Shown: positions 1 to 58,162 of the stretch, in pieces
Layout: each line of letters starts with the position of its first letter
Numbering within the stretch: the stretch's first letter is position 1
Source of the DNA: Bacillota bacterium
Lineage (GTDB): Bacteria > Bacillota > Clostridia > Peptostreptococcales > Anaerovoracaceae
NCBI GenBank assembly: GCA_030526325.1
Contig: JAUNCY010000001.1
Location: forward strand, 1 to 58,162
Length of the DNA stretch: 58,162 bases
Reading direction: 5' to 3'
Translations under genes and position numbers: made by a program
The notes under the pieces: model-generated
The model's database searches: none
Seen by the model: the letters and a program-made list of their open reading frames with translations, nothing else
What the model was told of the DNA's origin: nothing

Positions 1-353
1 TTAAATCCTTCGGAATTAAAGAATTTTATTCCGTTGTATTCAAAAGGGTTGTGGGATGCGGATATTACAACACCTGCATCGGCATTATATTTTTTTACCA
101 GATAAGCAATAGCTGGAGTCGGAAGGATTCCGACTTTGATTACATTCGCTCCCATGGCCATTATTCCGGCCGAAAGCGCATCCTGAAGCATATCTCCGGA
201 TACTCTGGTATCCATTCCTATTATTACAGTAGGTCTCTCCGCTTCTCTGGCGAGAACATAAGCGCCCGCTTTTCCGAGATTAAAAGCCAGTTCAGGCGTA
301 AGCTCTGAATTCGCAACGCCTCTGACTCCGTCAGTTCCGAACAGTCTTCCCAT
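1..353 (-). CDS. glmM: Phosphoglucosamine mutase, N-terminal part (cut by window edge)
   Basis: GlmM converts glucosamine-6-phosphate to glucosamine-1-phosphate in the cytoplasm for UDP-GlcNAc and peptidoglycan synthesis. The visible 117 residues begin [12 protein letters not shown], the typical family start, and contain the active-site motif SASHNP near residues 98-103, whose central serine (about residue 100) carries the phosphate in this family. The ATG at 353 follows a GGAGG site and lies one base after the cdaR stop, so translation is probably coupled. The cdaA-cdaR-glmM order is a conserved Firmicute arrangement linking c-di-AMP synthesis to wall precursor supply. The rest of the gene is outside the window. 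Confidence 0.95.
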
Positions 354-354
354 A

Positions 355-1389
355 TCATTCCTCCCCATCTGATACAATATCTGTATGATTTACTTTAATT
401 TCTACTTTTATCACCACAGTCCCGTCAGCCTGTCCTTCAACGGGCTTTCCAAGACTGTCCACGACCGCCGCGCCGGCAGGTATTTTTACCACCGCATTAA
501 CGTATGTGTCTTCTGTTATTCCGGAAACATCCACAGTTTCGGTTTCAATAGAATCTATACCGGTTATATCTTCGTATTTTCCCTTCAGGGATATTGGCGC
601 AGAATCCGGCATGACAAGGGAAATGCCTTCGGCCGGGGTTCCTGTATAATTCACTTTTACCTCAAAGGACTTAACAAGAGTCTTTACTGCCTGTATATTT
701 ACGGAAGGCTCCTCAATTTCAACGCCTTTGACCGCCTTGCCGTCCCTGTCAACGGCAATGAGGGATATTTCCTGAGAATAGTCCTGCTGACCTTCCTTTA
801 CCTTAAGAACTCCCACTACAGAATCCACCTTGTCTACGTATGTGCTCGGTCCCGACACTTCCACAGAAGATCTGCTCATCTCTGTGATATCCATTTCGCA
901 GCCGTCTCTTAATTCTCCGCTGACTACCACATCAACCGGTTTTTTCTCTGTAACCAGCCGGTCAACAACTACTACCATATCTCCGTCTACAGCAACGGCT
1001 TCCTCAATATTGCTTGGTGCCGTCACCTTTACGCTGACCTGATTTTCCCCTTCCGCGCAGTCTGAAACGTCTATCCTTGCCGAAAGACGATTTGCCGTCA
1101 TCCCGTAAATTTCACTGCGTCTTCCCTTAATAACCGCGCTGATTACATCTTCAAATTCGGTAATAACCACAAGGCCCTGAGACTCCAGAGTTTTTTCACC
1201 CACAATGTTGAGAGGCACTCCCTCAAGAGTCTTCTCAGTCTCGGGATTGACTTCTCCTATTACGTAAGCCCAGAGAATAACCGCAAGCACCACAGACAGA
1301 ATAATGTTAAGCGTTTTTACTCTTCTGCTGTTTTCCGGCTTGTTTTTTTCATTTCCTGCTGACAGCTTTCTAAACAACCTGTTATCCAT
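355..1389 (-). CDS. cdaR: CdaR, YbbR-domain regulator of the diadenylate cyclase
   Basis: 344 residues: a short basic cytoplasmic start, one membrane segment at about residues 27-44 (rich in L, V and I, ending AYVIGEV), then an extracellular region built of successive YbbR-type beta repeats. In other Firmicutes CdaR binds CdaA at the membrane and modulates its c-di-AMP production. The start overlaps the end of cdaA by 8 bases and the stop is one base from the glmM start, so the three genes form one translationally coupled unit. The length and one-TM-plus-repeats layout are normal for the family. Confidence 0.92.
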
Positions 1390-2224
1390 TTATCTTCCCT
1401 CTCATCCTGTCAAAAAGCGGCTTGAAGAAGAAGCCCCGGCTGTCATCCTCGTTCATGAATACGCTTCTTATTATTTTCTCCATGGCAGTTGCATCCATGA
1501 ATCTTGAAATATTTCCGTTTGTTGCAACGGACATAGCCCCTGTCTCCTCCGAAACTATAACTGCTATGGCATCACTGATTTCCGTCACTCCTATTCCTGC
1601 TCTGTGTCTCGTTCCCAGTTCGGAGCTCAGATTGTTGTTTGAGGTCAGCGGAAGCACACAGCCCGCCGCAACTATCTTGTCTCCTCTTATTATTGCGGCG
1701 CCGTCATGCAGAGGCGCTCCGGAATAAAATATATTTATCAAAATTTCTTTTGTAATATCCGCATTCAAATATGTGCCGGATTCAATAATGTCCCCCAGCA
1801 CGGTTTCTCTTTCTAGAATAATAAGCGCACCTACCTTGTTTCTGGATAAATATCTCAGAGCGTTCATCATGTTCTCCGTAAGATAATCCGTGGTCTCCCC
1901 GTTGATTTCAGAAGACTGTCTGGAGAACACCCTTCCTCGCCCGAGATGCTGAAGTCCTCTTCTTATTTCAGGCTGGAAAATAACGATAAGTGCAATTCCT
2001 CCCACTTTCAGCAGACCGTCCAGCAGCCAGTTGACCGTGTACAATTTCAAAACATCGCTCAGCACAGTAGCTATGAGCAATACAATAAGACCCTTTAAAA
2101 GCTGTGCCGCCCGGGTCTCCTGAATAAATTTTAATATTTTATATATTGCAAAGGCAATGATGGTTATATCAAGCAGATCCACCCATCTCACCTGGGATAT
2201 CATAGTTGTCAGATACTCTGTCAT
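1382..2224 (-). CDS. cdaA: CdaA, membrane diadenylate cyclase
   Basis: Makes cyclic di-AMP from two ATP molecules. The 280 residues contain three N-terminal membrane segments (about 15-33, 43-60 and 66-84), then a DisA_N catalytic domain at about 100-260. The nucleotide-binding motifs DGA (174-176) and RHRAG (206-210) are both intact, so the enzyme should be active. c-di-AMP controls potassium and osmolyte transport in Firmicutes (known for the family). First gene of the cdaA-cdaR-glmM operon; the upstream hpf gene ends in a terminator, so a promoter must lie in the short gap at 2225-2260, though I see no clear consensus there. Confidence 0.95.
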   Translation of the reverse strand: MTEYLTTMISQVRWVDLLDITIIAFAIYKILKFIQETRAAQLLKGLIVLLIATVLSDVLKLYTVNWLLDGLLKVGGIALIVIFQPEIRRGLQHLGRGRVFSRQSSEINGETTDYLTENMMNALRYLSRNKVGALIILERETVLGDIIESGTYLNADITKEILINIFYSGAPLHDGAAIIRGDKIVAAGCVLPLTSNNNLSSELGTRHRAGIGVTEISDAIAVIVSEETGAMSVATNGNISRFMDATAMEKIIRSVFMNEDDSRGFFFKPLFDRMRGKING

Positions 2225-2254
2225 CCGAATGCTCCCGCCTTTATAGTATCAGTG

Positions 2255-2286
2255 CAAAAATATAGGGCGACAGCATTGCCGCCCTG
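2255..2286 (-). terminator. Rho-independent terminator after hpf
   Basis: On the minus strand AGGGCG pairs with CGCCCT around a 10-base loop, followed by ATATTTTTG. It lies just after the hpf stop and before cdaA. Confidence 0.7.
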
Positions 2287-2296
2287 ATATTATATT

Positions 2297-2830
2297 TTAG
2301 TAATTCGGTTCCAGCAAACCGTATTTATCGTCGCTTCTCTTATATACAACATTTACCGTTTCGGTATCAATGTTGATGAATACAAAGAAGCTGTGTCCTA
2401 CAAGTTCCATCTGAAGAATAGCCTCTTCAACGCTCATAGGCTTGATATCAAAGCTCTTTCTCTTTACTTCCTTGAGTTCTTCTTCTTCCTGCTCATCATC
2501 CGGAATAGCTTCAAATAAAATTTCATTTGCAGCATGTCCCTTGTACTTTTTCTGGAGTTTTGTTTTATATTTTGCCAGCTGTGAAGCCAGTTTATCCGAA
2601 ACCTTATCTATTGCTGTGTTAAGGTCTGCAGCCGCATCCTCAGCTCTGAAAATGGTTCCCTTGGCAAAAATCGTTGCCTCCACTCCGTGTCTTTCCTTCT
2701 GCTGAAAAACATTTACTGTCATTTCAACGTCTCTGTTAAAATACTTGTCGAGTTTTCCGAATTTAGTGTTAATCAATTTTTCAAGATTATCGCCAACGGT
2801 AACGTTTTTTCCTGTGATTAAAATCTTCAT
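2297..2830 (-). CDS. hpf: Long-form ribosome hibernation promoting factor
   Basis: HPF (also called RaiA/YfiA) binds the 30S subunit in stationary phase and, in its long form, drives 100S ribosome dimers. The 177-residue product starts MKILITGKNV and has the N-terminal ribosome-binding domain (about 1-100), an acidic linker near 115-130, and the C-terminal dimerisation domain (about 120-177, with FDIKPMSVEEAILQM and FFVFINIDTETVNVVYKR), so it is the long form. The ATG at 2830 was chosen over one 30 bases upstream because GGAGGTG sits 8 bases before it. An extended -10 promoter lies about 50 bases upstream, and a raiA-type RNA precedes that. Confidence 0.95.
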   Translation of the reverse strand: MKILITGKNVTVGDNLEKLINTKFGKLDKYFNRDVEMTVNVFQQKERHGVEATIFAKGTIFRAEDAAADLNTAIDKVSDKLASQLAKYKTKLQKKYKGHAANEILFEAIPDDEQEEEELKEVKRKSFDIKPMSVEEAILQMELVGHSFFVFINIDTETVNVVYKRSDDKYGLLEPNY

Positions 2831-2878
2831 TAGTAACACCTCCAAAAGCAATATCATCAAGTATTATTTACTTACTTT

Positions 2879-2887
2879 ATTATATCA
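2879..2887 (-). promoter_or_regulatory. Extended -10 promoter of hpf
   Basis: The minus strand reads TGATATAAT: a perfect TATAAT preceded by TG one base away, the extended -10 form that can work with a weak -35. It lies between the structured RNA and hpf, so hpf can be transcribed apart from that RNA. Confidence 0.6.
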
Positions 2888-2967
2888 ATTTTTCTGGCGT
2901 TTTTGTTGAAAATTTATTAAATTTTATAAATAAATATTTGTAATGATTAAGCGTTGAAATTTCAACA

Positions 2968-3197
2968 AAGAGAGTCCGGACCGCACGCCTGACCTGGTCT
3001 TTGACCCCACACCCGCCTGCTGGAGGGTTCGCAAAAGGGTCGCTTTTACTACTGCCCCTCTCGGTATATCCGGCAGGACTTACTTCTAAACCGCGCCATG
3101 CTCACCGTCCGCCCTTTTGCGGCCGGCTTACGTGGATCCCTTCGCCCGCGACTGGCCTGGACTTTCAACCACAGACACGTGCGGTCCGGGCTCTCTT
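2968..3197 (-). ncRNA. raiA-type structured noncoding RNA upstream of hpf
   Basis: About 225 G+C-rich bases between comFC and hpf. The ends pair over 17 bases (2971-2987 with 3178-3194, one G-U) and the interior is full of short complementary G/C arms, while no reading frame fits. The raiA RNA motif is known from Firmicutes and Actinobacteria as a conserved, complex RNA directly upstream of hpf/raiA on the same strand, which is exactly this position and size. The assignment rests on location, size and closing stem rather than on a covariance-model score. SRP RNA and RNase P RNA were considered, but their signature sequences are absent. The 5' end lies next to the comFC stop, so it may be co-transcribed or use a promoter inside comFC. 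Confidence 0.72.
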
Positions 3198-3934
3198 CAA
3201 TCGTAATTTTCATAAGGCGATGCAAAAACCGCCAGATATACTTTTTCGGCTCCCGCTTTCAGCAGAACTCCGGCACATTCATCCGCCGTACTGCCGGTAG
3301 TCAGCAAATCGTCCGTCAGAAGTACGGTTTTCCCCGCAAATTCCTTCCCGTTTCTGACTTCAAACGCTCCCCGTATATTATTCCTTCGCTCCTCAGGAGA
3401 AAGGCCGCTCATAGCCCCCGTCTTTTTTATCCTGACAAGATTACCCCCGGACACGGGTTTGCCCGTAATTTCACCCAGTTTATTCGAAATCAGGGTGGTA
3501 TGGCAGAATCCCCTTGAGGATTTTTTGCTTTTGTGCATCGGAACAGGAACTATTATATCATAATCTCCCATACTTTTAACAGCGTCAGTCATAATATATG
3601 CTATATTATCCGCCAGATAACCTTTGCCTCCATATTTCAAAGCGAATATTATCTTCTTCGCTTCCTTTCCGTAAACCACCGCCGCCCTGCCCCTGTCGTA
3701 CACCGGAGGCACAGCTGCGCAGTGCCCGCAGAAATGCGTCCTCTTATTTCTGACAAAATGGCCGCATCTTCCGCAGCTCTCAGGAAGTCCCCCGAGCATT
3801 TTTCTTCTGCATTCCCCGCACAGCGACAAACCGCCTTCATTCTTAATGGGCATACCGCAGCCTATGCAGTAAATATTCCCTGGAAACAGTACCTCCCGGA
3901 AAATATCTCTCAATCCCTTATTTACTTTACTCAT
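3197..3934 (-). CDS. comFC: ComFC-type phosphoribosyltransferase-like protein
   Basis: 245 residues. The N-terminal third has four CxxC pairs (Cys 23/26, 39/42, 54/57, 69/72), a zinc-ribbon arrangement. The C-terminal half is a type I phosphoribosyltransferase fold with the PRPP loop VLLTDDLLTTGST at about 204-216. ComFC proteins are needed for DNA uptake in naturally competent bacteria and occur widely in non-competent ones. The start overlaps the recD2 end by 8 bases. No comFA helicase gene is next to it; recD2 is instead. Confidence 0.9.
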   Translation of the reverse strand: MSKVNKGLRDIFREVLFPGNIYCIGCGMPIKNEGGLSLCGECRRKMLGGLPESCGRCGHFVRNKRTHFCGHCAAVPPVYDRGRAAVVYGKEAKKIIFALKYGGKGYLADNIAYIMTDAVKSMGDYDIIVPVPMHKSKKSSRGFCHTTLISNKLGEITGKPVSGGNLVRIKKTGAMSGLSPEERRNNIRGAFEVRNGKEFAGKTVLLTDDLLTTGSTADECAGVLLKAGAEKVYLAVFASPYENYD

Positions 3935-6146
3935 AATCCAAAAATACCCTAAGCCTTGCTTTCAGTCCGGAATACCTGTCGGTAATCCGGTTGTTGTCGA
4001 CCATTTCATTCATCACCGAAGGATTTCCTACTATAACCGCAGCGGTCTTAGCCCTGGTCACTGCAGTATAGAGGAGATTTCTGGTGGCCATCACAGGAGG
4101 TATCCAGGACATCGGCATTACTATTACAGGATATTCGCTGCCCTGACTTTTATGCACCGTTACAGCGTATGCCAGTTCCAGCTCGTCAAACCTGGCTGCG
4201 TCATACAGCGCAGCCCTGACATCTTCAAAGATTACGGTAATCTCGTTAAACTCATGATCTATACTGCTTATATAGCCTATGTCTCCGTTGAATATCCCCT
4301 GTCCTTCCGAAAAATCATTCAGGTTCTTCCATTTGATATCATAGTTGTTCTTTATCTGCATTACCTTGTCTCCCTCACGGAAAACCCGGTTTTTAAATAC
4401 CTTTTCATTTTTCCCTTCATCCGGAGGGTTAAGGACCGTCTGCAGTTCTTTATTCAAATTTATCGTTCCGGTAACGCCTTTCTTCACAGGGGAAATAACC
4501 TGAACATCCTTTACAGCGTCACAGTCTTTATAAAACGAGGGCAGTCTGCTCCGGCACAGTTCCATTATAGTCTCCGCTATCCCCGCCGGCGTTCCCCTTT
4601 TAAGGAAGAAGAAATCCTTGTCCTTTTCATTGTAGTAAGGATATTCTCCCTTATTTATTCTATGAGCGTTTACAACGATAAGACTTTCCTGAGCCTGTCG
4701 AAAAATTCTGCTGAGCTTTACCGTGTGAACCAGTTCACTTTCGATAATATCCCTGAGTACATTTCCCGCTCCCACCGGAGGCAGCTGATCCGCATCTCCC
4801 ACCAGCACAAGCCTGGATCCCGGCTTCATTGCTTTCAAAAGCGCATTCATCAGAAGAATATCTATCATGGATGCCTCGTCTATTATCACCACATCCGCGT
4901 CCAGGGGCGAATTCTCGTTTCGCTGAAAACTCATTCCCTCGCCCGAGCCCGGAGACGGTACGTATTCCAGCAGACGATGGATGGTTTTCGCCTCGTATCC
5001 CGAGGTCTCCGTTATCCTTTTGGCAGCTCTCCCCGTAGGTGCCGCCACCGCAGTTTCAAAGCCGCTTTCCTCAAAAATTCGAATAATCGTGTTTATAATC
5101 GTGGTTTTTCCTGTACCCGGGCCGCCGGTTATAACGCACACACCATTTTCCGCGGCACTTTTCACGGCCTTAATCTGCTCCTCTTCCAGCGATATATTCA
5201 TATCCGCCTCCGCAGCTGCGATAAGGCCGTCGGTATCAGTCATTATCTGCTTATGCTCTTCTTTTATAAGCCGCACCAGATTTGAGCACACGCCTGTTTC
5301 CGCATAAAAATACATCATCAGAAAAACGCAGGTCCGGTTCTCTATCGTCTCAATTCTTATGTCACCCTTAAACGGCATCGTATCCATCACATCCTCCACA
5401 AGAATCGAATCCACACCCATAACGTATACCGCTTTGTCAATCAGTTCTTTTTTCGGAAGATATGTATGTCCGTCGGAAGCCTCTCTGGATAAAATATATT
5501 TTATTCCGCTCTCTATCCTGTACTCGGAATCCCTGCCGATTCCCAGCCTCTCAGCTATTGCGTCGGCTGTTTTAAATCCTATTCCCCATATGTCGTCAGC
5601 CAGTCTGTAAGGATTTTCCTCTATTACCCTTACAGCCGAATTTCCGTATTTCCGGTATATTGCCGCAGCGTAGGAAGCTGATATCTGATATTTCTGCAGA
5701 AACATCACTATGGAACTCACCTCACGGTGCTCCCGGAAACTCTCGTTTATCTGCTCCAGCTTTTTCTCGCCTATTCCCTCAACCTCGAGAAGCCTTTCGG
5801 GACAGGTCTCCAGTATATTAAAAGTGTCCTCTCCGAATCTTTCTGTAATTGCGGCAGCGGTTTTGGGGCCTATTCCTTTTATTATTCCCGAGCTCAGAAA
5901 TGATTCTACAGCTTCCCTGGTAGTCGGAAGTATTTCCCGGTAATCCTCAAAAGAAAACTGAGGCCCGTAAGAAGGATGAACCGTTTCTTTTCCAAAAAAT
6001 GAAAAACTCCTGCCTTCCTTTGCGAAAGGCAGATTTCCCACAACGGTCACCGGTTCCTCCTGCTCGGTAACGGCAAGGGCCACCAGGTATCCGTTTTCCT
6101 CATTGTAGAATACGATTTCTTCGATGCGGCCTCTGAGTTCTTCCAT
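3927..6146 (-). CDS. recD2: RecD2-type ATP-dependent DNA helicase
   Basis: 739 residues, normal for RecD2. The N-terminal OB-like part (about 1-75) precedes helix-hairpin-helix DNA-binding segments (GIIKGIGPKTA at 87-97; EVEGIGEKKL at 121-130; DIWGIGFKTADAI near 185-196). The helicase core has Walker A GGPGTGKTT at 341-349, Walker B VVIIDEAS near 425, and late motifs including YAVTVHKSQGSE and LLYTAVTRAK. RecD2 is a 5'-3' superfamily 1B helicase involved in repair and replication-fork upkeep, acting without RecBC. It lies two bases after yhaM and overlaps comFC, so the three form one transcript. Confidence 0.95.
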   Translation of the reverse strand: MEELRGRIEEIVFYNEENGYLVALAVTEQEEPVTVVGNLPFAKEGRSFSFFGKETVHPSYGPQFSFEDYREILPTTREAVESFLSSGIIKGIGPKTAAAITERFGEDTFNILETCPERLLEVEGIGEKKLEQINESFREHREVSSIVMFLQKYQISASYAAAIYRKYGNSAVRVIEENPYRLADDIWGIGFKTADAIAERLGIGRDSEYRIESGIKYILSREASDGHTYLPKKELIDKAVYVMGVDSILVEDVMDTMPFKGDIRIETIENRTCVFLMMYFYAETGVCSNLVRLIKEEHKQIMTDTDGLIAAAEADMNISLEEEQIKAVKSAAENGVCVITGGPGTGKTTIINTIIRIFEESGFETAVAAPTGRAAKRITETSGYEAKTIHRLLEYVPSPGSGEGMSFQRNENSPLDADVVIIDEASMIDILLMNALLKAMKPGSRLVLVGDADQLPPVGAGNVLRDIIESELVHTVKLSRIFRQAQESLIVVNAHRINKGEYPYYNEKDKDFFFLKRGTPAGIAETIMELCRSRLPSFYKDCDAVKDVQVISPVKKGVTGTINLNKELQTVLNPPDEGKNEKVFKNRVFREGDKVMQIKNNYDIKWKNLNDFSEGQGIFNGDIGYISSIDHEFNEITVIFEDVRAALYDAARFDELELAYAVTVHKSQGSEYPVIVMPMSWIPPVMATRNLLYTAVTRAKTAAVIVGNPSVMNEMVDNNRITDRYSGLKARLRVFLDYE

Positions 6147-6148
6147 TA

Positions 6149-7114
6149 TTACTGTTCTCCGAATAAAGGTTTATATATCTTTCTGTTGTCCATGGACCAT
6201 ATTCTGTCAGAGAAATCTCCGGGAGCAACGTTTTCAAGCCACTTTTCCATGTCATACATACGTGCATCCACTATATCGAGATAGTGCAGAACCTCAGCCT
6301 CCGGAAACATCGGCTTCTTCGGGCTTCCGTATTCAGGTTCATAATGATGTGAAAGCACCATATGCTCCATCATTATTCTCTTTTCGTCGGAAATTCCCAG
6401 TTCTCTGCATTCGGAATCTATCATTTTTATGCCCTGTACTATATGACCCAGCATCTGTCCCTCAAAGGTATATCTGTCCGCCATACCCAGTTCATCCGCG
6501 TCTATTTCCTCCAGTTTAGCAATATCATGAAGGATTACTCCGCAGTAAAGCAGGTCTCTTGACAATATCGGGTATATCCCGCACACTGCCTGTGCAGTAA
6601 GCAGCATTCTGTAAACATGATACATAAGACCGCCTTTTATCGCATGGTGGTTTTTTGAAGCTGCCGGGAAGTACACCAGCTTATCTCTGTTCTTCTCCAT
6701 CAGAGAAGCTGTAAGCTTCCTGAGTTCTTCGTCCTCAACCTCTTTAAGAATGCCGTATATTCTGTCATAAAGCTCCTCTCCGCTTACGGGAGCGGTTTTT
6801 ACAAGCTTTGAAAGTTCTACTTCGTCTTCATCCGTCGCCTTCCTGATTTTTATGACTTTTATCTGTTTTGCGCCGTTCCATTCGGTAACAACGCCCTGAA
6901 TCTTAACAATGTCACGGTTCTCCGCATTTCTGGCCTGAGCAGTTTCTTCTCTGTTCAAATCCCATACCTTTGCGGCAATTTCACCGGAGTTGTCGGATAT
7001 TACCATATCCATGTACTCTCCGCCCTTGTTGGAAGTTCTGAGCTCGCAGCTTTTTACCAGATAAAAACCCAGAACCTTTTCATCTTTTTTATATTCCATC
7101 AGACTTTTGCTCAT
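6149..7114 (-). CDS. yhaM: YhaM-type 3'-5' exoribonuclease (OB fold plus HD domain)
   Basis: 321 residues. An OB-fold nucleic-acid-binding domain fills about 10-95 and an HD metal-dependent domain about 155-285, with His166 and the HD pair at 196-197 (VILHDIAKLEE) and a later LSHHYEPEYGSPKKP segment typical of YhaM/CBF1. YhaM trims RNA and single-stranded DNA from the 3' end in Bacillus. First gene of yhaM-recD2-comFC. The upstream ydbC-like gene ends in a terminator at 7160-7184, so the operon starts after it. Confidence 0.92.
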   Translation of the reverse strand: MSKSLMEYKKDEKVLGFYLVKSCELRTSNKGGEYMDMVISDNSGEIAAKVWDLNREETAQARNAENRDIVKIQGVVTEWNGAKQIKVIKIRKATDEDEVELSKLVKTAPVSGEELYDRIYGILKEVEDEELRKLTASLMEKNRDKLVYFPAASKNHHAIKGGLMYHVYRMLLTAQAVCGIYPILSRDLLYCGVILHDIAKLEEIDADELGMADRYTFEGQMLGHIVQGIKMIDSECRELGISDEKRIMMEHMVLSHHYEPEYGSPKKPMFPEAEVLHYLDIVDARMYDMEKWLENVAPGDFSDRIWSMDNRKIYKPLFGEQ

Positions 7115-7159
7115 TTTTCATCTCCGCAGTTAAATTTTTTATGTAAATATAATAGCACA

Positions 7160-7184
7160 TAAAAATGAGACCCGAAAGTCTCAT
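7160..7184 (-). terminator. Rho-independent terminator after the PC4-like gene
   Basis: On the minus strand ATGAGAC and GTCTCAT pair around a six-base loop and are followed by a T run. It separates the small gene at 7213 from yhaM. Confidence 0.8.
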
Positions 7185-7212
7185 CTTTACAACTGTTAAA
7201 TACATTTTCAGA

Positions 7213-7428
7213 CTACAGTTCCGAAATTAATTCCTTAAGTGCATCAAGCTCTTCCTTGGTAAGAGTAATCCCCTTAGACATCTTCGTGTGATCCGCCGAC
7301 CAGTCTCTAAGGTCGTATTTGGGATCCCTGTCGTTCCAGCTGACCAGATTCAGTTCCTTGCTCCAGCCCTTTTCATTGCTGGAAATCACACCAATATGCT
7401 CAGTAATCTCAAATTTTAAATCTGCCAT
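7213..7428 (-). CDS. YdbC/PC4-like single-stranded nucleic-acid-binding protein
   Basis: 71 residues starting MADLKFEITEHIGVIS. The segment WSKELNLVSWNDRDPKYDLR followed by W-x9-K-GITLT is the pattern of bacterial YdbC proteins, relatives of the eukaryotic transcription coactivator PC4 that bind single-stranded DNA or RNA as dimers. The ATG at 7428 follows AGGAGGGG, whereas the longer frame starting at 7467 would begin inside the promoter. It is a single-gene unit with its own promoter (7468-7496) and terminator. Its role in this organism is not known. Confidence 0.85.
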   Translation of the reverse strand: MADLKFEITEHIGVISSNEKGWSKELNLVSWNDRDPKYDLRDWSADHTKMSKGITLTKEELDALKELISEL

Positions 7429-7467
7429 AGCCCCTCCTTGATTTCTAATATATAACTTGTTTTCCAT

Positions 7468-7496
7468 AATATACCATATGCTTTGCAGATTTTCAA
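7468..7496 (-). promoter_or_regulatory. Sigma-A promoter of the PC4-like gene
   Basis: On the minus strand TTGAAA (7496-7491), 17 bases, TATATT (7473-7468). It lies 40 bases upstream of the ATG at 7428. Confidence 0.75.
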
Positions 7497-7557
7497 TCCT
7501 TTTCCTGACTTTTGCATAATTTACCGGAAAGCCTGCATAAACGGATTCCCGTCACGT

Positions 7558-9438
7558 CTACAGTTCTATTCTCTCCCTTCCGACTCCGGACGCATATTCG
7601 AAGTCATAGAGAGCCATATTGTAATCCGCAACCGATGCCATGAGAAGCTGGTTTGCCTGTTTTACGGAAACCTGCGCCTTCTGCACATCCGCTGCAGTGT
7701 TCATTCCTGCCTTAAACATCACTTCCGCTGCTCTCAGAGATTCCTCTGCCATGTTAACGGTTTCCCTGCTTTCCGCTATGGTATTATATTTGCTTTTTAA
7801 ATCTATATATGCGCTTCTCATTTCTATCTCAATGTTCTTCGGCATATTTTCCAGAGCCAGTTCCGTAATCTTTAAAGCTTCCTTCTGCTTCTGATACGCT
7901 CCGCTGCTTACCGTTGATGAAAGCCCTATAGATTTCAGAGACAGTTCCTGTATCTCACAGGCATATCTGAGCTGAACTATGCTCAAACGGTTTTTCAGAG
8001 CGCTGTCGATTGCCGCTTCAAGGTTTATGTCCTGCCATCCTCTGGGAGCAAGGGTGTCTGTGAGGATTACGTTGTCCGTAACCTCAAATCCCAGAAGCAT
8101 GTTGAAACTCATCTTCGCCTTTTCAGCGCTGCTTTTCGCGGTTTTAACATCCTGTTCCGCAGAGTTTACAGACATCTGCTGAGCCTTAACCTCTATCGAG
8201 GTTGCTGCTCCGGCAGAATATTTTATTTCTGTGTCTCTCAGCAGTTTTTTCTGAAGTTCCAGATTTTCCTCGCAGACCCTGAGATTTTCCTCTGCCTGAA
8301 GTATTCCGTAATACAGTGTTATTGTCTGATACTCTATGGCATTCATCTCAGCTTCATAATTGGCATCTATGTTGTCCTCTGCAAATTCTTTCTGAAGATT
8401 AGCCATGTCAAGGTTGGCCTTATTTACGCCGCTTTTTTCCATAGTATCAATGGCGTTTATTACATCCTCTAAATTTTTTTCAAGCTCGGCTTTCTGTTCA
8501 TCGGGAAGACCTTCAGTATTCAAAGCCCCGCTGATCATCTTCTTTTTGGATTCAAGGTCTTTAAGGGTCTGCAAACCTTTTTTCAGGGATTTTGAATTGT
8601 CCGAATATCCTTTTGCTATAGCTTCGTCGGATAACCTGTTAAGCTCCGCCATCTCCGCAAGATATCCCTCTGTCTTCATTATTTTTACCGCATCTCCCAG
8701 TGAAAGTTCAATTCCTTCCCCGGAAATCCATTCGTAATCCCCGTCATCATAAACAGGTCTGTCACCGGCTGCGCTGCTGTCCGGAACCTCTTCCTTACCT
8801 CTTTCCCAGAGGCTGTCAAAGGCACACTTTATCATCATGGCTGAATCTCCTCTGGATGCCTGGCTGCCGTAATCAAAATCTTCAGTTTCCTTCGCAGAAA
8901 GCGAAGCAAAAATATCGTCGTAAAGCTTCAGAGCCTTCGCTTTTTCCCGGAAATTCTCAGGCCATGTTCCGGAAAGCTCAGAAGCCTTGTATCCCATAGC
9001 CTTAAGAACCATCGCCGATAGTTCGTCGTAGGTTATATTACCCGCAGGTCTGAAGGTGCCGTCCGGATATCCGTCTACAGCTCCCATAGCCGCTGCATAG
9101 TTTATATATTTTTCCGCCCAGCCGTATTCTGTTCCCACATCTGTGAAGGAGTTTTTTTTCGCTGCCGAATACTTTATCTCTCCCGGATCCATTCCTTTAG
9201 ATATTGCAGTACAGATTTCAGCTCTGGTTATGCTGCCGTCCGGTCTGAAGGTGCCGTCTCCGTATCCGTTCAGTACATTTTTTTCCGCAAGAAACTCTAC
9301 CGCCTCCCTGCAGTCTGTTCCGTCCAAATCCGAAAACTCCGCAGCGGCGAAGACAGCTCCCCAGCTGCCGAAAATCAAAGCTGCCGTCAGTACTGTACCG
9401 GTAAATATTTTTATTGCTCTGCCATTATTACTTCTCAT
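7558..9438 (-). CDS. SLH-domain TolC-like efflux outer component
   Basis: 626 residues with three parts. A signal peptide (1-32, hydrophobic core then VFAAA) leads to two clear SLH repeats (about 34-80 and 97-148, with GYGDGTFRPDGSITRAE and GYPDGTFRPAGNITYDE) and a weaker third to about 215. From about 240 to the end lies a TolC/outer-membrane-efflux-like helical domain with two related halves. SLH repeats anchor proteins to secondary wall polymers; TolC proteins normally form outer-membrane channels. It is the last gene of an efflux operon with a membrane fusion protein and an RND pump, so it probably forms the outward end of that pump. Whether it forms a pore or a wall-spanning conduit cannot be seen. 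Confidence 0.9.
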   Translation of the reverse strand: MRSNNGRAIKIFTGTVLTAALIFGSWGAVFAAAEFSDLDGTDCREAVEFLAEKNVLNGYGDGTFRPDGSITRAEICTAISKGMDPGEIKYSAAKKNSFTDVGTEYGWAEKYINYAAAMGAVDGYPDGTFRPAGNITYDELSAMVLKAMGYKASELSGTWPENFREKAKALKLYDDIFASLSAKETEDFDYGSQASRGDSAMMIKCAFDSLWERGKEEVPDSSAAGDRPVYDDGDYEWISGEGIELSLGDAVKIMKTEGYLAEMAELNRLSDEAIAKGYSDNSKSLKKGLQTLKDLESKKKMISGALNTEGLPDEQKAELEKNLEDVINAIDTMEKSGVNKANLDMANLQKEFAEDNIDANYEAEMNAIEYQTITLYYGILQAEENLRVCEENLELQKKLLRDTEIKYSAGAATSIEVKAQQMSVNSAEQDVKTAKSSAEKAKMSFNMLLGFEVTDNVILTDTLAPRGWQDINLEAAIDSALKNRLSIVQLRYACEIQELSLKSIGLSSTVSSGAYQKQKEALKITELALENMPKNIEIEMRSAYIDLKSKYNTIAESRETVNMAEESLRAAEVMFKAGMNTAADVQKAQVSVKQANQLLMASVADYNMALYDFEYASGVGRERIEL

Positions 9439-9457
9439 TTTCCGCCTCCGTTTCCGC

Positions 9458-10105
9458 TCATCCGATTCCGTTGAGTATGAAATCGACTATCTCCTCTTTC
9501 CCGAAACTCTGCACCGGTTCACTTCCGTGAAATCCCTTGTTATGTCCTTCAAACAGACCGAAGGAGGACAGCGCCGATATCATATACGTTCCCACAGCAG
9601 TCATAGTGAATATGGCGGCATGATGAATATCGGATTTTCTTATCTCTCCCGATTCCATTCCCTCTTTTATTATAGTGTGCAGACGAAGATACTGATCCCG
9701 GCTCATTTCCTCCACTAAAGCCATAGCCTCGTCGGAATTCACTCCCGGGTTAAGCACAATCTGTTCTTTAAACATAACCGCATACAGTCCGTATTTTGAA
9801 ATCATCTTCTCCCAGTGCCCGATGTATTCCACCAGTTTTTCTCTGAGAGAACCGACCCCGTCCAAATCAGGAGCCATCAGCAGATGATCCTTTCTGACTA
9901 TATCTCTGATGATAGTTACCATGAGTTCTTCCTTGCTTTCAAAATACGCATATACCGTTCCCTTGCCTATTCCGGCTTTTTCCGCAATATCTATTATTCT
10001 GGTATTGGCATAGCCCTTTTCCAGAAAAAGCGCCATAGCCGCTTCCATTATGAGCTGTTTTTTGTCTGCTTTTATTTCTGCTTTTGAATAATTTTTATTG
10101 CCCAT
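9458..10105 (-). CDS. TetR-family regulator of the RND efflux operon
   Basis: 215 residues starting MGNKNYSKAEIKADKKQL. The N-terminal TetR helix-turn-helix (about 14-62) reads IDIAEKAGIGKGTVYAYFESKEEL, a near-consensus DNA-recognition segment; the rest is a helical ligand and dimerisation domain. The ATG at 10105 was chosen because GGAGG lies nine bases upstream. It overlaps the pump gene by 11 bases and precedes the SLH-TolC gene by 19, so it is made from the operon it probably represses. Likely operators are the two GACC-N4-GGTC palindromes at 14505-14578. Confidence 0.9.
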   Translation of the reverse strand: MGNKNYSKAEIKADKKQLIMEAAMALFLEKGYANTRIIDIAEKAGIGKGTVYAYFESKEELMVTIIRDIVRKDHLLMAPDLDGVGSLREKLVEYIGHWEKMISKYGLYAVMFKEQIVLNPGVNSDEAMALVEEMSRDQYLRLHTIIKEGMESGEIRKSDIHHAAIFTMTAVGTYMISALSSFGLFEGHNKGFHGSEPVQSFGKEEIVDFILNGIG

Positions 10106-13100
10106 CAGCATTATCCTCCATTGCCCACTTTCTTTCGAGTTCCGCAACCTTTGCGGCCTTTGCAGCCTTCTTCTCAGCCCTCTTAATCTGCCTGTCGTCA
10201 ATTATCGAGTACAGCACCGGAATGAGGAACAGAGTTACCAGTGTGGATGCCATAAGCCCGCCTATTATGGATATTCCCATAGGAGCCAGAAGCTCACCGC
10301 CGTCTCCCAGACCGAGCGAAAGAGGAATCATACCTATAACCGTAGTTCCGCAGCTCATGAGAATCGGTCTCAGTCTCATGACGCCGGCCTGAACAAGAGC
10401 TTCGTCCCTTCCCATAATCTGCTTGTTCTGGTTTATAAACTCAACCAGCAGAATAGAATTGTTTACTACAATTCCGACAAGTACTATGAGTCCCAGGAAG
10501 GACGTCATTGACAGAGCCGTATTGGTTATGAACATTGCTAAAAAGGCGCCTGTCATAGCAAAAGGAATCGCCATGACTACAATAAACGGCATTGTTATGG
10601 ATTCAAACTGCGCTGCCAGAATAAGGAATACAAGCAGAACAGCAACAACAAGAGCCGTCAGAAGGTCTCCGAACATCTCCATCATCTGCTCCTCCATTCC
10701 GCCGCTTTCATAATAGTATCCTTCCGGGAACGGGAACTCGTCAACCACCTTCATTATTTCTTCGCTGGCTTCTCCCAGATCATCACCGATAATATCCGCA
10801 TTTACAGTTATGTAATTGCTCTGATTGTAATGACCTATGCTTGTCGGAGAATTATCGTACTCAAACTGAGCAATCTGGGATACCGGAACAGCTGTACCGT
10901 AAGATCCCGTTATCAGAATCTGCTTCATATTTTCGACGGAATCCGCATAGGAATCTGTCAGAGACAGACTTACCGAAAGATCATCGCCGTCTATAGTTAC
11001 GCTGGTGCTGCTCGTGCCCTTCAGTGCAGTTGAAAGGCCGTTAGCAACCTGATAAGCGGTTATTCCGTAAAATGCCGCCGAGTTTCTGTCTATTTTAACC
11101 TTGATTTCCGGATTTCCCTCCGTAACGTCGGTCTCTGCTGTTTCAACGCAGTCAAGAGAACGTATTTGAGATGCCAGGTTTTCTCCTACTTCCTCAAGTG
11201 TATCGTTTTCCTTACCCATTATGGTAAGAGATACGTCATGAGATGCAAACATCGATTCAAGACTGGATGAACCGCTTACAGAAATATCCGCTCCCGCAAT
11301 ATTTCCGGTGCATTTCTTGATATCTGCAGCGACTTCGTCGGTTCTTCTGTCTCTTTCAGAGCGGTCTTTAAGAAGAACCGTCACGGTAGCCCCGTCGCTC
11401 ATAGACATAGCTGTCATCGCACCTGTAGTCAGTGAAACATGCTTAACCTCCGGAATATCAAGAATATAGTCCTCTATTTCCTCCAGAATTTCATTCTTGT
11501 CTTCAAGAGCCGTTCCGTACGGAGTGTTTACCGTTATTGAAATCGATCCCTCATCCATGGATGGCATCATCTCCCAGCCTACTATTGCAACCAGCATCAT
11601 AGACAGCAGAAATACTCCCGTGCACACTGCAATGAAAGACTTTCTTCTATTCAGCACCTTTTTAACATATACCCTGTATCCGTCTTTAAGACTCTCGATA
11701 AGCTTAATGAATTTCGGTATAAATTTGTATTTATATCTGTGAGTTCCCAGTCTCAGATATGTTGTGGATACCGTTCCCTCCATCAGTTTTGAGGAGAACA
11801 TAGGAACAACAGTAACAGCTACAACCAGTGACGACAAAAGAGCAATTACTATAGTGAAGCAGAAATCGTCAAACATAACAGCTGCTATTCCGCCGCTTAA
11901 AGCTATAGGCAGAAATACCAGCACTGTGGTCAGTGTCGATGCAATAACCGCCATAAATATTTCCTTTGAGCCCTTTATTGCTGCCTCTTTTGCATCTCCG
12001 CATGTCTGTCTCACCCTGAAAATATTTTCAAGCACTACAATGGAGTTGTCTACCAGCATCCCGACTACCAGAGTCAGGGCACAAAGGGTAATCAGATTCA
12101 ATGTCATATTCTGGAACTTCATAAGCGCAAAGGTCGCAAGCAGTGATGTAGGTATAGACACTGCAATTACAAGCGTTGTTCTGATATTGCCCAAAAACAG
12201 GAATACCACAATTATCGCCAGCAATGCTCCCGCCAGAGCCGATGATGCCACCGATGAAATAGAGCTGTTTATGTAATCCGCAGAGCTGTATCCCACGTTA
12301 AAGCTCATATCCGGATAATCTGCTCTGAGCTCCTCCAATACCTTTTCGATTCCCTCGCACACTTCTACAGTGTTCGCGTCCGACTGCTTGGAAATCATGA
12401 TTCCGACAGCAGTTTCTCCGTCCATTCTGGTAATGTCCGTCTGTTCCTGATACTGCCTTGTTATTGAGGCTACGTCTCCCAGCCTTACAACACTGTAATC
12501 CGCCACGGTTACCGGGAGATTCTTAATATCTTCTATTGATTCAAATTCACCCATGGTTCTGACGATAACCTTGGAGGATCCCTTTTCAACCTCTCCGCTC
12601 GGAAGATTGATATTTTCCGCAGACAGTATCTGGGAAATTGTAGAAAGATTCAGCCCGTATCCGCTCAGACTTTCCTGATTGAATTCTATTGCAATCTCTT
12701 CCTTGACTCCGCCCGCCGCACTGACGGATGCCACTCCGGAGCTTCGTTCAAAATACGATATAATGTCATTCTCGATAATGGAATTCAGCTTCGCCAGTTC
12801 CATGTCTCCGGAAACATAAACCTGCATAACAGGCATCATGTCCATATCCATTTTCATTACCATAGGCTCGGACGCATCATCCGGCAGATAGTCCGAAATC
12901 AGGGCTATGGCTTCTCTCATGTTAAGCGACGCGAAATTCATGTCGGTGTCTATATTAAACCTGAGCATAACCACAGATATATTTTCCATGGAATATGACA
13001 CCATTTCCTCCAGATTTTCAACAGATGCCAGAGCCTGCTCCACAGGCTTGGTTACCATGGTCTCTATTTCCGCCGGAGACGCTCCTCCGTAATTGGTCAT

Positions 13101-13241
13101 AACCAGAGCCACCGGCATCTCTATATCCGGCATGAGATCCTTAGGAATGCTCAGCATGGAATATATACCCAGCACCACAACCATAAGAGTAAGCATTACA
13201 GCTGCGACAGGTCTTTTTACAGATAATGATGATAAATTCAT
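10095..13241 (-). CDS. RND efflux pump permease (AcrB/HAE1-like)
   Basis: 1048 residues, the full length of HAE1-type RND permeases. The N-terminus MNLSSLSVKRPVAAVM and motifs FEPMVMKM-type porter segments, GMLVDNSIVVLENIFR (first membrane block) and GIVVNNSILLVEFINQ (second block) are characteristic; two large periplasmic-type loops follow TM1 and TM7. RND pumps use the proton gradient to expel drugs, lipids or dyes, and in diderms work with a fusion protein and TolC. Both partners are encoded here. Pump and fusion protein genes are 13 bases apart. Confidence 0.95.
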   Translation of the reverse strand: MNLSSLSVKRPVAAVMLTLMVVVLGIYSMLSIPKDLMPDIEMPVALVMTNYGGASPAEIETMVTKPVEQALASVENLEEMVSYSMENISVVMLRFNIDTDMNFASLNMREAIALISDYLPDDASEPMVMKMDMDMMPVMQVYVSGDMELAKLNSIIENDIISYFERSSGVASVSAAGGVKEEIAIEFNQESLSGYGLNLSTISQILSAENINLPSGEVEKGSSKVIVRTMGEFESIEDIKNLPVTVADYSVVRLGDVASITRQYQEQTDITRMDGETAVGIMISKQSDANTVEVCEGIEKVLEELRADYPDMSFNVGYSSADYINSSISSVASSALAGALLAIIVVFLFLGNIRTTLVIAVSIPTSLLATFALMKFQNMTLNLITLCALTLVVGMLVDNSIVVLENIFRVRQTCGDAKEAAIKGSKEIFMAVIASTLTTVLVFLPIALSGGIAAVMFDDFCFTIVIALLSSLVVAVTVVPMFSSKLMEGTVSTTYLRLGTHRYKYKFIPKFIKLIESLKDGYRVYVKKVLNRRKSFIAVCTGVFLLSMMLVAIVGWEMMPSMDEGSISITVNTPYGTALEDKNEILEEIEDYILDIPEVKHVSLTTGAMTAMSMSDGATVTVLLKDRSERDRRTDEVAADIKKCTGNIAGADISVSGSSSLESMFASHDVSLTIMGKENDTLEEVGENLASQIRSLDCVETAETDVTEGNPEIKVKIDRNSAAFYGITAYQVANGLSTALKGTSSTSVTIDGDDLSVSLSLTDSYADSVENMKQILITGSYGTAVPVSQIAQFEYDNSPTSIGHYNQSNYITVNADIIGDDLGEASEEIMKVVDEFPFPEGYYYESGGMEEQMMEMFGDLLTALVVAVLLVFLILAAQFESITMPFIVVMAIPFAMTGAFLAMFITNTALSMTSFLGLIVLVGIVVNNSILLVEFINQNKQIMGRDEALVQAGVMRLRPILMSCGTTVIGMIPLSLGLGDGGELLAPMGISIIGGLMASTLVTLFLIPVLYSIIDDRQIKRAEKKAAKAAKVAELERKWAMEDNADGQ

Positions 13242-13254
13242 TTGTCTACCCCTT

Positions 13255-14472
13255 TTACTCTACTATTCTGACTTCTTTTCCCTCTTCAACATAATGCTGT
13301 CCGGCAACGACTATGACATCCCCGGCCTTTATTCCGGAAAGAATCTCCGCATATTCTCCGTTGTCTATGCCTACTTCTACAGGATTGAACTCAGGTATAT
13401 TTCCGTCAAGGGTAACAACAATGGTTTCCCCGCCTTTTACAATAACTGATTCGGACGGTACTATAAGAGCGGATGCCTCCTGTGCTGTCTTTATTCTGAC
13501 CTCGGCAAACATACCTGCCATAAGTTCGTTTTCAGGGTCATTAACAGATATAGTAACAGGATAGGTAACCGTTCCTATCGAAGGAACCTTTGAAGCGGTA
13601 GTTACACTTCCGCCGAAGGTTTTATTCAGAGAGGACACGTATATGTCCACCCGGTCTCCGACATTGATTTTTCCTGCCAGATTTTCAGCCACCTTTGCAT
13701 TTATCACAAGCTGTGAGGTGTCGGCTATGGCAGCCGCCATGGACTGTCCCGCAACACTTCCGACCGATACATCCATAACCGTAACATATCCGCTTATCGG
13801 TGCTGTTACGGTATAATAGCTTGCGGATTCAAGCGCGCTGCTGTAGGCAAGCTCCGCATTTGTATACTGCGCTTTTGTGGACTCGTAATCCTGCTGGGAA
13901 ACGACTCCCTCACTGTACAGATATTCTATTCTTTCAAAGGTTGTTCTGGCAAGCTCGCAGGCTTCTCTCGCCTGGGTAATAGAGCTTTGAATCTGTGTGT
14001 CATCTATTTTAAACAGGACGGTTCCCTGTTTTACGTAATCTCCCACTTTTACGCCGACAGATGTGACTTTTCCCGCCGCCAGGGGCACAACCGCCACTTC
14101 TTCTTTGGCTTCCAGCTTTGCCGTAACAGGCGACTCCAGATAAATATCTCCTATTTCCGCCACAGCAGTTTTAACATTTATTATTGTCTCAACACTTTCC
14201 TCGTCATCCTGGAAATAATTTGTCATTATCCTGTAGCCCGCAAGCAGTGCAAGCAGGATAACAATAATCATTACAGCAATAATCCCCTTTTTACTTTTTC
14301 CGCTGTCTTCGGGCCGGTTTTCGCCTCCGGACTTTTTCTCCCGAGGCTTCTTTTCCTTCCTTTTAAGTTTTTTTGCTTCCTTGCTTTCTTCAAGTCTTTC
14401 AACTCTGCTTTTGGCTGCAGCCGGTTCGCTGCTGACTTCGTTATTGATGATTTCTTCTCTTATGCCTTCCAT
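13255..14472 (-). CDS. Efflux membrane fusion (HlyD/AcrA-type) protein
   Basis: 405 residues. A long, very basic cytoplasmic start (about 1-65, with repeated KK/RK/EK) precedes one membrane segment (about 66-84), then a barrel-sandwich hybrid (VVPLAAGKVTSVGVKVGDYVK), an alpha-helical hairpin (around SSITQAREACELARTTFERI) and the returning lipoyl half (YYTVTAPISGYV), with beta-barrel domains to the end. First gene of the operon. The ATG at 14472 is preferred over longer starts because a good promoter at 14528-14556 puts transcription start near 14521, so upstream ATGs would not be transcribed. Its GGGAGG site is rather far away (about 15 bases), so the start is less certain than the gene. Confidence 0.9.
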   Translation of the reverse strand: MEGIREEIINNEVSSEPAAAKSRVERLEESKEAKKLKRKEKKPREKKSGGENRPEDSGKSKKGIIAVMIIVILLALLAGYRIMTNYFQDDEESVETIINVKTAVAEIGDIYLESPVTAKLEAKEEVAVVPLAAGKVTSVGVKVGDYVKQGTVLFKIDDTQIQSSITQAREACELARTTFERIEYLYSEGVVSQQDYESTKAQYTNAELAYSSALESASYYTVTAPISGYVTVMDVSVGSVAGQSMAAAIADTSQLVINAKVAENLAGKINVGDRVDIYVSSLNKTFGGSVTTASKVPSIGTVTYPVTISVNDPENELMAGMFAEVRIKTAQEASALIVPSESVIVKGGETIVVTLDGNIPEFNPVEVGIDNGEYAEILSGIKAGDVIVVAGQHYVEEGKEVRIVE

Positions 14473-14504
14473 CTTTATAGATCTCTGCCTCCCGTTTTTA
14501 CTTT

Positions 14505-14520
14505 TCGACCCACCGGTCGA
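14505..14520. promoter_or_regulatory. Palindrome at +1 of the efflux operon, probable TetR operator
   Basis: TCGACC and GGTCGA arms around CACC, containing GACC-N4-GGTC. It covers the predicted transcription start, so a bound repressor would block initiation. The same GACC-N4-GGTC core recurs upstream of the -35. Confidence 0.6.
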
Positions 14521-14527
14521 TAATCTC

Positions 14528-14556
14528 ATTCTACTTACCTCAATTATTCCTGTCAA
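14528..14556 (-). promoter_or_regulatory. Sigma-A promoter of the RND efflux operon
   Basis: On the minus strand a perfect TTGACA (14556-14551), 17 bases, TAGAAT (14533-14528). It predicts transcription start near 14521 and lies between two similar palindromes. Confidence 0.8.
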
Positions 14557-14564
14557 TAAAAAAA

Positions 14565-14578
14565 TGACCCGCGGGTCA
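14565..14578. promoter_or_regulatory. Palindrome upstream of the efflux promoter (operator and/or bioY terminator)
   Basis: TGACCCGCGGGTCA is a perfect 14-base palindrome, extended by A and T runs to 28 bases. It shares the GACC-N4-GGTC core with the site at 14505-14520. The flanking T run on the minus strand would also let it work as a terminator for birA-bioY, which ends at 14632; both roles are possible. Confidence 0.6.
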
Positions 14579-14631
14579 TTTTTTTATCTGTTTCTTATAC
14601 AGTATTCATTTCCTTTATTTTTCAAGGGATG

Positions 14632-15171
14632 TCACCGGATATTTGCCTTTATCTTTCCCGATATAAACCACGCCAGTGCCATTTTTATTATATCCGGAAT
14701 TATGAAAGGAATAACACACCAGCCAAGAGCTGTCATCAGGCTTACAGCCCCAGAAGTTTTAGTATACACTGCCATAAACCATGCGGTTCCGAATCCGTAG
14801 CATGCTGCCAGTCCTGCAATCATAGCCATAATTTTTACCGGCTTTCTCTCTCCTGCTATACCGGTCATAGCCCAGTATATCAAACCCATCACAATAAATC
14901 CGATAATATATCCTCCGGTGCTTCCGAAAAGAGCTCCCGGGCCTCCTTTAAAGCCTGAAAATACCGGCACGCCCACCAGACCGGTCAGAACATAAGCGCT
15001 TACGGTAACAGTTCCCCATTTTCCGCCCATCACTAACAAAGTAAGAAAAACCGCAAAGGTCTGCATCGTAAACTGCACTGTCGCCGGCACAGTAATCCAC
15101 GAGCAGACAGCCGTCATAGCTATAAACATCGCCCCGTAAACCATATATCTGACTTTCACGCTGTTATTCAT
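14632..15171 (-). CDS. bioY: BioY biotin transporter substrate-binding component
   Basis: 179 residues with about six membrane segments. The family segments FTMQTFAVFLTLLVMGGKWG and VPVFSGFKGGPGALFGSTGGYIIGF are clear. BioY is the biotin-specific S component of ECF transporters; the shared energising module (EcfA, A', T) is not in the window. The ATG at 15171 follows GAGGAGA, which itself overlaps the birA stop, so bioY is translated right after birA. Its transcription is expected to follow biotin status through the BirA box upstream of birA. Confidence 0.94.
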   Translation of the reverse strand: MNNSVKVRYMVYGAMFIAMTAVCSWITVPATVQFTMQTFAVFLTLLVMGGKWGTVTVSAYVLTGLVGVPVFSGFKGGPGALFGSTGGYIIGFIVMGLIYWAMTGIAGERKPVKIMAMIAGLAACYGFGTAWFMAVYTKTSGAVSLMTALGWCVIPFIIPDIIKMALAWFISGKIKANIR

Positions 15172-15185
15172 AATTATTTCTCCTC

Positions 15186-16169
15186 TCATTCCTTAAATAC
15201 AGGCTTTATGCTTATTTCTCCCGAGTTCAGGTATTCCTGAGTACCGTCGTCGTATTCAACCTTAAGCCTGCAGCTGCTGTCGATATCTAAAGCCTTCGCA
15301 CTTCTTGAGATTCCTTTTCCCGAAACAACAATCTCTCTCCCTTTTACAAAGCTTCTTTCCCTGTATTCATCCACAAAACTTTTATCACTGAAGTTTGCAT
15401 ATATGCTCCAGAACTCCTTCAGTACTGCCGCAAGGAGCCTGTTTCTGCAGTCCTCAACAGGCTTCTCAAAGAAGCATCCTGCCTTATCCCTAAGCTCTCC
15501 TTTAAATCCTCCTTCCGGAAGATACATGTTCATTCCTATTCCTACTATTACATAATCCAGAGAATTCATCTCACCGTTGAATGCAGCTTCTGTGAGTATT
15601 CCCGCCGCCTTTTTCCCGTCAACATACACATCGTTCACCCATTTTATCACAGGTTTTATGTCCGATATGCTTTCAACGCCCCTGCATACTGCCACAGCCG
15701 CCGCCACAGTAAGCAGAGTTGTTTCTTCCAGAGGAATCTCCGGTCTCAAAAGCAGACTGAAATACAGACCGCTGTTCTTTGGGGATTCAAAACGTCTTCC
15801 CATCCGGCCCCTTCCTCCGGACTGATATGCGGCAGCTGCCGCAAGCCCTTCGGCGGCTCCTTCCCCGGCTCTCTCCTTCAGCACGTCGTTCGTGGATGTC
15901 ACCGTATCATAAATTTCGAGCCTGATAACACCCTCAAAATCCTTCAGATACTTTTCTGCCCCCGCAGCCGACAGTACATCTGTATCGGTCTTCATTACAT
16001 ATCCCCGGTTCCCGGCGGACTCTATTCTATATCCCTCCGAAATAAGATTTTTTATGTTTTTCCATACAGCGGTTCTGCTTATTCCCAGCGCTTCCGCTAT
16101 ATCGTTTCCCGAAAGATATTCTCCCCGGTTCTTTTCAAATACTTTTATTATCTCTTCTTTCACACTCAT
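15186..16169 (-). CDS. birA: BirA, biotin-protein ligase and biotin repressor
   Basis: 327 residues: N-terminal winged helix (about 1-60, with GNDIAEALGISRTAVWKNIK), then the biotin ligase core with SGGRGRMGRRFESP, KWVNDVYVDGKKAAGILTEA and a small C-terminal SH3-like domain (SGKGISRSAKALDIDSSCRL). It activates biotin as biotinyl-AMP, attaches it to carboxylase carrier proteins, and represses transcription when loaded. The ATG at 16169 follows TTGGAGG. A BirA-type operator overlaps its own -35, so birA-bioY is probably autoregulated. Confidence 0.95.
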   Translation of the reverse strand: MSVKEEIIKVFEKNRGEYLSGNDIAEALGISRTAVWKNIKNLISEGYRIESAGNRGYVMKTDTDVLSAAGAEKYLKDFEGVIRLEIYDTVTSTNDVLKERAGEGAAEGLAAAAAYQSGGRGRMGRRFESPKNSGLYFSLLLRPEIPLEETTLLTVAAAVAVCRGVESISDIKPVIKWVNDVYVDGKKAAGILTEAAFNGEMNSLDYVIVGIGMNMYLPEGGFKGELRDKAGCFFEKPVEDCRNRLLAAVLKEFWSIYANFSDKSFVDEYRERSFVKGREIVVSGKGISRSAKALDIDSSCRLKVEYDDGTQEYLNSGEISIKPVFKE

Positions 16170-16189
16170 ATCTCACGCCTCCAAAGAAT

Positions 16190-16217
16190 ATTATATACAG
16201 CCGCAAACCATTGTCAA
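16190..16217 (-). promoter_or_regulatory. Sigma-A promoter of birA-bioY
   Basis: On the minus strand a perfect TTGACA (16217-16212), 16 bases, a perfect TATAAT (16195-16190). The -35 lies within one half of the BirA box. Confidence 0.85.
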
Positions 16218-16242
16218 CCTTTTTGTTTATTTAGGTTAACCA
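16211..16242. promoter_or_regulatory. BirA operator
   Basis: TTGTCAACC, 14 bases, GGTTAACCA: inverted half-sites with the spacing known for BirA operators. It overlaps the birA -35, which fits repression by biotinyl-AMP-bound BirA. Confidence 0.85.
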
Positions 16243-16290
16243 TATGGCCCGTCCCTTTCCTTATTCTCGCTCCGGTTCAAGGCCTGCTTT

Positions 16291-16346
16291 TAAAAAATAA
16301 AAAATACCCCTGCAAGGCAGGTCTGAACCCGCCTTCTCAGAGGTAT
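16291..16346 (-). terminator. Terminator after the ornithine-cyclodeaminase-family gene
   Basis: A two-part hairpin on the minus strand: outer arms ATACCTCTG/CAGGGGTAT (G-U allowed) and inner arms AAGGCGGG/CCTGCCTT with a six-base loop, followed by TTTTTTATTTTTT. Confidence 0.85.
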
Positions 16347-16403
16347 GGTAGGTTAACAGGTTAACTCCGTCAAAACATCCGGAAAATTAACTCTATATAT
16401 TGA

Positions 16404-17429
16404 TTATAACGGCAGAATCTTTCCGACTCCCTTTTCAAGAGCCATTTCAATAGCAATAGGAGTAACTGCAAAATCATCCACAGCCATTCCGCTTGGATTT
16501 GCCACAATTATCTGATCGTCGCTTGTTCTTCCCGCATGCTGTCCCGCAATGATATGACCCAGCTCGCAGTGAGGAACAGGAATTTCTCCGTAGAAATATC
16601 CCTCCTCAACCAGATGCTTCTGCTGCTCCATACTGTCAACTACATATAAGTCTGCTCTGTTAATCGTGTCCGGATGGAACTGGGAATGGAGGTCTGTAAC
16701 AATGATGGTCTGACCCTTCGGAACCCATTCGTCTTTAATGGTCGGTTTAGGGTCGGTACTGAAAAAGGTTGCTGAGGCAAGCACATCAGAACTTCTTACA
16801 ATCTCCTCCAGAGATTTTGCCTTAACCATCGGTACAGGAACCTTATCGGCATAATCCGCAATTGCTCTGTCCATAGCCGCTTCGGACACATCCCAAACGA
16901 GAATCTTCTTCAGATTAGGCATGCCGTCCTTTACAACATCGAAATGATTTCTTCCCTCTCTGCCGAGTCCGATCATTCCGAATACTTCGGAATCTTTTCT
17001 CGCAAGATATCTTGCCGCCACCATGGCGATAGCAGGAGTTCTTGTTTCCATTATATGAACGCCGTCCATAAATGCTATAGGCCAGCCGCACTGATAGTCG
17101 CTGACAAGAAGCATTGCGGAAAGTGACGGAAGTCCATAGTCTTTAATGTTGTTATTGTAAGCACTTACCCACTTAAATCCGGTGGATTCCATTCCTGAAA
17201 TGAGAGCAGGCATTCCGATGTATACTGACTGAGTGTCAGGGAAAACATGGGATTTTGCCGGCATCTGGGTTTCTCCCAGACTGTACATGGACAATGCTTT
17301 TTCAACCTGCTCGTATAGAACAGCCTTAGGAATGTTCAGACCTTTTACATCCTCTTTGGTTAAGTAGAGTATCTCATGTCCTACATTCAAATACTCTCTG
17401 ACTTTTTCGCTGAAACGTTTTTCGCTCAT
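16404..17429 (-). CDS. Ornithine cyclodeaminase / mu-crystallin family protein
   Basis: 341 residues starting MSEKRFSEKVREYLNVG. The NAD(P)-binding fold shows FGMIGLGREGRNHFDVV at about 160-175, and the family segment ETRTPAIAMVAARYLARKDSEV precedes it. Members include ornithine cyclodeaminase (ornithine to proline plus ammonia), alanine dehydrogenase and imine reductases; the sequence alone does not fix the substrate. In an amino-acid-fermenting organism an ornithine or imino-acid role is plausible. ATG 17429 has AAAGGAG eight bases upstream. The gene stands alone and ends in a strong terminator. Confidence 0.8.
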   Translation of the reverse strand: MSEKRFSEKVREYLNVGHEILYLTKEDVKGLNIPKAVLYEQVEKALSMYSLGETQMPAKSHVFPDTQSVYIGMPALISGMESTGFKWVSAYNNNIKDYGLPSLSAMLLVSDYQCGWPIAFMDGVHIMETRTPAIAMVAARYLARKDSEVFGMIGLGREGRNHFDVVKDGMPNLKKILVWDVSEAAMDRAIADYADKVPVPMVKAKSLEEIVRSSDVLASATFFSTDPKPTIKDEWVPKGQTIIVTDLHSQFHPDTINRADLYVVDSMEQQKHLVEEGYFYGEIPVPHCELGHIIAGQHAGRTSDDQIIVANPSGMAVDDFAVTPIAIEMALEKGVGKILPL

Positions 17430-17469
17430 GTGTGACGCTCCTTTCATTTTCGTTATTTATTATTAAAAC

Positions 17470-17742
17470 TTATTTATTTTTTACAGCTCTTATCTGCTCC
17501 TGAAGCTCCTCTATGATTTCCTGAGAATCCTTTATTCTGCAGAACAGATCCGTAACCTCAACAGGGAATTCCTCTCCGTTCAGAAACTTATCAAAATAGA
17601 ATCTGCCCACTTCTTCCATACAGCTGTTTATCTTTGATTTTTCCTCGTTGATTTTAATATTCAGCTTTGTGGTTTCCACCACGTCCCCGGTTTTGTCCGC
17701 CGCTGTTTTTGCTATTGCTCCCAATTTATCTTTTAATGCCAT
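17470..17742 (-). CDS. Small helical protein of unknown function
   Basis: 90 residues, starting MALKDKLGAIAKTAADKTGDVVETTKL. The N-terminal part is an amphipathic helix with a phasin- or YtxH-like look, and the C-terminal half is charged and likely coiled coil (IKDSQEIIEELQEQIRAVKN). No membrane segment or signal peptide. ATG 17742 follows GGAGG by eight bases; a GTG three codons upstream is inside the ribosome site region and less likely. It lies 40 bases upstream of the ornithine-cyclodeaminase-family gene and may be co-transcribed with it. Similar small proteins are common in Clostridia; no function is known to me. Confidence 0.75.
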   Translation of the reverse strand: MALKDKLGAIAKTAADKTGDVVETTKLNIKINEEKSKINSCMEEVGRFYFDKFLNGEEFPVEVTDLFCRIKDSQEIIEELQEQIRAVKNK

Positions 17743-17847
17743 ATTACGCACCTCCGTTTTTCATATCTTGTTATCCACATTTTAGCATAATATTATTGTT
17801 TTTCCTATAAATATTTGATTTTCCGCAAATAGTCAGACAATTCAGTG

Positions 17848-17878
17848 TAAAAAAGAACGCACCCTGCCGGTACGTTCC
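17848..17878 (-). terminator. Terminator after the lipoprotein gene
   Basis: On the minus strand GAACGTACC pairs with GGGTGCGTTC (one G-U, short loop), followed by TTTTTT. Confidence 0.75.
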
Positions 17879-17889
17879 TGTATATAAAG

Positions 17890-18549
17890 CTAAGGCTCTA
17901 TTCCTATAATAAATTGTCCGTTCTGATAGCTGACCACAACAAAAGACCCTTTGGAATTTCCTCCTCCAAAAAGATAAAGTCCGTCTTCTATGGTTTCAGT
18001 AACATCGTTTGTGTATCCTGCGTTTATGAGAGCTCCCGCGTATGCCTTGGCATCCACCATCTCCGCCCCCGTCATAAGAATACAGAATATACCGTTCTGC
18101 ATATCAGTCTTTCTGACCGATCCTGCGGAAGGCTTTGGAACAAGCTTTGTATACTCATTTCCGGGCCAGTTCATGTTGTCCTGAGCCGGAGGCGGTTCCG
18201 GAGCCGGATTGCTGTTATCGCCGGAGCTGCTGTTATCCCCGCCCTGAGGCTTGGAATTTGCAGGCACCTTGTTGTCTTCCGTTTTCTGAGTATCCTTGCT
18301 GCTGTTTCCGTTTTTGCTGTCACCGGTGTCCTTATTACTGTCGTTTTTTTCCGTATCGGAGTTCTTCTGACTGTCATCCCCGGCAGGTTCTTCTTGAATA
18401 CTGCCGTCCGGCGAACTGTCCCCCGAAACAACAGTGCTGCTGTTTCCGTCATCAGGGGTCTTTTCTTCCGAAGCATCATTATTGCACGCGGAAAGGAATA
18501 ATGAGAACACTAAAACCATTGCCATAAATAAAGCAAGCTTTTTCTTCAT
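17890..18549 (-). CDS. Secreted lipoprotein with a low-complexity linker
   Basis: 219 residues. Signal peptide MKKKLALFMAMVLVF and lipobox LSAC (Cys at about 22) predict lipid anchoring on the outer face of the membrane. Residues about 25-120 are disordered, rich in D, S, N, K, G and P; the last 90 or so form a compact beta-rich domain (NGIFCILMTGAEMVDAKAYAGAL, then a Gly-rich VVSYQNGQFIIGIEP end). ATG 18549 follows a GGGGAGGGG site. The domain resembles uncharacterised Clostridia lipoproteins; I cannot assign a function. The gene has its own promoter and terminator. Confidence 0.85.
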   Translation of the reverse strand: MKKKLALFMAMVLVFSLFLSACNNDASEEKTPDDGNSSTVVSGDSSPDGSIQEEPAGDDSQKNSDTEKNDSNKDTGDSKNGNSSKDTQKTEDNKVPANSKPQGGDNSSSGDNSNPAPEPPPAQDNMNWPGNEYTKLVPKPSAGSVRKTDMQNGIFCILMTGAEMVDAKAYAGALINAGYTNDVTETIEDGLYLFGGGNSKGSFVVVSYQNGQFIIGIEP

Positions 18550-18566
18550 ACAACCCCTCCCCTGAC

Positions 18567-18590
18567 AAGACATTTATGTCTTATATTGTA
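18567..18590 (-). promoter_or_regulatory. Lipoprotein promoter with palindrome at +1
   Basis: Minus-strand -10 TACAAT (18590-18585) with a weak TTGCGC 16 bases upstream. The 7-2-7 inverted repeat AAGACAT/ATGTCTT at 18567-18582 covers the predicted transcription start and could be a repressor site. Confidence 0.5.
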
Positions 18591-18690
18591 TCATTTATAA
18601 CAATCTGCGCAAGTACTATAATTATTTTTTTGAAATCTCCGCATTTAAAGGCCTTATGTGACGTTAATTCTGCATAATACCTTAACTCTT

Positions 18691-21099
18691 TCAGTCTCTG
18701 TCCGCCATTCCGTAATGCATTTCGGTATATCTTACAGCATCCATCGCATCAGGAGAGTATCTGTCGGCACCGATCATGTTTGCGTATTCCTCTGTCAGCA
18801 CAGCCCCTCCCACCATGACCTTTATATCTCTGCCGGTTTCTCTTATTAATTTTATTGTCTCCTCCATTGAAGGCACGGTTGTTGTCATCAGAGCACTCAG
18901 CCCCACCAGGCTGCATTGTTTTTCTAAGGCGCAGTCTCTTATGGTCTCAGGAGCAACATCTTTGCCCAGATCTATTACATTAAAGCCGTAACTCTGGAGC
19001 AGAACCTTTACGATATTTTTGCCGATATCGTGAATATCTCCCTTTACAGTAGCAAGTATCACACTTTTTCCGCTGTCCTCTCCTGCAGACGGAAGGGCGG
19101 TTTTTATGACATCGAAAGCCGCCGATGCCGCCTCCGCGCTCATGAGGAGCTGAGGCAGATATGCTCTTTTCTCTTCAAAATCCCTGCCTATTTCATTTAA
19201 AGCCGGAACTATTGAATTATTAATAATATCAAGAGGTTTTTCCATTTTCAGAATTAACGAGGCCGCCTTTACCGCCTTATCTCTGAAGCCTTTAATGACG
19301 CAGTATTTCAAATCCTCTTCGCTTCCCGAAGAGCCGTTCTTTTCACTTTTTTTATCGGCCGTTCCTGCCGGTGCAGCCGTAAGTTCCGCTCTCTGCTCAG
19401 CATATTCTATATAATTCATGCAGCTTTTATCAAAGCCCTTAAGCGCCCTGAAGGCATGATATACATCCATCATCGAAGCCGAGAACGGATTCATAATAGC
19501 GCAGCTCATTCCCTGTTCCAGCGCATTTGCAAAGAAAACAGAGTTTATTATATCTCTTTTCGGCAGTCCGAAGGAAATGTTTGACACTCCCATGCTGGTT
19601 TTGATGCCCATGGATTTAAGTGTCTTTACGACCTCCAGGGCAACTGCCGCGCTTTCCTGATTTGACGAAATAGTCATAGCCAGAGGGTCAACAATAATGT
19701 CTTTTTTGTCTATTCCGTACTCTTCAGCCTTCTTCACTATGTCCAGCGCAATCTCTATTCTGCCTTCGGCAGTTTCCGGAATACCGTCCTCTCCTATAGT
19801 GAGAGCTATTACCGTTCCTCCGTATTTTTTAACGAGAGGGAAAATCTCCTCCATCACCTTTTTCTTTCCGTTTACCGAATTAACAAGAGGCTTTCCGTTG
19901 TATACACGCATTCCCGCTTCCATTGCCTCCGGGTCAGAGGTGTCTATCTGCAGAGGAAGGGCTGTTACCGACTGGATTTCCTTAACTGCATCAGCCATCA
20001 TAGAAACCTCGTCAATTTCCGGGAGTCCCACGTTTACATCTAAAATATGTGCTCCCGCCTCCTCCTGACTTACCGCTTCGCCCAGAATATAGTCCATATC
20101 TCCGTTCCTCAAAGCCTCCTTAAGCTTTGATTTGCCGGTAGGATTAATTCTCTCGCCTATCAGGACGGGATCCTCTCCGATAACCACCGCATGGGTATAC
20201 GATGAGACAAGTGTATGGTTTTTCTTTTCCGGCAGGACATACTCAACCGCAGCAGTCCTCTCTGCCATTTTTCTGATATGCTCCGGAGTTGTTCCGCAGC
20301 AGCCTCCGAGAATCGTTCCTCCCCGGCGGGCAAGCTCTTCCATATAATCAGCAAACTCGTCCGGTCCAATGCTGAATCTTGTCTCTCCGTTTACAACCTC
20401 CGGCATTCCCGCATTCGGTTTTATAATCAGAGGAACTGATGCATATTCCCTGAATTCTCCTATTATTTCCAGCATCCTGTCCGGTCCGAATGAGCAGTTC
20501 ATACCCAGAGCATCTACTCCCAGCCCCTCAAGCATGGCAATCATTGCTGCAGGAGTGGCTCCGGTCATAAGTCTTCCTCTTTCATCATAGGCATTTGTTA
20601 CGAAAACAGGAAGATTACAGTTTTCCTTTGCCGCAATAACAGCGGCCTTTGTTTCATAGGCATCGTTCATTGTTTCAATAACGATAAGATCGGCTCCGCC
20701 TGCCGCAGCAGCCTTCACATTATCGGCAAAAATCGATACCGCCTCTTCAAAAGGCAGATTTCCCAGAGGCTCCAGCATCTTTCCGAGAGGTCCGATGTCA
20801 AATGCCACAAACCTGTCATCATAGCCTTCGGCAGCTTTTTTTGCGCACTGTATTCCGGCTTTTATAAGTTCCTCATAGTTTTCGAATTTTTCCCTGTTTA
20901 TTCCGAAAGTGTTGGTGAGCACTATGTTGCTTCCCGCTTCAAAATACGCCCTGTGCAGGCTTTCTATTCTGTCCGGATGCTCTATGTTCCATTTTTCGGG
21001 AGACTCTCCCGGCTCTATTCCCATGCTCTGAAGCACAGTTCCGGTTCCTCCGTCAAAAAATATTCTCTTTTGCTTTATTAATTCAATCAGTTTACTCAT
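18691..21099 (-). CDS. metH: Cobalamin-dependent methionine synthase lacking the reactivation domain
   Basis: 802 residues. The order is: homocysteine methyltransferase barrel (about 1-290) with zinc-ligand segments ALGMNCSFGPD and GGCCGTTPEHI; methyltetrahydrofolate-binding barrel (about 310-560, with GERINPTGKSKLKEAL and QIDTSDPEAMEAG); helical cap plus B12-binding domain (about 600-802) with the cobalt-ligand motif GDIHDIGKNIV. The C-terminal AdoMet-binding activation domain of E. coli MetH (1227 residues in total) is missing; a separate activation-domain protein is encoded immediately upstream, overlapping by 8 bases. The gene belongs to a metF, activation-domain, metH operon that supplies methionine. 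Confidence 0.94.
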   Translation of the reverse strand: MSKLIELIKQKRIFFDGGTGTVLQSMGIEPGESPEKWNIEHPDRIESLHRAYFEAGSNIVLTNTFGINREKFENYEELIKAGIQCAKKAAEGYDDRFVAFDIGPLGKMLEPLGNLPFEEAVSIFADNVKAAAAGGADLIVIETMNDAYETKAAVIAAKENCNLPVFVTNAYDERGRLMTGATPAAMIAMLEGLGVDALGMNCSFGPDRMLEIIGEFREYASVPLIIKPNAGMPEVVNGETRFSIGPDEFADYMEELARRGGTILGGCCGTTPEHIRKMAERTAAVEYVLPEKKNHTLVSSYTHAVVIGEDPVLIGERINPTGKSKLKEALRNGDMDYILGEAVSQEEAGAHILDVNVGLPEIDEVSMMADAVKEIQSVTALPLQIDTSDPEAMEAGMRVYNGKPLVNSVNGKKKVMEEIFPLVKKYGGTVIALTIGEDGIPETAEGRIEIALDIVKKAEEYGIDKKDIIVDPLAMTISSNQESAAVALEVVKTLKSMGIKTSMGVSNISFGLPKRDIINSVFFANALEQGMSCAIMNPFSASMMDVYHAFRALKGFDKSCMNYIEYAEQRAELTAAPAGTADKKSEKNGSSGSEEDLKYCVIKGFRDKAVKAASLILKMEKPLDIINNSIVPALNEIGRDFEEKRAYLPQLLMSAEAASAAFDVIKTALPSAGEDSGKSVILATVKGDIHDIGKNIVKVLLQSYGFNVIDLGKDVAPETIRDCALEKQCSLVGLSALMTTTVPSMEETIKLIRETGRDIKVMVGGAVLTEEYANMIGADRYSPDAMDAVRYTEMHYGMADRD

Positions 21100-21703
21100 A
21101 TTTTATCCCCATAATTGCAGTAACGGATTTTGAAGGTGTCATAAAACACGATTCGTTAAGGCTGATTCCGAGAGTCTTTTCCGCGTTTATTCTTTCAGTC
21201 AGCAGCCTCTGATATTTAATGTCGCAGTCACCGTATCCCGGACTGTATCTTGGTCTGCATACTCCGCCGTTCCCTGCCTTCACGGCTTCTCTCAGCGACA
21301 GATCCACCATATCGCAGAAGGATTCCACAGCAGCCGAAGCCAGAGCGTCAGTAATAAAATGCTCCGCAGGAGATTTTATCCCGAGGGTTCTAAGCAGCCT
21401 GTCTATACCTGCCCCCAGAGTCACCCCCATCATATACGCCTCCCGGCATTCTCTGAGATTTTTATACAGATCACGGCTTTCTATAATCCCGCATCCGAAA
21501 TCACATACTCCCTCCTCGGGAAATGTCAGCTCCATTCTGGCCCAGGCATACCGGTAAGACACCTTTCCGTCGAAAACATTTTTGCAGGACTTCACCTCAG
21601 GAAGCTCCAGGCTGCCGCCTCCTGCCCTTCGCAGAAATTCCCCCGGGTCTATTTTTACTTTTTCAGGCTCCTCCGAGCCGTAAACCACATCAGTATAAAT
21701 CAT
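21092..21703 (-). CDS. Stand-alone methionine synthase reactivation domain protein
   Basis: 203 residues resembling the C-terminal AdoMet-binding domain of MetH. RPRYSPGYGDCDI and FMTPSKSVTAIMGI near the C-terminus are the signature of that domain (E. coli has RxxxGYPACPDH and SxAVSG-type segments). It would donate a methyl group from AdoMet to rescue oxidised cob(II)alamin in MetH. It overlaps metF by four bases (ATGA) and metH by eight, so production is tightly linked to its partner. Such split MetH systems are known in Clostridia and Thermotoga. Confidence 0.85.
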   Translation of the reverse strand: MIYTDVVYGSEEPEKVKIDPGEFLRRAGGGSLELPEVKSCKNVFDGKVSYRYAWARMELTFPEEGVCDFGCGIIESRDLYKNLRECREAYMMGVTLGAGIDRLLRTLGIKSPAEHFITDALASAAVESFCDMVDLSLREAVKAGNGGVCRPRYSPGYGDCDIKYQRLLTERINAEKTLGISLNESCFMTPSKSVTAIMGIKYE

Positions 21704-22560
21704 TTTATTATTTCCGAAAGATTGTTTTTAATTGCTTCGGCAACATCAGGCTTGTTCATGGAATATACATGAACGGCATTTACTCCGTTTGCATACAAAT
21801 CAATTATCTGTTCTGTAGCATAAGCAATTCCAGCCTGCTTCATAGCCTCCGGCCTGTCCCCGTATCGGTCTACTATTCTGACAAATCTCTGAGGCAGAGC
21901 TGTTTTGGATATGTCGCAGATTCTTTTCATCTGAGCCGCGTTTGTAACAGGCATTATTCCTGCGACAACCGGCACATCTATTCCTGCTTTCAGCATTCTG
22001 TACATGAAATTATACAGTATGTTGTTGTCGAAAAACATTTGGGTGGTGAAGAACTCACAGCCGGCCTCCGCCTTCACCCTCAGGTATTCCAGGTCCTTTG
22101 CACTGTTTTCGCTCTCCGGATGAGTTTCCGGATAGCAGGCTCCGCCTATGCAGAAGTCCCCGGTTTCTTTTATCTCTTTTACGAGATCACAGGCATATCT
22201 GTATTCCATATTCTCCACGGAAAACTCCTCGGGAATATCCCCTCTGAGAGCCAGGATGTTTTCAATTCCAAGACTTTTAAGTTTTTCCAGCTCGCTTCTT
22301 ATCATTTCTCTCGTTGAAGAAACACAGGTAAGATGAGCCATAGAAGTAACTCCGCATTTCATGAGTCTGGAGGTTATATCAGCAGTGTACATGGACGTTC
22401 CGCCTCCCGCTCCGTATGTAACGCTCATGAAATCCGGCTTCAGTGACGCAATTTTCTCCGCAGCCTCAACAACATTTTCGTATTTATCGCTTGTCTTGGG
22501 AGGAAAAACCTCAAAAGACAGACTGGGTTTTTCTCCTTTAATAATATCTATAATTTTCAT
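21700..22560 (-). CDS. metF: Methylenetetrahydrofolate reductase
   Basis: 286 residues, one TIM-barrel domain. The start LSFEVFPPKTSDKYENVVEAAEKIASLKPDFMSVTYGAGG, and motifs HLTCVSS, LALRGDIP and FFTTQMFFDN are family hallmarks; the FAD-binding residues are in these segments. It reduces methylene-THF to methyl-THF, the methyl donor for MetH encoded downstream. First gene of the operon; ATG 22560 is preceded by GAGGTACGAA. A TATAAT-like -10 lies 30-40 bases upstream without a clear -35. Confidence 0.95.
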   Translation of the reverse strand: MKIIDIIKGEKPSLSFEVFPPKTSDKYENVVEAAEKIASLKPDFMSVTYGAGGGTSMYTADITSRLMKCGVTSMAHLTCVSSTREMIRSELEKLKSLGIENILALRGDIPEEFSVENMEYRYACDLVKEIKETGDFCIGGACYPETHPESENSAKDLEYLRVKAEAGCEFFTTQMFFDNNILYNFMYRMLKAGIDVPVVAGIMPVTNAAQMKRICDISKTALPQRFVRIVDRYGDRPEAMKQAGIAYATEQIIDLYANGVNAVHVYSMNKPDVAEAIKNNLSEIIK

Positions 22561-22681
22561 TTCGTACCTCTTATTCCGATTTTAATATTTATTATGTTAA
22601 TTATATAGTAAATACTTTTAAAAATAAAACAGTTTTTATGTCGGGGCGTAAACACGCTCCGCCGTAATTAATTTTATCCTC

Positions 22682-22882
22682 TTAATTGTTGTCTTTATAA
22701 TAAAGCATACAGTGACAGTAACCCTCAAATTCCGGATTCTTCATCTGATTCTTAAACTCCTCGCAGATGCATTTGTTTTCCTCGGTCCGTTCCAGCCTGC
22801 AGGGGCAGTATCCTCCTGTCCTTTTCAGTCCTTCCTTTACAGTTTCCACTATGCTTTTATCTTCGTTCAGTCTTACAGACAA
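22682..22882 (-). CDS. Ferredoxin-thioredoxin reductase catalytic-subunit-like protein
   Basis: 66 residues with the cysteine pattern of the FTR catalytic chain: CPC (GGYCPCR), CIC (KCICEEF), and CHC (GYCHCMLYY). In plants and cyanobacteria this subunit carries a 4Fe-4S cluster next to a redox disulfide and passes electrons from ferredoxin to thioredoxin. The chain here is shorter than plant FTRs but the six Cys and spacings are kept. No variable FTR subunit is nearby. A TTG at 22882 is the better start because GGAAGGTG lies six bases before it; the GTG at 22891 is inside that site. It follows porB after a terminator. Confidence 0.75.
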   Translation of the reverse strand: MSVRLNEDKSIVETVKEGLKRTGGYCPCRLERTEENKCICEEFKNQMKNPEFEGYCHCMLYYKDNN

Positions 22883-22923
22883 AGCTTTCACCTTCCTTTC
22901 AGCAGCAGTATACCGCGCCTTCG

Positions 22924-22953
22924 AAAAATGCCCCCTTATTCAGAGGACATTTT
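22924..22953 (-). terminator. Terminator after porB
   Basis: On the minus strand AAAATGTCCTC pairs with GGGGGCATTTT (two G-U pairs) around TGAATAA and continues into TTTTT. Confidence 0.8.
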
Positions 22954-22973
22954 CATATATTTAAACTCTTATT

Positions 22974-23915
22974 CTATTTTTCGCTGTCTGCGCATCTTTT
23001 AAGCAGATCTTCCCATTTTTTGTCCACGTGTTTCTGTGTTTCCTCTATCGTCCATTCGTTTCCGGGCTTGAACATGTGTGAAAACCGGCCCTGTCTGGAA
23101 AGAAATTCTTCCACAGGAAGCTTTTTCTTCGGTTCATAGGTAAGTCTCCATACGCCGTCCTCTATTTCGAACATCGGCCATACACAGGTTTCAACCGCCA
23201 GCCGGCACATTTCCGCAATGTTCTCTGTGTTGTAGCCCCAGCCTCTCGGACAGGGTGCAAGGATGTTAATGAAATTGGCTCCCTTAATATATATTGCCTT
23301 GTGAGCTTTTTCGTGAAGGTCTTTCATGTTTCCCAGAAATGTAGTCTGTGCCGCATAGGGAACTCCGTGAGCCGCCACTATCATGGTCAAATCCTTCTTG
23401 TTCTCTCTCTTTCCCGGCAGATCGTGTCCCGCAGGAGATGTTGTGGCATCCGCGAACCTCGGTGTGGATGAAGATCTCTGAATACCGGTGTTCATGTATG
23501 CCTCGTTGTCATAACACACATATACCATGTCATGGCCTCTTTCAAGGGCTCCCGACAGAGACTGAAGACCGATATCATAGGTTCCTCCGTCGCCTCCGAA
23601 GGTAATGAATTTGAAATTTTCTTTTACCTTGCCTTTTCTTTTCAGCACCCTGTAGGCGGCTTCAACGCCGGATGTGGTTGCTGCTGCATTTTCAAAAGCG
23701 CTGTGTATATAACTGTCCTCGTATGCGGTGTAGGGATACATAAAAGTCGAAACCTCCAGGCAGCTGGTTGCATTTGTTATAACCGCCTTGTCCTCCGGAT
23801 TCAGGGCTCTGAGGACACCTCTTACCGCTATGCCCGCTCCGCAGCCGGCGCAAAGTCTGTGGCCGCCGGCGAGTCTGTCTTTTTTTGATACTTCTTTCTT
23901 TAAATCATATGCCAT
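22974..23915 (-). CDS. porB: 2-oxoacid:ferredoxin oxidoreductase, beta subunit
   Basis: 313 residues carrying the thiamine diphosphate site. RLCAGCGAGIAVRG near 20-33 provides cluster-binding cysteines, and FGGDGGTYDIGLQSLSGALERG with YDNEAYMNTGIQRSS is the Mg-TPP region. With PorG, PorD and PorA it forms the four-subunit enzyme that interconverts a 2-oxoacid plus CoA with an acyl-CoA, CO2 and reduced ferredoxin. Sequence supports the pyruvate/2-oxoacid family; the substrate is not certain. Last gene of porG-porD-porA-porB, followed by a terminator. The isoleucine-type T-box upstream hints at a role in branched-chain amino acid synthesis. Confidence 0.9.
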   Translation of the reverse strand: MAYDLKKEVSKKDRLAGGHRLCAGCGAGIAVRGVLRALNPEDKAVITNATSCLEVSTFMYPYTAYEDSYIHSAFENAAATTSGVEAAYRVLKRKGKVKENFKFITFGGDGGTYDIGLQSLSGALERGHDMVYVCYDNEAYMNTGIQRSSSTPRFADATTSPAGHDLPGKRENKKDLTMIVAAHGVPYAAQTTFLGNMKDLHEKAHKAIYIKGANFINILAPCPRGWGYNTENIAEMCRLAVETCVWPMFEIEDGVWRLTYEPKKKLPVEEFLSRQGRFSHMFKPGNEWTIEETQKHVDKKWEDLLKRCADSEK

Positions 23916-23920
23916 AGCTC

Positions 23921-25192
23921 TTATACCTCATAAGCTTCTCTGTCTTTGCCGTAATTTCTTGCAGCACCCTGATGGTATTCTTCTTCCATCATTCTCTGCT
24001 CTTCCGTGGTGTATCTTGAGTCTCTTACGCCGAGATATCTGTATACGTCTCCCGGATCATCGTTTTCGCAGATAACGTATAAATCCTTAAAAATATCGTA
24101 AAAGTCTTCTACTCTGATGTCTCTTCCGCCCAGGCCGTAAATATAGTTGATTGCGTACGGCTTGTCCGGCAGATCATATAATGAGCTTCTTGCTTCGTTG
24201 AACAGAGGTCCGCCGCTGTTCGAAAAGCTTTCCGCCTTGTCCATAATAGCAACCGCCTTTACCTTGCACATTGCCGCAGCCAGCGGTCTTCTGGGGAATG
24301 GTCTGAATACTCTCAGCTTTATCAGCCCGACTTTTTTGCCTTCGGCTCTGAGACGGTCGACAGCCTCTTTCCCGGTGCCTGCGCTTGAGCCCATAACCAC
24401 CAGGGCAACATCAGCGTCGTCCATCATGTATTCCTCAAAGAATCTGTATTTTCTTCCGGTCATGGCTTCAAACTTCTTAGCCACGTCCAGAATTACGGGC
24501 ATGGAGTCCTTCATTGCCTGAGCCTGTTCTCTCTTGACCTCCATATAATACGGAGAAGTTCCGTAAGGGCCCACCGCCAGAGGATTTTCAGCCTTAAGCA
24601 GGTAGTTTTCCGGCTCGTATTCTCCTACGAATTCTTTTACCTTCTCATCTTCTATGAGCTCTATGTTAGAAACTCCGTGACTGGTAATAAATCCGTCCTG
24701 GCACACCATAATAGGTATTCTGCATCTTTCGGAAATGATTACCGCCTGAATAAAGTTGTCGTATACCTCCTGATTTGTTTCAGCATATATCTGTATCCAT
24801 CCGGAATCTCTGGCCCCCATAGAATCGGAATGGTCATTGTTAATATTAATAGGACCGGATAAAGCCCTGTTTACAACAGCCATTGTAATAGGCAATCTGG
24901 AGGATGCCGCTACGTAAAGCAGTTCCCACATATATGCCAGCCCCGCAGAAGATGTGGCTGTCATTGCTCTTGCGCCGGCAGCCGAGGCTCCTATGCAGGT
25001 GGACATTGCGCTGTGCTCAGATTCAACAGCGATAAATTCCGTATCCACCAGCCCGTCCGCAACGTATTTAGAAAAATATTCCGGAATTTCTGTGGAAGGT
25101 GTAATAGGGAAAGCTCCCACCACGTCCGGGTTTATCTGTTTCATGGCATAAGCCACTGCTGCATTTCCTGATTTTCTGTCTCTTATTGCCAC
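23921..25192 (-). CDS. porA: 2-oxoacid:ferredoxin oxidoreductase, alpha subunit
   Basis: 423 residues: N-terminal pyrimidine-binding domain with GNAAVAYAMKQINPDVVGAF, PITPSTEIPE and SEHSAMSTCIGASAAGARA, and a C-terminal transketolase-like domain including VVMGSSAGTGKEAVDRLR. It completes the TPP active site with PorB. The start is GTG at 25192, with GGAGGG eight bases upstream, three bases after the porD stop. Length and motifs fit PorA. Confidence 0.92.
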   Translation of the reverse strand: MAIRDRKSGNAAVAYAMKQINPDVVGAFPITPSTEIPEYFSKYVADGLVDTEFIAVESEHSAMSTCIGASAAGARAMTATSSAGLAYMWELLYVAASSRLPITMAVVNRALSGPININNDHSDSMGARDSGWIQIYAETNQEVYDNFIQAVIISERCRIPIMVCQDGFITSHGVSNIELIEDEKVKEFVGEYEPENYLLKAENPLAVGPYGTSPYYMEVKREQAQAMKDSMPVILDVAKKFEAMTGRKYRFFEEYMMDDADVALVVMGSSAGTGKEAVDRLRAEGKKVGLIKLRVFRPFPRRPLAAAMCKVKAVAIMDKAESFSNSGGPLFNEARSSLYDLPDKPYAINYIYGLGGRDIRVEDFYDIFKDLYVICENDDPGDVYRYLGVRDSRYTTEEQRMMEEEYHQGAARNYGKDREAYEV

Positions 25193-25195
25193 GTT

Positions 25196-25501
25196 CTAGC
25201 CCTCCTTTACCATATCTATAGCGCCGAAAGGGCATACCTTTGAGCAAATGCCGCAGCCCTTGCAGTGCATGTAGTCAAAACCTTTCACGCTTCCGTCTGT
25301 TATCTCCACAGAGCTGTCCGGGCAGTACAGAAAACACATCATGCAGTTTTTACATTTTTCTTCTGCGAAAACAGGTCTGTTCACTCTCCATTCGCCTGTA
25401 TTAACAAGTTTTGAAGTGGCAGGTTCGTATATTTCAGCCCCTATGGTCAGTTCCTGCCAGGTAGATTTTTCATTTATATCCTGAGCTCTTTTCTTTCTCA
25501 T
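25196..25501 (-). CDS. porD: 2-oxoacid:ferredoxin oxidoreductase, delta (ferredoxin) subunit
   Basis: 101 residues with two ferredoxin-type cysteine motifs, CKNCMMCFLYCP and CKGCGICSKVCP, for two 4Fe-4S clusters. The N-terminal extension (TWQELTIGAEIYEPATSKLVNTGEWRVNRP) matches PorD. It carries electrons from the TPP/cluster centre to ferredoxin. Its ATG overlaps the porG stop (ATGA). Confidence 0.93.
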   Translation of the reverse strand: MRKKRAQDINEKSTWQELTIGAEIYEPATSKLVNTGEWRVNRPVFAEEKCKNCMMCFLYCPDSSVEITDGSVKGFDYMHCKGCGICSKVCPFGAIDMVKEG

Positions 25502-26085
25502 CAGTCCGCTTTAAACTCCTTTAATGTTCTCTTAAGTGCCTGCATATTTCCTTCTACCAGATGAGGTTTTGTAGGGAATTTCTTCCTGAAGGATTCTTCC
25601 ATGTCTTTAATAAACTGCTCTGTTTCAATAACTTTGCTTACCTTGACAGCCGCAGCCAGCATAGGCGTATTAGGGAAATACTTTCCGAGGGTTTCCACAG
25701 AGATTTTCTCAGCATCCACAGTGCAGATTTTTCCGTCGTAAGCGCCGTTCAGCTCTTCCCTGATTTCGTTTGCGGTTCTGTGAGTGTTGATGATAAGAGC
25801 TCCGTCTCTGCTGAGTCCCTTTGTAACATTTACTGTCTTCAGTAATGTCTCATCCACTACTACCACATAATCCGGATTGTATATATTCGAATGAACTTTG
25901 CAGTGAGAATCCGAAATTCTGTTGTATGCAGTTATTGGCGCTCCCATTCTCTCCGGACCGTATTCAGGAAATCCCTGAACGTCTTTTCCCGAATTGAATG
26001 CAGCCTCTGCCAGAAACAGGCAGGCTGTTTTAGCACCCTGGCCGCCTCTTCCGTGCCATCTGAATTCCACCATATTATTGCACAT
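25501..26085 (-). CDS. porG: 2-oxoacid:ferredoxin oxidoreductase, gamma subunit
   Basis: 194 residues. The family start VEFRWHGRGGQGAKTAC lies at about 5-21, with FPEYGPERMGAPITAYNRIS further on. ATG 26085 (MCNNMVEFRW) was chosen because AAGGAGG lies nine bases upstream; the longer frame would start inside the T-box terminator. First gene of the porGDAB operon and separated from a strong promoter by a T-box leader, so transcription should rise when the matching tRNA is uncharged. Confidence 0.92.
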   Translation of the reverse strand: MCNNMVEFRWHGRGGQGAKTACLFLAEAAFNSGKDVQGFPEYGPERMGAPITAYNRISDSHCKVHSNIYNPDYVVVVDETLLKTVNVTKGLSRDGALIINTHRTANEIREELNGAYDGKICTVDAEKISVETLGKYFPNTPMLAAAVKVSKVIETEQFIKDMEESFRKKFPTKPHLVEGNMQALKRTLKEFKAD

Positions 26086-26108
26086 TTCTCTATTCCTCCT
26101 TAACATAT

Positions 26109-26377
26109 AAAAAGACTTCGTCCCGTAAAGAGACGAAGCCGTAAATCTTCGCTGTACCACTCTATACTATATACGGACATACCATCATATGTCTTCTCTG
26201 TCACGGGAGAACCCGTCAAAGCCTACTTTCATGAACTGACGATTTCGGTTTGCAACTCAGGAGTGATTTTCGGTTAAATACTACTTGTATCAGGCTTCCA
26301 GCATCCCCGACTCTCTATAACTTTCATAGATAACTTACTCTCTCCGTCAAAGTCTTTATAGTCTGTATTTACTTTTC
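26109..26377 (-). promoter_or_regulatory. T-box riboswitch upstream of porGDAB, probably isoleucine-specific
   Basis: The T-box sequence AGAGTGGTACAGCG lies at 26163-26150 and a terminator hairpin with T run at 26140-26109. Stem I is recognisable: GGAGAGAGTAA on the 5' side, GGGGATGCTGGAAGCC in the distal part, and GAAAATCACTCC on the specifier side. Aligned to known T-boxes, the triplet before the conserved A-CTCC is ATC (isoleucine, 26267-26265); the alternative AAT (asparagine) has an atypical following base. The UGGU bulge pairs with discriminator A, which fits tRNA-Ile and not tRNA-Asn (G in bacteria). Uncharged tRNA-Ile would prevent termination and raise por expression. Confidence 0.88.
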
Positions 26378-26382
26378 GATTT

Positions 26383-26411
26383 ATTTTATATCCGTGATTT
26401 TCGTTTGTCAA
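26383..26411 (-). promoter_or_regulatory. Sigma-A promoter of the T-box/por operon
   Basis: On the minus strand TTGACA (26411-26406), 17 bases, TAAAAT (26388-26383). The stretch 26412-26530 further upstream holds nothing else I can identify. Confidence 0.85.
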
Positions 26412-26530
26412 CCACAGATATGCGAAATTTCAGGCTTTTTTGTCAATTTATCCCCAATTCTCCGAACTATATATGCAAACATTTCTTGTATCGTTCGTAT
26501 TCCGCTTTCGTCCGGAATTCTCCTTGTTTT

Positions 26531-27514
26531 CTACACAATTATTAGAGGATTGTCCCTTCCCGCTTCCATATCCAGTACAGGAACCACTGTGTTTTCAGCC
26601 ATGCTGTAAACGGCTTCATCTGTGTAGAATGCAGTGTGAGGCGTAAGCAGTACATTAGGGAACGATCTGAGAACAGCCATATTTCTGTTGGCAATGCAGT
26701 CCCCTATTCTGTCCGCATAGTACAGCCCGTCTTCAACCTCCAGCACATCCAGCCCCGCAAATCCGATTTTGCCTGATTCAATACTGTCAATCAGGGCGTC
26801 AGTGTCGATAAGACTGCCTCTGGCTGTATTAATCAGTATAACTCCGTCTTTCATCATAGCAAAAGTCTCTTTATTCAGAATATGGAAGTTCTCCTTTGAT
26901 GCAGGCATATGGAGCGAAATTACATCGCTTTCGGAGAGCAGTTTCTCCAGAGAAACATATTCGCATATACCTTTAAGACTTTCATCCTCATATAAAGAAT
27001 TGGCAAGAATTCTGCATCCGAAGGACTGAAGATGCCTTACAACGGTTCCTCCGATCTGCCCTGTTCCAAGAATTCCCACAGTGCAGCTGCTGAGGTTTCT
27101 GCCCAGTTTTCCTCTGAGAGTGTAATCCTGCAGCTTCGATCTCTCGATTATATGGCTTATCTTCCTGCAGCCCATAAGCATCAGCATCACCGCATAATCC
27201 GCCACTGTTTCGGGTCCGTATTTTACGCAGGACACTCTCATGCCGAGTTCCCTTGCTTTGTCTAAATCAATATGTTCAAAACCAATGGATCGGGCGCATA
27301 TATATCGCACGCCCTCCTTATGAAAAGCCTCTACCAGATCTGCTCCGCACTCGCAGGGTGTAAAACTGACAGCATCGCAGCCCCGGGCATAATGAGCATT
27401 TTCGACACAGGGATACTCCGAAGAATATTCGTATTCAAAACCGTATTTTTCGCTCAGCTCGTCAAAACAGGCTTTTTCATCGAATTCACGAAATGTATAC
27501 ACAAATAATCTCAT
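26531..27514 (-). CDS. D-2-hydroxyacid dehydrogenase (D-lactate dehydrogenase type)
   Basis: 327 residues. The Rossmann motif VGILGTGQIGGTVV lies at about 146-159, and the active-site Arg, Glu and His segments are present (NTARGSLIDTDAL, LDVLEVEDGL, LTPHTAFYTDEA). Family members reduce 2-oxoacids to D-2-hydroxyacids with NADH; the D-lactate dehydrogenase subgroup is closest in motif pattern. Candidate substrates here are pyruvate, aryl-pyruvates or branched 2-oxoacids, since porGDAB and iorAB flank it. ATG 27514 follows AAAGGAG. It has its own promoter inside the end of sfsA. Confidence 0.88.
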   Translation of the reverse strand: MRLFVYTFREFDEKACFDELSEKYGFEYEYSSEYPCVENAHYARGCDAVSFTPCECGADLVEAFHKEGVRYICARSIGFEHIDLDKARELGMRVSCVKYGPETVADYAVMLMLMGCRKISHIIERSKLQDYTLRGKLGRNLSSCTVGILGTGQIGGTVVRHLQSFGCRILANSLYEDESLKGICEYVSLEKLLSESDVISLHMPASKENFHILNKETFAMMKDGVILINTARGSLIDTDALIDSIESGKIGFAGLDVLEVEDGLYYADRIGDCIANRNMAVLRSFPNVLLTPHTAFYTDEAVYSMAENTVVPVLDMEAGRDNPLIIV

Positions 27515-27555
27515 ATTCACTCTCCTTTAAAGCAAAAAGGTCTGTTTTCTGTATA

Positions 27556-27584
27556 ATTATACTATATTTTTCCTGTTATATCAA
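27556..27584 (-). promoter_or_regulatory. Sigma-A promoter of the hydroxyacid dehydrogenase gene
   Basis: On the minus strand TTGATA (27584-27579), 17 bases, TATAAT (27561-27556), reading from within the last codons of sfsA. Confidence 0.75.
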
Positions 27585-28263
27585 CGAATCTGTCTATCCT
27601 CATTTCATCCTCGCACACGGTGCAGCCAAAATAGATAATTCTGACTCCGGCAGCCGCTGCCTCCTCCAGAGCAGTTTTAAACTCCGGATGGGTCTCTTCG
27701 TTCGGAAGAACAGTATTTATGCCTTCCATCTGAATCACGAATCCCAGACAGCAGTCATAGCCCTCTTTTGAAGCCCCGGTAAGTTCCCGAAGATGCTTTA
27801 CGCCTCTCTCTGTAGGTGCATCAGGGAAATATCCCTGCCCCTGCCGCTCAAGGGTGACACCTTTTATTTCCATAAGATACTTTTTTTCACCGGCCTCCAT
27901 GTAGAAATCCACCCTGGATTTTCCGAATTTATACTCAGGTTTAATATATGTTATCCCCGGGAATATTTCCCCGGCATCCCTGCTTTCCCTGAGCCATTCC
28001 AGCACTGCCTTGTTAGGTGCCTGACTGTCCACATTTACCCAGCCCAGTCCCTCTTTTTTTACAGTCACAAGATCGAATGCGGTTTTTCTGTCCGGATTTC
28101 CGGATTCCTCCAGTACAACCTCCGCTCCGGGAACAAACAGTTCCCTGCATCTTCCGGTATTTTTTACATGAACCCGTTCAACTTTTCCGTCCAGATCGAT
28201 ATCCGCCGTGAACCGGTTAATTCTGGATATGAATCGTCCTTTTCTCGTTTTAGAATATTTCAT
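27562..28263 (-). CDS. sfsA: SfsA family protein
   Basis: 233 residues with the SfsA pattern throughout: FISRINRFTADIDLDGKVERVHVKNTGRC at the N-terminus, PNKAVLEWLRE, VDFYMEAGEKKYLMEIKGVTL and FPDAPTERGVKHLRELT. E. coli SfsA was linked to maltose fermentation and DNA binding; the fold also resembles nucleases (conserved D, E and K around VDFY...EIKGVTL). Its actual role is unknown. Single gene after a terminator. Confidence 0.93.
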   Translation of the reverse strand: MKYSKTRKGRFISRINRFTADIDLDGKVERVHVKNTGRCRELFVPGAEVVLEESGNPDRKTAFDLVTVKKEGLGWVNVDSQAPNKAVLEWLRESRDAGEIFPGITYIKPEYKFGKSRVDFYMEAGEKKYLMEIKGVTLERQGQGYFPDAPTERGVKHLRELTGASKEGYDCCLGFVIQMEGINTVLPNEETHPEFKTALEEAAAAGVRIIYFGCTVCEDEMRIDRFVDITGKI

Positions 28264-28280
28264 AATTATGTTTCCCTATA

Positions 28281-28302
28281 CAAAAGGCGTCCTCCGGACG
28301 CC
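28281..28302 (-). terminator. Terminator after iorA-iorB-paaK
   Basis: On the minus strand GGCGTCC and GGACGCC pair with a three-base loop, followed by TTTTG. Confidence 0.75.
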
Positions 28303-28307
28303 CTGTA

Positions 28308-29534
28308 TTAATATCTGTTGTCAAACACTCTTGTTGATTTTTTCTCGCTTCTGGGCAGATCTCCCAGATCCACCGGCTTAACAATAGGAGTCATTCCTAT
28401 TCTGGATTTGAAGTCGGAAATCAGCTGACTTTCCACAGCATATTTGTTCGCGCCTGCTTCAACCTCCACAAACAGAGTCAGCAGGTCTTTTCCGTTTATG
28501 TGGTCTATCATAATCTGAAATTCGCTTGAAGCTCCCTCAACCGATTTGAGCAGTTCATCCACCTGACTGGGGAAAATATTTACTCCCTTTACCTTTACCA
28601 TGTCATCGGTTCTTCCCAGAATAGTATCTATCCTCGGATATTTTGAACCGCATTTACATTCTCCGGGAATCTTTCTGGACAGGTCATGGGTTCTGTATCT
28701 GATGAGAGGAGCTCCCTGTTTTCTAAGTGTTGTAATTACTATTTCCCCTATTTCACCGTCAGGTACAGGTTCTCCGGTCTTAGGATCAACGATTTCTATG
28801 TACACGAAATCGTCCCAGTAATGCATTCCGCATTCATAATCACAGCTGATCGCAATTCCCGGGCCGTATACTTCTGTGAGACCGTAAACATCATATAACG
28901 TTACGCCTAGCTCTGCAGCTATTCTTTTTCTCATTTTTTCGCCCCATCTTTCTGAGCCGATTATTCCTTTTCTGAGACATATGCTGTCACCCACTCCTCT
29001 TTTAGCGATTTCCTCCGCAAGGAGAAGCGCATATGAAGAAGTAGCGCACAGTACAGTGGATTTCATATCCTGCATCATTCTTATCTGCTTGTCAGTGTTT
29101 CCCGGTCCCATAGGAATGGTCATTGCGCCGATGCTTTCAGCACCGTTCTGGAAGCCTATGCCCGCGGTCCACAGACCGTAGCCCGGGGTGATATGTATTC
29201 TGTCCCGGTTCGTTACTCCCGCCATTTTATAGCATCTGCCGAACTGCAGCGCCCAGTCATCCACGTCCTGCTTTGTATAAGGAATGATAACCGGTGTACC
29301 CGTTGTTCCCGAAGAAGAATGGATTCTTACAATCTCCTCCTCCGGCACAGCCATGAGTCCGAGAGGATATGCCTCCCTCAGGTCTCCCTTCCAGGTGAAA
29401 GGCAGTTTTCTGAAATCTTCTTCGTTCTGAATTCCGGCAACGTCTATTCCTTCGAATTTTTTCTTATAAAAACAGTCTTTGCTCGTCAGCTTTATAAGCT
29501 GTTCCTTAATTAATTGAAACTGTGTGTCATTCAT
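28308..29534 (-). CDS. paaK: Phenylacetate-CoA ligase
   Basis: 408 residues of the AMP-forming acyl-CoA ligase family. The phosphate-loop motif is IRIHSSSGTTGTPVIIPYTKQDV-like (about 90-105); YDVYGLTEVYGPGIAISCDYE and the hinge plus lysine region GRTDDMVKVKGVNIFPSQVDELL are present. It makes arylacetyl-CoA from phenylacetate or indoleacetate plus ATP and CoA, or could run in reverse to conserve energy. It lies four bases after iorB, which fits oxidation of aryl-pyruvates to arylacetyl-CoA and on to arylacetates in amino acid fermentation. Confidence 0.93.
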   Translation of the reverse strand: MNDTQFQLIKEQLIKLTSKDCFYKKKFEGIDVAGIQNEEDFRKLPFTWKGDLREAYPLGLMAVPEEEIVRIHSSSGTTGTPVIIPYTKQDVDDWALQFGRCYKMAGVTNRDRIHITPGYGLWTAGIGFQNGAESIGAMTIPMGPGNTDKQIRMMQDMKSTVLCATSSYALLLAEEIAKRGVGDSICLRKGIIGSERWGEKMRKRIAAELGVTLYDVYGLTEVYGPGIAISCDYECGMHYWDDFVYIEIVDPKTGEPVPDGEIGEIVITTLRKQGAPLIRYRTHDLSRKIPGECKCGSKYPRIDTILGRTDDMVKVKGVNIFPSQVDELLKSVEGASSEFQIMIDHINGKDLLTLFVEVEAGANKYAVESQLISDFKSRIGMTPIVKPVDLGDLPRSEKKSTRVFDNRY

Positions 29535-29538
29535 TCTT

Positions 29539-30117
29539 TTATCCTCTCATTCCAAGCTCAAAAGCCTTTTTATTAAGTTCATGAAGTTTTTCCGGAAGTC
29601 TTTTCAGCAGAGCGTCCAGGGTCTCCTCAGGAGTTATTCCCAAAGCTCCGCTCTTTATGGCAGCTCCCAGCAGCACTACATTCAAAACCTTGTCGGATCC
29701 GCATTCGGCGCAGATTCTTTCTCCGTCCACTATTATTATGTTTTCTGCAGCCTTTTTCAGGTAATCCACCATTTCATGACCGCTGTATGAGGAATTTGTC
29801 AGAGCCGCGGTAACGGGCATTACGGATTTGCTGCTCACCACAACGGTTCCGCCTTTTTTCAGATACTTAATATTTCTTACAGCCTCTCCCGGCTCAAACC
29901 CTATTATCACATCCGCCTTTCCCAGAGGAATTATAGGTGAATGGATATCCTTTCCCGTTCTGACGTATGAAGTGACCGGGCCGCCTCTCTGGGCCATGCC
30001 TATGGTTTCCGTGGTCTTGACCTCTTCTCCTTTTGCTATGGCAGCCGCAGCCAGAACCTTCGCGGCCAGGACTGTTCCCTGACCTCCTACTCCGCAGAGC
30101 AGATAATTCATATTCAC
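29539..30117 (-). CDS. iorB: Indolepyruvate:ferredoxin oxidoreductase, beta subunit
   Basis: 192 residues: YLLCGVGGQGTVLAAKVL at the start and MAQRGGPVTSYVRTG are typical of IorB, which corresponds to the gamma subunit of Por-type enzymes. Works with IorA to convert aryl-pyruvates (from Trp, Phe, Tyr) to arylacetyl-CoA with ferredoxin reduction. ATG overlaps the iorA stop by four bases. Confidence 0.93.
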   Translation of the reverse strand: MNMNYLLCGVGGQGTVLAAKVLAAAAIAKGEEVKTTETIGMAQRGGPVTSYVRTGKDIHSPIIPLGKADVIIGFEPGEAVRNIKYLKKGGTVVVSSKSVMPVTAALTNSSYSGHEMVDYLKKAAENIIIVDGERICAECGSDKVLNVVLLGAAIKSGALGITPEETLDALLKRLPEKLHELNKKAFELGMRG

Positions 30118-31925
30118 TTACGGTCACCCCCCTCTTTTGAAATCGCATTTACAGGGCATACAGTCTCACAGATTCCGCAGCCGAAACACATGGATTTTTC
30201 TATAAATACTTTTCCGTCCCTCAGCACAATAGCCGGGCAACCAAGCTCTTTTATACATTTCCTGCAGTTAATACAGAGATTTTCATTAATAACCTCCCTT
30301 TGAGCAGGTTTTGTAACCGCAATGCAGGGCGATTTGAAGATTACAGCCTTGACGCCCTTTTCCTCAGCGATTTTTTTAATTATCTCAATCGAATTCTCTA
30401 GATCCAGGGGATCTGCTTTTACCACTGTCCTGACTCCCATACCTCTGAGCACCGTCTCAGGGTCGACACATCTGACAATATCTCCCATCATCGTTTTCCC
30501 CGTTCCCGGATGAGGCTGGTGACCGGTCATGGCCGTTGTGGAATTGTCCAGCAGAACAATGGTTATATTGGCCTGATTATATACCGCATTCACCACTCCT
30601 GTCATGCCCGAGGCAAAGAAAGTGGAGTCTCCGATAAAACCGAAACTGTAAACATCTTCCTCCGCGTGCGCAAATCCCTGAGCCATGGTCAGACCTGCAC
30701 CCATGCAGAGACAGGTATCAACCATGTCCAGCGGAGCCGCATTCCCGAGGGTATAGCAGCCGATATCTCCGCAGTATCTGGTTTTCTTTCCCTCCATCGC
30801 CTTCTTAACTGCATAGAACGAAGCCCTGTGAGGACATCCCGGGCACAGCACCGGAGGTCTTTCCGGAAGCACCGGGGCTTCAATATCGTCAGAAGCACCC
30901 GAAACAGCCGGCTTCTCTTCGCCCAGAAATTCCGCGATGCTTTCCGACACCTTGTCCGCCGTGTTCTCTCCCGCGTTTACGGTATTTCCCGTGAGCTTTC
31001 CGTATACCTTCACACTTTTTCCGTATTTTCCGCATACATAAGTGATTTCTCTTTCCAGTACAGGATCCAGTTCCTCCACTGCAAGTACCGAATCAAGTCC
31101 TTCCAGAAATTCCAGCGCAAGCTTCTCCGGGAAAGGATTTGCCGTGGCAGCCTTGAAAATTTTAATATCCTGCCTTTCCCCTACTGCCTCTTTTACATAT
31201 TCATAGCTGACACCTCCGGTTATAATTCCTTTAGTTCCGGAGCCGGACACGGTATTGAATCTGTATGTACTGAAATCCTCCGCTATCTCCGTAAGCTTTT
31301 TTTCAAGCTTAATGTGATTTGCATAAGACATTTTAGGAAATATTACCCATTTTTCCGAATCCTTTACAAACCCTTCCACAGGTCTGTCTTCCGCCTCTCC
31401 GGAAATTTCCACGGTCTGATAGCCGTGACAGATTCTTGTAGTCGGCCGCATGAACACCGGTTCCCCGTATTTTTCCGAATACTCGAAGGCATCCTGTATC
31501 ATAAGATAAGCTTCCTTAGGAGAGGAAGGGTCGAAAACCATCATTTTTGCAAACTGCGCAAAATGCCTGGTATCCTGCTCTGTCTGAGAAGATATCGGGC
31601 CGGGATCGTCTGCAACGAGAATTACCATTCCGCCCTTTATTCCCACATAATTCAGACTCATAAGAGGGTCCGCCGCCACATTCAGGCCAACCTGCTTCAT
31701 GGTCACCAGGGTTCTGGCTCCCGCATATGCTGCTCCGGCGCCCACCTCAAGGGCAGCCTTCTCGTTTACCGACCACTCCACATGTATATTTCCTTTGTTA
31801 TTTTTCGCTATTGTTTCAAGAACCTCCGTCGAAGGGGTTCCCGGATATCCGCAAACCATTTTCACTCCCGCCTTTATGGCGCCGAGAGCGATGGCTTCAT
31901 TGCCCATGATCAGTTGTTCGGACAT
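30114..31925 (-). CDS. iorA: Indolepyruvate:ferredoxin oxidoreductase, alpha subunit
   Basis: 603 residues, full length. N-terminal domain with GNEAIALGAIKAG, CGYPGTPSTEV and VEWSVNEKAALEVGAGAAYAGAR; TPP-binding domain around 350-480 with CPGCPHRA, GDIGCYTLG, GFIGDSTFFASG and LLDNSTTAMTGHQPHPG; C-terminal ferredoxin-type domain with CINCRKCIKELGCP and CFGCGICETVCP. First gene of iorA-iorB-paaK with a promoter at 31972-32000. This is a classic amino-acid-fermenting enzyme of anaerobes. Confidence 0.95.
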   Translation of the reverse strand: MSEQLIMGNEAIALGAIKAGVKMVCGYPGTPSTEVLETIAKNNKGNIHVEWSVNEKAALEVGAGAAYAGARTLVTMKQVGLNVAADPLMSLNYVGIKGGMVILVADDPGPISSQTEQDTRHFAQFAKMMVFDPSSPKEAYLMIQDAFEYSEKYGEPVFMRPTTRICHGYQTVEISGEAEDRPVEGFVKDSEKWVIFPKMSYANHIKLEKKLTEIAEDFSTYRFNTVSGSGTKGIITGGVSYEYVKEAVGERQDIKIFKAATANPFPEKLALEFLEGLDSVLAVEELDPVLEREITYVCGKYGKSVKVYGKLTGNTVNAGENTADKVSESIAEFLGEEKPAVSGASDDIEAPVLPERPPVLCPGCPHRASFYAVKKAMEGKKTRYCGDIGCYTLGNAAPLDMVDTCLCMGAGLTMAQGFAHAEEDVYSFGFIGDSTFFASGMTGVVNAVYNQANITIVLLDNSTTAMTGHQPHPGTGKTMMGDIVRCVDPETVLRGMGVRTVVKADPLDLENSIEIIKKIAEEKGVKAVIFKSPCIAVTKPAQREVINENLCINCRKCIKELGCPAIVLRDGKVFIEKSMCFGCGICETVCPVNAISKEGGDRK

Positions 31926-31971
31926 ATTATTTCTCCTCGCTGTTGATTTTCTAATAATATTTGTAAACTTT

Positions 31972-32000
31972 ATTATACAAAATCAGACCCTGCAGTACAA
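31972..32000 (-). promoter_or_regulatory. Promoter of iorA-iorB-paaK inside a hairpin sequence
   Basis: On the minus strand TTGTAC (32000-31995), 17 bases, perfect TATAAT (31977-31972). The -35 lies in the loop of an inverted repeat CAGACC/GGTCTG (31984-32006), which could be the weak terminator of the upstream transporter gene or a regulator site. Confidence 0.6.
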
Positions 32001-32021
32001 GGTCTGAAAAGTTTTGTCATT

Positions 32022-32918
32022 CTATGAAGGGATTCTCTCCGGATTTTTTCCGAGCTTAATTTCGTTCAGAAGAGCGAATATGAGAATGAAGGCTCCTCCC
32101 GCCATCTGTACTATTGAAACCGGCTCTCCGAGCCAGAGCACAGAAAGAATTACCGCAACCAGAGGATCTATATAACTTAAAACAGCCGCCTGCTGTCCTC
32201 TGAGTTTTGCAAGGGACGAAAAATAGAAGCAGTACATTATTCCCGTATGAACAACCCCGACGATAAGCACGTTTACCGCTCCGGCCCCATCCAGCTGTCC
32301 CGCATTGAAGCCGCAGGTGAAAGCAACATACGGAACTAGTATGACTGCCGCAAAAACTATCTGCAGCCAGGTTCTTGATACATCATCGGTTTCGCCCGTA
32401 ATTTTATTGCACATTATGACCACTGCATAAAGGAAGGCTGCGCCCAGACCATAGAGTATTCCCTTCAGGTCGCTGCTGCCGCCTCCGGCAATTCCGATTA
32501 TCATAACCAGTCCTGCCGTCGAGCCCAAAAAGCACACTATCTGCTTTAGAGTAAGCCTTTCTTTAAGCATCACTGCGCTGGCTATAATAACCAGGGTGGG
32601 GGCGAAGTAGTAACTCAAAGTTGACAGTGCCACACTGGTAAAATTGTATGCCTCAAAAAGCAGAATCCAGTTAAAGCCCATCGCCGCTCCGGAAATGAAT
32701 AGCTTCGACAGATGCTTTTTCATCAGTCCCAGCCTTTTGTGTCTGCCTGTTATCACAATAACTCCGAACAGTACTGTTCCCGCAATAACGGCTCTGTACA
32801 ATGCTATTTCAGAAGATGCCAGCGGTATGTTTTTTACAAAAATACCTATAGTGCCGAAAGCTGTCATTGCCGTAATTATCTGCGCTCTAGCCAGAGTCTG
32901 ATTATTCTGTTTGTTCAT
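32022..32918 (-). CDS. EamA/DMT-family transporter
   Basis: 298 residues with ten predicted membrane segments in two related halves (EamA repeats at about 12-140 and 155-290). The conserved ends GAAMGFNWILLFEAYNFTSVALSTL and SYIDPLVAVILSVLWLGEPVS match the drug/metabolite transporter superfamily. Such proteins usually export amino acids or metabolites; no substrate can be inferred. ATG 32918 has GAGAGGTG upstream. It follows the GLUG protein gene by ten bases, so it may belong to that transcript. Confidence 0.9.
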   Translation of the reverse strand: MNKQNNQTLARAQIITAMTAFGTIGIFVKNIPLASSEIALYRAVIAGTVLFGVIVITGRHKRLGLMKKHLSKLFISGAAMGFNWILLFEAYNFTSVALSTLSYYFAPTLVIIASAVMLKERLTLKQIVCFLGSTAGLVMIIGIAGGGSSDLKGILYGLGAAFLYAVVIMCNKITGETDDVSRTWLQIVFAAVILVPYVAFTCGFNAGQLDGAGAVNVLIVGVVHTGIMYCFYFSSLAKLRGQQAAVLSYIDPLVAVILSVLWLGEPVSIVQMAGGAFILIFALLNEIKLGKNPERIPS

Positions 32919-32928
32919 ATTGCACCTC

Positions 32929-35900
32929 TCAGGTTTGAGAATCTGTTTTTTTACGGCGTTCTTTTCTCTTCTTCACAATGATGAGTATAACTGACAAAAG
33001 TAATACAAGGAGTACCGCTCCCGTTAATATCTTCCGCCATACCGGGTTTGTTCCTGTGGAAGCAACACAGAAGGTCCCTTTTGTTCCTGTCATTTCGACA
33101 CAGAGATACTGCCCCTTCACGTCCGCTTCTATTTCTTTCCACTCTCCGTTTTTGTATTCCCAGACTCTGGCCCCCCCGCCGTCTGCATTCAGCAGCCGCA
33201 AAGGCACCGGGTCATCTTTGCCGGTATCACTGTTTGAGAGATTTATATCCCATACATATACGTTTTCGTATGCTGCGGATATATCCGGTTTGCCCGCACT
33301 GCTTTCCGCTGCAGACAGCTTCACTTCGTCAGTAAAGCTTCCTTCTGCCAGAGCAATAGATTTTCTGCCGCCCTCAAAGGTTTCTTCGCTGGCTGCGGCA
33401 GTCAGATATTTATGGTATTCAGCTTCTATAACCCTGTCCGTCAATACCGCTTCTTTCGATTTCTCGGGCCAGACACCGTAGCAGCCTTCTTTTTCGGGGA
33501 TATCCGGAAGCTCTGCGGCAGACAGTCTTTCACCGTAAACAACGGGAATCACTTTCACAACCTCATCATCCGCGGTAAAAGTCAGCCGGAAAGATTTAAA
33601 CTCCTCAGGGATTCCGTCTTTTAACGCCAGGGTGCTGTATTCGGCCGGTTCCGCTTTTCCGCTGTAGCTTATTCCGTCTACGCCGGCGGTTTCCTCCGAT
33701 ACAAACAGATTTCCCTGCAGTTCAGATTCTTTGACATCAGCATATCCGGCTACGGAGCCGACATACTCTGTACCTCTGTCAATTTCTATTATAGAACAGC
33801 AGTTTATTATTTTCGAGCCGCTTCCGGCGATGCCTCCTACATAGTTCTCTCCCGAAACGGAGCATTTAGCATAGCAGCTTCTGATAACCCCATCGCTGAA
33901 ACCTGCTATTCCCCCTGCATAGTCTCCCGAATAAGACGAAACTTCTCCGTAGTTTTCGCATAAGACTATGGTTCCCAGGTCCATTCTGCCTGCCGCTCCT
34001 CCTGTGCAGTCCTTTCTTCCTTTAATCGTTCCGCGATTAATGCAATTTTGAAGCACTGCTTTTGTTTCGAATTTAGTATTAAGAGGATTTCCGTCGAAAA
34101 TATCCTCCTCCGGGTCAAAATCAAACTCTATTGCTATCGTTCCGGCAATTCCTCCTGTATTTCTGTCAGCCTCAACAGCCCCTTTGTTTTCACAGGAAAT
34201 CACCTTTCCCAGCCTGGTAGCGGATATATCGCGGTCTGAAGTATCCTCCAGATACTGCTCAATTCCGTCTCCCGTGCCATCTCTCAGATTCTCAACAGTA
34301 TTTATAAGCAACTGCATTATATCATTAAATTTGCTGTTTATGTTCCTTAAATCCTGAATTAACACATCTGAAGATGAAGAAATTTCGTTTTCAAGCAGAG
34401 ACATTAAGCCTGATATTTCCGTCATAGCATCAAAAAGGCTGTCGCTGCTCTGACGGAATTCCTCTCCGAGCTTGACGAATTCCACAGGTTCCTGCTCCGA
34501 AAGGTATTCTCCTATCTCTTTAAATCCGCGGCAGCATGATGCAAGAGAATCAAAAGCTCTTGACATAGAGTGAGAAAAATCTCCCAGAAGTTCCGAAGCT
34601 TTCATTAAATGTTCATTCGCGGTCTGAAAATCGTCCGCAGCATTTTTCAGATAATTCATAGCATCGCTTATCTGCTCCGCCGCTTCCTTCATATCCCCCG
34701 CAGCACTCATCAGCTCCGAAAGAGCCTGCTGAACTTTTTCCCAGTCTAACGAAAATCCCTTTATGGCATCGGCAAATCCGTATGTGCCGGCAGAAACCGT
34801 ATCATTTATTCTGCTGCAGTAAACCTTCACCGCCGAAGCTGCGTCTCTGACTGCCTGATTAAAGTCCGTATCTTCTGTAATTCCCCCGGTACTTTCATCA
34901 GAGGTTATCTGTTCAATAACAGCTGCCCGGCTGTTCACCTCATTTACAGCTCCGGACAGTTCCTGAAGAGCCGAACTCAGTTCTTTTAATGCGACCGAAG
35001 ACGCTGCGTCCCTGTCATCTCCGCTGCTTCGGTATACTGCATCAGAAAGCGATTCCAGAGCAGAACTTATTTTATCAAAAGCAGCAATTACTTTCTGATT
35101 TGCTTTTTCAGCTTCCTGAACAGCCTTTTTCAGTGATGACAGGCCGCTTCCGGCATTTTCTCCCGCCGCTTCAATCTCATCAAGGGCTTTTTCAAGAATC
35201 TTCAAAGACTTGCTGATTTTTTCCGATGCCTCCTGTGCGTCGTCCATAACAGGAACCATCCTGTCCGCTGTATCCGATATAATAGAACTGAGATCATTTA
35301 CCTCCTCCACATTGGCATCGATGAATTCGGACACCCTGTTTATCAAATCCTGAGAGCTGTCTCTTGCAGTATCTGCATATCCTGAAACCGCGTCAAGATA
35401 TCCCGATACGCGGGAAGAAGTATTATCCATGTCAGTAAGCATTTTGTCAATCATACTCTGCATAGTATTCAGTTCGGTTCTCATCTGAGACAAGCTGTCC
35501 GATGCGGCGTTTATAAGTATGTACGGCTCCATCTGACCTGCTATTCCGCCCACGTCTTTTCTTCCCAGGACAAGGCCGCTGTTTTCGCATCCGGTTATAA
35601 AGCCGTTCTGCCTTCCTGCTATTCCGCCCACATTGTATCCGGTATGTTCAAATCCTATTTTGCCTCGATTTGTGCAGTTTTGAATTATGCCTCCGGAATA
35701 TCCGGCTATTCCACCGGTATCCGAAACTGTGTTGTCAAGGACACGTTCCAGATCCTCCTCCGCAGGAGATGTCAGTCTGTCTATCAGCGAATCTGATGAA
35801 TCCTGTCCGGGTCCTCCGGCAGTCTCACGGTTGTTAACTGACGCATCGTTTTCACACTTCTGAATCAGGCCTGAATTTTCACCGCAGATTCCGCCCGTTC

Positions 35901-36474
35901 CCTTTTCTCCCAGTACTGTGCCTTCAACACTGCAGCCTGAAACCGTGCCGTCCTCCGTATTCGTTCCTGCAATTCCGCCTATGCAGTATTTACCTGACAC
36001 ATCTCCGTAAAATGTACAGTTAATTATTGTTCCCGAATTGCTCCCCGCAATGCCTCCCGCCTTGTTCTTGCTTCCGGAAGGCTCAATATTGCCTTTGACA
36101 TTCAGATTTCTTACTTCGGCGTTTTTCTGAATGTAACGGAACAGTCCCTGAACCGAGCCTGCATTTACAATGTTCAGCCCTGATATCATATGACCTCCTC
36201 CGTCAAAGGTTCCGCCGAAGGTGGGAATAGGAGTAAATTCTTCCCCCCTTAAATCAATATCATTATCCAGAATAATTTTTTTACCCTGAGACCATGTGTC
36301 CAGTGAGCATTTTACTGCAAATTCTCTGAGATCTTCCGCCGAGGAAATATGTACAGTCGAAGATGCATTCTCCGCAAAAACCTCCGCCGCCGGCTGAACA
36401 GCCGCCAGCACCAGAGCAAATACTAAAATTAATGCTGCGCTTCTACTCAATGTAATTTTCATTCTGCTTTTCAT
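32929..36474 (-). CDS. Large secreted GLUG-repeat protein with helical insert and C-terminal anchor
   Basis: 1181 residues. A signal peptide (about 5-35, ending VFAENAS) leads to a first block of GLUG-type repeats (about 45-315: repeated GGIAG, NxGxIxNC, GTVSG units), predicted to form a beta-helix. A long, Ala/Ser/Glu/Asp-rich helical region follows (about 320-765) that should form coiled coils or helical bundles. A second GLUG block (about 775-950), beta domains, and a membrane segment near 1145-1165 followed by a basic tail (KKRKERRKK) complete it. ATG 36474 follows AAAGGAGG; it overlaps the MMPL transporter gene by 32 bases. It is probably that transporter's envelope partner, but the function is unknown. 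Confidence 0.85.
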   Translation of the reverse strand: MKSRMKITLSRSAALILVFALVLAAVQPAAEVFAENASSTVHISSAEDLREFAVKCSLDTWSQGKKIILDNDIDLRGEEFTPIPTFGGTFDGGGHMISGLNIVNAGSVQGLFRYIQKNAEVRNLNVKGNIEPSGSKNKAGGIAGSNSGTIINCTFYGDVSGKYCIGGIAGTNTEDGTVSGCSVEGTVLGEKGTGGICGENSGLIQKCENDASVNNRETAGGPGQDSSDSLIDRLTSPAEEDLERVLDNTVSDTGGIAGYSGGIIQNCTNRGKIGFEHTGYNVGGIAGRQNGFITGCENSGLVLGRKDVGGIAGQMEPYILINAASDSLSQMRTELNTMQSMIDKMLTDMDNTSSRVSGYLDAVSGYADTARDSSQDLINRVSEFIDANVEEVNDLSSIISDTADRMVPVMDDAQEASEKISKSLKILEKALDEIEAAGENAGSGLSSLKKAVQEAEKANQKVIAAFDKISSALESLSDAVYRSSGDDRDAASSVALKELSSALQELSGAVNEVNSRAAVIEQITSDESTGGITEDTDFNQAVRDAASAVKVYCSRINDTVSAGTYGFADAIKGFSLDWEKVQQALSELMSAAGDMKEAAEQISDAMNYLKNAADDFQTANEHLMKASELLGDFSHSMSRAFDSLASCCRGFKEIGEYLSEQEPVEFVKLGEEFRQSSDSLFDAMTEISGLMSLLENEISSSSDVLIQDLRNINSKFNDIMQLLINTVENLRDGTGDGIEQYLEDTSDRDISATRLGKVISCENKGAVEADRNTGGIAGTIAIEFDFDPEEDIFDGNPLNTKFETKAVLQNCINRGTIKGRKDCTGGAAGRMDLGTIVLCENYGEVSSYSGDYAGGIAGFSDGVIRSCYAKCSVSGENYVGGIAGSGSKIINCCSIIEIDRGTEYVGSVAGYADVKESELQGNLFVSEETAGVDGISYSGKAEPAEYSTLALKDGIPEEFKSFRLTFTADDEVVKVIPVVYGERLSAAELPDIPEKEGCYGVWPEKSKEAVLTDRVIEAEYHKYLTAAASEETFEGGRKSIALAEGSFTDEVKLSAAESSAGKPDISAAYENVYVWDINLSNSDTGKDDPVPLRLLNADGGGARVWEYKNGEWKEIEADVKGQYLCVEMTGTKGTFCVASTGTNPVWRKILTGAVLLVLLLSVILIIVKKRKERRKKTDSQT

Positions 36475-38938
36475 CCTCTGCGGCCTCCTTTCCTTCTGTC
36501 TCTTCATCCTCTTTTTTCTCTGACGTTCTGTTGTCAATAACAGCGTTTACCGTACCTTTTACAGTTCCTTTAAACTCTCCGTCAACAATTCCGGATACCT
36601 GACCTTTTATGTGACCGTCCACCCGCATATAGCCTGAGCTGATCTGAGGTGTCACGGGTTTTTTAAGAGTAAACGAGGTTTTCTCAATTATCCGGTCGCC
36701 TATGTACAGCAGCTGCGGCAGCAGGAACATAACAAGAACAATAGATATTATTGTCCCTCTTCCCAGAGCCACTCCGATTGATGCCACAACCTCCGAAGAG
36801 GACAGCAGCCCGATGAGAACTCCCGAGGACGCAAGCATGGTGCCTGAGGTTATGATAGTCGGAAATGCCTGATTCAGAGTCTCCACAACGGCCTCTTTTA
36901 ACGGCATTTTCTGCTTCAGACTGTAATACCGATTTGTTATTACAATAGCATAATCGATGTTTGCCCCCATCTGTATAGAGCTGACTATGAGATAGCTCAT
37001 GAAAAACATGTTCTCGTCCAGAATATACGGGAAAGCAAAATTTATCCATATACTGCCCTGAATAACCAGTATCAGCAGCACCGGTATGCCTGCTGATTTA
37101 AATGTAAACAGCAGCACCAGAATTACAAATACAATGGTAAGTATATTAATAAGAATATTATCTGTCTTGAATGAAGATGCCAGATCCGCATCACTTGTCG
37201 AATCTCCCACCATAATGCAGCCCTCTTCATAATATTTTTCAGCAGTTTCATGCAGGGTGTCCAGAAAATCAAAGGTTTCCCCGCTTTCCTCCGGAAGGTT
37301 TAATTCCATGACAAATCTGCTGTAATTGTCCCCCAAAAGCTGAAGCTTTGCATCTGTCAGCGCGTCATGCATATCTTCTATATCATTTTTTGCTTCATCA
37401 TCCAGGTTGATATACCCTTCATCCACTCTCTGATACAGAAATTCGAACATATCCAGCAGCGGCACATCGTAACTGTCTATTCCGCTGATAATTTTGCCGT
37501 AATTCTCTTCCTCCGCAGCATATGCGGAATACAGCATTCTTGCGGTATCGATGTCCATATCAGTCAGCTCCGCAAACTGTCTCGGAGAAAGATATTCCGC
37601 AAGCATGTATCCGTCCTTAGCCTCAATATTTGCCAGACCGGTTACCGAATCCACTTCCTCCATTCTTTCCAGTTCTCTGATCAGTCCTGCTTCTTTTTCA
37701 TAATTTCCTGCGGGCACCAGCATGGCCATAGTGTTTTCGCTGCCGAAGGTTCCGGTAATCTTTGCATGAGCTATCTGCATATCATTTTTCGTTATGGTTG
37801 ACAGGGTGCTTGTACCGTAAACATACGGGCACATGTTTGACAGAAACAGCGCGCCGATAATAACGGCAGTAAAAACAGGAAGGCTTATTTTCCTGCATTT
37901 AATAACAAATTTTCCCCAAATATTAATTTTAGGAACAAAGCTCCTGTGATGAGTCCTGTCTATCAGACTGCTGAATGACATCAGCAGGCCCGGCATAAGA
38001 GTAAATACACAGAGAAGACTGATAATTATTGACTTTATCAGCACCATTCCCAGGTCAAATCCTATCCTGAACTGCATGAAAGTTATGGCAGCCAGCCCCG
38101 AAAGAGTTGTAAGACTGCTTCCGAGAATTTCCGGTATGGACTTGCTCAATGCCGCAACAACAGCCTCTCTTGCCTCGTGAAGTTCTCTTTCCTCTGTATA
38201 TCTATGGCATAGAATTATTGCATAATCCACAGCAAGAGCAAGCTGAAGCACAACAGCAACGGAATTTGATACAAAAGAAATCGTTCCGAACAGATAGTTT
38301 GTTCCTTTATTTATCAGTGCCGAGGAAATAAATGTCATGAGCAGCACAGGTATTTCGGCATATGTATGAGAAGTCAGCAGGAGAACCGACACAATAATTA
38401 CCGCCGCGATGCACATTACCGTTCTCATCTCGCCTGCCAGCTGTTCCGCCATTACATCTCCGACTCCGCTGCTGATATAAATGTCATACCCGGCATATTT
38501 TTCTTTAATTTCATTCAGTGCCTTCACACTTATTTCATCTTCCTCTTCGCCTTCAAAGGTTACGGAAAACAGCCCTGACACGTCTTTATAATGCTCCTCC
38601 GAGTCATCATACTCTACAGATTTTACACCTTCTATATTTTCCATCCCTTCCGAGATTTTTACGCCCTGCTCATATGATATGTTCTCTATCATTATATCCG
38701 CAGTTCCGAAAGTGGTGAATTCTTCCTCCATTACTGTCAGTCCCTGTCTGGTTTCGGTATTTTCCGGCAGATAATCCGTAAGAATATTGTCAACCTTTAC
38801 CCATCCCGACGAAATAATCGAGAAAATCAAAAGACCTATATAGATAAGATAGAAGGCCTTTCTCTTATCGACAATAAAAGCCGACAGCCTTACAGTAAAA
38901 TTTTTCTCGTCCCTATCGTATGACTTTTTTCTGCTCAA
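36443..38938 (-). CDS. MMPL/YdfJ-type RND transporter with a glycine-repeat tail
   Basis: 831 residues, about 12 membrane segments in two halves. LALAVDYAIILCHRYTEER (first half) and QMGANIDYAIVITNRYYSLKQKM (second half) are the MMPL family signature, with proton-relay Asp in each. These proteins export lipids or other hydrophobic compounds in Gram-positives. The C-terminal cytoplasmic tail (about 770-805) has short repeats of the form GxhKGxVxG (GHIKGQVSG, GEFKGTVKGTV), then an acidic end. The start codon is TTG at 38938, the first frame position after AAAGGAGGGG; no in-frame ATG is near. It is co-transcribed with the GLUG protein and divergent from a TetR regulator. Confidence 0.88.
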   Translation of the reverse strand: MSRKKSYDRDEKNFTVRLSAFIVDKRKAFYLIYIGLLIFSIISSGWVKVDNILTDYLPENTETRQGLTVMEEEFTTFGTADIMIENISYEQGVKISEGMENIEGVKSVEYDDSEEHYKDVSGLFSVTFEGEEEDEISVKALNEIKEKYAGYDIYISSGVGDVMAEQLAGEMRTVMCIAAVIIVSVLLLTSHTYAEIPVLLMTFISSALINKGTNYLFGTISFVSNSVAVVLQLALAVDYAIILCHRYTEERELHEAREAVVAALSKSIPEILGSSLTTLSGLAAITFMQFRIGFDLGMVLIKSIIISLLCVFTLMPGLLMSFSSLIDRTHHRSFVPKINIWGKFVIKCRKISLPVFTAVIIGALFLSNMCPYVYGTSTLSTITKNDMQIAHAKITGTFGSENTMAMLVPAGNYEKEAGLIRELERMEEVDSVTGLANIEAKDGYMLAEYLSPRQFAELTDMDIDTARMLYSAYAAEEENYGKIISGIDSYDVPLLDMFEFLYQRVDEGYINLDDEAKNDIEDMHDALTDAKLQLLGDNYSRFVMELNLPEESGETFDFLDTLHETAEKYYEEGCIMVGDSTSDADLASSFKTDNILINILTIVFVILVLLFTFKSAGIPVLLILVIQGSIWINFAFPYILDENMFFMSYLIVSSIQMGANIDYAIVITNRYYSLKQKMPLKEAVVETLNQAFPTIITSGTMLASSGVLIGLLSSSEVVASIGVALGRGTIISIVLVMFLLPQLLYIGDRIIEKTSFTLKKPVTPQISSGYMRVDGHIKGQVSGIVDGEFKGTVKGTVNAVIDNRTSEKKEDEETEGKEAAEDEKQNENYIE

Positions 38939-39126
38939 TTACGGCTCCCCTCCTTTTTTCGTATCCCTATTCTATAAAACACCTCTGATTTTTGCCATAT
39001 ACAAATGTACTGCGTTTGTCTGATTATTTTCCCCGCGTTATGATTTTATCCGATTGTATTTGTAAAAACGGTGTGATATCCTGTTTAAAGCATACTGCAT
39101 TACTATGAAAAACGAAAGGAAGTCCT
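38939..39126. promoter_or_regulatory. Divergent promoter region between MMPL operon and tetR-ABC operon
   Basis: 188 A+T-rich bases between outward-facing genes. On the plus strand TTGTAT, 17 bases, TATCCT is a possible promoter for the TetR gene. A loose inverted repeat ACAAA-N9-TTTGT near the middle is a candidate TetR site, and a TATAGAAT sequence near 38970 may be the -10 for the MMPL operon. None of these is strong. Confidence 0.4.
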
Positions 39127-39732
39127 ATGCCGCAGAACAACAGAAACTACCATACTAAGCGCCAGCTTACAGAGTCTTTGAAAAAGCTCATGGCCTTAAA
39201 ACCTTTAAACAAAATCTCCATACGGGAAATATGTGAATGCTGCGGAGTCAACAGACAGACTTTTTACTACCATTTCGAAGACATATACGACCAGGTCAAA
39301 TGGATGTTTCGAGATGAAATAATTACTGTACTGAAGGATTTCAGCTATTCCAGGCAGTGGAAAGAAGGTCTTCTTATTCTTTTCAAATACATTGCCGACA
39401 ACAGGGCGGTCTGCCTCTGTGCCTTGAATTCTCTCGGGCACGAGCACATGAAGCGTTTTTTCGCGGATGATATTTCAACTATTGTACACAATGCAATTAT
39501 TTATTTCTCCGAAAATCTGCCGGAACACGTAAGTGTAGAAGAATATGAGAATTTTCTGATTAAATATTACTCTGCAGCGATTATGGGAGTCCTGGAGAAC
39601 TGGCTTCTCGGGGAGATAGACGAGTCTCCCGAGCAGATGACCTTATATATATGCACTATCATAGAAAATCAGTTTTACGGAACCGCGGCCAGAAATTCTT
39701 CCGGCTCTGCTCCGAATCCAAAGGAGGACTGA
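39127..39732 (+). CDS. TetR-family regulator (DhaS-like)
   Basis: 201 residues. The helix-turn-helix (about 10-55) reads KISIREICECCGVNRQTFYYHFEDIYDQV, the form seen in DhaS-type TetR proteins with an atypical C-terminal domain. ATG 39127 follows AAAGGAAG. It faces away from the MMPL-GLUG operon and is eight bases from a FetAB-like ABC transporter in the same direction, so it could control both sides. Confidence 0.9.
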   Translation: MPQNNRNYHTKRQLTESLKKLMALKPLNKISIREICECCGVNRQTFYYHFEDIYDQVKWMFRDEIITVLKDFSYSRQWKEGLLILFKYIADNRAVCLCALNSLGHEHMKRFFADDISTIVHNAIIYFSENLPEHVSVEEYENFLIKYYSAAIMGVLENWLLGEIDESPEQMTLYICTIIENQFYGTAARNSSGSAPNPKED

Positions 39733-39740
39733 ATATCGTC

Positions 39741-40370
39741 ATGGAATATATACTTTCCGCTTCGGGTGTGAAATATCTGAATCTGATTGAATACCCTGAA
39801 ATAAATATCGAAGAAAACAAAATGACTTTCATAAGCGGGGAAAGCGGAGTCGGCAAGACAACGCTTTTCAGACTTTTCAACGGAACCGCCTCACCGTCCG
39901 AAGGTAAAATCTTTTTCAGAGGAGAAGACATCTCCGAAACAGACACTATTTCACTGCGAAGAAAAATCTGCCTGGTTTCCCAGGAACCCTACCTTTTTGA
40001 GGGCACAGTGAAGGATAATTTTGACACATATTATTCATACCGTGGAGATGCCCCTCCGGGCGAAGAAGAAATGAAACACTTTCTGTCGGTATGCTGTGCT
40101 GATTTCCCCGTTGAAAGGAACTGTCTGTTCTTATCGGGAGGAGAAAAGCAGAGGCTGTTTACTGCCATATTCCTGTCTTTTTCTCCGGAAGTCATACTGC
40201 TGGACGAGCCCACCTCGGCTTTAGACGAAATCACCGCAAACAAGATGATGTCCGGCATCAGAGAACACTGTCGGGAAAACGGAATTACCGCGCTGGTAAT
40301 AAGCCATGACAAAGGCATGATCGGCAGATTCGCCGATTCCGTGATAACTCTGGAAAGGAGGCATGACTGA
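39741..40370 (+). CDS. ABC transporter ATPase (FetA-like)
   Basis: 209 residues, short for an ABC ATPase. Walker A GESGVGKTTLFRL near 38-50, signature FLSGGEKQRLFTA near 133, Walker B VILLDEPTSALDE and the H-loop ISHDKGM are intact. ATG 39741 is 13 bases from AAGGAGG. Its stop overlaps the permease start (TGATG), and the permease is of the UPF0014/FetB family, so this is the matching ATPase, likely for metal export or iron homeostasis. Confidence 0.88.
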   Translation: MEYILSASGVKYLNLIEYPEINIEENKMTFISGESGVGKTTLFRLFNGTASPSEGKIFFRGEDISETDTISLRRKICLVSQEPYLFEGTVKDNFDTYYSYRGDAPPGEEEMKHFLSVCCADFPVERNCLFLSGGEKQRLFTAIFLSFSPEVILLDEPTSALDEITANKMMSGIREHCRENGITALVISHDKGMIGRFADSVITLERRHD

Positions 40371-41146
40371 TGGGCGGAATAGTTGAACTCCAGCTGGCAC
40401 ATTTTCTTCTGGTATATCTTCTTTTTATCATAATCACCGTAATAATGAAAATATGTCATGTGGACAGGGTCAAGCTGCTTCTTATATCGGGCATGCGCAT
40501 GTCTGTGCAGCTGATGATAGCCGGCTATGTTCTCACATATATTTTCAGGCATCCCCATCCGGTGCTGACTGTCCTCTACCTGGCATGTATGACAGGCTTC
40601 GCGATTCACCGGGCCCTTGCCGGCAGCGAAATGATGAACAAGGATTTTAAAATAGTAACGGGGCTTTCTCTGAGTTTATCGGGTTTCATCATAATCGTCT
40701 TTTTTATTTGCATAATCATGCGGGTAAGCTTTTTCAACCCCCAGTACGTTATCCCTATTTCGGGAATGGTAATGGGAAATACCATGACAGGAGTTTCTCT
40801 GGGTGTGAAAACCTTCAGAGAAACAATAAAGGAACAGCGCCCGCGAATTAACGCACTTCTGAATTCCAGCGCGAAGCCCGAAAGCATACTGCTTCCGTTC
40901 ATGAGGCAGTCTCTGGAAACGGCTCTCCTGCCTACCATCAACTCTATGCTGGGAATGGGCATAGTATCTCTGCCGGGCATGATGACGGGTCAGATACTGT
41001 CCGGAACCCTGCCCACAACGGCTGTACTCTATCAGATAGCAATGATGATATCCATATGTACGGCGGTGTGCCTGTCCACATTCGCATCCCTTCATTTCGG
41101 GATGAAAACAATGTACAACTCCAGAAATCAGATAATTATTCCGTAA
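40370..41146 (+). CDS. UPF0014/FetB-type ABC permease
   Basis: 258 residues with about seven membrane segments. YVIPISGMVMGNTMTGVSLGVKTFRE and SMLGMGIVSLPGMMTGQILSGTLPTTAVLYQIAMM are signature segments of FetB (YbbM). In E. coli FetAB affects iron export and oxidative stress tolerance; that is knowledge of the family, and the substrate here is inferred. The gene ends 18 bases before a terminator at 41164-41190. Confidence 0.9.
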   Translation: MGGIVELQLAHFLLVYLLFIIITVIMKICHVDRVKLLLISGMRMSVQLMIAGYVLTYIFRHPHPVLTVLYLACMTGFAIHRALAGSEMMNKDFKIVTGLSLSLSGFIIIVFFICIIMRVSFFNPQYVIPISGMVMGNTMTGVSLGVKTFRETIKEQRPRINALLNSSAKPESILLPFMRQSLETALLPTINSMLGMGIVSLPGMMTGQILSGTLPTTAVLYQIAMMISICTAVCLSTFASLHFGMKTMYNSRNQIIIP

Positions 41147-41163
41147 GAGAATACAAAAATCAA

Positions 41164-41190
41164 GGCGCAGATTTAATCCGCGCCTTTTTT
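41164..41190 (+). terminator. Terminator after the FetAB-like operon
   Basis: GGCGC and GCGCC with an 11-base loop, then TTTTTT on the plus strand. It lies between converging operons and might also act weakly for the suf genes on the other strand. Confidence 0.8.
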
Positions 41191-41223
41191 CTTCTGCCGG
41201 GTTTTTAATTTTTTTACAGGATT

Positions 41224-42141
41224 CTATTTCATAAATCCGTTGATAATCTGCTCTTCCGCTTCCTGTTCGGTCAGGCCGAGAGTCATAAGCTTAATGAGCT
41301 GCTCTCCCGCAATTTTTCCTATTGCAGCCTCATGAATAAGGCTTGCGTCAATATTGTTGGCTGTGAGCTGAGGACTTGCCGATACACTTGCATCGTCCAT
41401 AATGATGGCGTCACATTCGCTGTGGCCTCTGCATTCGCTGTTTCCGTTAATTACCGAGAAAAATTCCTGCCTGGACTTGTCTCTTGCAACAGATCTGGAA
41501 ATAACGTTGGCACTGCTGTCCGCACCGTTCAGATCAACAGAAAAATCAGTCTTTGCATACTGCTTTCCGTGAGTCATAATATTTTCCCTTATTTCAAGAG
41601 TTGCTCCTGCCGCGAGCTTTGCAGAGGTTACTCTGATTGTGGAATCTATGCCCTTTATCTGTGTAGTCTCCATCTCCATATATGATCCTTCTTCCATTTC
41701 AATAATGGTTTCGGGATTCATAATTCTCTCGCCGTTTCCGTCTCCTGCTCCGTAATGCTTTTCAACGTACTTGATTCTGGCATTTTTGCCCACATAGAAA
41801 GTATGAATGCCGTCATGCTTAGACGCTTCCATCCCCATGTTGTGGATTCCGCAGCCTGCGATGATAACCACATCAGCACCTTCGCCGATATAGAAATCAT
41901 TGTAAACCATGTCATCAATGCCGCTTTCACTGATAATTACCGGAATGTGAACACTTTCGTTCTTTGTTCCGGGTTTTATTATGATGTCGATTCCCGGTTT
42001 GTCGGACTTCGTGACTATATCGATGTTTGCAGTGGTGTTTCTGCTGTCCAGCTTTCCGTTTGCACGGATATTATATGCTCCTTTAGGCACATCGTGAAGA
42101 TCTGCCACCTGCTCAAGCAGATTTTTCTGAATTAAATCCAT
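41224..42141 (-). CDS. SufB/SufD-family scaffold protein of a minimal Suf system
   Basis: 305 residues, shorter than SufB of E. coli (about 495). It has the beta-helix repeats of the SufBD core and the C-terminal segment LIHEAAIGKIAGEQLIKLMTLGLTEQEAEEQIINGF that binds SufC. SufB-type proteins assemble Fe-S clusters. With SufC next to it and no sufS, sufU or sufD in the vicinity, it fits the two-gene SMS-like (minimal Suf) system of anaerobes. Many Fe-S enzymes in this window (Por, Ior, FTR-like) would depend on it. Confidence 0.9.
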   Translation of the reverse strand: MDLIQKNLLEQVADLHDVPKGAYNIRANGKLDSRNTTANIDIVTKSDKPGIDIIIKPGTKNESVHIPVIISESGIDDMVYNDFYIGEGADVVIIAGCGIHNMGMEASKHDGIHTFYVGKNARIKYVEKHYGAGDGNGERIMNPETIIEMEEGSYMEMETTQIKGIDSTIRVTSAKLAAGATLEIRENIMTHGKQYAKTDFSVDLNGADSSANVISRSVARDKSRQEFFSVINGNSECRGHSECDAIIMDDASVSASPQLTANNIDASLIHEAAIGKIAGEQLIKLMTLGLTEQEAEEQIINGFMK

Positions 42142-42209
42142 AACTGTATTTCTCTCCGTTCCTAACTGTATTTTCTATCTGAAGCCGCTTCTGCGGCCGT
42201 CCCGGTTAT

Positions 42210-42935
42210 CTAAATTTTATCCTGAAGTCTCTGGCAGCTTCCCGCTTCAAGGAAGAGCTTCGGGAAAACCTCTTCTTTCGATCCTATGCTGCTTATCTCG
42301 CCGTTTGCCAGTACAATAATCTTGTCCGCTATGTTGAGAATTCTCTCCTGATGGGAGATTATAAGAATTGCTCCGTTAATATCGTCTCTCATCTTCTCAA
42401 ATACCTTGATAAGGCTGTTGAAGCTCCAAAGGTCTATACCCGCTTCCGGCTCGTCAAACAGAGAAAGTTTGGTTCCTCTTGCAAGTATCATAGCAATTTC
42501 AATACGCTTCAGCTCTCCGCCGGACAGACTGCTGTTGACTTCTCTGTCAACGTAATCTCTTGCGCAAAGTCCAACCTCCGATAAAACATCGCATACCTGA
42601 TGAGTGGTCATCGTTCTTCCGGATGCGATGGAAACCATGTCCTTGACAGTCAGGCCTTTAAAATGAACCGGCTGCTGGAAGGCAAAGCTTATTCCTTTAT
42701 TGGCTCTTTCTGTAATATTCAAATCCGTAATGTCCTCCCCGTCGAGAAGAATCTGACCCGCGGTCGGTTTGATTATTCCTGCAATAATCTTTGCAAGGGT
42801 AGATTTTCCTCCTCCGTTCGGACCTGTTACAGCAACGAAATGTTCACTGATTTCAAGATTAATATTCTTGAGGATATCCTTTTTTTCTCCGTTTTCATCC
42901 ACCACCGAATAAGAAATATTTTTTAACTCTAACAT
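42210..42935 (-). CDS. sufC: SufC-type ATPase of a minimal Suf system
   Basis: 241 residues. Walker A TGPNGGGKSTLAK near 36-48, ABC signature SSLSGGELKRIEIAMIL, Walker B LSLFDEPEAGIDLWSF and H-loop ISHQERIL are present; the DEPEAGID sequence is characteristic of SufC. It powers cluster assembly on the SufB partner encoded 68 bases downstream. ATG 42935 follows GGAGGAG; the ATG at 42947 lies inside that ribosome site. Confidence 0.92.
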   Translation of the reverse strand: MLELKNISYSVVDENGEKKDILKNINLEISEHFVAVTGPNGGGKSTLAKIIAGIIKPTAGQILLDGEDITDLNITERANKGISFAFQQPVHFKGLTVKDMVSIASGRTMTTHQVCDVLSEVGLCARDYVDREVNSSLSGGELKRIEIAMILARGTKLSLFDEPEAGIDLWSFNSLIKVFEKMRDDINGAILIISHQERILNIADKIIVLANGEISSIGSKEEVFPKLFLEAGSCQRLQDKI

Positions 42936-42999
42936 TGACTCCTCCATATATGATTTAAGTCTCTAAAGACCTTTTTTCCTTTTCCTATCAAACATATAA

Positions 43000-43028
43000 A
43001 TATTAATCCATTTTTTGAAAAACTACAA
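43000..43028 (-). promoter_or_regulatory. Possible sufCB promoter
   Basis: On the minus strand TTGTAG (43028-43023), 17 bases, TAATAT (43005-43000), about 65 bases before the sufC ATG. A GTCT-N4-AGAC repeat lies just downstream (42959-42970). Confidence 0.5.
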
Positions 43029-43045
43029 CAATTTTGCGAAATATA

Positions 43046-43774
43046 TTAAAATTTATTGTGCCTCCCGAAATTCACGTTGATTCCTGCCTTTGCCGCCTGA
43101 CTGCATAAATTGCGAACCGATACTGTATATTTCTTACCGTCCTTGATAAAGTGCGTTCCCAGCTGCCTGAATTCAAAATCAACTCTGCGTTTTATGCACT
43201 GCTGTCTCAAATCCAGAATCCATTCATAATCCAGCGGCCTTGCGTACATATCCGACTCTCCGCCTGCCACTACAAGCTCTATATCGTCAAGATATTTCTC
43301 TATATCGATTTTTTCCAGAAGAGGCTGTGCAGTTATACATTTGTGCTTAATGGGCAGCCTGCTGAATATTTCCAGCCTGCGTTCTGCATTTTTCCGGTTT
43401 TCCACTGTGCAGCACACTACCACATTATCGTAACCGTCTCCCCAGTCCTCCGGTACGGTCTCTTCAAATCTTTCAATCCGCTTTGTAAGAAACAAAAATG
43501 TCAGATCCTGCCTCTGCTTCATCATTTCCCAGCATTGAGGTCTCCATTCGTCCGCATCTTCTATGAGGAAATCTGACGAAAAGCATGTGTAAACTATGCC
43601 GGACCTGATTCTGTAATTTCCGTTTTTGAATCTTTCCACAGGCCTGTAGAATTCTTCGGTTCTGACTATATTTTCCGTATTGATGTTTCTCCTGCGGTCT
43701 CTTTTGTGTATATAACAGTGTCTGCAGCCCTCGCTGTATCTTCTGCATCCCCTCCAGGGATTCCACATAGCCAT
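43046..43774 (-). CDS. Phage Gp37/Gp68-like (DUF5131) protein with radical-SAM-like cysteines
   Basis: 242 residues. WNPWRGCRRYSEGCRHCYI near 4-22 gives Cys at about 10, 17 and 20, a pattern like the 4Fe-4S binding motif of radical SAM proteins. Further segments (TCFSSDFLIEDADEWRPQCW, LFLTKRIERF, VVCCTVENRKNAERRL, CITAQPLLEKID, VVAGGESD) are typical of DUF5131. The family is found in phages and bacteria; its chemistry is not established. ATG 43774 follows GGAGG. No phage genes are nearby. Confidence 0.85.
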   Translation of the reverse strand: MAMWNPWRGCRRYSEGCRHCYIHKRDRRRNINTENIVRTEEFYRPVERFKNGNYRIRSGIVYTCFSSDFLIEDADEWRPQCWEMMKQRQDLTFLFLTKRIERFEETVPEDWGDGYDNVVVCCTVENRKNAERRLEIFSRLPIKHKCITAQPLLEKIDIEKYLDDIELVVAGGESDMYARPLDYEWILDLRQQCIKRRVDFEFRQLGTHFIKDGKKYTVSVRNLCSQAAKAGINVNFGRHNKF

Positions 43775-43896
43775 AGCATTCCTCCCTCCGGCCTGTATAA
43801 CCGGATTATATCAGATTTGTAACAAAAAAACACGTTATCAGACGGTTAAGCCGTATATAGAATTTTCTCGTTTTCCCATCACTGTGCAGTAAACTG

Positions 43897-43927
43897 ACTG
43901 AGGACCGGAGTCAAACCGGTCCTCAGT
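43897..43927. other. Strong perfect hairpin without a T run
   Basis: Twelve-base arms ACTGAGGACCGG / CCGGTCCTCAGT with loop AGTCAAA. No T run follows on either strand, so it is not a normal Rho-independent terminator. It lies downstream (minus strand) of the small open frame at 43997-44104 and may protect the 3' end of that transcript. The rest of the 43775-44227 gap holds the open frame, its promoter and palindrome. Confidence 0.5.
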
Positions 43928-43996
43928 GAATTTATTTAGCTTTTGACATGCGTTATCCTCAGCTTATGCCCCGAAAACGCTCAAACCGGATCAGGT

Positions 43997-44104
43997 TTAT
44001 TTATTTGCTTCAAGAAATCTCTGCAGGATTGCTGCAGCTTCTGCTCTTGCAGCATTATTATTTTGATTTCTGCAAATATGACATCTCTCTTTCCTTTTTA
44101 GCAC
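43997..44104 (-). CDS. Possible small CxxC protein (35 residues)
   Basis: Starts at GTG 44104 and reads with a CHIC pair near residues 8-11, then an Ala/Glu-rich amphipathic helix (AARAEAAAILQRFLEANK) that looks like real coding sequence. No ribosome site precedes the GTG. In a second frame just upstream the sequence IFKGILTVLFGAKKERE also looks protein-like, so this may be the frameshifted end of a small membrane protein rather than an intact gene. A promoter with a palindrome at its +1 lies about 60 bases upstream, which supports transcription. Low confidence. Confidence 0.3.
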   Translation of the reverse strand: MLKRKERCHICRNQNNNAARAEAAAILQRFLEANK

Positions 44105-44145
44105 CGAATAATACGGTCAGAATCCCTTTAAAGATTCTTGTATTG

Positions 44146-44195
44146 ATACTTGCTCAAGTATACTTTTACTCTATCATATTTTTTGCTTTAATCAA
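44146..44195 (-). promoter_or_regulatory. Promoter with palindromic operator-like site
   Basis: On the minus strand TTGATT (44195-44190), 16 bases, TAGAGT (44173-44168). The palindrome ATACTTG-AG-CAAGTAT at 44146-44161 begins at the predicted transcription start. It lies after the ABC permease gene and points to the small open frame at 43997-44104. Confidence 0.5.
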
Positions 44196-44227
44196 CAACT
44201 ATTCTTTGTTTTCAACAGCGCTTTTTA

Positions 44228-46687
44228 CTACTCACTGAACCGTATACGGTTAATAAGTGTATCTCTGTTAAGGTATTTGCCCAGCGCGAAGACAAGTACA
44301 AACTGCACTGCCGCCAGAACCACGGTCACTATAAGCGCCGCCTCCCAGGGATAATGATATGTGCTTATGTTGAACATAGAGTTCTTCTTTGCCCACAGGA
44401 ATACCGGATATCCCAGAAGGCTGCCTGCGCCAACAGTCAGAATCAGGGTTCCCACCGTATAGAACAGCCCCTCCAGACTCAGCATATTTCTCAGCTGACC
44501 CGAGGACATTCCCACAGCCTGCATCATTCCCAGTTCCTTCTTTCTCACATGCACACTGTATATCATTGTGTTTATGAGATTCATGATGCATATCGCCCCC
44601 AGAATTCCAAGAAATACCGAGCAGGCGGCCGTTACAACGGTCATTGACATGTTCCATTCCTCATATTTTTCCTGTCTTGACACTAACCTGAGTACATCGC
44701 TTTCCTCCATCAGACTCCTTATATCCGCCTCAAGCTCCGCATCGTACATCTCATCAGCGTATATATGTACAACGTCGTTCAGGCTGCCGGTACTCATTGC
44801 ATCTACAGCTTCCTTTGACATTATGAATGCGCTGTAACCCGTAATTCCCATGGAGTATTCTCCTATGGCTATTATCTCCACTTCCCTTTCTGCCTTTGTC
44901 TCTCCGTCATCGGTTCTTATTGTCACCTTATCTCCTACTGCCAGGTCATGATACCAGTGAAGAGATGCGCTGTCCAGAATAGCTTTCTCCCCGGATTTCA
45001 AGTCCTCATAGGATGCTGAGCCCTCAATTATTCCGTCCTCTATTTCCTTTTTATAGCTTTCAGGTATACCGCATATCCATTCGCTGCTCCCATCCGTGAT
45101 GAAATCCGAATCGAATCTCATCTGAGAGAAAATCTCCGCCTTCTCTACTCCGTCAAGAGACTCAATACTGCTTACGAACTCCGAGTCTATAGGATTGCTG
45201 CGGATTACGGCATTCCATTCTCTTTCAGGATGCTCTGCGTTTCCTGTTTCCGTCTGAATAACCACCTTATACTGACCCGGAACATCCTCGGCGGCACTGT
45301 CCGCCGGATCCGCACATGCCAGTACTGATGCGACGCACATAAGGAATATTCCGGTAATACTCATAGCCGCAATAGTAATTATGCTTTTCTTTCTGCTCTG
45401 AAGCAGGTTTCTTGCAGCAAGTCTTCCCACTGTCATATTCTGATATCCCTTTATTGACTTTCGGAATTTCCTGTTTCCTTCGCTGTAATTCATAGCCTCT
45501 ACAGCCGAAGCCTTTGACGCTGTTTTCACAGGTTTTCTCAAGGACAGGAATATCGTGAAAAATGATGCTGCCGCTGCAATCAGGTATATCCACCAGTGGT
45601 AAAGAGGAACCGAGCCGTTGTTAATAAGGGCACGTGCAGTCTCCACCATAACGTTGTCGTCGTTCAGAATTCCAAGGAAAACGTTTATCAGAACCTTAGT
45701 CGCCAGGGTTCCCGCCGCAAGTCCTGCAGGAACGAATATCAGGGCTGTGAACATACCTTCTCTTACCACTATCTTCTTTATCTGCTTTTTTGACGCTCCC
45801 AAAGCTTTCAGTCTTCCGAATTCTCTTACTCTCGGAGCCATAGATACATAATATATGCTGTATATTGTCACTATGCCGGCGACCACTATAATTAACATAA
45901 TCCCGACAATTGAAGGCAGGAAAACCGGATCCACATAATTAGCCGACAGGTATTCTCCGTTAATATTCATATCTTTTTCAGATATCCCGAAACCCGATGC
46001 TATATCCTTAATTTTCTGCTCCAGCTCATCCGTTGTGCTGTCGCCGTTCCCGAAGACTCTGAACAGAAATCTGTAGGAAATATCCTCAGCCGGCACCACG
46101 CTTCTCATGAACTTTTCAGAAACCAGTGCCGTATATGACGGTGCGTCCTCATCCCGAACAGATTCCGGAAGAAATCCGCATATTGTAAAATCTCTCTCCT
46201 CTGTATAATCAAGTCCGCCGTTCCTTAACACCTGATAAGGAATCCTCACAGTATCTCCAATCCCTCCGGATATACCCGCAGCTTCGAGCAGCCCTTTTGA
46301 CACAACAATTTCTCCCTCTTCAACCGGATATGTTCCGGACTCAAGCCGGACTTTATACATTTCCCTGCCTGCTTCATCGATATACATCATAGATATATCA
46401 GCATTTTCAGCCGCCGCCTGCGCCACATCACTGCGCAGCCCGTATTCAGCTATATCATAATGAGCCGAAAGCATATTTACAGTGTTTTCATCAACATTTC
46501 TGAACAAAGCATGCCAGGTAGGATAAAGTTCATTTACCGACGCAAACTGGGAATCGATAATGCACTTTCCTATAGACGGCACCGCAAAAAGCATCAACGA
46601 TACGAGGAAAACCGCAATCCCCACGAGGAGGTTTCTGGTTCGGCTGTATTTCAGGTTGGCCAGCGCCACCTTTGATACTGTCTTCAT
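44228..46687 (-). CDS. ABC transporter permease with two FtsX-type domains
   Basis: 819 residues. Layout: membrane segment near 20-40, large extracellular domain (about 45-255), three membrane segments (about 260-385), a further membrane segment near 440, second extracellular domain (about 460-680), and three final membrane segments with a KKELGMMQAVGMSSGQLRNM cytoplasmic loop. MacB/FtsX-type permeases of this kind export peptides, lipoproteins or antimicrobials, or sense antibiotic stress. The ATG overlaps the ATPase stop (TAATG). The two-component system upstream probably controls it. Confidence 0.9.
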   Translation of the reverse strand: MKTVSKVALANLKYSRTRNLLVGIAVFLVSLMLFAVPSIGKCIIDSQFASVNELYPTWHALFRNVDENTVNMLSAHYDIAEYGLRSDVAQAAAENADISMMYIDEAGREMYKVRLESGTYPVEEGEIVVSKGLLEAAGISGGIGDTVRIPYQVLRNGGLDYTEERDFTICGFLPESVRDEDAPSYTALVSEKFMRSVVPAEDISYRFLFRVFGNGDSTTDELEQKIKDIASGFGISEKDMNINGEYLSANYVDPVFLPSIVGIMLIIVVAGIVTIYSIYYVSMAPRVREFGRLKALGASKKQIKKIVVREGMFTALIFVPAGLAAGTLATKVLINVFLGILNDDNVMVETARALINNGSVPLYHWWIYLIAAAASFFTIFLSLRKPVKTASKASAVEAMNYSEGNRKFRKSIKGYQNMTVGRLAARNLLQSRKKSIITIAAMSITGIFLMCVASVLACADPADSAAEDVPGQYKVVIQTETGNAEHPEREWNAVIRSNPIDSEFVSSIESLDGVEKAEIFSQMRFDSDFITDGSSEWICGIPESYKKEIEDGIIEGSASYEDLKSGEKAILDSASLHWYHDLAVGDKVTIRTDDGETKAEREVEIIAIGEYSMGITGYSAFIMSKEAVDAMSTGSLNDVVHIYADEMYDAELEADIRSLMEESDVLRLVSRQEKYEEWNMSMTVVTAACSVFLGILGAICIMNLINTMIYSVHVRKKELGMMQAVGMSSGQLRNMLSLEGLFYTVGTLILTVGAGSLLGYPVFLWAKKNSMFNISTYHYPWEAALIVTVVLAAVQFVLVFALGKYLNRDTLINRIRFSE

Positions 46688-47358
46688 TAGCCTCTCACCA
46701 CCTTGCCATCCTCAATAACGACAACTCTGTCGGCCATCTGCGCTATACTTTCATCATGAGTTATCATCACGAGAGTCTGTCCGAATTCCGTTACGCACCT
46801 TCTCAAAAGGCTTGTAACTTCCAGTCCGGTGTGGGAGTCAAGATTTCCGGTAGGCTCATCCGCAAGTATTATTGCCGGATTTGAAACCAGAGCCCTGGCA
46901 ATGGCTGTTCTCTGTTTCTGACCTCCCGACAGTGCGGAAGGCATGGATTTCCTTTTATCCGCTATTCCTATTCTCTCAAGAATCTCTTCTGCCTCTCTTT
47001 TGTTTACCTTCCTGTTATCAAGTCCTAAAGGAAGTACAATATTCTCCCAGACATTCAATGACGGAATCAGATTAAAATCCTGAAAGATGAATCCTATTTT
47101 TCTCCTTCTGAACCCGGCGAGTTCGTCATCCTTCAATGCAAAAATATCTTTTCCGTCGATTATTACTTTTCCCGAGTCCGGTCTGTCAAGGCCTCCAAGC
47201 AAATGCAGCAGAGTGGATTTGCCTGAACCTGATTTCCCCACCACCGCCGTAAATTTTCCTCTTTCTATCAGAAGATTCGTGTGGTCCGCTGCTTTAACCA
47301 GATTTTCTCCCTTTCCGTAGTATTTTACCAGATCTCTTGTTTCCGCAATTATGTCCAT
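46687..47358 (-). CDS. ABC transporter ATPase (MacB/LolD type)
   Basis: 223 residues. Walker A GKSGSGKSTLLHLLGGLDRPDSG near 37-59, signature ALSGGQKQRTAIARALV, Walker B IILADEPTGNLDSHTG and H-loop ITHDESIAQMADRV match MacB/LolD/BceA ATPases. Starts with ATG 47358 after AAAGGGG. Its upstream region contains long inverted and direct repeats likely bound by the response regulator. Confidence 0.93.
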   Translation of the reverse strand: MDIIAETRDLVKYYGKGENLVKAADHTNLLIERGKFTAVVGKSGSGKSTLLHLLGGLDRPDSGKVIIDGKDIFALKDDELAGFRRRKIGFIFQDFNLIPSLNVWENIVLPLGLDNRKVNKREAEEILERIGIADKRKSMPSALSGGQKQRTAIARALVSNPAIILADEPTGNLDSHTGLEVTSLLRRCVTEFGQTLVMITHDESIAQMADRVVVIEDGKVVRG

Positions 47359-47408
47359 TCCTGTTCCCCTTTCGTTTTTTGTTTTATATTATCATCCGTG
47401 AATTACAA

Positions 47409-47454
47409 AACCCTTACAAACCACAATTAAGAATATAACAGTTTTGTAAGGGTT
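47409..47454. promoter_or_regulatory. Response-regulator binding region before the ABC genes
   Basis: A perfect 12-base inverted repeat, AACCCTTACAAA at 47409-47420 and its complement at 47443-47454, with centres 34 bases apart. On the minus strand TTTGTAA recurs as a direct repeat ten bases apart (TTTGTAAGGG/TTTTGTAAT) just ahead of a -10-like GATAATAT with no good -35, as expected for an OmpR-type activator. Confidence 0.65.
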
Positions 47455-47490
47455 CCTAATTTTTTATATAATGCTTTCTTTCAGCCGGAA

Positions 47491-48753
47491 CTACTCCTTT
47501 GGCAGAATTATCCTGAAGGTTGTACCGCATTCCCGGCCTCTTACTGCGGAAACAGTTCCTCCCTGCGCCTCTATTATCCGTCTTGCCAGATAAAGTCCCA
47601 CACCGGCTCCCTCTCCGGACATTTCCGACGCTCTTTTTCCACGATAGAATCTCATGAATATCCGGTTTATCTCATCCTCCGGTATTCCTATGCCCCTGTC
47701 TGAGATTTCAACGAGGACATTGGTTGCCATTTCGGATACTTTTACATCTATTAAGCCGCCTTCGTATGAATATTTTATGCCGTTATCCATAACATTCAGC
47801 AGTGCCTCTTCCGTCCATCGGCTGTCGTGTCTGATTATTACGGAGTCTTCCATTTCCACCCGTATTTCGGTTTTTCTGCTGCGTGCTTTCTGCATAATAC
47901 GGCTCACCGCTGCGGCAACCGTTTCTCTCAGATCTGACATTTCCGGATTTATCTTTATCATACCGGCCTCAAGTCTTGACAGACTCACCAGCTCATTCAT
48001 AAGATTTTCCAGCTTCTCTATGTCCTCCGTCTCGCTTTTCAGGAAGGAATTTCTCTCCTCATCATTAAGATAAGATGTCATCACCAGTTCATGGCTCATC
48101 TTCAGAGAGGCAAGCGGCGTTTTCAGCTGATGTGAAATATCGGTAATAAGCATCTTTGTGCTCTGCTGTTCCTCTTCGGCCTTGTCTTTCAGATTTCTGA
48201 AATATGCCCCCAGAGAATTCAAAGTCTCCCTGACCCTTTCCGCCTCCTCACCGACAGCAAATGTATCAGGCGGGAGCTGTTCAAAATCCCCTCTGCGGAA
48301 TTTTTCCAGACATTCATAAACACCGAGCATCAGCTTTTCCTCTTTCTCTCTCTCTGCATTTTTCTTCCTGTTCTGCAGCGCCAGGGTTAAAACCATGCAA
48401 AGAGCAAGGATTCCCAGGCTCAAAGCCCACACCTTCCATATTCTGTCCTGTGAGACACCTCTTCTGAAGGAATATCCGTATTTTTTCTCCAATATATCCA
48501 GAGCATCTTCCCGGGCAGACGATTCTTCCTCTGAGGGCTTAGAAAAGAGAGATGATTCTTTACCGGACTTCTGCCACGCATTTACAACCGCAGCTTCATT
48601 CTCAGGACTGACGGCTATAAGCTCTGCCGTCAGGCTCCGCTCGCCGGTCTCGTTCAATACCGCTGCAGCCCAGCAAAAACCGGTGAATATCACGGCAAAT
48701 GCCGCAAAAATCAAAATATATCTCTTTATTTCCCTGTGACCTTTTCTGTCCAT
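47491..48753 (-). CDS. Sensor histidine kinase
   Basis: 420 residues. Two membrane segments (about 13-32 and 108-127) enclose an extracellular sensor of some 75 residues. A HAMP-like linker follows, then the DHp domain with the phospho-acceptor His208 in DISHQLKTPLASL, and the ATP-binding domain with N, D/F and G boxes (NVMDNGIKYS, DRGIGIPEDEINRIF, GEGAGVGLYLARRII). Partner of the OmpR-type regulator encoded just upstream, overlapping by 28 bases. The sensed signal is unknown; the ABC neighbour suggests envelope stress or a peptide. Confidence 0.92.
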   Translation of the reverse strand: MDRKGHREIKRYILIFAAFAVIFTGFCWAAAVLNETGERSLTAELIAVSPENEAAVVNAWQKSGKESSLFSKPSEEESSAREDALDILEKKYGYSFRRGVSQDRIWKVWALSLGILALCMVLTLALQNRKKNAEREKEEKLMLGVYECLEKFRRGDFEQLPPDTFAVGEEAERVRETLNSLGAYFRNLKDKAEEEQQSTKMLITDISHQLKTPLASLKMSHELVMTSYLNDEERNSFLKSETEDIEKLENLMNELVSLSRLEAGMIKINPEMSDLRETVAAAVSRIMQKARSRKTEIRVEMEDSVIIRHDSRWTEEALLNVMDNGIKYSYEGGLIDVKVSEMATNVLVEISDRGIGIPEDEINRIFMRFYRGKRASEMSGEGAGVGLYLARRIIEAQGGTVSAVRGRECGTTFRIILPKE

Positions 48754-49400
48754 ATATACCCAAGACCTCTCACATTTGAAATGCAGTCCGTTTCCAACCT
48801 GCTTTTCAGTCTGCTTATGTTAACCGTAACCGTATTGTCGTCAATAAACTGTCCGTCAATCTCCCAGATATGCTCCAGAATCTTTTCCTTTGATACAATA
48901 TGCCCCGCATTATCCACGAGATATCTGAGAAGCTGGTATTCCTTCCGGCTCAGATTTATCTGTTCGCCGTTTTTGTATACCTGCATTTCCTCTGTCCGTA
49001 TCTCAAATTCTCCGGAAATCAGCACCTTTTCTTTTGTCCCTTTTATTCTGTTCATTATGGCATTTACCTTTGACACCAGAACCATTAGAGAAAACGGCTT
49101 TGTCATATAATCATCCGCTCCCGAGTCGTACCCGCTGACGATGTCTATCTCCTTATCCATTGCAGTCAGATACATCAGATAGCAGCTGCTTTTCTCCCTT
49201 ATGCGTCTGCCGATATCCATACCGCTTCCGTCCTGCAGCGTAATATCGCATATGGCAAGTTCAAAAGTCTCTTCGTCTATTATTTTTTCTGCCTCAGCTA
49301 TACTTTGCGCCGAGAAAACACTGTATCCCTCCTTCCGTAGAGTCATGCTAATTCCCCTGTTCAGATTCTTATCATCTTCCAGCAGAAAAATACCGCTCAT
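48726..49400 (-). CDS. OmpR-family response regulator
   Basis: 224 residues. Receiver domain (about 1-115) with acidic pair D9-D10, phospho-acceptor D52 (AICDITLQDGSG) and TKPF lysine near 102, then a winged-helix DNA-binding domain (about 130-220, with LSRKEYQLLRYLVDN and VTVNISRLKSRLE). ATG 49400 follows GGAGGAGGG. First gene of the two-component/ABC group; palindromes sharing TTTGTAA occur at its own promoter (49436-49449) and at the ABC promoter, suggesting autoregulation. Confidence 0.93.
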   Translation of the reverse strand: MSGIFLLEDDKNLNRGISMTLRKEGYSVFSAQSIAEAEKIIDEETFELAICDITLQDGSGMDIGRRIREKSSCYLMYLTAMDKEIDIVSGYDSGADDYMTKPFSLMVLVSKVNAIMNRIKGTKEKVLISGEFEIRTEEMQVYKNGEQINLSRKEYQLLRYLVDNAGHIVSKEKILEHIWEIDGQFIDDNTVTVNISRLKSRLETDCISNVRGLGYIWTEKVTGK

Positions 49401-49435
49401 ATAATCTCTTCCCTCCTCCTGCTTTTCTGTTTTAT

Positions 49436-49449
49436 CCGTTTACAAACGG
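49436..49449. promoter_or_regulatory. Palindrome upstream of the response regulator
   Basis: CCGTTT-AC-AAACGG, about 36 bases before the response regulator start. It contains TTTGTAA on one strand like the boxes at 47409-47454, so it may be an autoregulatory site. No T run follows, so it is unlikely to be a terminator. Confidence 0.5.
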
Positions 49450-49461
49450 AATATACCGACT

Positions 49462-50262
49462 TTAAAGCTCAAACGACTCCAGATCTTCCGGGATATAAAG
49501 ATTTCCACTAAAATATCTTCTCCCTTCGTCGCTGTATATCTCCCTGCGGTCTGCCTTATGATCATCCTCCGTATGGTAAAGCACCAGATTCTTTACTCCC
49601 AGTTTCTGAGCCGTCCTGCAGGCCTCCATAACAGTCGAGTGATGTATCTCGTGGGGATGATACCGGTCTGCTTCTGATTCGAGACACAATGCCTCGTGAA
49701 GCATCCATTTGCTGCCGGCTGCCAGTTCTGCCGCCCCCTCACAGAAAGGCTCATCTCCACAGAAGGTCAGCTTTTCCTCTTCGTTCAGATGTATTATACA
49801 GCCGAACTACTTTGTTTTAGCCGATTTGGTATCGAAGAAAACCACCTTCCTGCCCATTATATCCACTTCCTGACGGTCTTCAACAGGAACCATATGTATT
49901 CTGTCTCCGATAAAACGAGTCTCTTTATCCTGCATCAGGGCACGGGAAATATATTCTATGTCTTTCAAAAGCTCCGCATAGGAGTATATTCTGACATCGC
50001 CCTCATAATCATCGTGATTCATATGATGACATACCATTCTTATCATCCAGATTATTCCTGTTACATGATCTATGTGTTTATGGGTTACAAAAATGTCCTT
50101 AATGTTCTTCCAGTTTATTCCTGAGTCCTTCAGCTGTTTTAGAATTCCGCTGCCGCCGCCTCCGTCAAGAAGAAGGCATCTGTCATCTTCGCTTACAGCA
50201 AAGCAGCTCTGGAAATATTCGGTAACCAAAGCATGTCCGGTTCCCAGAACAGTCAGCTTCAT
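49462..50262 (-). pseudogene. MBL-fold metallohydrolase interrupted by an in-frame amber codon
   Basis: The complete frame is 266 codons, with one internal TAG at 49809-49807. The N-terminal part has the metal site (VTHKHIDHVTGI) and a second part runs through TFCGDEPF, WMLHEALC, and HHSTVMEACRTAQKLGVKNLVLYHTEDDH to the family end. The two halves are in the same frame with no base missing. The context around the stop (KSAKT-K-stop-FGC) matches a place where related MBL proteins have Gln, so a single C to T change in CAG would explain it. It could also be a sequencing error or read through. The family resembles RNase Z-like hydrolases. ATG 50262 lies four bases after the methyltransferase gene. 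Confidence 0.85.
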
Positions 50263-50266
50263 CGCC

Positions 50267-50890
50267 TTATTCCCCTTTCACAAAATCCAGCTGAACCAGT
50301 TTTTTTCCGTTGGGCAGTTCCTGCTCCGTTTTATCTGTCAGCCGGTAATTTATACTCTTCATATTATATTCCAGAATGTCTTCCTCCATCTGATGATGCA
50401 CTTTGTCCAGATCATCGAAGGCATGGAGATAAGGCGAATCCGAAACAAAGCTGTCGTCTGTGTTTATCTGTATTATGCATGAAACATACCCGGCTCCTGC
50501 TTTTTTAACAGCATTCATAAAGCATTCATAACCTATATATTCAATCAGAAGATTGGCGACAACAAGCTCCGCCTCCGGCAGAACCGTGCCGTCATCCGTC
50601 AGATCAGCACATATGCACTCCAGGCAGCCTTTCAGTTCCGGATATCTTTTACTGCATTCCTCCAGGTATTTCGCGTTAATGTCCACACCGTAAACCCGGT
50701 CAGTTTTAGAAGTGTCTATATGCTCCAGCCCGTTTCCTCCCGCTATTCCGAAAATCATAACAGTTCTTACCGGATTTTTATAGAACTGATCTTTCATCAT
50801 CCTGTTCATCGTCTGAAGCTGCATAACAGAATCCAGCTTCATATGGTTTTCATAATCGTCCAGAGATATGCTTTCCCATGGGTTCCTCAT
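50267..50890 (-). CDS. SAM-dependent methyltransferase
   Basis: 207 residues, class I Rossmann methyltransferase: motif I VMIFGIAGGNGLEHID near 45-60, acidic end of strand 2 VYGVDINAKYLEEC, motif at ECICADLTDD, and AELVVANLLIEYIG for strand 4. The substrate is not evident; small-molecule methylation is plausible. ATG 50890 follows GGAGAGGGAG. Co-transcribed with the interrupted MBL gene; divergent from the M18 aminopeptidase. Confidence 0.85.
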   Translation of the reverse strand: MRNPWESISLDDYENHMKLDSVMQLQTMNRMMKDQFYKNPVRTVMIFGIAGGNGLEHIDTSKTDRVYGVDINAKYLEECSKRYPELKGCLECICADLTDDGTVLPEAELVVANLLIEYIGYECFMNAVKKAGAGYVSCIIQINTDDSFVSDSPYLHAFDDLDKVHHQMEEDILEYNMKSINYRLTDKTEQELPNGKKLVQLDFVKGE

Positions 50891-50967
50891 AATATCACTC
50901 CCTCTCCGTTTCCCGGCTCATTTTATTTATTATAACACGCGGCGCCGTTGCGTTCACCACAGTTTTA

Positions 50968-50996
50968 TTGACATACTCGGCTCATACGGATATTAT
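50968..50996 (+). promoter_or_regulatory. Sigma-A promoter of the M18 aminopeptidase gene
   Basis: TTGACA (50968-50973), 17 bases, TATTAT (50991-50996) on the plus strand. A TATAAT on the minus strand near 50931-50936 may be the -10 for the divergent methyltransferase gene. Confidence 0.85.
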
Positions 50997-51029
50997 TTAG
51001 CTGTATACAGACAAAGGAGAATAATATCA

Positions 51030-52409
51030 ATGAAAAGAGAAAGCGCATGGACAACATATACAGAAGAACAGCTTCTTGAACTGGAAGCCGTAAATCTCAG
51101 ATACAGACAGTTTCTGGACGCAGGCAAAACCGAGCGGGAATGTGTAAAGGAAATCATCCGTCAGGCAGAAGCGGCAGGCTACGTAAATCTTGAGGAATTT
51201 GAAAAAAACGGAAAAAAACTCAAAACCGGAGATAAAGTCTATACGGTCATGATGAAAAAAGCAGTTACCCTGTTTAATATAGGATCTAGAAAACTCGCCA
51301 AAGGCATGAACATACTTGGGGCGCATATAGATTCTCCCCGTCTGGATGTGAAGCAGAATCCTCTTTATGAAGAGGGCGGTTTTTCATATCTGGATACCCA
51401 CTATTACGGCGGTATCAAGAAATATCAGTGGGTTGCCCTTCCGCTGGCAATACACGGAGTAGCTGTAAAAAAAGACGGCACGGTCTGTGAGATATGCATA
51501 GGAGAAAAAGAGGACGACCCGGTATTTTTCATTTCGGATCTTCTTGTACACCTTTCCCAAAAGCAGCTCGAGAAAAAAGGCGCTGTAGTGGTGGAAGGCG
51601 AAGACCTGAACCTGACCGTGGGAAACATTCCTCTCAGCGTCAATGACAAAAAATCAGTTAAGGAAAACACATTGAGAATTATCGAAGAGCAGTACGGTAT
51701 CCGGGAAGAGGATTTCATTTCAGCCGAGCTTGAAATAGTTCCGGCAGGCAAAGCCAGAGAATGCGGCCTGGACCGCAGCATGATAATGGCATACGGTCAG
51801 GATGACAGAGTGTGTGCATACACCTCTCTGGAAGCAATGCTCAGTACCAAAGCCGTAGACAAAACCGCAGTCTGCATTCTTGTGGACAAAGAAGAAATAG
51901 GCTCTGTAGGAGCTACGGGAATGAGAAGCAGATTCTTTGAAAATTCAGTAGCCAGAGTCATGAACTGCACGGACTGCTACAGTGAATTTGACCTTAGAAT
52001 GGCTCTTCAGAATTCAAAGATGCTGTCCTCCGATGTCAGCTCTGCATATGACCCTATTTATGACTCTTCTTATGAGAAAAAAAATGTTGCCTACCTTTCA
52101 AAAGGCATGGTTTTCAATAAGTTTACGGGTTCCCGGGGAAAGAGCGGCTCCAACGATGCAAATGCGGAATATCTTGCGGAACTCAGAAAAATCATGGACG
52201 ACAACAACGTCAGATTCCAGACCGCTGAGCTGGGCAAGGTGGATCTGGGCGGCGGAGGCACTATAGCCTACATACTGGCTCTTTACGGTATGGATGTCAT
52301 AGACAGCGGGGTTGCCGTTCTCAACATGCACGCTCCGTGGGAGGTTACCAGCAAAGCCGATGTTTATGAAGTAAAAAAAGGCTACGAAGCTTTTCTTAAG
52401 AACGCTTAA
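51030..52409 (+). CDS. M18-family aminopeptidase
   Basis: 459 residues, matching bacterial M18 aminopeptidase I. GAHIDSPRLDVKQNPL, YGQDDRVCAY, CILVDKEEIGSVGATGMRSRF, and CTNMHAPWEVTSK-like C-terminal His region (NMHAPWEVTSKADVYE) supply the zinc ligands and catalytic Glu. It removes N-terminal residues from cytoplasmic peptides. The ATG at 51030 follows AAAGGAGA with nine-base spacing, so upstream in-frame sequence is not part of the protein. Single-gene unit with strong promoter and terminator, fitting a peptide-fermenting lifestyle. Confidence 0.94.
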   Translation: MKRESAWTTYTEEQLLELEAVNLRYRQFLDAGKTERECVKEIIRQAEAAGYVNLEEFEKNGKKLKTGDKVYTVMMKKAVTLFNIGSRKLAKGMNILGAHIDSPRLDVKQNPLYEEGGFSYLDTHYYGGIKKYQWVALPLAIHGVAVKKDGTVCEICIGEKEDDPVFFISDLLVHLSQKQLEKKGAVVVEGEDLNLTVGNIPLSVNDKKSVKENTLRIIEEQYGIREEDFISAELEIVPAGKARECGLDRSMIMAYGQDDRVCAYTSLEAMLSTKAVDKTAVCILVDKEEIGSVGATGMRSRFFENSVARVMNCTDCYSEFDLRMALQNSKMLSSDVSSAYDPIYDSSYEKKNVAYLSKGMVFNKFTGSRGKSGSNDANAEYLAELRKIMDDNNVRFQTAELGKVDLGGGGTIAYILALYGMDVIDSGVAVLNMHAPWEVTSKADVYEVKKGYEAFLKNA

Positions 52410-52441
52410 TACTTCCCCGCAGCCTATACTTTAAAATTTCA

Positions 52442-52475
52442 GGGGTACTGCCTCAGCCGGCGGTACCCCGTTTTT
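52442..52475 (+). terminator. Terminator after the M18 aminopeptidase gene
   Basis: GGGGTACTGCC and GGCGGTACCCC (one G-U) with a six-base loop, followed by GTTTTTATT. Confidence 0.88.
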
Positions 52476-52476
52476 A

Positions 52477-53007
52477 TTAAAATTTCTCTCTATGAATTTT
52501 TTTCTCTTCAATTTCATCTTTTCTGTGAGGCTCTGCAGCTTCTGCCGGAATTCCAAGGGATAAAACAGCTTCCAGCCTGTATTTTTCCGGCACTCCCAGC
52601 AGTTCTCTGACGTATTCGTCTGTGGTTCTGCCGTCGGCAGCCTCTCTCAGCCTTCCCTGAATCCAGCAGCTTCCCACTCCCAGACAGTCCGCCATCAGGT
52701 GCATATTTGACATGGCTATCGAACAGTCCTCAGTCCATACATCGCTGATTTCCGAATTCCCCAGCACCACTATTGCCGCCGCAGCCTGCTCCAGCATTGC
52801 GGCTCCGTGGGTTCTGGCTTTTGACAGTTCCGCCAGAGTTTCGGTATTTTCAACGATTATAAACTCCCATGGTTTCCTGTTCCTGCTCGTGGGCGACAGA
52901 AGTCCCGCATTTACTATCATTTGCAGCTTTTCCTCCGGAATTTTCTCCCCGCTGTATTTTCTTATGCTCCTGCGATGAAGTAGCATTTCTTCAAAACCGG
53001 TATGCAT
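52477..53007 (-). CDS. Nitroreductase-family FMN protein
   Basis: 176 residues with the nitroreductase start LLHRRSIRKYSGEKIPEEKLQMIVNAGLLSPTSRNRKPWEF and an AMSNMHLMADCLGVGSCWIQ segment. Binds FMN as a dimer and reduces nitro compounds, quinones or flavins with NAD(P)H; the physiological substrate is not predictable. ATG 53007 follows GAGAGGAG. It is 22 bases after the XRE regulator gene and may be co-transcribed. Confidence 0.9.
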   Translation of the reverse strand: MHTGFEEMLLHRRSIRKYSGEKIPEEKLQMIVNAGLLSPTSRNRKPWEFIIVENTETLAELSKARTHGAAMLEQAAAAIVVLGNSEISDVWTEDCSIAMSNMHLMADCLGVGSCWIQGRLREAADGRTTDEYVRELLGVPEKYRLEAVLSLGIPAEAAEPHRKDEIEEKKIHREKF

Positions 53008-53029
53008 CTGTTCTTCTCTCCTCTCTCAT

Positions 53030-53737
53030 TTATGTTACCGAAAGCATGTTGTACATTTTCATAAGCCTGATGTCGTTTTTTGAAATCTTCAGCTGGCTTA
53101 TCAGGGCGGCGTCCTCTTTCAAAGGGACTTTGGAAAAAAGCATTTTTGTCGCTATAGGCATTATAGGTCTGGATGAGAATCCGTTGAAAAGCCCCCACTT
53201 AGTATCCGAATCCAGATACGATGCCAGAATCTGAACGCTGGCCTGCTCCATAGGAGTATCCCTGTTGAACAGCGAAATATATGTCAAAGCGTCATAGTGC
53301 TCTATGTATCCCCAGTAGGTAGTCTCGCAGTTCTGATAATTTACCGGATCGTCATAATTCATATACATCATTATTTTATACTTGTTTTCTTCCGTCACGG
53401 AAAGCACGTCAAAAATGCATCTGATAAGTCTGTTTATCCTTCCGTCATATAAATAGGAATGAAACTGGGACAATCCGTTAAAAAAGGCAGGATTATTTCC
53501 CCTGCTCACTATCTCGGCCCGGTCCGGGCGGCAGTACAGAAACTGTTCCACATGAACGTGGAGAGCATCCGCAATATCATACAAAGTCTCCACATCCACC
53601 GTTATTTCTCCCTTTTCATACTTCGAAACCGTGGATTTGCTTTTGCATATGTCTGCAGCAAGATCTTCTATTGTCTTTTTTCTCAGTTTTCGATAATTTC
53701 TTATCTGCTGCCCTACGTATTTGTTTATCTCCGACAT
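53030..53737 (-). CDS. XRE-family regulator with a C-terminal sensor-like domain
   Basis: 235 residues. N-terminal Cro/CI helix-turn-helix (about 6-62): QQIRNYRKLRKKTIEDLAADICKSKSTVSKYEKGEITVDVETLYDIADAL. The remaining 165 residues are a mixed domain seen in Clostridia XRE proteins without known ligand. ATG 53737 follows GGAGGTG. A TATAAT lies about 60 bases upstream at 53799-53804 and a palindrome GTAAATTTAC between it and the gene may be its own operator. Confidence 0.88.
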   Translation of the reverse strand: MSEINKYVGQQIRNYRKLRKKTIEDLAADICKSKSTVSKYEKGEITVDVETLYDIADALHVHVEQFLYCRPDRAEIVSRGNNPAFFNGLSQFHSYLYDGRINRLIRCIFDVLSVTEENKYKIMMYMNYDDPVNYQNCETTYWGYIEHYDALTYISLFNRDTPMEQASVQILASYLDSDTKWGLFNGFSSRPIMPIATKMLFSKVPLKEDAALISQLKISKNDIRLMKMYNMLSVT

Positions 53738-53894
53738 ATGAATCACCTCCAAAAGTTTCGTATAAATCTACTTTTCTGTAAATTTACTCTTTTTTATTAT
53801 ATTATTTTCAAAAGTGTATCATAAATGCGGGCTAAATTCTACTCTAAATAAACTTTTTTTGATTTCTGTTTACTTTAAAGAAACGTCACGGTTT

Positions 53895-53923
53895 TTGACG
53901 GAAAAATACCCTCCTGCTAAAAT
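53895..53923 (+). promoter_or_regulatory. Sigma-A promoter of an orphan structured RNA
   Basis: TTGACG (53895-53900), 17 bases, TAAAAT (53918-53923) on the plus strand, with no protein gene following in that direction. Confidence 0.75.
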
Positions 53924-53925
53924 AC

Positions 53926-54109
53926 TTTCAACATACAGCTTGCCGGTCAGGAATAAGAGAGTGTATATAAAATATCCGCCGGCAGGCAGTGCTCCCTGTA
54001 ATGCCGTGAATACGGTCAGGGAAACCTGTCATGCGGACAAGAAAGTTGAAATAACCAATTACCACAGAACAAAAAACCAAACCTGCCGAAGGTCTGGTTT
54101 TTTGTTTAA
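53926..54109 (+). ncRNA. Orphan riboswitch-like RNA ending in a terminator
   Basis: About 180 bases from a good promoter to a terminator (54070-54109: AACCA-ACCT and AGGT-TGGTT arms, T run). The ends pair (53926-53932 with 54045-54051). Inside, TCCGC/GCGGA (53975/54033), GGCAGG/CCTGTC (53981/54025) and CCCTG/CAGGG (53994/54017) stack into a rod. CCGGCAGG (53979-53986) can instead pair with CTTGCCGG (53939-53946), or with CCTGCCG of the terminator arm (54082-54088). Such competing pairings are typical of terminator-type riboswitches, yet the next gene downstream is on the opposite strand. GTCAGGGAAACCTG weakly recalls cobalamin riboswitches, but the B12 box is not convincing. 6S RNA is another possibility. 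Confidence 0.6.
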
Positions 54110-54183
54110 TATATTCACAGCTATTGTGCTGCGGAGGACCGTATATGTACGGATGAACCGAGCATGATATTCGTGTTTTCCTG

Positions 54184-55899
54184 CTATTTTGTTATTATAA
54201 CTCTGCGGGTTTCGGCATCCCATTCAACCTTCGCTCCGAGAGTTTCTCCTATAAATCTGGCAGGAGTATAAGTCCTGTTATTTTCAATAACCGCAGGACT
54301 GTCCAGTCTGACATTATTGCCGTTTACAACCGCAGTGTCTGAGTTTATCGTCAGAACTATTTCGATTCCATCCTTTGCAACGGTTACCGTCCTCTCTGCT
54401 TCGTTCCACAGAACCTGAGCGCCGAGAGCTTCTGCCACAAATCTTGCGGGAGTCATTGTCCTGTCATTTCTTATGAAAGGAGCTGCGTCGCTGTATTCTG
54501 TCTTTCCGTTCTTTCTTACAGTCTGACTCGGAATACTTCCGGCTCCGTCAGGATCAAATCTGACAGTATAACGTGATACGGAGCTGCTTCCTGTTGACGT
54601 GACTTTTTCAGGCACTTTTCCCAGTGCGTATACCGCAGCGGTTCCGGATACTTCGCAGGCTGCCAGCAGGAGATTCCTGCCGTAAGGATTTTTGGATGCG
54701 GGGACAAATTCAAGACCTTCCGGCGCCACATCTCCTGCCATATCGTCCGTAAACTCACGGCTGTTGATATATCCTGCATAAGAAATCTTCTCCGGATCTG
54801 TAATATCATATGCCATTATACCTCCGATTCTTTCCAGAGCTATGAAGGCATATGTTCTGCCGTCAACTGTTCTGGTTATTACCGATTCAGGTTCCGGGCC
54901 CTTTTTTCCGGAACGGTCATCTATAGTTATATCATCATTTGAGCAGTTGAAATATTCCGGCAGCATCTCCGATGTAATTCTTTCAAAATCGTCGGCGCTG
55001 TCATACACCTCTTCAATTCCGTCTTCACCCGTTTCAAAAACGGTAAAACTTCTGCCGCCGAACAGGTAATCCTTTTCGGCATCAAGTCCGTCATAATCAC
55101 CCGTATCAAAGAAAACGACTTTCCCCGTAAGTCCGCTGTTTTCCGGTGTAATATTTCCTGTAGGCGAAGCTTTTCCCTTCCCGAAATTTATTTCAGCTTC
55201 ATTCAGATAGTCTCCCCACTCGCGGGAATCCCCTTCGTTTGCCGTAACAATATAAGTCCTCCCTCTACAGCTGAAAGCGGCTATTCCGTCCGGCATACGT
55301 ATCCCCATAAGAGATTCGTAATTCTTTGGATCATATTTCTCATCTTTTTTATCAATGTCTACCTTAATTCTGGAGTAATCCTCAAATCAGACACTGTAAA
55401 TTCCGGTAAAGGACTTTGACTCTATGTCCAATATAGCAACAGAGTTGGCTTCCTGAAGTGTAACATATGCCGTTCCTCCGGATACAGCTATGTACTCAGG
55501 CTCCAGGTCAGCGGAAGGAAGCTTATTCTTTTTCAATACCACGTTTTTATCGGTCAATTCATCTCGTTTTTCATCAAAAGAGGTAAAATCCACAACAGCA
55601 GAGGTATCCTTGTCTAAATTTATTACCGCAACGCTGCCCTTTGGGTCAGTTGTACCTTCTCCGTATCCTTCTCTGGGTTCGCCCTCATCCGCCGTGAGTA
55701 TTGTGCTGTTGTCCGCAAATAAGATCATATCAGGCTGCACTCCGGTGTCTACAGCTTTCAGGAATTCAAGGCTGCCGTCTGCATTGCATTTAAAAATGAC
55801 TGCTTTTCCGTTGTCGGTATAATCCTCCGCCTGTACTGCCGCCAGTGAAATAACAGCCGCCAGACCAACAGTTAATATCCTGCTTAATTTTCTTTTCAT
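54184..55899 (-). pseudogene. Choice-of-anchor I-like protein with copper-amine-oxidase-type stalk domains, interrupted
   Basis: Three signs of decay in one frame. The signal peptide (MKRKLSRILTVGLAAVISL) runs straight into the middle of a choice-of-anchor I beta-propeller (GVQPDMILFADN, ADEGEPREGYGEGTTDPKGSVAVINL), so roughly 100 residues seem deleted. An in-frame TGA at 55389-55387 follows FTGIYSV, where relatives usually have Gly. The frame then continues through EDYSRIKVDIDKKDEK, MGIRMPDGIAAF, ANEGDSREWGDYLNEAE, and ends with two copper amine oxidase N-terminal-like repeats (TPARFVAEALGAQVLWNE; TPARFIGETLGAKVEWDA). Proteins of this kind are secreted, possibly calcium-binding or phosphatase-like; the second part alone would lack a signal. 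Confidence 0.75.
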
Positions 55900-56051
55900 C
55901 ACGCCACTCTTCTTTCCTATAAAATTTATCATCTTTTCGATGCAGTTAAATTTTAAACCCTGCTCTGTAAAATCTTCTACCGCTTGCCGGTTAACTTGAG
56001 GTTAAATTTCTGAGGGGTTTCAGTCGTATACCGTGCTGTGTCTTTTATCCC

Positions 56052-56079
56052 AAAAGAAAAAGCGCAGTTAACCTGCGCA
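56052..56079 (-). terminator. Terminator after the VOC gene
   Basis: GCGCAG and CTGCGC with loop GTTAA on the minus strand, then TTTTTCTTTT. Confidence 0.75.
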
Positions 56080-56087
56080 GTTTATCT

Positions 56088-56471
56088 TTATTTCATATAT
56101 TTTTCTTTATACTTTTCCGAATGCTCTATCAGGCAGATTTTCACTCCGTCAGGATCTTTTACGAAGGCCATCCTTCCCACAGTGGTGGAAACTGCCGGCC
56201 CTTCAGTATCGTATCCGTTTACTCTAAGGTTTTCAACGGCCTCGTCAAGATCGTCCACATCGGTACCTATCGAATACAGCCCTATATCAAAAGCCGGATT
56301 CTCAATCAGCTCCACGCAGGCTCCGCCTTCGCTCTCCATTATTGTTATGGCTCCGCCTCCCGGCAGTTCCACATGGTATCCTTCCTTAAATCCCAGCACA
56401 TCCCGGTAAAAATTTACCGACTTCTCCAGGCATTTTACTATCAAAGTCGAATACTGCACCTTTATTTTCAA
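56088..56471 (-). CDS. VOC-family (glyoxalase/bleomycin resistance-like) protein
   Basis: 127 residues forming one vicinal-oxygen-chelate domain with two beta-alpha-beta-beta-beta units. KCLEKSVNFYRDVLGFKEG and FVKDPDGVKICLIEHSEKY are characteristic of the family, with a likely metal Glu in ICLIE. Activity could be lactoylglutathione-lyase-like or binding of small molecules; not determined. The start is TTG 56471 with GGGAGG eight bases upstream. Confidence 0.85.
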   Translation of the reverse strand: MKIKVQYSTLIVKCLEKSVNFYRDVLGFKEGYHVELPGGGAITIMESEGGACVELIENPAFDIGLYSIGTDVDDLDEAVENLRVNGYDTEGPAVSTTVGRMAFVKDPDGVKICLIEHSEKYKEKYMK

Positions 56472-56510
56472 GAACTTAACCTCCCTTCCTGTTTACCTGA
56501 ATACAGGTTA

Positions 56511-57533
56511 TCATGTGTTATTTTCTGCATCGCGGTAATGCTTCTGCTTCGCTTCGTACATTTTCATGTCCATTCTGTACATGAACTTTTCAACGCCCCC
56601 GGCAGCCGCGTCGTAACGGCTGTATCCCATAGCAAAGGAAAGAGTATACGGTTCTTCCAGAGAAAGATTGAATTTGTCAGTATTATTTTCAATCAGCCTC
56701 ATAACTCTTTTAACGTCATCCTCATTGTTTGTCCTGAGAAGAATAATAAACTCGTCTCCTGCATACCGGAAAGCAAGTCCCCTTCCCGACACCGAATCGG
56801 ATATAATTTCTCCCATCTTTCTGATTGCCTCGTCGCCCTTGGAGTGACCGAAGGAATCGTTGATATTTTTGAAATTGTTCATATCTATCATTATTCCGTA
56901 AAGACTGAACTCCTGCCCGCCGCTGAGTCTGCTGAGAACATTGTCCATATATCTTCTGTTGAACAGACCGGAGAGAGGATCCACATACGAATTAAATGAC
57001 TGCAGCTGAAGATATACAAACAGCAGTGATACTGCAACAGTTGTCCAGCCGATGGTCAAACCGTAAAGTAAACCCTGAACTATCGTTCCCGCCATGCACG
57101 GCACAACAAAATAGCAGATTGGGAAAAACATTATATGCAGGCCTTTTCTTTTAGCCTTTTCCAGAATGAAAATACTGTAAAAGAAATAAAAGAATAAAAT
57201 CAGGTATGCTAAAGCCACCAGACTGCCTCTGGAATAAACATTTGCCTCTGACACTAAGAATATCACCCCACATCCGCTGAAATTTATGCACAGCAGCAGG
57301 ATTTCCAAAGCAAGGGGTATAAACAAAATGCCGGCTTTTTTTCTGATGCTGCGGTCACTGTTATGTATCCGGTAATCAACATACAGACACCACAAAAACC
57401 CTATACTGCAGGTTCCTATAAAGCAGAAACTGTTCAGCAGGTAGGATAGCGGCACACCCCCCGGAAACATTCTTCCGTCTATGATAAATGTAAGAATTTC
57501 CGCAATACAGCCTGCTGCCGTGATATTTATCAT
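56511..57533 (-). CDS. Membrane diguanylate cyclase (GGDEF), 5' end probably frameshifted
   Basis: 340 residues from the ATG at 57533. About seven membrane segments fill residues 1-185, then a GGDEF domain (about 190-335) with DPLSGLFNRRYMD, MIDMNNFKNINDSFGHSKGDEAI and an intact FRYAGDEFIIL motif, so cyclic-di-GMP synthesis is expected. No ribosome site precedes 57533. Upstream sequence in another frame encodes a further membrane segment (SINLPEVIIVNSIGAVLMIF) from an ATG at 57661, and the two frames meet at a run of seven A at about 57570-57580. One more A would fuse them into a protein of about 380 residues. The gene is probably broken or phase-variable. Confidence 0.8.
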   Translation of the reverse strand: MINITAAGCIAEILTFIIDGRMFPGGVPLSYLLNSFCFIGTCSIGFLWCLYVDYRIHNSDRSIRKKAGILFIPLALEILLLCINFSGCGVIFLVSEANVYSRGSLVALAYLILFFYFFYSIFILEKAKRKGLHIMFFPICYFVVPCMAGTIVQGLLYGLTIGWTTVAVSLLFVYLQLQSFNSYVDPLSGLFNRRYMDNVLSRLSGGQEFSLYGIMIDMNNFKNINDSFGHSKGDEAIRKMGEIISDSVSGRGLAFRYAGDEFIILLRTNNEDDVKRVMRLIENNTDKFNLSLEEPYTLSFAMGYSRYDAAAGGVEKFMYRMDMKMYEAKQKHYRDAENNT

Positions 57534-57661
57534 GGCATCAAATATTCTGTCTCCCGAAAAGTTCTGTCCTTTTTTTCGAATCTGGTAAGCCTCAGGAAAA
57601 TCATCAAAACAGCTCCAATAGAGTTAACAATGATAACCTCCGGCAGATTAATTGAATCCAT
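57534..57661 (-). other. Frameshifted 5' portion of the diguanylate cyclase gene
   Basis: Starts ATG at 57661 and encodes about 30 residues with a membrane segment up to the A7 run, then stops early at TGA overlapping 57533. Joined to the main frame by one inserted base it would give KKGQNFSGDRIFDAMIN, continuous with the downstream protein. Confidence 0.6.
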
Positions 57662-57795
57662 ATTTCACCATAACTATGTATTTATTACACAAAATAAAGG
57701 ATAATTTATAGTTTGCAAAGTATTTTGATTATATCATCTTAATATATGTAAGTAAAGGCTGTATTATATCAGAATCTTACGGTGGCGGTTATCTT

Positions 57796-58162
57796 TCACT
57801 GATTTACGCGAAGCATCCCGTTAAGAGCCCCGTTTTCCGCCGCATTTTTCAGCCTCACTGCAATATTATCTGCCGCTCGCTCCAGATATTGCGAAATTTC
57901 TTCCCCCTCCTCGCAGTACATTTCCAGAAATTTTACAGCAGCGGTCTTTAATTGTGTCCGCACCTCATTCAGCTCCGTTTTATCAAGAAAGTTCTGAATT
58001 CTCAGGCAGTCCAGCTCCCCGAATTCACTGTCCCGCAAATTTTTTCCCACAAGGATGTGTAATAAAGCGTCTGTCAGTACAATTTCACAAATATTTTCAA
58101 CCATGTCCCGGTATGAACTGCTGTATTTCCGCAGCACACTTACCGAGTAATCTTCCGGAAAC
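57796..58162 (-). CDS. C-terminal part of a protein of unknown function (5' end outside window)
   Basis: The frame is open to the right edge (FPEDYSVSVLRKYSSSYRDMVEN), so the true start is beyond the window; about 121 residues are visible. It is helical and charged (ELNEVRTQLKTAAVKFLEMYCEEGEEISQYLERAADNIAVRL), with no motif I recognise. It is separated from the cyclase gene by about 130 A+T-rich bases. Confidence 0.6.
   Translation of the reverse strand, partial: FPEDYSVSVLRKYSSSYRDMVENICEIVLTDALLHILVGKNLRDSEFGELDCLRIQNFLDKTELNEVRTQLKTAAVKFLEMYCEEGEEISQYLERAADNIAVRLKNAAENGALNGMLRVNQ

Follow-up and report, generated by a model that had tools for sequence, protein, structure and literature searches.

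Isoleucine synthesis depends on 2-oxobutyrate, a need that sets isoleucine apart from valine and leucine. 2-Oxobutyrate synthase is classified as EC 1.2.7.2. Reductive carboxylation of propionyl-CoA to 2-ketobutyrate has been described in several anaerobes (Buchanan 1969, Eikmanns 1983 and Monticello 1984, as cited in PMC7476758), and pyruvate formate-lyase (PFL) may account for some of the reports of this activity (PMC7476758). Two other described systems bear on the present locus: T-box leaders of the isoleucine class (RF00230), such as those before ileS, and the archaeal-type PorGDAB pyruvate synthases (NF040682 and NF008819; solved structure 9bt4). T-boxes, isoleucine specificity and the propionyl-CoA reaction are already known singly; within the literature searched, no link among them was found. 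We found no description of an isoleucine T-box before an oxidoreductase in the parts of the literature that are searchable, and ferredoxin is not mentioned in the accessible main text of Wels 2008, TBDB 2020, Sun 2013 or a review of Clostridium difficile riboswitches.

Here we describe a porGDAB operon, encoding a 2-oxoacid:ferredoxin oxidoreductase (OFOR), that lies directly downstream of an isoleucine T-box leader. The operon is found in a stretch of 58,162 nucleotides (the window) from contig JAUNCY010000001.1 of a MAG (1.82 Mb, 96% complete) belonging to the clostridial family Anaerovoracaceae (Table 1). The por leader shares with ileS-type T-boxes the AUC specifier, Stem I, the antiterminator/terminator arrangement and the UGGU sequence, but it stands before an OFOR rather than a synthetase, a branched-chain amino acid (BCAA) biosynthesis enzyme or a transporter, and the ACC half of its antiterminator bulge is degenerate. 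The operon resembles the archaeal-type pyruvate synthases in subunit make-up and fold families; it differs from them in scoring below the equivalog cut-offs, in its predicted regulation by isoleucine and in having asparagine in a loop where 9bt4 has tryptophan. With 2-oxobutyrate synthase it shares the proposed reaction, carboxylation of propionyl-CoA, and the proposed role in isoleucine synthesis.

Table 1. Features of the por locus, with positions in the window
Feature	Position	Strand	Evidence
Isoleucine T-box leader, RF00230	26126..26359	-	cmscan, 100.9 bits (gathering 93)
Specifier codon AUC (Ile)	26265..26267	-	Covariance-model alignment
Antiterminator bulge UGGUACA; UGGU half predicted to pair with tRNA ACCA, discriminator A	26153..26159	-	Covariance-model alignment, fold
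Intrinsic terminator, 11-bp hairpin and U run	26109..26140	-	Fold -16.9 kcal/mol, z = -6.7
porG, gamma subunit	25501..26085	-	PF01558; TIGR02175, 218 bits; ATG at 26085 after AAGGAGG
porD, delta subunit, 2x[4Fe-4S]	25196..25501	-	TIGR02179, 105 bits (cut-off 60)
porA, alpha subunit	23921..25192	-	PF01855 and PF17147; closest solved chain 9bt4_B, PFOR alpha
porB, beta subunit (ThDP)	22974..23915	-	PF02775; closest solved chain 9bt4_C

An earlier, sequence-only reading of this DNA had placed a T-box sequence, a terminator and stem I before porGDAB, had taken ATC (Ile) as the best specifier and had named a covariance-model fit as a check. Both assignments were borne out. The match to RF00230 spans the full length of the model (E = 4e-21), and the covariance-model alignment reads AUC at the specifier position, the 3′ side of the specifier loop being GAA-A-AUC-A-CUCC, with the usual purine after the codon. 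A 51-nt segment (26120-26170, reverse strand) folds as an antiterminator in which AGAG/CUCU and GCGAAG/CUUCGU helices surround the 7-nt bulge, and the segment 26100-26140 on the same strand folds as the terminator hairpin followed by U5. The CUUCGUCUC strand is used by both structures, so the two folds are mutually exclusive. In the bulge, ACA takes the place of the canonical ACC in the second half. ACC at this position is a near-universal feature of T-boxes rather than a strict definition of them. The GTG at 26160 falls within the T-box and does not serve as the start of porG. Immediately after porG come porD, porA and porB. Sequence and conservation together establish the anatomy of the leader and its isoleucine specificity.

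The sequence-only reading had also argued that UGGU predicts discriminator A and so fits tRNA-Ile and not the alternative, asparagine. The asparagine half of this argument stood: an Asn specifier is excluded because the tRNA-Asn of the source genome carries discriminator G73, which would need a UGGC bulge. The tRNA-Ile(GAU) gene, and with it the discriminator, was not recovered in the MAG. The rule that relates bulge to discriminator holds for the genome's Trp (UGGC/G73), Thr (UGGA/U73) and Leu (UGGU/A73) T-boxes. The source genome has eight T-boxes including the por leader, and those of isoleucine specificity precede only ileS and por. A Leu T-box precedes ilvB, the first gene of the operon ilvB-ilvN-ilvD-leuA-leuC-leuD-leuB-ilvC; Trp T-boxes precede an ABC transporter gene, a TrpB-like gene and trpE; a Thr T-box precedes thrS; and a Met T-box precedes an O-acetylhomoserine sulfhydrylase-like gene (downstream genes were named by inspection of their translations, except ilvA, ilvB, ilvC and leuA). 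All seven other T-boxes have the canonical ACC half, against which the relaxed second half of the bulge in por T-boxes is a further variant feature.

Some 50 related clostridial por operons have T-box leaders. A PorA search found the por clade in 58 of 149 genomes of the source family (57 at >440 bits and one fragment). Among about 40 por loci inspected in this family, 24, the window included, have a T-box with AUC; species of one genus (g5, see below) contributed six more. Outside the family, 80 clostridial loci yielded about 19 with a T-box before por, among them loci from Syntrophomonadaceae, Desulfoscipio, Gelria, Lachnospiraceae and Faecalicatena contorta. The specifier is AUC in all 48 readable por T-boxes (42 by pattern and six more). 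All 41 fully read bulges have UGGU; ACC follows it in one of these 41, and also in L196 and L197. About 45 por T-boxes combine an invariant UGGU with a degenerate second half of the bulge (ACA, AUA, UUA, UUG and others). Leader and AUC are kept over PorA identities of 60-97% and on several branches of the PorA tree. On that tree (n = 141) the T-box label is clustered, needing 12 changes compared with 41 in shuffles, and lies on several separate branches. This scatter is consistent with repeated recruitment and loss, on a FastTree phylogeny that has local support only and does not tell gains from losses. The leaders of the remote branches (L102, L196 and L197) have the canonical UGGUACC that main-clade leaders lack, which suggests that isoleucine T-boxes may have been recruited to por independently.

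Several leaders are incomplete. Upstream of porG at L090 (genome G035), the T-box no longer has Stem I and the specifier but retains stem III, the terminator and a remnant of the antiterminator (GGCGGCACAG); G035 is among the few genomes of the source family with citramalate synthase. In the Lachnospiraceae loci L165 and L207, Stem I and AUC are intact and no UGGN antiterminator is recognisable; these leaders may be decaying T-boxes or may serve another mode of control. At L160, Stem I lies beyond the contig end. L187, from a record titled as a Desulfosudis oleivorans MAG, has a por operon nested among Syntrophomonadaceae and Desulfoscipio sequences. Of its T-box only a weak remnant is left, and the locus may reflect transfer or a mis-binned contig.

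All four Por proteins match families of POR-type OFORs, with gamma, delta, alpha and beta subunits and the ThDP and Fe-S domains. Models of VOR scored lower than models of POR, and the pyruvate synthase equivalog cut-offs (NF040682, NF008819) were missed (PorA, 479.6 versus 550 bits; PorB, 362 versus 405 bits). The closest solved chains of PorA and PorB are those of the four-subunit pyruvate:ferredoxin oxidoreductase 9bt4 and of oxalate oxidoreductase. These matches place the enzyme among the POR/VOR types, a class assignment that does not fix the substrate. In the substrate loop of PorA (residues 107-121), the por clade has NRALxGPINI-N-xDHS where 9bt4 has NRAVSAPINI-W-NDHQ, and some groups without a T-box have H at the N/W position. 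Alignment places this loop over the R114 region of PFOR, and it may have a part in setting substrate size.

A separate single-chain PFOR exists in addition to por. Neighbour or operon context was rejected as evidence of substrate, because por stands alone and its flanking genes vary among loci; at the loci compared, the neighbours were not conserved, and a link of por to a propionate-activating gene was not found. After por and a gap of 414 bp, the region 18691-22560 (reverse strand) holds a metF-like gene and encodes a small protein resembling an activation domain and a MetH-like protein of 802 aa, possibly a split methionine synthase. At 28308-31925 (reverse strand), iorA, iorB and a phenylacetate-CoA ligase-like gene lie side by side, possibly a reductive route from aryl acids to aromatic amino acids that would parallel the one proposed for por. 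The window also holds a raiA RNA (RF03072) at 2980-3185 (reverse strand; 181 bits).

The distribution of por follows that of ilvC. Among the 149 family genomes, ilvC was present in 53 of the 58 with the por clade and in 52 of the 91 without it (Fisher p = 6e-6); in genomes at least 95% complete the counts were 19/19 and 16/35 (p = 4e-5), and both p-values ignore kinship and are thus optimistic. Every T-box-por genome has ilvC (24/24 in the family survey and 6/6 in g5, 30/30 together). Three genomes at least 90% complete (G068, G082 and G142) have ilvC without ilvA and cimA, and all three carry por. Family-wide, por and ilvA often occur together: por is present in 43 of the 91 ilvC-positive genomes with ilvA or cimA, and its enrichment in ilvC-positive genomes lacking these genes gave p = 0.08.

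The relation between por and ilvA was followed within two genera. In g5, the genus of G142 (17 species), all nine por-positive species have ilvC and none has a full-length ilvA; the three ilvA-positive species all lack por; three ilvC-negative species have neither gene; and two fragmented MAGs with ilvC also have neither. CimA is absent from all 17 species. The exclusion of por and ilvA has p = 0.027, uncorrected for kinship among these related species, and the TdcB-like dehydratases of G156 count against a clean exclusion. The genus of G068 (g68), with por and ilvA scored in 49 species, was rejected as a second case: ilvA is lacking in 24 of the 30 por-positive species and present in six (one a fragment), compared with 4 of the 19 por-negative species. 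No T-box was found before por in the g68 loci examined. PorA from these loci (L240-L250 and L022) is 84-87% identical to that of the window and lies beside T-box-bearing sister clades, an apparent loss of isoleucine control.

The source genome itself encodes IlvA (TIGR02079, 624.7 bits; cut-off 440.6), so por is not its only source of 2-oxobutyrate; a sole-source role, rejected on this ground, had been suggested by TIGR01127, which alone scored the protein below its cut-off. None of the eight T-boxes of the genome precedes ilvA. No source-genome protein scored above the cut-off for citramalate synthase, and LeuA of the BCAA operon was rejected as a CimA candidate (leuA_bact, 701 bits; citramalate synthase, 228 bits, cut-off 450). 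Here por is likely to act as an additional source that depends on propionate, alongside IlvA. The picture for replacement of ilvA/cimA by por is mixed: clear in g5 and absent in the source genome, and g68 shows no exclusion.

We infer the substrate and direction of por from its regulation and gene co-occurrence. Isoleucine-only control, the restriction of T-box-por to genomes with ilvC and the exchange with ilvA within g5 make 2-oxobutyrate the simplest product, and we consider it likely that por is a reductive 2-oxobutyrate synthase under a tRNA-Ile T-box, acting beside threonine deaminase or replacing it. By analogy with the T-box family, the leader would switch in response to tRNA, reading the charging state of tRNA-Ile(GAU) and acting on transcription. 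The ACCA end of uncharged tRNA-Ile would pair with the UGGU bulge, the antiterminator would form and porGDAB would be transcribed; with charged tRNA-Ile the terminator would form. At isoleucine shortage, PorGDAB would carboxylate propionyl-CoA with CO2 and reduced ferredoxin, and the 2-oxobutyrate would proceed to isoleucine via AHAS (ilvBN), ilvC and ilvD. The route would stand in for threonine deaminase or run alongside it. IlvA and CimA yield the product proposed for por, yet they are unrelated enzymes; in g5, IlvA is the one exchanged with por. The wider proposal, that 2-oxobutyrate synthesis is the dedicated role of the por clade and that por is the gene set of the propionyl-CoA route of 1969, with a variant Ile T-box of relaxed bulge recruited more than once, we hold at about even.

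Pyruvate synthases supply the nearest models and solved chains, and por accompanies ilvC, as might be expected if it made pyruvate from acetyl-CoA and CO2, induced at isoleucine shortage, to feed branched-chain synthesis. We regard this as unlikely. Pyruvate is needed most for valine and leucine, yet the readable specifiers are all Ile and none is Leu or Val; single-chain PFORs are already present, so that pyruvate does not require por; and the exchange with ilvA in g5 would be left unexplained. Somewhat less probable still is carboxylation of 2-methylbutyryl-CoA, which would give 3-methyl-2-oxopentanoate, the immediate precursor of isoleucine. Membership of the POR/VOR group and the formation of isoleucine from alpha-methylbutyrate in Clostridium sporogenes (Monticello 1984, a title cited in PMC7476758) would fit such a reaction. 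It is disfavoured because it bypasses ilvBN, ilvC and ilvD, so that ilvC would be dispensable, yet T-box-por occurs only in ilvC-positive genomes and the ilvC-negative species of g5 lack por; the lower scores of the VOR models also speak against it. The suggestion in the sequence-only reading that the enzyme runs reductively toward isoleucine, from either propionyl-CoA or 2-methylbutyryl-CoA, thus gains support from ilvC co-occurrence and from ilvA replacement in g5 for the propionyl-CoA option and loses ground for the other.

Archaeal POR and VOR enzymes act oxidatively in amino acid fermentation, and por could likewise be a catabolic 2-oxoacid oxidoreductase with an incidental or inherited T-box; there is a por clade that lacks the T-box, and in G118 even ilvC is missing. 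However, inducing the breakdown of isoleucine or 2-oxobutyrate at isoleucine shortage would be self-defeating, and the leader and its AUC have been retained over wide PorA divergence. We consider a catabolic role very improbable.

Few signals show from sequence alone what a gene does in biosynthesis, and T-box specifiers belong to them. Pyruvate synthase is the routine annotation for OFORs, whose substrates sequence does not reveal, and here a conserved isoleucine T-box points to a specific assignment. We found no gene assigned to conversion of propionyl-CoA to 2-oxobutyrate in the accessible parts of the literature searched. The por operon would be a gene candidate for the activity of 1969, whose molecular basis is debated, PFL being proposed for some species in a 2020 eLife paper. 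If por has the role proposed here, many gut and anaerobic Clostridia are predicted to build isoleucine, with fixation of CO2, from propionate, a main product of gut fermentation.

Follow-up and report, generated by a model that had tools for sequence, protein, structure and literature searches.

The results of our sequence analysis suggested that a stand-alone small RNA, which we call RNA-A, acts as a sponge (an anti-sRNA) for a member of a new sRNA family, RNA-B, and we give this reading a probability of roughly 0.6. RNA-A is encoded in the 58,162-nt stretch of DNA that was analyzed (the window), and from 53947 to 53966 it is complementary, at all 20 positions, to the segment that is conserved in RNA-B. 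If this reading is correct, two sRNA genes are new, both without a match in Rfam 15, and they are predicted to take part in an sRNA-sRNA interaction in uncultured gut Clostridia. What looked like an orphan switch would then be explained by searching the rest of the genome for its complement, and the predicted pairing is exact enough for direct testing. No paper on RNA-A or RNA-B was found in our literature search.

The RNA-A gene and its relatives

The features of the RNA-A region are listed below. G001 and G002 are the other two genomes of the genus (g1), and G000 is the genome of the window.

53030 to 53737, minus strand: gene for an XRE/Cro-type regulator (Pfam HTH_3), divergent from RNA-A; ortholog in the same arrangement in G001 and G002
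53895 to 53923, plus strand: promoter of RNA-A, found by scan and kept in G001 and G002
53929 to 54107, plus strand: RNA-A, very probably a stand-alone sRNA of about 178 nt, bounded by promoter and terminator, with an inferred start site; shorter syntenic form in G001 and G002
53938 to 53989, plus strand: GC-rich hairpin (arms about 53938 to 53952 and 53975 to 53988) with most of the RNA-B-complementary segment in its loop
53947 to 53966, plus strand: perfect complement of the RNA-B conserved segment (conserved core 53948 to 53964), reading as Shine-Dalgarno (SD) sequence, spacer, and GUG
53967 to 54050, plus strand: middle region of RNA-A, missing in G001 and G002; contains the proposed switch segment (53979 to 53986)
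54040 to 54049, plus strand: predicted second contact with RNA-B, nine pairs to its CAACUUCU block; missing in G001 and G002
54054 to 54075, plus strand: second conserved segment, (A)CCAAT(T)ACCACARAACAA, running into the terminator, from comparison with G001 and G002
about 54068 to 54107, plus strand: intrinsic terminator of RNA-A, hairpin AAAAAACC..GGTTTTTT, from the fold and from two double-change pairs relative to G001 and G002

The original prediction, which was made from this DNA alone, placed a consensus-like promoter, a folded transcript some 180 bases long, and a terminator between two minus-strand genes, with no gene downstream, and this description held up. The promoter reads TTGACG-17-TAAAAT, with a TGC before the -10 element (extended -10). 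The promoter scan returned 5 promoter-like sites versus 4.1 ± 2.4 expected, so the promoter by itself counts for little; G001 and G002, however, have the identical hexamers at the identical spacing, again with a TGn. The sequence from 53929 to 54109 folds into a multi-hairpin structure at -61.2 kcal/mol, compared to -39.3 ± 4.0 for shuffled sequences (z = -5.4; 0 of 200 as good), and the terminator supplies much of this stability. The terminator was missing from the pattern-scan list because its tail lies mostly within the stem. The next gene 3' of RNA-A in the window is convergent, and none is codirectional. On the minus strand of the window, a lone in-frame TGA (55387 to 55389) splits an open frame (54184 to 55932) in two, which may reflect a nonsense mutation, an assembly error, or recoding.

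The XRE regulator has an ortholog with 80% identity in each of the two genus mates, and a shorter unit lies upstream of that ortholog in the same orientation. The order of elements in this unit is TTGACG-17-TAAAAT, the motif CAGGAATAAGAAAGTGT, a ACCAATTACCACAGAACAA-like segment, and a terminator. The 17-nt motif (53948 to 53964 in the window) is identical at 16 of 17 positions between G000 and G002 and begins 24 nt after the -10 element in both, and the stretch between the -10 element and the motif is identical at 10 of 24 positions. In the terminator, two G-C/A-U double changes preserve pairing, and the middle of the window RNA (about 53967 to 54050) is missing from both relatives. The gene 3' of RNA-A in G002 differs from the one in the window and is also convergent. 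Taken together, the syntenic unit, the spaced motif, the paired terminator changes, and the differing convergent genes point to a conserved stand-alone RNA gene rather than a leader, and we hold with high confidence that RNA-A is such a gene. It had been suggested that the RNA be checked for a position before a gene; there was no codirectional gene 3' of RNA-A in the window, in G002, or in G001, where the contig ends soon after. The divergent XRE regulator is a candidate controller of RNA-A, which would be transcribed from the promoter described above.

RNA-A was found only in genus g1, as two independent sequences; the G001 and G002 RNA-A regions are 99% identical to each other. When the G002 copy was used in a BLAST search of 345 genomes, the scored hits (at most two candidates per genome) did not include the window RNA-A and, besides G001 and G002, consisted of short matches only. 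The case for homology between the window RNA-A and the G002 copy is therefore made by synteny, the promoter, the spacing of the motif, and the terminator, and the search says little about RNA-A homologues outside the genus because the window's own RNA-A was missed. We also considered an RNA-A-like RNA beside an XRE paralogue and rejected it, as the loci in question (L020 to L022) have no motif within 3 mismatches. At two of these loci (L020 and L021; G000:C44 and G001:C85), the XRE paralogue is divergent from a leader that precedes a membrane protein gene; by eye, this leader looks FMN-riboswitch-like.

RNA-B and its complementarity to RNA-A

When 349 genomes of the family were searched for the motif AGGAATAAGARAGTGT, 9 of them had exact matches, at 10 sites in total, versus 2 sites for the reversed control. 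Three of the sites are RNA-A itself (G000, G001, and G002), and six lie at one locus 3' of an isocitrate-dehydrogenase-family gene (Pfam Iso_dh) in G000, G017, G307, G308, G030, and G354. The tenth, in G067, forms the SD sequence and GTG start of an open frame that runs for 152 codons or more. Within the 1.82-Mb genome G000, the exact motif occurs twice, in RNA-A and on the reverse strand of RNA-B, and no further site lies within 1 mismatch of the 16-mer.

RNA-B, an sRNA that had not been annotated, is located at G000:C30:8514-8625 on the plus strand (locus L036), with copies in L028, L032 to L035, and L124, so that it is present in 7 genomes of 5 genera. A promoter (TTGnTT-17-TATAAT) precedes all seven copies on the strand that carries the motif complement, and a terminator is present in all six complete copies. 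The seventh copy (G357) is cut by a contig end; of its conserved segment, the 3' part, CAACUUCUAAUACACUCUCUUAUUC, is retained and the 5' part is not. RNA-B has a variable 5' part, then an almost invariant unpaired segment of 26 to 36 nt, and then the terminator. The conserved segment directly adjoins the hairpin of the terminator, the position that sRNA seeds take. Two proteins encoded next to RNA-B (L036:59-670 and 667-1314, minus strand) have no convincing Pfam or NCBIfam match, and similar neighbors adjoin RNA-B in other RNA-B loci.

A covariance model was built from the six complete copies; among 345 genomes it found all six again, together with the copy in G357. A second run, against 393 genomes of the order, yielded no further copy that has the conserved segment; the order-level match in G047 lacked it, and so did all six loci that were inspected (L101 to L106) among weak matches in 27 other genomes of the first run. 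RNA-B had no Rfam match at five loci searched up to an E value of 1, where the two hits, both far below threshold, fell elsewhere in L036 and in the RNA-A terminator in L025.

The complementary stretch of RNA-A falls on the RNA-B segment that is nearly invariant in the six complete copies. The expected chance recurrence of any RNA-A 20-mer in the genome is 6e-4. The longest complementary run between the two RNAs is 20 nt, compared to at most 13 nt in 2000 shuffles of RNA-A, with the caveat that the complementarity was noticed post hoc. The interaction energy is -22.3 kcal/mol, compared to -5.8 ± 2.5 for 200 shuffles of RNA-A, none of which was as good. With the G002 RNA-A and the RNA-B of G000, the value is -17.3, and again 0 of 200 shuffles were as good. 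In RNA-A, the 20-nt segment is unpaired with a mean probability of 0.73 (its GGA is paired) versus 0.42 across the whole RNA; the matching RNA-B segment is almost wholly open, with a mean of 0.88. RNA-A and the seed-like segment of another sRNA in the same genome thus share 20 bp of complementarity that is mostly unpaired on both sides. The co-fold adds the nine pairs of the second contact listed above, which is possibly a chance match.

The sponge model and its alternatives

How the gene is built, that its motif is conserved, and that the two RNAs are complementary can be read directly from the DNA; the steps that follow are those of a proposed mechanism. The complementary segment of RNA-A reads like a ribosome-binding site, a spacer, and GUG, and the RNA-B segment has the sequence complementary to such a site with spacer and start codon. 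RNA-B would block the translation of some mRNAs by pairing with their ribosome-binding sites. RNA-A, expressed divergently from the XRE gene, would offer its 20-nt segment, mostly in a hairpin loop, to RNA-B; as a mimic of a ribosome-binding site plus GUG, it would titrate RNA-B or trigger its decay, and the repression of the mRNAs would be relieved. Titration of RNA-B, or pairing that promotes its decay, is the most likely effect because the RNA-A segment resembles the ribosome-binding site and GUG expected of an RNA-B target.

Candidate targets were sought as sites with 2 mismatches and with the pattern GGAATAAGA-N0-8-ATG. The sequence AGGAATAAGA serves ilvC as its ribosome-binding site in six genomes (G000, G001, G002, G017, G307, and G308), and lysA-like genes have such sites in G017, G307, and G001; both gene names are presumptive, as we recognized them from the protein sequences. 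The use of this sequence at ilvC, like the SD and GTG of the G067 frame, counts in favor of the sponge reading. The ilvC ribosome-binding site and spacer, GGAGGAATAAGAAA(A)TG, are identical or nearly so across the two genera represented by these six genomes. Three genomes (G030, G354, and G357) carry RNA-B without such an ilvC site, and G001 and G002 show the reverse. We claim no RNA-B target because the ilvC and lysA similarity does not track the presence of RNA-B; the likeness at the ilvC start could reflect a shared regulatory target or simple conservation. A full two-RNA circuit, in which RNA-B covers the ribosome-binding sites of mRNAs for biosynthesis, ilvC among them, and an XRE-controlled decoy, RNA-A, releases the block, is a tentative proposal that we regard as rather doubtful.

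The main evidence against the sponge reading comes from G001 and G002: the motif persists there, at 16 of 17 positions, and neither RNA-B nor its two flanking genes were recovered. RNA-A could be a stand-alone regulatory sRNA whose motif, like a ribosome-binding site, acts on another RNA, a protein, or the ribosome, with the RNA-B match being incidental or a relic. The motif is kept throughout the genus, that is, in two independent RNA-A sequences, and RNA-B was absent from the G001 and G002 results of both the model and permissive searches; the permissive-search candidates there were terminators without the conserved segment (9 of 18 listed places scanned). Purine-rich, SD-like sequence is also common (49 sites in 8 genomes versus 23 for the reversed control). 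Yet chance is very unlikely to place a perfect match of 20 nt precisely over the part of another sRNA that is conserved, and there is no near-match elsewhere in G000, so we consider this reading unlikely, although it deserves to be kept in mind. The two genes that flank RNA-B elsewhere (the dehydrogenase gene and the gene on the other side) were likewise not found in G001 and G002. These are draft genomes, 82% and 90% complete, so RNA-B and its flanking genes could be missing by accident; true loss is the likelier explanation. The retention of the motif could reflect a recent loss of RNA-B, a draft gap, or another partner for the motif. It is quite improbable that the shared 17 to 20 bp are instead a protein-binding DNA site (an operator) at both loci. 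The motif does lie just downstream of the RNA-A start site, next to a gene for a DNA-binding regulator, but it has no dyad symmetry, the RNA-B block is 26 to 36 nt long, unpaired, and placed against a terminator hairpin in the manner of sRNA seeds, and G017, an RNA-B carrier, yielded no copy of the XRE regulator. We see only a slim chance that RNA-A is an mRNA leader or a small-peptide gene (SD AGGA, 8 nt, GUG) repressed by RNA-B in the style of a type I toxin-antitoxin system. The spacing from SD to GUG is right, and a nearly identical sequence starts the long open frame in G067. In the window, however, the frame (68 codons) passes through the terminator to 54167, and we rejected a coding reading of the motif on that ground; in G002, the frame has 18 codons and ends inside the terminator, and by eye its peptide is neither similar to that of the window nor strongly hydrophobic. 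Neither frame thus fits a short, hydrophobic toxin encoded behind the SD-like motif.

The remaining alternative is that RNA-A is an orphan riboswitch, a relict leader, or a 6S-like RNA, and it can be given very little credence. The original prediction proposed a switch because one 8-base segment (53979 to 53986, CCGGCAGG) could pair with three partners. All three complementarities exist: 53939 to 53946 pairs at 8 of 8 positions, 54082 to 54089, in the terminator, at 7 of 8, and 53975 to 53982 at 7 of 8. The last of these overlaps the segment itself, which makes it impossible as a helix. The RNA is stably folded and alternative pairings with the terminator do exist, but neither genus mate has the segment, and their syntenic RNAs lack the whole region of alternative pairing, so the proposed switch is not supported by the comparison. 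Searches of Rfam with RNA-A gave no riboswitch or 6S match at the gathering threshold or at E values up to 10. A conserved aptamer core was rejected on the lack of an Rfam riboswitch match and the loss of the middle region in G001 and G002, and with no codirectional gene 3', neither a riboswitch nor a relict leader is supported. The 6S-like reading fared no better, with no match to RF00013 up to an E value of 10 and a multi-hairpin fold. Among the roles first proposed, a trans-acting RNA is the one that fits, as the conserved 17-nt segment is complementary to another sRNA; a sponge for RNA-B is the form of it that we prefer. Two other structured RNAs were seen in the window, a strong raiA-motif RNA (2980 to 3185, minus strand; 181 bits) and a T-box leader (26126 to 26359, minus strand). 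In Clostridioides difficile, the raiA-motif family is described under the name ModT (PMC11706538).

Comparison with known sRNA sponges

Although the RNAs described here are new, the kind of regulation that we propose for them is already known. In Staphylococcus aureus, RsaI (RsaOG) is described as having G-rich regions and binding C-rich sRNAs (cited in PMC8216469). It resembles RNA-A in being a stand-alone sRNA with G-rich regions, and its partners differ. Pairs of sRNAs, including SpoX chimeras, have been reported in C. difficile (PMC10267692); SpoX is like RNA-A in being a case of possible sRNA-sRNA titration in a clostridial bacterium, but in that account it is captured with Hfq and also activates spo0A.

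The closest working model for RNA-A is RosA of Bacillus subtilis, a stand-alone RNA that acts as a sponge for RoxS and FsrA and is repressed by CcpA (PMC8216469). As described in that report, RosA is a Gram-positive sRNA with its own promoter, and it has unpaired purine- or G-rich segments complementary to the seed of an SD-targeting sRNA, features that RNA-A would share. RosA has at least two sRNA partners and two G-rich regions, both short, whereas RNA-A has one 20-nt complement and one candidate partner; RosA is under CcpA, whereas RNA-A is divergent from an XRE regulator. The likeness between RosA and RNA-A is one of predicted mode of action and not of descent.
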